A stretch of 13,749 bases of DNA from Thermococci archaeon (GTDB taxonomy: Archaea; Hadarchaeota; B88-G9), in contig QMUK01000027.1 of the NCBI GenBank assembly GCA_003660555.1, positions 1 to 13,749 of the forward strand, in the 5' to 3' direction. Below, one piece after another: positions 1 to 13,749 of the stretch (the stretch's first letter is position 1; each line of letters opens with the position of its first letter). Both the position numbers and the translations under genes were made by a program. A model generated the notes under the pieces. That model was not told the origin of the DNA and did no database searches. It was given only the letters and a program-made list of their open reading frames with translations.

Positions 1-16
1 CAAAGTTTATAAATTT
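1..16 (+). promoter_or_regulatory. Candidate TATA/BRE promoter of trpB2
   Basis: A TATA-like TTTATAAAT at 6-14 is preceded by an A-rich BRE-like CAAAG. The start site would fall near 35, giving a leader of about 60 nt. A weaker alternative, GTTTAATA around 59-66, would start transcription near 88 and give an almost leaderless mRNA. The window edge cuts any upstream element. Confidence 0.4.
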
Positions 17-94
17 CCCTCACACTCCATTTTATTGTTTAGTTTGAATAGAACAGAAGTTTAATACGATGCGAGAAGTCCCAGTGGGGATGAA

Positions 95-1396
95 ATGTCC
101 GACGTGGTTTACCTAGCTCCGGAAGAAATTCCCAAAAAGTGGTATAATATACTGCCAGATCTACCAGAACCTTTGCCTGAGCCTAGAGATCCAGAGGGGG
201 AAGAATCTAGGATAGATCTCCTCCCTAAGATATTCTTGAAAACTGCTCTGAAACAGGAGTTCTCTAAGAGGAGATGGATAAGGATTCCAGACGAAGTGCT
301 TGAGATGTACATGCACATATACCGACCTAGGCCACTAGTAAGGGCGAGAAGGCTAGAGAAGTTCCTGAAAACTCCGGCTAGGTTGTACTACAAGAGGGAG
401 GATCTGAGCCCTACAGGTAGCCACAAAGTCAATACAGCCATAGCACAAGCTTATTATGCTGCTGAAGAGGGATATTCTAGGTTGACTACCGAGACTGGCG
501 CTGGGCAATGGGGCTCGGCTTTGTCTCTAGGAGCGAGCTTGATGGGCCTAGAAGCTACTGTATACATGGTGAGGTTTGCATACAATTGGAAACCGGGTAG
601 AAGAACATTGATGAAGCTTTATGGAGCAGAGTGTCTTCCCTCTCCTAGCGATAGGACGGAATTCGGGAGGAAACTTCTGAAGAAGGATCCAAACCATCCT
701 GGATCCCTAGGTATTGCTGTATCTGAGGGGATAGAGGATGCTTTGAAGAACGAGGACGCTGTTTATTGCCTAGGAAGTGTTCTAAATCACGTGCTACTGC
801 ATCAGACAGTAATAGGATTAGAGGTGCTCCGACAATTGGAGGAAATAGAGGAAGTTCCAGACTTCATGATAAGTTGTCTTGGCGGAGGCAGTAATTTCGG
901 TGGATTTGCCATTCCTGCAATAAGGAAGAGGTTAAAGGGTGAGTGGGATACGAGATTCATAGCAGCTCAATCGATGGCTGCCCCGAACTTGGTGAAAGGG
1001 GAGTACAAATACGATTTCGGGGATGCTGCTGGATTCACTCCTCTCCTAAAGATGTATACCTTGGGACACGATGTGGAAATGCCTACGATCTACGCTGAGG
1101 GACTTAGATATCACGCAGCTGCGCCCATAATAAGTCTTCTTAGGAAACACGGGATAGTAGAAGCTGTGGCATACGAAACTGATGAGAAAGAAGTGTTCGA
1201 GGCAGCTAAACTATTTGTATCTAAGGAAGGTTTCGTCCCTGCCCCAGAGTCTAGTTATTCAATAAAAGCTGCAATAGACAAGGCTATAGAGGCAAAAGAA
1301 AAGGACGAAGAATGGGTTATAGTTTTCAACGTAAGTGGGCACGGATTCGTGGACTTGGAGGCATTTAACAAGGTGCTGTTCAGTAATGGTACCTAG
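95..1396 (+). CDS. trpB2: Tryptophan synthase beta chain, TrpB2 type (PLP-dependent)
   Basis: The 433-aa protein is a fold-type II PLP enzyme that condenses indole (or indole released from indoleglycerol phosphate) with serine to make tryptophan. The PLP lysine is K111 in the motif KREDLSPTGSHKVN (100-113). The substrate loop ETGAGQWG is at 133-140 and the phosphate-binding GGGSNFGG at 263-270. The C-terminal NVSGHGFVDL is at 412-421. The long N-terminal extension (about residues 1-75) and the roughly 430-residue length fit TrpB2 rather than TrpB1, which is nearer 390-400. ATG 95 is chosen because GTGGGG ends 5 nt before it; ATG 90 is out of frame. No trpA or other trp genes are adjacent, which is common for trpB2. 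Its last 17 bp overlap the 3' end of the convergent AAA gene. Confidence 0.93.
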   Translation: MSDVVYLAPEEIPKKWYNILPDLPEPLPEPRDPEGEESRIDLLPKIFLKTALKQEFSKRRWIRIPDEVLEMYMHIYRPRPLVRARRLEKFLKTPARLYYKREDLSPTGSHKVNTAIAQAYYAAEEGYSRLTTETGAGQWGSALSLGASLMGLEATVYMVRFAYNWKPGRRTLMKLYGAECLPSPSDRTEFGRKLLKKDPNHPGSLGIAVSEGIEDALKNEDAVYCLGSVLNHVLLHQTVIGLEVLRQLEEIEEVPDFMISCLGGGSNFGGFAIPAIRKRLKGEWDTRFIAAQSMAAPNLVKGEYKYDFGDAAGFTPLLKMYTLGHDVEMPTIYAEGLRYHAAAPIISLLRKHGIVEAVAYETDEKEVFEAAKLFVSKEGFVPAPESSYSIKAAIDKAIEAKEKDEEWVIVFNVSGHGFVDLEAFNKVLFSNGT

Positions 1397-2414
1397 ACGT
1401 TTCCTCTATCGTGCCGTAAAGCATCTTGTATGCTTTGAGTAGGTCCTCTGTCCCTAACACTTTTTTTCCTTCTATTATTGCCTTTTCCACTGCTATTTTG
1501 AACAGGTTCTTCACGTCCCTAGGGGAGAGATCACTCACCAATGGTATGACACTGGACTTGTCTATGTTGACTTCTATTATCTTCTCGGCCCTCTTAGAGT
1601 ACACGTCTATCACTTTAGACATGAGTCTCTCTCCCCTGACGTCTACGTTTATTCTCTTCGGGAATCTGGATAATACTGCTGGGTCAACTACCTCTACATT
1701 ATTGGTAGTCGCTATTGGAAGTACCGGGGCTTTGCTCTTTGCCAATCTGTCCAATCCAGATATTATTGCATTTCTTAACTCTATTGCATCTCCTCTCAGT
1801 CCATAGGAGAACGAAGGAAGTGCTAAAGCTTCTATCTCCTCCAGCATTAGGAGTGTTGGTCTCTTAGTTCTAGTTAGTTCTTCGAAGTGCATTTCTATGA
1901 GTTTGGCTCCTTCTCCAGCATATACTCCCTGTAAATCCGTGCAGAATATTTCCTTTGTGTCCACACCTTCCTCTCTAGCTAGTATTACTGGTCCTTCGCT
2001 TTTTCCTGTTCCTGGTCTTCCATACAGAAGTATTCCTCTTCTTCCAAATTCTCCGATCAATCTTGAGTACTTACTATGTTTTAACAGCTTTATTTCATAT
2101 AGGACCATTTCTTTTACTTCTTTCGGCCATATCAATTCTTCGGATGATCTGAAAGACGTATAGGCCTGTCTCAACCTCAAGACGTCTTGATGAAGCACTA
2201 CCTCTACCTCAGTCATTTTGCCTATTTTGGCAGGTGAGGGCCTGATTTCCAATACCTTTGCAAAATACATGTCCCCTACTTCTATTACGTCTCCTCTCTT
2301 CACCTCTCTTTGTTTCATCAAGTGATTCCTGATTATTATCTCTGCCCCCTTTGGATCCAAGTCTAAGGTTCTGGTTAGAGAAATTATTTCTACTCTAACT
2401 TTTCTGGCGTACAA
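1380..2414 (-). CDS. Cdc48-like single AAA+ ATPase
   Basis: The 344-aa protein has one AAA+ module behind a Cdc48-type substrate-handling domain. Residues about 25-75 (HLMKQREVKRGDVIEVGD and onward) resemble CDC48 domain 2. Walker A is GRPGTGKS at 132-139. Walker B is LLMLEEIE at 188-194, with Glu in place of the usual first Asp. The sensor-1 region is ATTNN at 236-239, followed by arginine-finger candidates R250 and R254 and a C-terminal helical lid (about 295-335). There is no second ATPase domain and no membrane segment. The start is TTG 2414, with GAGGTGA upstream at good spacing. It is the last gene of the minus-strand cluster, 26 nt after the aminotransferase. The ATPase class is clear; the substrate (protein remodelling or unfolding) is inference. 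Confidence 0.8.
   Translation of the reverse strand: MYARKVRVEIISLTRTLDLDPKGAEIIIRNHLMKQREVKRGDVIEVGDMYFAKVLEIRPSPAKIGKMTEVEVVLHQDVLRLRQAYTSFRSSEELIWPKEVKEMVLYEIKLLKHSKYSRLIGEFGRRGILLYGRPGTGKSEGPVILAREEGVDTKEIFCTDLQGVYAGEGAKLIEMHFEELTRTKRPTLLMLEEIEALALPSFSYGLRGDAIELRNAIISGLDRLAKSKAPVLPIATTNNVEVVDPAVLSRFPKRINVDVRGERLMSKVIDVYSKRAEKIIEVNIDKSSVIPLVSDLSPRDVKNLFKIAVEKAIIEGKKVLGTEDLLKAYKMLYGTIEETSRYHY
1461..1467 (+). terminator. Possible T-run terminator of trpB2
   Basis: Seven consecutive T residues lie about 65 nt after the trpB2 stop, the kind of U-tract that terminates archaeal transcription. It lies inside the opposing AAA gene, where it encodes a Lys-Lys stretch on the other strand, so it may be coincidental. 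Confidence 0.3.
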
Positions 2415-2440
2415 GCCCTCACCTCTGTTTCCTTCGAGAA

Positions 2441-3577
2441 TTACGTGCCTTCCCTATAAACTTTACCTAGTATCTCTGCCCCTTTAATCAAATTATCCAC
2501 TGAAGTTGCATATGATATCCTTATATTATTTTTCCCGACCTCACCGAACTCCTCTCCAGGAACCACTGCCACTCCAGCGTTTATGGCTTTTCTGCTGAAC
2601 TCTCTGGAATCTTCACCTATGTTGGGAAAGAGATAGAAAGCTCCTTCAGGCTTATTCGACTTTATTCCATGTTTTCTAAGTTCTCTTATTAGTATGTCTC
2701 TTCTTTTCCTGTATTCTCTTACTACTTCTCTCACGAAGTCTTGTGGGCCCCTAAGTGCTTCCAGTGCTGCATACTGAGCTATCGAATTCGCGTTAGCCAC
2801 AGAGTATTGGTGGACTAGTGCTACTGGGGATATTAAGTCCCTCCTGCCTATGGCGTAGCCCACTCTCCAACCAGTCATCGCATATGTCTTAGAGAAGCTA
2901 TTTACTACTATCACCCCACCGTCGTGACTGAACTGTGCTGCACAATAGTGCGTGGCATCATACACTATCTTTTCATAGACTTCGTCCGATACCAGTATTA
3001 TTTCGTTGTCTTCTGCCAGTTCAACTATTCCTCTTATTTCCTTCTTCCCCATTACGGCTCCTGTCGGATTACTCGGTGAATTTATTAATATCATCTTAGT
3101 CTTGTCTGTTATCTTCTCTTGAACCTGCTCTGGTTTGAGTACAAATTCGTCTTCCTCGAAACACTTTGCCCTTACTGGAACTCCCTGAGCCAGCTTAACG
3201 TAGGCTGAATAATAAGCGAATCCTGGATCAGGGATAATCACCTCGTCTCCCGGGTTCACGTAAGCTTGGATCACATCATACATTGCCTCACAAGCGCCCA
3301 CTGTAACTACGACTTCGTCCGGATCATAGTCCAGACCATATTCTGAGGAGTATTTCTCACATATGGCCTCTCTTAGCTCTATTATCCCAGGATTTGGTGT
3401 GTAATGGGTTTTGTTCTCTCTGAGTGCTCTAATGGCCGCCTCTTTTATATTCTCTGGCGTATCGAAGTCCGGTTCTCCTATCCCCAAGTTTATCACGTTT
3501 CCCTTTCCCTGCGCCAGATCAAATAGTTCTCTTATTACTGACTTACCAACTCCGCTTAGCCTCTTAGCCTCCTCCAT
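2441..3577 (-). CDS. Class I/II (fold type I) PLP aminotransferase, aspartate aminotransferase family
   Basis: The 378-aa protein has the full aspartate-aminotransferase Igamma-type signature. It shows LGIGEPDFDTP (31-41), HYTPNPG (58-64), NSPSNPTGA (166-174; N170 contacts PLP), SDEVYEKIVYD with D198 and Y201 (197-207), the Schiff-base lysine K230 in SFSKTYAMTGWRVGY, and R353 in IRISYA for the substrate carboxylate. It transfers amino groups between amino acids and 2-oxoacids; whether the preferred donor is aspartate, an aromatic or a branched-chain amino acid cannot be read from sequence. The start is ATG 3577, with GGTGAT 6 nt upstream. Its first 22 bp overlap the end of the secreted-protein gene, so translation is probably coupled. 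The location in a replication operon is unusual for such an enzyme. Confidence 0.88.
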   Translation of the reverse strand: MEEAKRLSGVGKSVIRELFDLAQGKGNVINLGIGEPDFDTPENIKEAAIRALRENKTHYTPNPGIIELREAICEKYSSEYGLDYDPDEVVVTVGACEAMYDVIQAYVNPGDEVIIPDPGFAYYSAYVKLAQGVPVRAKCFEEDEFVLKPEQVQEKITDKTKMILINSPSNPTGAVMGKKEIRGIVELAEDNEIILVSDEVYEKIVYDATHYCAAQFSHDGGVIVVNSFSKTYAMTGWRVGYAIGRRDLISPVALVHQYSVANANSIAQYAALEALRGPQDFVREVVREYRKRRDILIRELRKHGIKSNKPEGAFYLFPNIGEDSREFSRKAINAGVAVVPGEEFGEVGKNNIRISYATSVDNLIKGAEILGKVYREGT

Positions 3578-5322
3578 AGCATCATCACCATCACGAGGAG
3601 AACGAGTACCGTTTGATGATACGTAAACCCTGGTATTCCCTTGCCTTTCTCCCCTTCTTTCTCCTTTACCTCCACTGAAACAGAATTGGAGATTGTCTTC
3701 TCTTCATTTCCTTCCTCATCTTCGTATTTCGCTTCTGCTGGTGTCAACGAATAAACTCCAGAATAGCTAAACTGTATCGAGTATCTCAGGGTCCCGGTTT
3801 CTCCTGGTGCTAGATCTCCAGTCCAAGTGAGATCTCCTCCAACTATAGTGGCTCTAGCTGGAGGCTTGTCCGTGATTACCAAGTTCTTGGCTATTCCACT
3901 TCCCTCATTTCTGAATTCCACTGTGACCTCTATGACTTCTCCTGTCTTCACTATGGGCTTACTAACTCTTTTCTCTAGTACTACTTTCGGTTTTCCTGTA
4001 ATTATCTCTATCTTCCTGCTATCTCCTAATATTTTGCTAGATCCTCTGTATATTTCAAGGGCTATCTCCTTCGAGCCTTTCTTCGTTGGAACTAATGTAA
4101 AGGAGATCTCCTTCTCTCCTCCTGCTGGAATCACCGTGGATATCTCCTTGTTTCCGTCTGCCCAATCTGCCACTATCTTTACTCTAACGGATTCTTCTCT
4201 ATCTCCTGAATTCCTGAGTTTGACTTTAACTTCGAACTGAGAGTTTAGAGAAATATTTTGTGGTATTTCAAACCCTAAGAGTTCGATCTCGCTTTCTTTT
4301 TCGTATACTGTGATAGTTTCCTCCTTTTCTTCTAATTTGCTCCCATCTAGGTACAATTCAAATTTGACCTTCTTATCTCCGACCTCCTGTGGAACTAAAA
4401 GTATCTCCACCATCTCTGTTCCTGGAGATATTTCCACAGCTTTCTCTAATTCTTCGGGTAGGAAACCCTCGGCTATAACCTTTAATGTCGCCTGTACCTG
4501 CTCAGTTCCGGTATTTCTTAGTAACACCTCGAATTTCACCTGATCTCCTAAGAAGGCAGTGTCTGGTTTCGTTATCTCCATTTCCACACTGGGTGGAGAT
4601 GCCACATTCGAGTAGAATGATTTGCTATCGAATACTATTTTCTCGTCGAACCTTTCCCAATACAACTCGAGAAGAAGTCTTGCTGTCCCTGGTGTGATCC
4701 CAGAAGGTACTGGAATTGGTATGGTGTATTCCTTCTCCTCCAAGAAGGAAGTGAAACTTAAGGGTATGCTAGCTATTCTAGACTGGTATCCTCCTAGAGT
4801 AATCGTGAGGTCTAATCTCAGAATCTCGTTTTCCCATCCATATGTGTAATTCTTTACTTTCACCCTCATTTCATTAGTTCTGCCAATATATAGAAGTGCT
4901 GGCGGTGAAAACCACGTTATCTCAGCATATGGGCCTATTATTTCAAACCAATCTTCCCATTCCTCCCCAGAAAATCTAACTGTAACCTCGTATCTTCCGG
5001 GTTTGACTTGCCTACCCTGGTTGTCCTTCTGATCCCATATAAACCTCTCGCTTTCTCCAGGATTAAGTCCAGGAACATAGTCTGCTTTTTCGTATACTCT
5101 CACTCTTTGGTTAGTTTCTGGATCTATCCAATAGATGTAGTACTCTATTCTCCCACTCATCACTCTGTCGGATATGTTCTTCGTGACCACCACTACTCCG
5201 TATCCTATCTTGTAGGTGTCGTCTTCAACTTCAACGTATACGTCCCTAGAAGCGGCCGGCATCTGGAAAGTCGAAGCTAGGAGAATCAAAAACACCAATG
5301 CCATGATACTACTTTTTTTCAT
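3556..5322 (-). CDS. Secreted, membrane-anchored multi-Ig (CARDB/DUF11) protein with PGF-type C-terminus
   Basis: The 588-aa protein has an N-terminal signal peptide: lysines at 2-3, a hydrophobic core 5-19 and likely cleavage near the AAS at 23-25. A FlgD-like Ig segment lies around 85-117 (WDQKDNQGRQVKPGRYEV). Two CARDB-like domains follow at about 245-340 and 344-442, each with an LRN(T/S)G turn. A DUF11-like domain spans about 445-552. After a charged Glu/Lys/Gly linker comes IPGF (563-566), a hydrophobic segment (about 569-583) and RRLRG, the tripartite layout of PGF-CTERM archaeosortase signals. It should be an extracellular beta-rich protein tethered to the membrane or S-layer. ATG 5322 has GGGGGAG 5 nt upstream and overlaps the zinc-ribbon gene by 14 bp. 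The binding partner is unknown. Confidence 0.8.
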   Translation of the reverse strand: MKKSSIMALVFLILLASTFQMPAASRDVYVEVEDDTYKIGYGVVVVTKNISDRVMSGRIEYYIYWIDPETNQRVRVYEKADYVPGLNPGESERFIWDQKDNQGRQVKPGRYEVTVRFSGEEWEDWFEIIGPYAEITWFSPPALLYIGRTNEMRVKVKNYTYGWENEILRLDLTITLGGYQSRIASIPLSFTSFLEEKEYTIPIPVPSGITPGTARLLLELYWERFDEKIVFDSKSFYSNVASPPSVEMEITKPDTAFLGDQVKFEVLLRNTGTEQVQATLKVIAEGFLPEELEKAVEISPGTEMVEILLVPQEVGDKKVKFELYLDGSKLEEKEETITVYEKESEIELLGFEIPQNISLNSQFEVKVKLRNSGDREESVRVKIVADWADGNKEISTVIPAGGEKEISFTLVPTKKGSKEIALEIYRGSSKILGDSRKIEIITGKPKVVLEKRVSKPIVKTGEVIEVTVEFRNEGSGIAKNLVITDKPPARATIVGGDLTWTGDLAPGETGTLRYSIQFSYSGVYSLTPAEAKYEDEEGNEEKTISNSVSVEVKEKEGEKGKGIPGFTYHQTVLVLLVMVMMLWRRLRG

Positions 5323-5704
5323 TGCTTCTCCCCCCGAGGGATCTGAACAACGAGACTAGGTCTATTCTGTATATTCCCCTAGTCCCGGCCACTATTATGG
5401 GCTCCCTCGAGAGAAGTTTCTGTATGTCTACCTCATATATGCCTTTCCCTCTCACTCTGATAGTCTCTATGTCGAAGGTTTCCCCTTCCCTGAGTCCGAA
5501 CTCCCTCATTAACTCTGCTATTATCTCTTCTAGTTCCTCTTTTCTTTTTTCTCTGTCATTAGGAGTCAATTCTGTCAAATCGATTACTTCTCTTGGAACT
5601 TCATTCTTCTCGTACGAGAAAAACCTACTTCCGCACTCACATCCATTTATTATGGCCTTGGAGCCCTTTGGATATTTCCTACCGCATTTTATACACACAT
5701 ACAT
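5309..5704 (-). CDS. OapC/ArvC-type (DUF2072) zinc-ribbon protein
   Basis: The 131-aa protein starts with a compact zinc ribbon: C4-x2-C7 and, about 20 residues on, C27-x-C29. A charged helix (about 50-75) and two similar short beta segments, GIYEVDIQKLL and GIYRIDLVSLF, follow. This layout matches the archaeal family annotated as OapC/ArvC, which is known for lying near replication origins; here it sits six kilobases from an ORB cluster within the orc1 operon. The biochemical role is not established, and nucleic-acid binding through the ribbon is an inference. ATG 5704 is preceded by GGGGTAGGGG and starts 5 nt after the phosphatase stop. Its end overlaps the secreted-protein start. Confidence 0.75.
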   Translation of the reverse strand: MYVCIKCGRKYPKGSKAIINGCECGSRFFSYEKNEVPREVIDLTELTPNDREKRKEELEEIIAELMREFGLREGETFDIETIRVRGKGIYEVDIQKLLSREPIIVAGTRGIYRIDLVSLFRSLGGRSNEKK

Positions 5705-5709
5705 TTCCC

Positions 5710-6405
5710 CTACCCCTTAGAGGATATTAGGCGAAGAATTTCTTCTAGTGCTTTAACACTCCCGTTTACTCCCGAAATAACCACATCAGAGGCTTCCCTA
5801 ATTCTCTTCGGAGGATTTCCTACGGCATAACTCTTTCCTGCTAATTTAAGCATCTCATAATCATTTTCTCCATCTCCTATCGCTATCACTTCCTCTGGAG
5901 ATATTTTCATCTTTTTCAAGAGGAAATTCAAGGCATTCCCCTTGTTGACGTTCCTTTGTCTTATGTGGTAGGCGAATCCAGAATCCACGACTACATATCC
6001 TCTGGCTGAGAAGAACTCTCTTATCTCCATTAATTGATCTTCAGAAAGTGTCTTCCAAAGGACTATTCCGGTTCTCCTCACTGGATTAGATGGTGTCAAC
6101 GGGACCTTTATTCCAGTCTTGGCCTCGAATTCCGACAGTAAATTCACCATCTCGGTTTTGTCTCCTAGCCAGAACACTTCATCGTTTATTCTCACAACAC
6201 CTCCGTCCTCCGCTATTATTCCTCCAGTAGCCCCTATTAGTACTGCCGCTGCTTCGGCGAAATAGAGGTGATTTCCCGTGGCTATGACTACCTTCACTCC
6301 CGCTTCTTCTATTTTCCGGAGTAGTTCAACTGATTTTAGGTTGAGCCTCCTGCTCTTGTCTGTTATAGTTCCATCTAAGTCTGTTACTAGTAATTTGGGA
6401 ATCAA
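5710..6405 (-). CDS. HAD-family phosphatase, archaeal phosphoglycolate phosphatase type
   Basis: The 231-aa protein has all HAD motifs of the Cof-type IIB, archaeal phosphoglycolate phosphatase subfamily. Motif I is DLDGT with D9 (nucleophile) and D11. Motif II is T43 in IATGN, motif III is K155, and motif IV is GDGENDYEM (177-185) with the Mg-binding D178 and D182. A small alpha/beta cap lies between motifs II and III (about 75-150). Its length fits the family (about 225-235). In this family the reaction is hydrolysis of 2-phosphoglycolate; close relatives dephosphorylate other sugar phosphates, so the substrate is likely rather than proven. 2-phosphoglycolate also arises from repair of DNA strand-break ends, which may be why it sits with radA. 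The TTG start at 6405 overlaps the radA stop by 4 bp (TTGA). Confidence 0.85.
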
Positions 6406-7391
6406 TCCGTTATCCCTTTCTCAGTTATTCTGAACATAGCCTCTCCTTCTGGCAAATAGGGACTGTCAACGAGTCTGGCTATCCTCCTTCCTCCCTTGCT
6501 CTTCCTGAGATATATTATGGCTGTGGCTTGATGGGCCAGTACGTGTCCTCCGACTGGTGCCGTTGGATCTCCGAAGAACATGTCTGGTCTGGCCATTACC
6601 TGATTAGTGACCAATACCGCCAAGTTATACTTATCAGCTAGTGTCTGAAGAGTATGAAGGTGTTTGTTCAGCTTTTGTTGTCTTTCTGCCAGCATTCCCC
6701 TACCGACGAACTCACTCCTGAAGTGTGTGGTCAAGCTGTCTATGACTATTAGTTTCACTTCCTCTCTTCTAACCAATTCCTCGGCTTTTTCAGCCAGTAG
6801 CATCTGGTGATAGGTTGTGTGTGCCCTAGCATGGAATATGTTGCTCAATACTTCCTTTGGATCTAGACCCATGGAGGACGCTATTTGATGTATCCTCTCG
6901 GGCCTGAATGTGGCCTCAGTATCTATGTATATTGCTTTGCCTTCTAATCCTCCCTTATTCCTTGGAAGCTGTACGTTTATGGCTAATTGATGTGCCAGTT
7001 GAGTTTTTCCACTCCCAAATTCTCCGTATACCTCCGTTATGGCCTGAGTCTCTACTCCTCCACCCAAAAGTTGATCTAGTGATTTGCTGCCTGTAGTTAT
7101 TCTCCCTATGGCCTTTCTCCTCTCTAGTATTTTGTCTGCTGTTTCGAAGTCCATCTTCAGTGCTTCCCTAGCACTTTTCACTATTTTGGCTGCTGTGGAT
7201 TCTGGAATATCTGCCGCTGTACTCAATTCCGTTGGGGATGCCACTGCTATTGCTTCCAACTCCCCATATCCTGCCTCTTTAAGCTTAGCAGCTATTGCTG
7301 GACCTACTCCTGGGAGTTCCTCTATCGTCTTAATGACTATCTCCTCACCACTCACCTCTTTCTTGGACTTGGACTTGGACGTTTCAACCAC
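6402..7391 (-). CDS. radA: DNA repair and recombination protein RadA
   Basis: The 329-aa archaeal RecA/Rad51 recombinase forms ATP-dependent filaments on single-stranded DNA and catalyses strand exchange. An N-terminal helix-hairpin-helix domain is at about 22-75 (ELPGVGP). The linker FETA (82-85) matches the inter-subunit polymerisation motif. Walker A is GEFGSGKT (123-130), Walker B LIVID (214-218) and DNA-binding loop L1 [16 protein letters not shown] (224-239). Loop L2 runs through [12 protein letters not shown] to GGHVLAH (265-287). The length is typical. The N-terminus carries a triple Ser-Lys tandem from a repeated TCCAAG codon pair. The GTG start at 7391 overlaps the rpa stop by 8 bp; a later GTG at codon 13 is possible but leaves the core intact. 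Confidence 0.96.
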
Positions 7392-9420
7392 CTTCCAACT
7401 CTTCTAACAGAAGTTTTATTTCTCTATCTAAATCTGGGATGGACAAGCTATTCACCCGCATCTCCAAATTTCCGGTCATTTCGTTTCTGGTTAGTGTCCC
7501 GCTAGCTATTATTTCCTTACCTAATATATCGTTTGGACCAATTGAGCTTAATAGTTCCTCTTCGAAGCCAAATGCCCTGACTACTCCGGTTCCATCATCT
7601 AGGACTAGGGAGAAGAAGAACTTTTCTATGTCGTTACCACACTCTCGGCACTTCTTGCCATAGACCGTTGAGCCGCACTTCTCACAGACAGGTAACTTCA
7701 CCTTGACCACCGTTCCCCTTACTTCGGCAATCTCTCCCTCCTCAAGAGATGCTATTTCCCTTCTCTTTTTCTCGTCTACCCCCTTTAGTACCTCCGTCTC
7801 CTTGCTCACTAGTATCTTCCCTCTTCCTACTATTCTGCCTCCCTTGACTCGTATTACGTCTCCTCTTCTAAGCATTAGAATCTTATCCATTTCCTCCCTC
7901 TCTGCTACTAATTCTAGTACGTTTCCTCCAAATCTGGCCCCTACACGACATGTCATCTCTTCCTCAGTCGTTACTGGGTTGGAAATCACCTCAAGTACCC
8001 CATCGAAATGGACTTCTATTATTTCAGCTCCTGGAGGATTCACTTCAACTCCTGAATTCGGGCCTACGTTGAGGTATATTCTCTCGCCCCTTTTCTGGAT
8101 ATATGCGTCTGTTATGGATAGTAAATCCCCTATTTCTATCCCTCTTGCAAATTCCGACTTGTCTCTCCAAAAGTAGGAAGATATTCTTCCTGTATCGTCC
8201 CCGAGTATCAGATGGGTTCTCCTAACACCGAATCTCTCTTCTTCCTCTCCTTTTTGAATGACTCTAGCCCTTAGGTTGACTATTGGTGGGAGTATCTCCC
8301 GAATCTCTCTTATCTTTAGAAAACCAACGGGAGGTGTTCTCACATCGAATGAGGAGAGAGAGGAGTACTCCGTGTAGGAAGCTTCTATTTCTCCTCCCAG
8401 TCCCAGCTTGGTGTATATGGCGTTTAGTTTCACCGACTTGCCTATGTCTATTTTCTCCCAATCCCTCACGGATTCGTCCCAGAAAGTCACTCTCATAACT
8501 CCCGTTTCGTCCCTCAGCGTTATATCCGCTACTCTTCTCTTGACTCCGTCTATTTCTGTCTCTCTAATTCCTGTTTTGTTCTCTACAATTCCAGCTACGC
8601 TTGCCATTACCCCTGGTAGAAGATCGGATATTTTCGTTCTGCTCGGCACGTCTATCTTGGAGCCGTAATCCTCTAACTCGGAATACTTCCCCAAATGCAG
8701 CTCTATCTGTCCGAATTTGTTTCTGACCACGTAGAGGTTTCTCGCCAGATAAGATTTACCTACTTCTAGGTCAAAAATTGAAACCAGAGGTATTATTCCA
8801 GTTTCGTCTCCTATTATGTAGGTGTTTTCTCTGACTTTCTCAATTACGTTGAATAAAACTACTTCCGGCCTCTTCCCCTCGTATATCTCAACGATCTTAG
8901 ACCTAGTTGGCCTGTACTCCGGAACTTCCTTACACTCCGTTCTCTCTAACTTGGTGTCCCATGAATAGTATAGTTCTAAGGATCCCCCTAGGCCTCTCCT
9001 AACCCTAGCCCTAGATAATTTGATGCAATCTCCAACTCTGAGACCTTCCAGGTTCTTCTCCTGCTCGTTCCAAAGTGTCAACCTTATTTCTCCCGTTTTG
9101 TCCAATAGGTACACAGAGATTACCCTTCCCTTTCTTCCGTTTTTATAGGAGAACTCCCTGGGTCCTTGGATGTGTATTATTCTGCCTTCTATGGTCACGC
9201 TCTCTCCTTCATCCCTTATTTCTGAGATTCTCATTTTCCTTTCCTTTTCGTAGTCTTCTTCTAGATCTACTCCCATTTCCCTAGCCACTATGTAAGCGGC
9301 TCCCTCCTTGCTTATCAGCCCCTCGAACTCCTCCACTTTCTCCTCTACCTTTCTCTCGAATTCGTCTATGTCTAGACCTGCTTCCTTTATTCTTCGATAT
9401 ATCTCACTCATGGGTGTCAA
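7384..9420 (-). CDS. rpa: Replication protein A, multi-OB-fold single-stranded-DNA-binding protein with zinc ribbon
   Basis: The 678-aa protein is built from repeated OB folds, visible as similar 'D(D/E)TG.h.h..W/F' strands. These lie at about 75-158 ([13 protein letters not shown]), 183-245 ([10 protein letters not shown]), 272-352 ([13 protein letters not shown]), 381-455 ([12 protein letters not shown]), possibly a degenerate fold at 462-545, and 562-660 ([13 protein letters not shown]). The last one is interrupted by a zinc ribbon with C579, C582, C591 and C594. This resembles the long single-chain RPA of methanogens such as Methanocaldococcus. It coats single-stranded DNA in replication and RadA-mediated repair. 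TTG 9420 has GGAGG 7 nt upstream inside the orc1 end; an alternative ATG at 9411 removes three residues. It overlaps orc1 by 4 bp and radA by 8 bp. Confidence 0.93.
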
Positions 9421-10592
9421 ATCAATTCCTCCAGAGCCTTGGATACTTTCTCGGGTGGGACTCCTAGGCTTATCTCTTTGGTCCTACCATATCTACCTTT
9501 ACTCACTACCTTGGCGTTTATTATTCCCAACATGTCTAGCTCGGAGATTAAGTCCGAAACCCTTCTCTGCGTCAGGACTTCTACCCCGGTTCTATGGCAA
9601 AGATCTCTGTATAGATCGTATACCTCTCCAGTGCTGGATGGTCTGCCCAGTAATAAGACACTGTATAAGACTAACTTGGACTGCTTCGGAAGAGTCCTTA
9701 TTACCTCTATTATTCTGTCTTGCTCGAGTTTCTCCTTGGCTTTCCTAACGTGACTCTCTTCCACTCTCTGGGATCCCTCTTCCTCAGCTATTTCTCCGGA
9801 AATTCTCAGTAAATCTAGGGCTCTCCTAGCGTCTCCGTGTTCCTGTGCTGCTAGAGCCGCGCATAGGTTTATTGCTTCTTTTGTGACTACCCCGTCCTTG
9901 AAAGCTATCTTAGCTCTTTCTCCTAATATGTCTCTTAATTGAAGCGCATTGTACGGCTCGAACACTATTTCCTCTTGACTCAAGCTGCTCTTAACCCTTG
10001 GGTCTAAGTAGTCCACGAGCTTCAGATCGTTGGTTATTCCCACCACACTCACCTTGGAGTTCCTCAACTCAGAGTTCATTCTAGTCAAGTTGTAGAGGAC
10101 GTCGTCTCCACTCTTTTTGACTAGCTTATCGATTTCATCTAGGATTATAACTACGAACCTCTCCTCCGAATCTACTGAATTGAAAAAAGATTTGTACACT
10201 TGGTCTGTTGGCCAACCGGTTAGTGGTACTTCTTCCCCAAACGTGTAGGCTAGATTCGCTAGAACTCTATACCTAGTGTCCACTTCAACGCAGTTTATGT
10301 AAACTACCTCTATGGGTATCTGCTTTTTCTCACCTACTTGTTTTAGCTCTCTTCCAACGAATTTGGCTACTGCTGTCTTCCCTGTGCCGGTCTTACCGTA
10401 TATGAAGACATTCGATGGTGTTTCTCCTCTCAATGGAGAAACCAAGATTCTGGCCAGTCTGCTTATTTCCCTCTCTCTGTGAGGTAGATGTTCTGGGGTA
10501 TATGTATGTCTCAGTGCCTCTTTATTACGAAATATCGTTTCTCTTCTCAGAAGCGTATCGAACAATTCAGTTAGGGTCTTCTGAACTTCCAA
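9417..10592 (-). CDS. orc1: Orc1/Cdc6-family replication initiator
   Basis: The 391-aa initiator has an AAA+ module with Walker A GKTGTGKT (66-73), Walker B VIILDEID (148-154), sensor 1 GITND (185-189) and sensor 2 GDARRALDLL (253-262). A winged-helix DNA-binding domain follows (about 300-385, with QRRVSDLISELDMLGII as the recognition-helix region). The protein binds Origin Recognition Boxes, remodels the origin and recruits MCM. The adjacent ORBs (10613-10922) are the expected cognate sites, which makes this the Orc1-1 type. The start is TTG 10592 with GGTGAGGGG upstream. It is the first gene of the minus-strand cluster and its 3' end overlaps rpa by 4 bp. A mini-ORB in its leader suggests autoregulation. 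Confidence 0.96.
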   Translation of the reverse strand: MEVQKTLTELFDTLLRRETIFRNKEALRHTYTPEHLPHREREISRLARILVSPLRGETPSNVFIYGKTGTGKTAVAKFVGRELKQVGEKKQIPIEVVYINCVEVDTRYRVLANLAYTFGEEVPLTGWPTDQVYKSFFNSVDSEERFVVIILDEIDKLVKKSGDDVLYNLTRMNSELRNSKVSVVGITNDLKLVDYLDPRVKSSLSQEEIVFEPYNALQLRDILGERAKIAFKDGVVTKEAINLCAALAAQEHGDARRALDLLRISGEIAEEEGSQRVEESHVRKAKEKLEQDRIIEVIRTLPKQSKLVLYSVLLLGRPSSTGEVYDLYRDLCHRTGVEVLTQRRVSDLISELDMLGIINAKVVSKGRYGRTKEISLGVPPEKVSKALEELI

Positions 10593-10612
10593 AGCCCCTC
10601 ACCCCCTCACAC

Positions 10613-10628
10613 TTCTCCAGTGGAAGCA
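10613..10628 (+). promoter_or_regulatory. Mini-ORB in the orc1 promoter
   Basis: CTCCAGTGGAAG (10615-10626) carries the ORB dyad core TCCAGTGGA seen in the other boxes. A C-rich tract (10601-10607) lies at a slightly larger distance than in the full ORBs. It lies just downstream of the orc1 TATA box at the predicted start site, where bound Orc1 would block transcription. Confidence 0.6.
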
Positions 10629-10631
10629 GAG

Positions 10632-10646
10632 GTATATATCGTTATT
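10632..10646 (-). promoter_or_regulatory. Promoter of the orc1-rpa-radA operon
   Basis: On the minus strand GATATATACC (10631-10640) is a good TATA box with GCGAAATAAC immediately upstream as a BRE. The expected start is about 25 nt downstream, near 10610, giving a leader of about 18 nt that contains the Shine-Dalgarno GGTGAGG. An ORB core lies between the TATA box and the start codon. Confidence 0.65.
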
Positions 10647-10665
10647 TCGCGTGGACCGTAGTGTC

Positions 10666-10698
10666 ACCCCCTTGTTTCCAGTGGAGCGGATGGAGTAT
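10666..10698 (+). promoter_or_regulatory. Origin Recognition Box 1
   Basis: ACCCCCTTGTTTCCAGTGGA followed by GCGGATGGAGTAT. The C-run (the G-string on the other strand) plus the TTTCCAGTGGA core is the archaeal ORB consensus bound by Orc1/Cdc6. It is identical to ORB 2 over 32 of 33 bp. Confidence 0.9.
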
Positions 10699-10730
10699 TA
10701 CACTGGAGCAGCGTCACCTAGGAGAGTGGG

Positions 10731-10763
10731 ACCCCCTTGTTTCCAGTGGAGCGGGTGGAGTAT
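10731..10763 (+). promoter_or_regulatory. Origin Recognition Box 2
   Basis: ACCCCCTTGTTTCCAGTGGA followed by GCGGGTGGAGTAT. This is a direct repeat of ORB 1, starting 65 bp later (about six helical turns), with one A/G difference at its 25th base. The conserved 13-bp tail beyond the usual ORB suggests an extended recognition unit. Confidence 0.9.
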
Positions 10764-10890
10764 GCGTTCCTCCCAAGTGTGAATCTGGACTTCTAAGTAA
10801 GGGTAGTCAAGTTTATATACCAGAGAGATCAATAACTTGGGGGGATTCTGTTTTGATCTAGTGGTGTACCACGATACCACTATCGTTCTG

Positions 10891-10922
10891 TTCCAGTGGC
10901 TCCACTGGAAGAGAAGGGGTGG
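10891..10922 (-). promoter_or_regulatory. Inverted ORB 3 with back-to-back core
   Basis: CTCCACTGGAAGAGAAGGGGT (10900-10920, shown in two parts: core CTCCACTGGAA, G-string AAGGGGT) is an ORB in the opposite orientation to ORBs 1 and 2. A second core, TTCCAGTGG (10891-10899), lies back-to-back with it and forms a 20-bp near-palindrome. The 10-bp GTGGCTCCAC occurs twice, at 10896-10905 and 10919-10928. Confidence 0.8.
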
Positions 10923-11016
10923 CTCCACCCGAAGGATATCTCGAACATATCCCGATTTTATTATTATCGTGATACATGTGTATTTCAAGTAGGCGGAAGG
11001 GTCATTTCCTCTCCAC

Positions 11017-11057
11017 CAAACAACTAATCTCGATTCTCATGAGACATTAGTTGTTTG
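11017..11057. repeat. 41-bp palindromic repeat, copy 1
   Basis: The arms CAAACAACTAAT (11017-11028) and ATTAGTTGTTTG (11046-11057) are perfect 12-bp inverted repeats. They enclose 17 bp with a second, inner palindrome TCTCATGAGA. It is identical over all 41 bp to copy 2. It could form a cruciform or be a dyad operator. It lies between the origin boxes and the rightward promoter. Confidence 0.9.
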
Positions 11058-11080
11058 TCACAGACTACCTTTGCCCCTGC

Positions 11081-11121
11081 CAAACAACTAATCTCGATTC
11101 TCATGAGACATTAGTTGTTTG
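11081..11121. repeat. 41-bp palindromic repeat, copy 2
   Basis: This is an exact copy of the repeat at 11017-11057, starting 64 bp later, with an unrelated 23-bp interval between them. It ends about 10 bp before the BRE/TATA of the rightward promoter, a position suited to a regulator of that operon. It is also close enough to the origin to be a replication element. Confidence 0.9.
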
Positions 11122-11130
11122 CGCACGAAC

Positions 11131-11146
11131 GGAAAATTATATATAT
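11131..11146 (+). promoter_or_regulatory. Promoter of the rightward RNA / Ro60-like operon
   Basis: GGAAAA (BRE-like, 11131-11136) runs directly into TTATATATAT (11137-11146), one of the best TATA boxes in the window. Transcription should start near 11165-11168, just before the GCCACC that opens the candidate structured RNA. Confidence 0.65.
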
Positions 11147-11164
11147 GGGTGCATGTCTACCCTC

Positions 11165-11295
11165 TACAGCCACCCTCGGGGGAGATACGTTTTGCCACTC
11201 CCTATGTATACCTCCCTCTGGGGAGGTCTTTAGGGTCGGCAGGGCCGAAAGTCTCCCCTCATCTCGGTGGCATTTCCTCCTGCTTCTGCTTTTTT
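11165..11295 (+). ncRNA. Candidate structured small RNA (Y RNA-like?) or structured leader
   Basis: The roughly 130-nt stretch between a TATA box and a T6 tract folds by eye into nested helices. The terminal stem is GCCACC (11169-11174) with GGTGGC (11266-11271). After an internal loop there is a 9-bp stem, 11178-11186 with 11251-11259, including two G-U pairs at its ends. Inside are a hairpin CCCTA (11200-11204)/TAGGG (11231-11235) topped by ACCTCCC (11210-11216)/GGGAGGT (11221-11227) with a TCTG loop, and a small hairpin CGGC/GCCG (11237-11247). The 3' tail is pyrimidine-rich. A terminal stem, internal loop, second stem and U-rich 3' end resemble the general plan of Y RNAs, and the operon encodes a Ro60-like protein. 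I see no match to tRNA, SRP or RNase P RNA. A cis-acting leader of the next gene is the alternative. Confidence 0.45.
11272..11295 (+). terminator. Pyrimidine tract with T6, possible terminator or attenuator
   Basis: A C/T-rich run after the terminal stem ends in six T residues (11290-11295), the form of an intrinsic archaeal terminator. The next start codon is only 11 nt further, so either some transcripts read through (attenuation) or the T-run marks the 3' end of a processed RNA. Confidence 0.4.
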
Positions 11296-11306
11296 GCGGT
11301 GGGAAG

Positions 11307-11576
11307 GTGCGAGCTAAGAGGGTATCGACCCTAGATAGGGAAACAAACGAGGAAGTAGGTGTACTTGAGAAAGTGCGAAATCAGAGGAAGATACTGGCTT
11401 TGGGTAAGGAAATAGAAGTACCAGAGGCTTTGGAGGAACTTCTCGAGAGAAACCCAATTGAGGTCCTGAGTAAAGTAGATCCAGAATTGGCTAGAGAATT
11501 GAAGGGCAAGAGCATAGAGATCAGGACGGAAGGAAGGTACATAGTGATCTACAGATCAGACGCTGTTTTCGGTTAG
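11307..11576 (+). CDS. Small protein ending in Gly, possible prokaryotic ubiquitin-like (Prok_Ub/PRTRC-C-like)
   Basis: The protein is 89 aa from GTG 11307, with GGTGGG 4 nt upstream. A longer in-frame start at 11115 would read through the palindromic repeat, promoter and RNA and is not credible. A charged N-terminus (1-25) is followed by a strand (KILALGKEIEVP, about 28-39), a helix (EALEELLERN), NPIEVL, DPELARELKG and a terminal strand pair with EGRYIVIYRSDAVFG, ending in glycine. The order xPxEVL...PELA...G..hhh.hxx...G resembles, from memory, small ubiquitin-like proteins of the Prok_Ub/PRTRC protein C family, which co-occur with E1-like enzymes. An E1-like gene lies two genes downstream. 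It ends in Phe-Gly rather than Gly-Gly. It is a real gene by context; the function is a hypothesis. Confidence 0.7.
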   Translation: MRAKRVSTLDRETNEEVGVLEKVRNQRKILALGKEIEVPEALEELLERNPIEVLSKVDPELARELKGKSIEIRTEGRYIVIYRSDAVFG

Positions 11577-11581
11577 GGGGA

Positions 11582-13090
11582 GTGCAGTTGTCGAGGTCCC
11601 ACAGGGCCTCAGAGCCAAACGAATCATTAGTCGAAGTTCTGTTCCACTACTTGACTGGAGGATCTAAGTGGGATCTACGCGTTAAGAGCTTGCACTTGAG
11701 GGAGATCTCTAGGGAGGATCCAGATCCATTGGCTAGAGTAATCGCCTACTGCATAGAAAGAGGAGTTTATCACAGAAAAAGACTGTGCAGTGCTCTGCTT
11801 TCACTCCTAAACCACTCCTCGAAGAGATACAGGGAAACCGCTTGGACCCTCATCCAGAGGGTCCCCCTACCCCATTTATTACATTTCTCCGAGATAGTAA
11901 ACGGTAAGGAGAACACTAAGAGATTGAGAATGGCTATAGCAGTTAAGATAGCTAACTCGAGCAGAGAGGAAATAATGAAAGCATATTTCTCATCTCCTTG
12001 TAGATTCAGGAGACTCTTCTCCTATCTCAGGCTTCCGAGAGAGAAAATAAATGGAAAGAGAATATCACATGAGAATTACCTCTTCGCCTCTAATCTCTCT
12101 AGGCTCTCGGTCGAAGAGGCAATCGAGAAGCTTGGAGTCGGACTAATCGATCTAGTGAAGTACGCGCCTTTTCACGTGCTTGTGAACGTAGTCCAGAATC
12201 CCAGGGAGGCAGAAGAGATTGCTAAGTCTTCTAAGCCAGAGGACTTCTTGAGGCATGCCGTGTGGTACAGAACGGTCCTAGGAGAGAAATTCGAGGAGAT
12301 AGCCCGAAGGAAGATCAGGGAGATGAGGAACCCATTTGCCTTTTCCCACATATTGGAACACCTCAAGGAGAACGAAGCTATAACGGAAGACCTGGAGAGG
12401 GAAATCCTGAGAAGAATGAGGGAAGTTGCCGAGGAGGTAATAGCCAGAATTGGCCTAAGGGACTTGGCCATAATATTCGACGTATCAGGATCCATGGCAG
12501 AGTCCAAGGAAATAGCTGAGGCCTTTTACAGGTTCTTCAGCTCCAAGGCTGGAGTGAGATACCTCATAGCCTTCAGGGAATACGCCTTTCTGCTCGATCC
12601 AGAGGAGATCAAAGAGATCGAAGTGGATGGAACTACCTCCATAGGGAGCTCAATACTCCTCCTTGCAAAGGAAATTAAGAGAAGTGGAAATAGAGTCAAA
12701 TTGATAATTCTAATCAGCGACTTTGAGGAGAACACTCCTCCCTATTTGAGAGAAACGATAGGCCTCTTGGAGAAACTAGGGAGACCACCTCTGATTTTCG
12801 TAAGAGTCCCAGGGAGTGGAGATGAGAGAGTAAGGGCGAGCGAGCTAAATTACCCTTGCGCGGAGGTAGAAGTGAGTGAGTTTCACCCAAGGCTAGCTCT
12901 TGGAATAATATCAAATGTCTTAGAGTTAGCGAGCACCATCTACAACGAGGGAGGGCTAAGAGAAGAAGAGATTACATCCAGAAGACCAATGCTTGAGGAA
13001 ATAGGATCCATAACTCTCCCAAGGAGACCAAGGGAAAGTCTGAGAAAAGGTTTCTTGGCCAAACTCCTAGGAGGAGGGGAGGAGAGATGA
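11582..13090 (+). CDS. TROVE-vWA protein, Ro60-like RNA-binding protein
   Basis: The 502-aa protein has a helical-repeat N-terminal half and a C-terminal von Willebrand A domain, the layout of Ro60/Rsr. TROVE-like features compared with animal Ro60 are RVPLPHLLHF (93-102), RLRMAIA (114-120), RRLFSYLRL (143-151), NLSRLS (171-176) and especially APFHVLV (195-201), matching the family's HPFHILI segment. The vWA domain (about 293-455) has a full MIDAS: DVSGS (300-304), T351/T352 and ISDFEE (D380). Ro60 proteins are rings that bind Y RNAs on the outside and single-stranded 3' ends of misfolded RNA in the central hole; that role here is inference. Shine-Dalgarno GGGGGAG abuts GTG 11582 but is ideally spaced for TTG 11588, so the true start may be two codons later. 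It overlaps the E1-like gene by ATGA. Confidence 0.8.
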   Translation: MQLSRSHRASEPNESLVEVLFHYLTGGSKWDLRVKSLHLREISREDPDPLARVIAYCIERGVYHRKRLCSALLSLLNHSSKRYRETAWTLIQRVPLPHLLHFSEIVNGKENTKRLRMAIAVKIANSSREEIMKAYFSSPCRFRRLFSYLRLPREKINGKRISHENYLFASNLSRLSVEEAIEKLGVGLIDLVKYAPFHVLVNVVQNPREAEEIAKSSKPEDFLRHAVWYRTVLGEKFEEIARRKIREMRNPFAFSHILEHLKENEAITEDLEREILRRMREVAEEVIARIGLRDLAIIFDVSGSMAESKEIAEAFYRFFSSKAGVRYLIAFREYAFLLDPEEIKEIEVDGTTSIGSSILLLAKEIKRSGNRVKLIILISDFEENTPPYLRETIGLLEKLGRPPLIFVRVPGSGDERVRASELNYPCAEVEVSEFHPRLALGIISNVLELASTIYNEGGLREEEITSRRPMLEEIGSITLPRRPRESLRKGFLAKLLGGGEER

Positions 13091-13704
13091 GGAAGGTGAG
13101 AGCCCTCTTCCTCGGATGCGGATTCCTGGGTTCGAACCTAGTACCTCAAGTCCTACCTCATTTGTCTTCTCTCGTATTGGTGGACAGAGACGAGGTCGAG
13201 CTAGGCAATTACGATAATCACTTAATCCCAAAGGGATATGAGGGCAGGAAGAAGGTCATGGCTCTAGCATCCTTGGTTTCCCTCCTTTCAGAAGTACCAG
13301 TTTTCCCCGTTCACATGAACGTCCAGAAGATGGAACAACTAATGGACCTCCAGAGCAAGTTCGATCCAGATATAGTCATTTGTAGTTTCGATAACGTCGA
13401 ATCTAGGGCATTAGTCAGGGAATACTCCTCGAGAAGCAGAATCCCAACTCTGTTCCTAGGGGTCACCGAGAACTACATTTACATCGACTGGGGAGAGAAC
13501 CTAGTTCTCCCGAGGGGAGACATAAGTAGTGTTCTTAGGGGAGTGAGGGACGTTTGCTCTAGGCTGGACTTCAGAGCTCTAGGATCTCTAGCATCCGCTC
13601 TGGCATATTACTCCTTCAGAGAGTGGCTAATGAATGACTCAGAGATCTCCTTCATAGCCCACATTAGCGAAGATGGAATAAGAATAAGCAGATTGGTGAG
13701 GTAA
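13087..13704 (+). CDS. E1/ThiF/MoeB-like adenylating enzyme
   Basis: The 205-aa protein has a Rossmann nucleotide-binding start GCGFLGS (10-16). The E1-family acidic and Asn segment is LVDRDEVELGNYDNH (31-45; D33, D35, N41). A basic pair (R54, K55) is at the position of the ATP-contacting Arg/Lys, and SFDNVESR (100-107) matches the family's DN...R motif. C157, upstream of the small-residue helix RALGSLASALAYYSF (163-177), is the candidate for the catalytic cysteine. The CxxC zinc pairs of MoeB/ThiF are absent, and the protein is short (about 240 is usual). Family members adenylate the C-terminal glycine of a ubiquitin-like partner. ATG 13087 overlaps the vWA stop (ATGA) with GGAGGGGAGGAG upstream. 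The small Gly-ending protein of the same operon is the obvious candidate substrate. Confidence 0.82.
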   Translation: MRKVRALFLGCGFLGSNLVPQVLPHLSSLVLVDRDEVELGNYDNHLIPKGYEGRKKVMALASLVSLLSEVPVFPVHMNVQKMEQLMDLQSKFDPDIVICSFDNVESRALVREYSSRSRIPTLFLGVTENYIYIDWGENLVLPRGDISSVLRGVRDVCSRLDFRALGSLASALAYYSFREWLMNDSEISFIAHISEDGIRISRLVR

Positions 13705-13749
13705 TTGTTAGCCCTGATCGGATACAGGAAGTTTCCGATATTCTATTCG
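13704..13749 (+). CDS. Possible beginning of the next gene (partial, start uncertain)
   Basis: Two frames remain open to the window edge. One starts at TTG 13705 immediately after the E1-like stop (LLALIGYRKFPIFYS) with GGTGAGG 3 nt upstream. The other reads IVSPDRIQEVSDILF from ATT 13704; it looks more protein-like, with a beta strand plus amphipathic helix reminiscent of JAB/MPN N-termini, but has no ATG, GTG or TTG after the last in-frame stop (13665-13667). Only about 15 codons are visible, so neither can be settled here. Confidence 0.25.
   Translation, partial: MVSPDRIQEVSDILF

Follow-up and report, generated by a model that had tools for sequence, protein, structure and literature searches.

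A candidate Ro60-like/Y-RNA-like ribonucleoprotein operon coupled to an E1-like protein in Hadarchaeota

Introduction

Does a divergent vWA protein encoded at the end of a Hadarchaeota contig have the architecture of Ro60, and could the structured RNA encoded directly upstream of it be a Y-RNA-like partner? Work on the ribonucleoproteins (RNPs) of Ro60 and Y RNAs comes from animals and a small number of bacteria, and debate over what these RNPs chiefly do continues. Archaeal TROVE as such is already known: canonical TROVE genes have been described from tRNA gene clusters of archaea (PMC6333295) and TROVE proteins in Borgs (PMC11208441). In the literature searched, we found neither the phrase 'archaeal Ro60' nor the combination of TROVE, vWA or ubiquitin-like, and ThiF. 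What is new here is a divergent ring lineage, its leader RNA, an unpermuted tRNA mimic in a related RNA and the linkage to an E1-like protein. Our reading, to which we give a probability of roughly two in three, is that the operon encodes a divergent Ro60-like/Y-RNA-like RNP and, coupled to it, an E1-like protein; the RNP would act as the Ro60/Y and Rsr/YrlA RNPs do. The window referred to below is the whole stretch of DNA analysed (13,749 nt).

Results

Layout of the locus

The plus strand carries, in order, a TATA box, the structured region, a small open reading frame (ORF), the gene of the 502-amino-acid protein and a ThiF-like gene, and the contig ends with this operon (Table 1). The TATA box and the T6 tract, which the preliminary description had placed around a structured RNA, are both present in the sequence, and the transcription start was predicted from the TATA-to-start spacing generally known for archaea. 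The paired 42-nt palindromes, just 5' of the TATA box, are candidate operators; when 22 nt of the palindrome were searched, they were confined, within the genome, to this contig. Beside the Cdc6 gene (10593-10950) lie several copies of CTCCAGTGGAA / TTCCAGTGGAG with adjoining C- or G-runs that resemble origin recognition boxes, and therefore the operon adjoins a probable replication origin. Vertebrate Y RNAs have a role in replication initiation; nothing at the locus points to a link between that role and the probable origin.

Table 1. Features of the Hadarchaeota locus, numbered from the first nucleotide of the window.
Feature	Position	Strand	Basis and remarks
Cdc6 gene	9417-10592	-	Origin-like repeats in the adjoining intergenic region
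42-nt imperfect palindrome, copy 1	11016-11057	none	Upstream of promoter; candidate operator
42-nt imperfect palindrome, copy 2	11080-11121	none	100% identical to copy 1 (repeat search)
TATA box TTATATATA	11137-11145	+	Sequence; predicted transcription start ~11167, at the base of the RNA stem
Candidate Y-RNA-like RNA	11167-11295	+	Fold, and matching position and plan in G340; ends predicted; ~128 nt if the 3' end is the T6 tract
Outer (lower-stem) helix, 5' arm GCCACC	11169-11174	+	Pair probability 0.99-1.0; G340 counterpart GCCUCC
Outer helix, 3' arm GGUGGC	11266-11271	+	G340 counterpart GGAGGC
Inner helix, 5' arm, beyond 3x6 internal loop	11178-11186	+	Predicted base pairing
Inner helix, 3' arm	11251-11259	+	Predicted base pairing
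Upper module, one elongated hairpin with internal loops	11188-11247	+	Predicted fold; tRNA cloverleaf at the equivalent place in G340
T6 tract, possible RNA 3' end or termination site	11290-11295	+	Sequence
Small ORF, 89 aa, ending in FG	11307-11576	+	Homology to G340 small protein; alternative start GTG 11376
Ro60-like protein, TROVE-like HEAT region and MIDAS vWA, 502 aa	11582-13090	+	Fold, MIDAS, profile comparison
ThiF/E1-like protein, 205 aa	13087-13704	+	PF00899, 9.9e-12

A predicted Ro60 fold outside the TROVE profiles

The ORF of the 502-amino-acid protein, with the motifs quoted in the preliminary description, was confirmed. All elements of the MIDAS are present (DVSGSM, residues 300-305, giving D300-S302-S304; T351/352 in DGTTSIG; D380 in ISDFEEN), and all of these residues are kept in the sole homologue, a protein of the archaeal genome G340. 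The preliminary description had staked its Ro60-like assignment on a TROVE match in profile searches, and there was none: PF05731 (TROVE) matched neither the 502-amino-acid protein nor the G340 homologue, nor anything else in the Hadarchaeota genome, and PF25045 (Ro60 vWA) matched neither protein, the vWA part giving just weak VWA_CoxE/VWA_2 matches. Control TROVE proteins, including divergent plasmid ones, match both profiles (PF25045 at 1e-15 or better), and a profile search found canonical TROVE genes in 10 of 196 genomes.

Comparison of folds gave a different answer. The AlphaFold model, made from the single sequence, has a mean pLDDT of 62 (61.6), with values of 77-89 over most of residues 46-150 and about 60 in the vWA part. 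Foldseek returned five matches in the PDB at E<=1e-3, all of them Ro60 (9nen at 4.0e-5, 1yvp, 2i91, 1yvr), which span 508-540 columns and hence nearly the full length. The top six entries in VIA-align were also Ro60/TROVE structures, led by Rsr (2nvo; Z 11.1, rmsd 5.7 A, 359 residues aligned) and followed by a TROVE domain (9kop, 10.2), the Ro60 of phage phiLo (9l5y, 10.0) and human Ro60 (9nen, 10.0), whereas plain vWA domains reached Z 8-9 over about 150 residues. These top-ranking full-length matches support a predicted Ro60 fold, in which a HEAT-repeat region, which would form the ring, precedes a C-terminal vWA domain.

Profile-to-profile comparison was more equivocal. HHalign of the two-member family against 12 TROVE proteins gave a probability of 81 (E 1.2e-5); the HEAT part alone scored 22.4, against 23.6 for the best column shuffle, and 3 of 200 shuffles were as high. 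H187, in the Y-RNA-binding region, is invariant in the 12 TROVE proteins, and the two archaeal proteins share an invariant H163, in a part where the alignment is uncertain. Because the standard profiles have no match and the HEAT part falls within the shuffles, we limit the name Ro60-like to the fold of the protein and do not class it as an orthologue of Ro60; the earlier assignment thus stands on structure and fails on standard profiles. Two of the weaker protein matches, both vWA proteins and one of them MoxR-linked, were inspected and are unrelated outside the vWA domain.

The leader RNA of the Hadarchaeota locus

The outer and inner helices proposed in the preliminary description do form in the predicted fold, with pair probabilities of 0.82-1.0, and the two inner hairpins that it had drawn above them are replaced by one elongated hairpin. 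The leader has a minimum free energy of -56.2 kcal/mol (z -3.94), and none of 200 shuffles folded equally well. However, the segment at 11161 ranks ninth by z among 682 segments scanned across the 13.7 kb and is thus only moderately unusual, so folding energy alone is not decisive and was rejected as sole evidence. The structural plan itself, defined as an outer helix of at least 6 Watson-Crick pairs, an internal loop and an inner helix of at least 8 pairs at the predicted transcription start, appeared in 4 of 3000 shuffles of the Hadarchaeota leader and in 5 of 3000 shuffles of the G340 leader, figures that are indicative only, since the thresholds were chosen after both RNAs had been seen.

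No credible Rfam match was found for the whole 13.7-kb stretch or for the RNA alone, and neither YrlA (RF02553) nor the Y RNA models matched the Hadarchaeota RNA. A tRNA-like module is absent from it, and the preliminary description had likewise seen no obvious match to that of YrlA. A DNA search for the leader RNA in 61 genomes returned the self-match only.

A homologous operon in another archaeal phylum

Among 394 relatives, a homologue of the 502-amino-acid protein occurs in a single genome, G340, which belongs to another phylum (47% identity, E 1e-133). A further 392 genomes of that phylum had no additional homologue; the operon is patchily distributed, in 2 of about 780 archaeal genomes. 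Protein searches of genome contigs and viral contigs gave no further homologues, and tblastn of phages and plasmids with the operon proteins gave no match. Both loci share the order small protein (43%), Ro60-like protein (47%) and E1-like ThiF (51%). In the G340 locus (L036), a 100-amino-acid gene without a convincing family match is inserted between the Ro60-like protein and ThiF (7492-7794), and a 242-amino-acid protein, likewise without a convincing family match, follows ThiF (8320-9048); the Hadarchaeota contig stops before the equivalent place. Beside the G340 operon (L036 1456-4899) lie a probable VapBC pair and an IS607-type transposon (resolvase and TnpB), families that were assigned by eye, suggesting that the G340 operon is in a mobile island.

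The G340 operon is also directly preceded by a structured RNA, in which a 7-bp helix (AGCCUCC/GGAGGCU), a 1x3 internal loop and an 11-bp helix enclose a tRNA. Both RNAs are predicted to begin about 28-30 nt past the centre of a TATA-like box. Their outer helices, GCCACC/GGUGGC and GCCUCC/GGAGGC, differ by one compensatory pair, A-U to U-A, across these two loci. An alignment of the two leader RNAs with MAFFT was set aside as meaningless because their upper modules differ. The preliminary description had proposed the Hadarchaeota RNA as the Y-RNA-like partner of the protein; this still tentative proposal gains independent support from an equivalently placed and built RNA with a tRNA-like module in G340.

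The tRNA module of the G340 RNA

The stem of the G340 RNA encloses a complete, linear tRNA-Ile(GAU) cloverleaf, attached via its acceptor end. ARAGORN and Rfam both score the nested element as a good tRNA (71.6 bits), and its GAU anticodon and encoded CCA are intact, as would suit a functional extra tRNA gene, the likeness of the two leaders then being chance. Such a gene does not sit easily with the flanks, which pair at -38.4 kcal/mol, unlike those of all 16 other tRNA genes used as controls (-1.2 to -11.2 kcal/mol), nor with the C1-A72 mismatch. Furthermore, G340 has a second, ordinary tRNA-Ile(GAU), common to a sister genome without the operon, and CCA is encoded in the nested tRNA, unlike the other G340 tRNAs listed. 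We consider an ordinary function as a tRNA gene highly improbable.

A more serious rival, and the main one, takes the structured region for a 5' leader of the operon mRNA that acts in cis, and not for a separate RNA; such a leader might stabilise the mRNA or serve as a riboregulator, and the ring protein possibly binds it in a feedback loop. The stem ends only 35 nt before the first start codon in the Hadarchaeota locus and about 18 nt before it in G340; the first ORF therefore cannot have its own promoter, and with a promoter common to RNA and ORF a leader-only role is possible. In addition, the T6 tract that might end a separate RNA is present only at the Hadarchaeota locus. However, a whole tRNA cloverleaf, as in the homologue, would be odd for a leader and is typical in kind for Y RNAs, and the YrlA RNAs of Salmonella also lie within an operon, rsr-yrlBA-rtcBA (PMC7790460). 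A leader-only role is thus, in our judgement, unlikely, and we continue with the Y-RNA-like reading.

The small protein and the E1-like protein

The small protein shares a conserved core with its G340 counterpart (43% identity over 63 amino acids) and is predicted to form beta-beta-alpha-beta-beta (AlphaFold from the single sequence, pLDDT 77). A family search gave no match, and Foldseek gave nothing significant (best E 0.49, with protein L entries among the first rows). Two assignments were discarded: PRTRC protein C, which had no NCBIfam match, and ribosomal L6, to which there is a weak similarity (E 1e-3 to 0.05) that we put down to chance, L6 being a universal protein and the profile match having an E of 0.016.

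The ThiF-like protein is 51% identical to that of G340 and similar to the E1-E2 models of PADLOC. This neighbour, the failure of the TROVE profiles and the patchy occurrence (in 2 of about 780 archaeal genomes, and in G340 on an island that also carries a transposon and a probable VapBC pair) would also fit a HEAT-vWA member of an E1/vWA conflict-type operon, resembling Ro60 in fold only and binding no Y RNA. Yet the sole significant full-length structural matches of the protein are Ro60 entries, and RNAs with the Y plan lie upstream in both loci. We regard a conflict-type operon as improbable, and prefer a Ro60-like RNP to which an E1-like protein is coupled.

Comparison with known Ro60 and Y RNA systems

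In the archaeal protein, as in Ro60 and Rsr, a MIDAS vWA domain comes after a HEAT-repeat region, and the fold matches 9nen, 1yvp, 2nvo and the phage Ro60 9l5y over the full length. Unlike Ro60 and Rsr, the protein is without a PF05731 or PF25045 match, its structural identity is 12-15%, and its operon partners are an E1-like protein and small proteins, not rtcBA.

YrlA RNAs, 90-150 nt in length, have ends that pair and a tRNA-like domain, and they tether Rsr to PNPase (PMC8394870). The archaeal RNAs, by their predicted ends, fall in the same size range and share the paired 5' and 3' ends, the asymmetric internal loop (5x8 in YrlA, 3x6 in Hadarchaeota, 1x3 in G340) and the second stem; they are likewise encoded beside the ring-protein gene, in the same operon and upstream at both loci, and the G340 version shows tRNA mimicry. 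However, the tRNA-like module of YrlA is a permuted tRNA, running in the RF02553 consensus as stem, T arm, acceptor-like hairpin, D arm and stem, whereas the tRNA of G340 is complete, unpermuted and has its anticodon arm, and the Hadarchaeota RNA has no such module. The YrlA model scored just 12.7 bits against the G340 RNA, to the D arm. Similarly, the archaeal RNAs resemble vertebrate Y RNAs in a lower stem that carries a small, asymmetric bulge, an upper stem and a variable top, and the 7 bp and 1x3 nt of G340 are close to the described Ro60 site (PMC4726728); they differ in having no sequence match, in a lone unpaired nucleotide that is A, not C, and in an archaeal promoter inside an operon. 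On this comparison, we read the pair as one that would work like Ro60 and its Y RNA, yet neither archaeal RNA as a member of YrlA.

Canonical archaeal TROVE genes share with the present family the adjoining tRNA-like genes (PMC6333295), but they match Pfam TROVE and two of them come with YrlA-type RNAs, whereas the Ro60-like family has neither. In these two, sub-threshold YrlA matches lie directly upstream of the canonical TROVE ORF: in L079 at 1243-1292 (+; 33 bits), before the ORF at 1396-3003, and in L080 at 2526-2622 (-; 32 bits), before the ORF at 853-2424 (-). Both are likely to be archaeal YrlA-type Y RNAs. The control TROVE loci L071, L073 and L078 have YrlA matches beside the TROVE gene. 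On the Rhizobium plasmid of L078, two clear YrlA-like RNAs and a third, weak one stand in tandem between TROVE and rtcB (2276-2697), and on a Picosynechococcus plasmid (L074, 121-469) tandem tRNA/YrlA-like matches upstream of the TROVE gene form a possible Y RNA array.

Discussion

The favoured reading of the locus can be set out as a sequence of steps. A single promoter would drive a transcript whose first 105-130 nt or so are predicted to fold in a Y-RNA-like way: the ends pair, a second stem follows across an asymmetric internal loop, and the upper module beyond it varies. The same transcript would then encode the small, ring and ThiF proteins. The RNA would be released from its own leader by processing, and the ring protein, by analogy with known systems, would bind its outer stem. 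The upper module may then gate the ring or tether a partner such as an exonuclease ring or an enzyme that handles tRNA. As the upper module of the G340 RNA is a whole tRNA-Ile mimic, tRNA-binding partners are indicated. The substrates would be aberrant or damaged RNAs, and a modification step may be contributed by the E1-like protein and the small protein, which is beta-grasp-like.

A bolder version, which we offer only tentatively, would make this a separate archaeal lineage of Ro60-like RNPs, whose Y RNA took up a whole, unpermuted tRNA independently of YrlA, and which is functionally linked to a ubiquitin-like/E1-like pair that modifies either the ring itself or its RNA-bound targets.

If the favoured reading is right, both a protein lineage and a form of RNA would be added to a known RNA-handling system, and an archaeal operon this small and self-contained, which already includes the RNA, would offer a new and tractable model. 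As the G340 RNA suggests, tRNA mimicry arose more than once among Y RNAs, which bears on the role of the upper module, and the linkage to an E1-like protein hints at a candidate enzymatic partner. Finally, TROVE-like proteins exist that present profile libraries miss.
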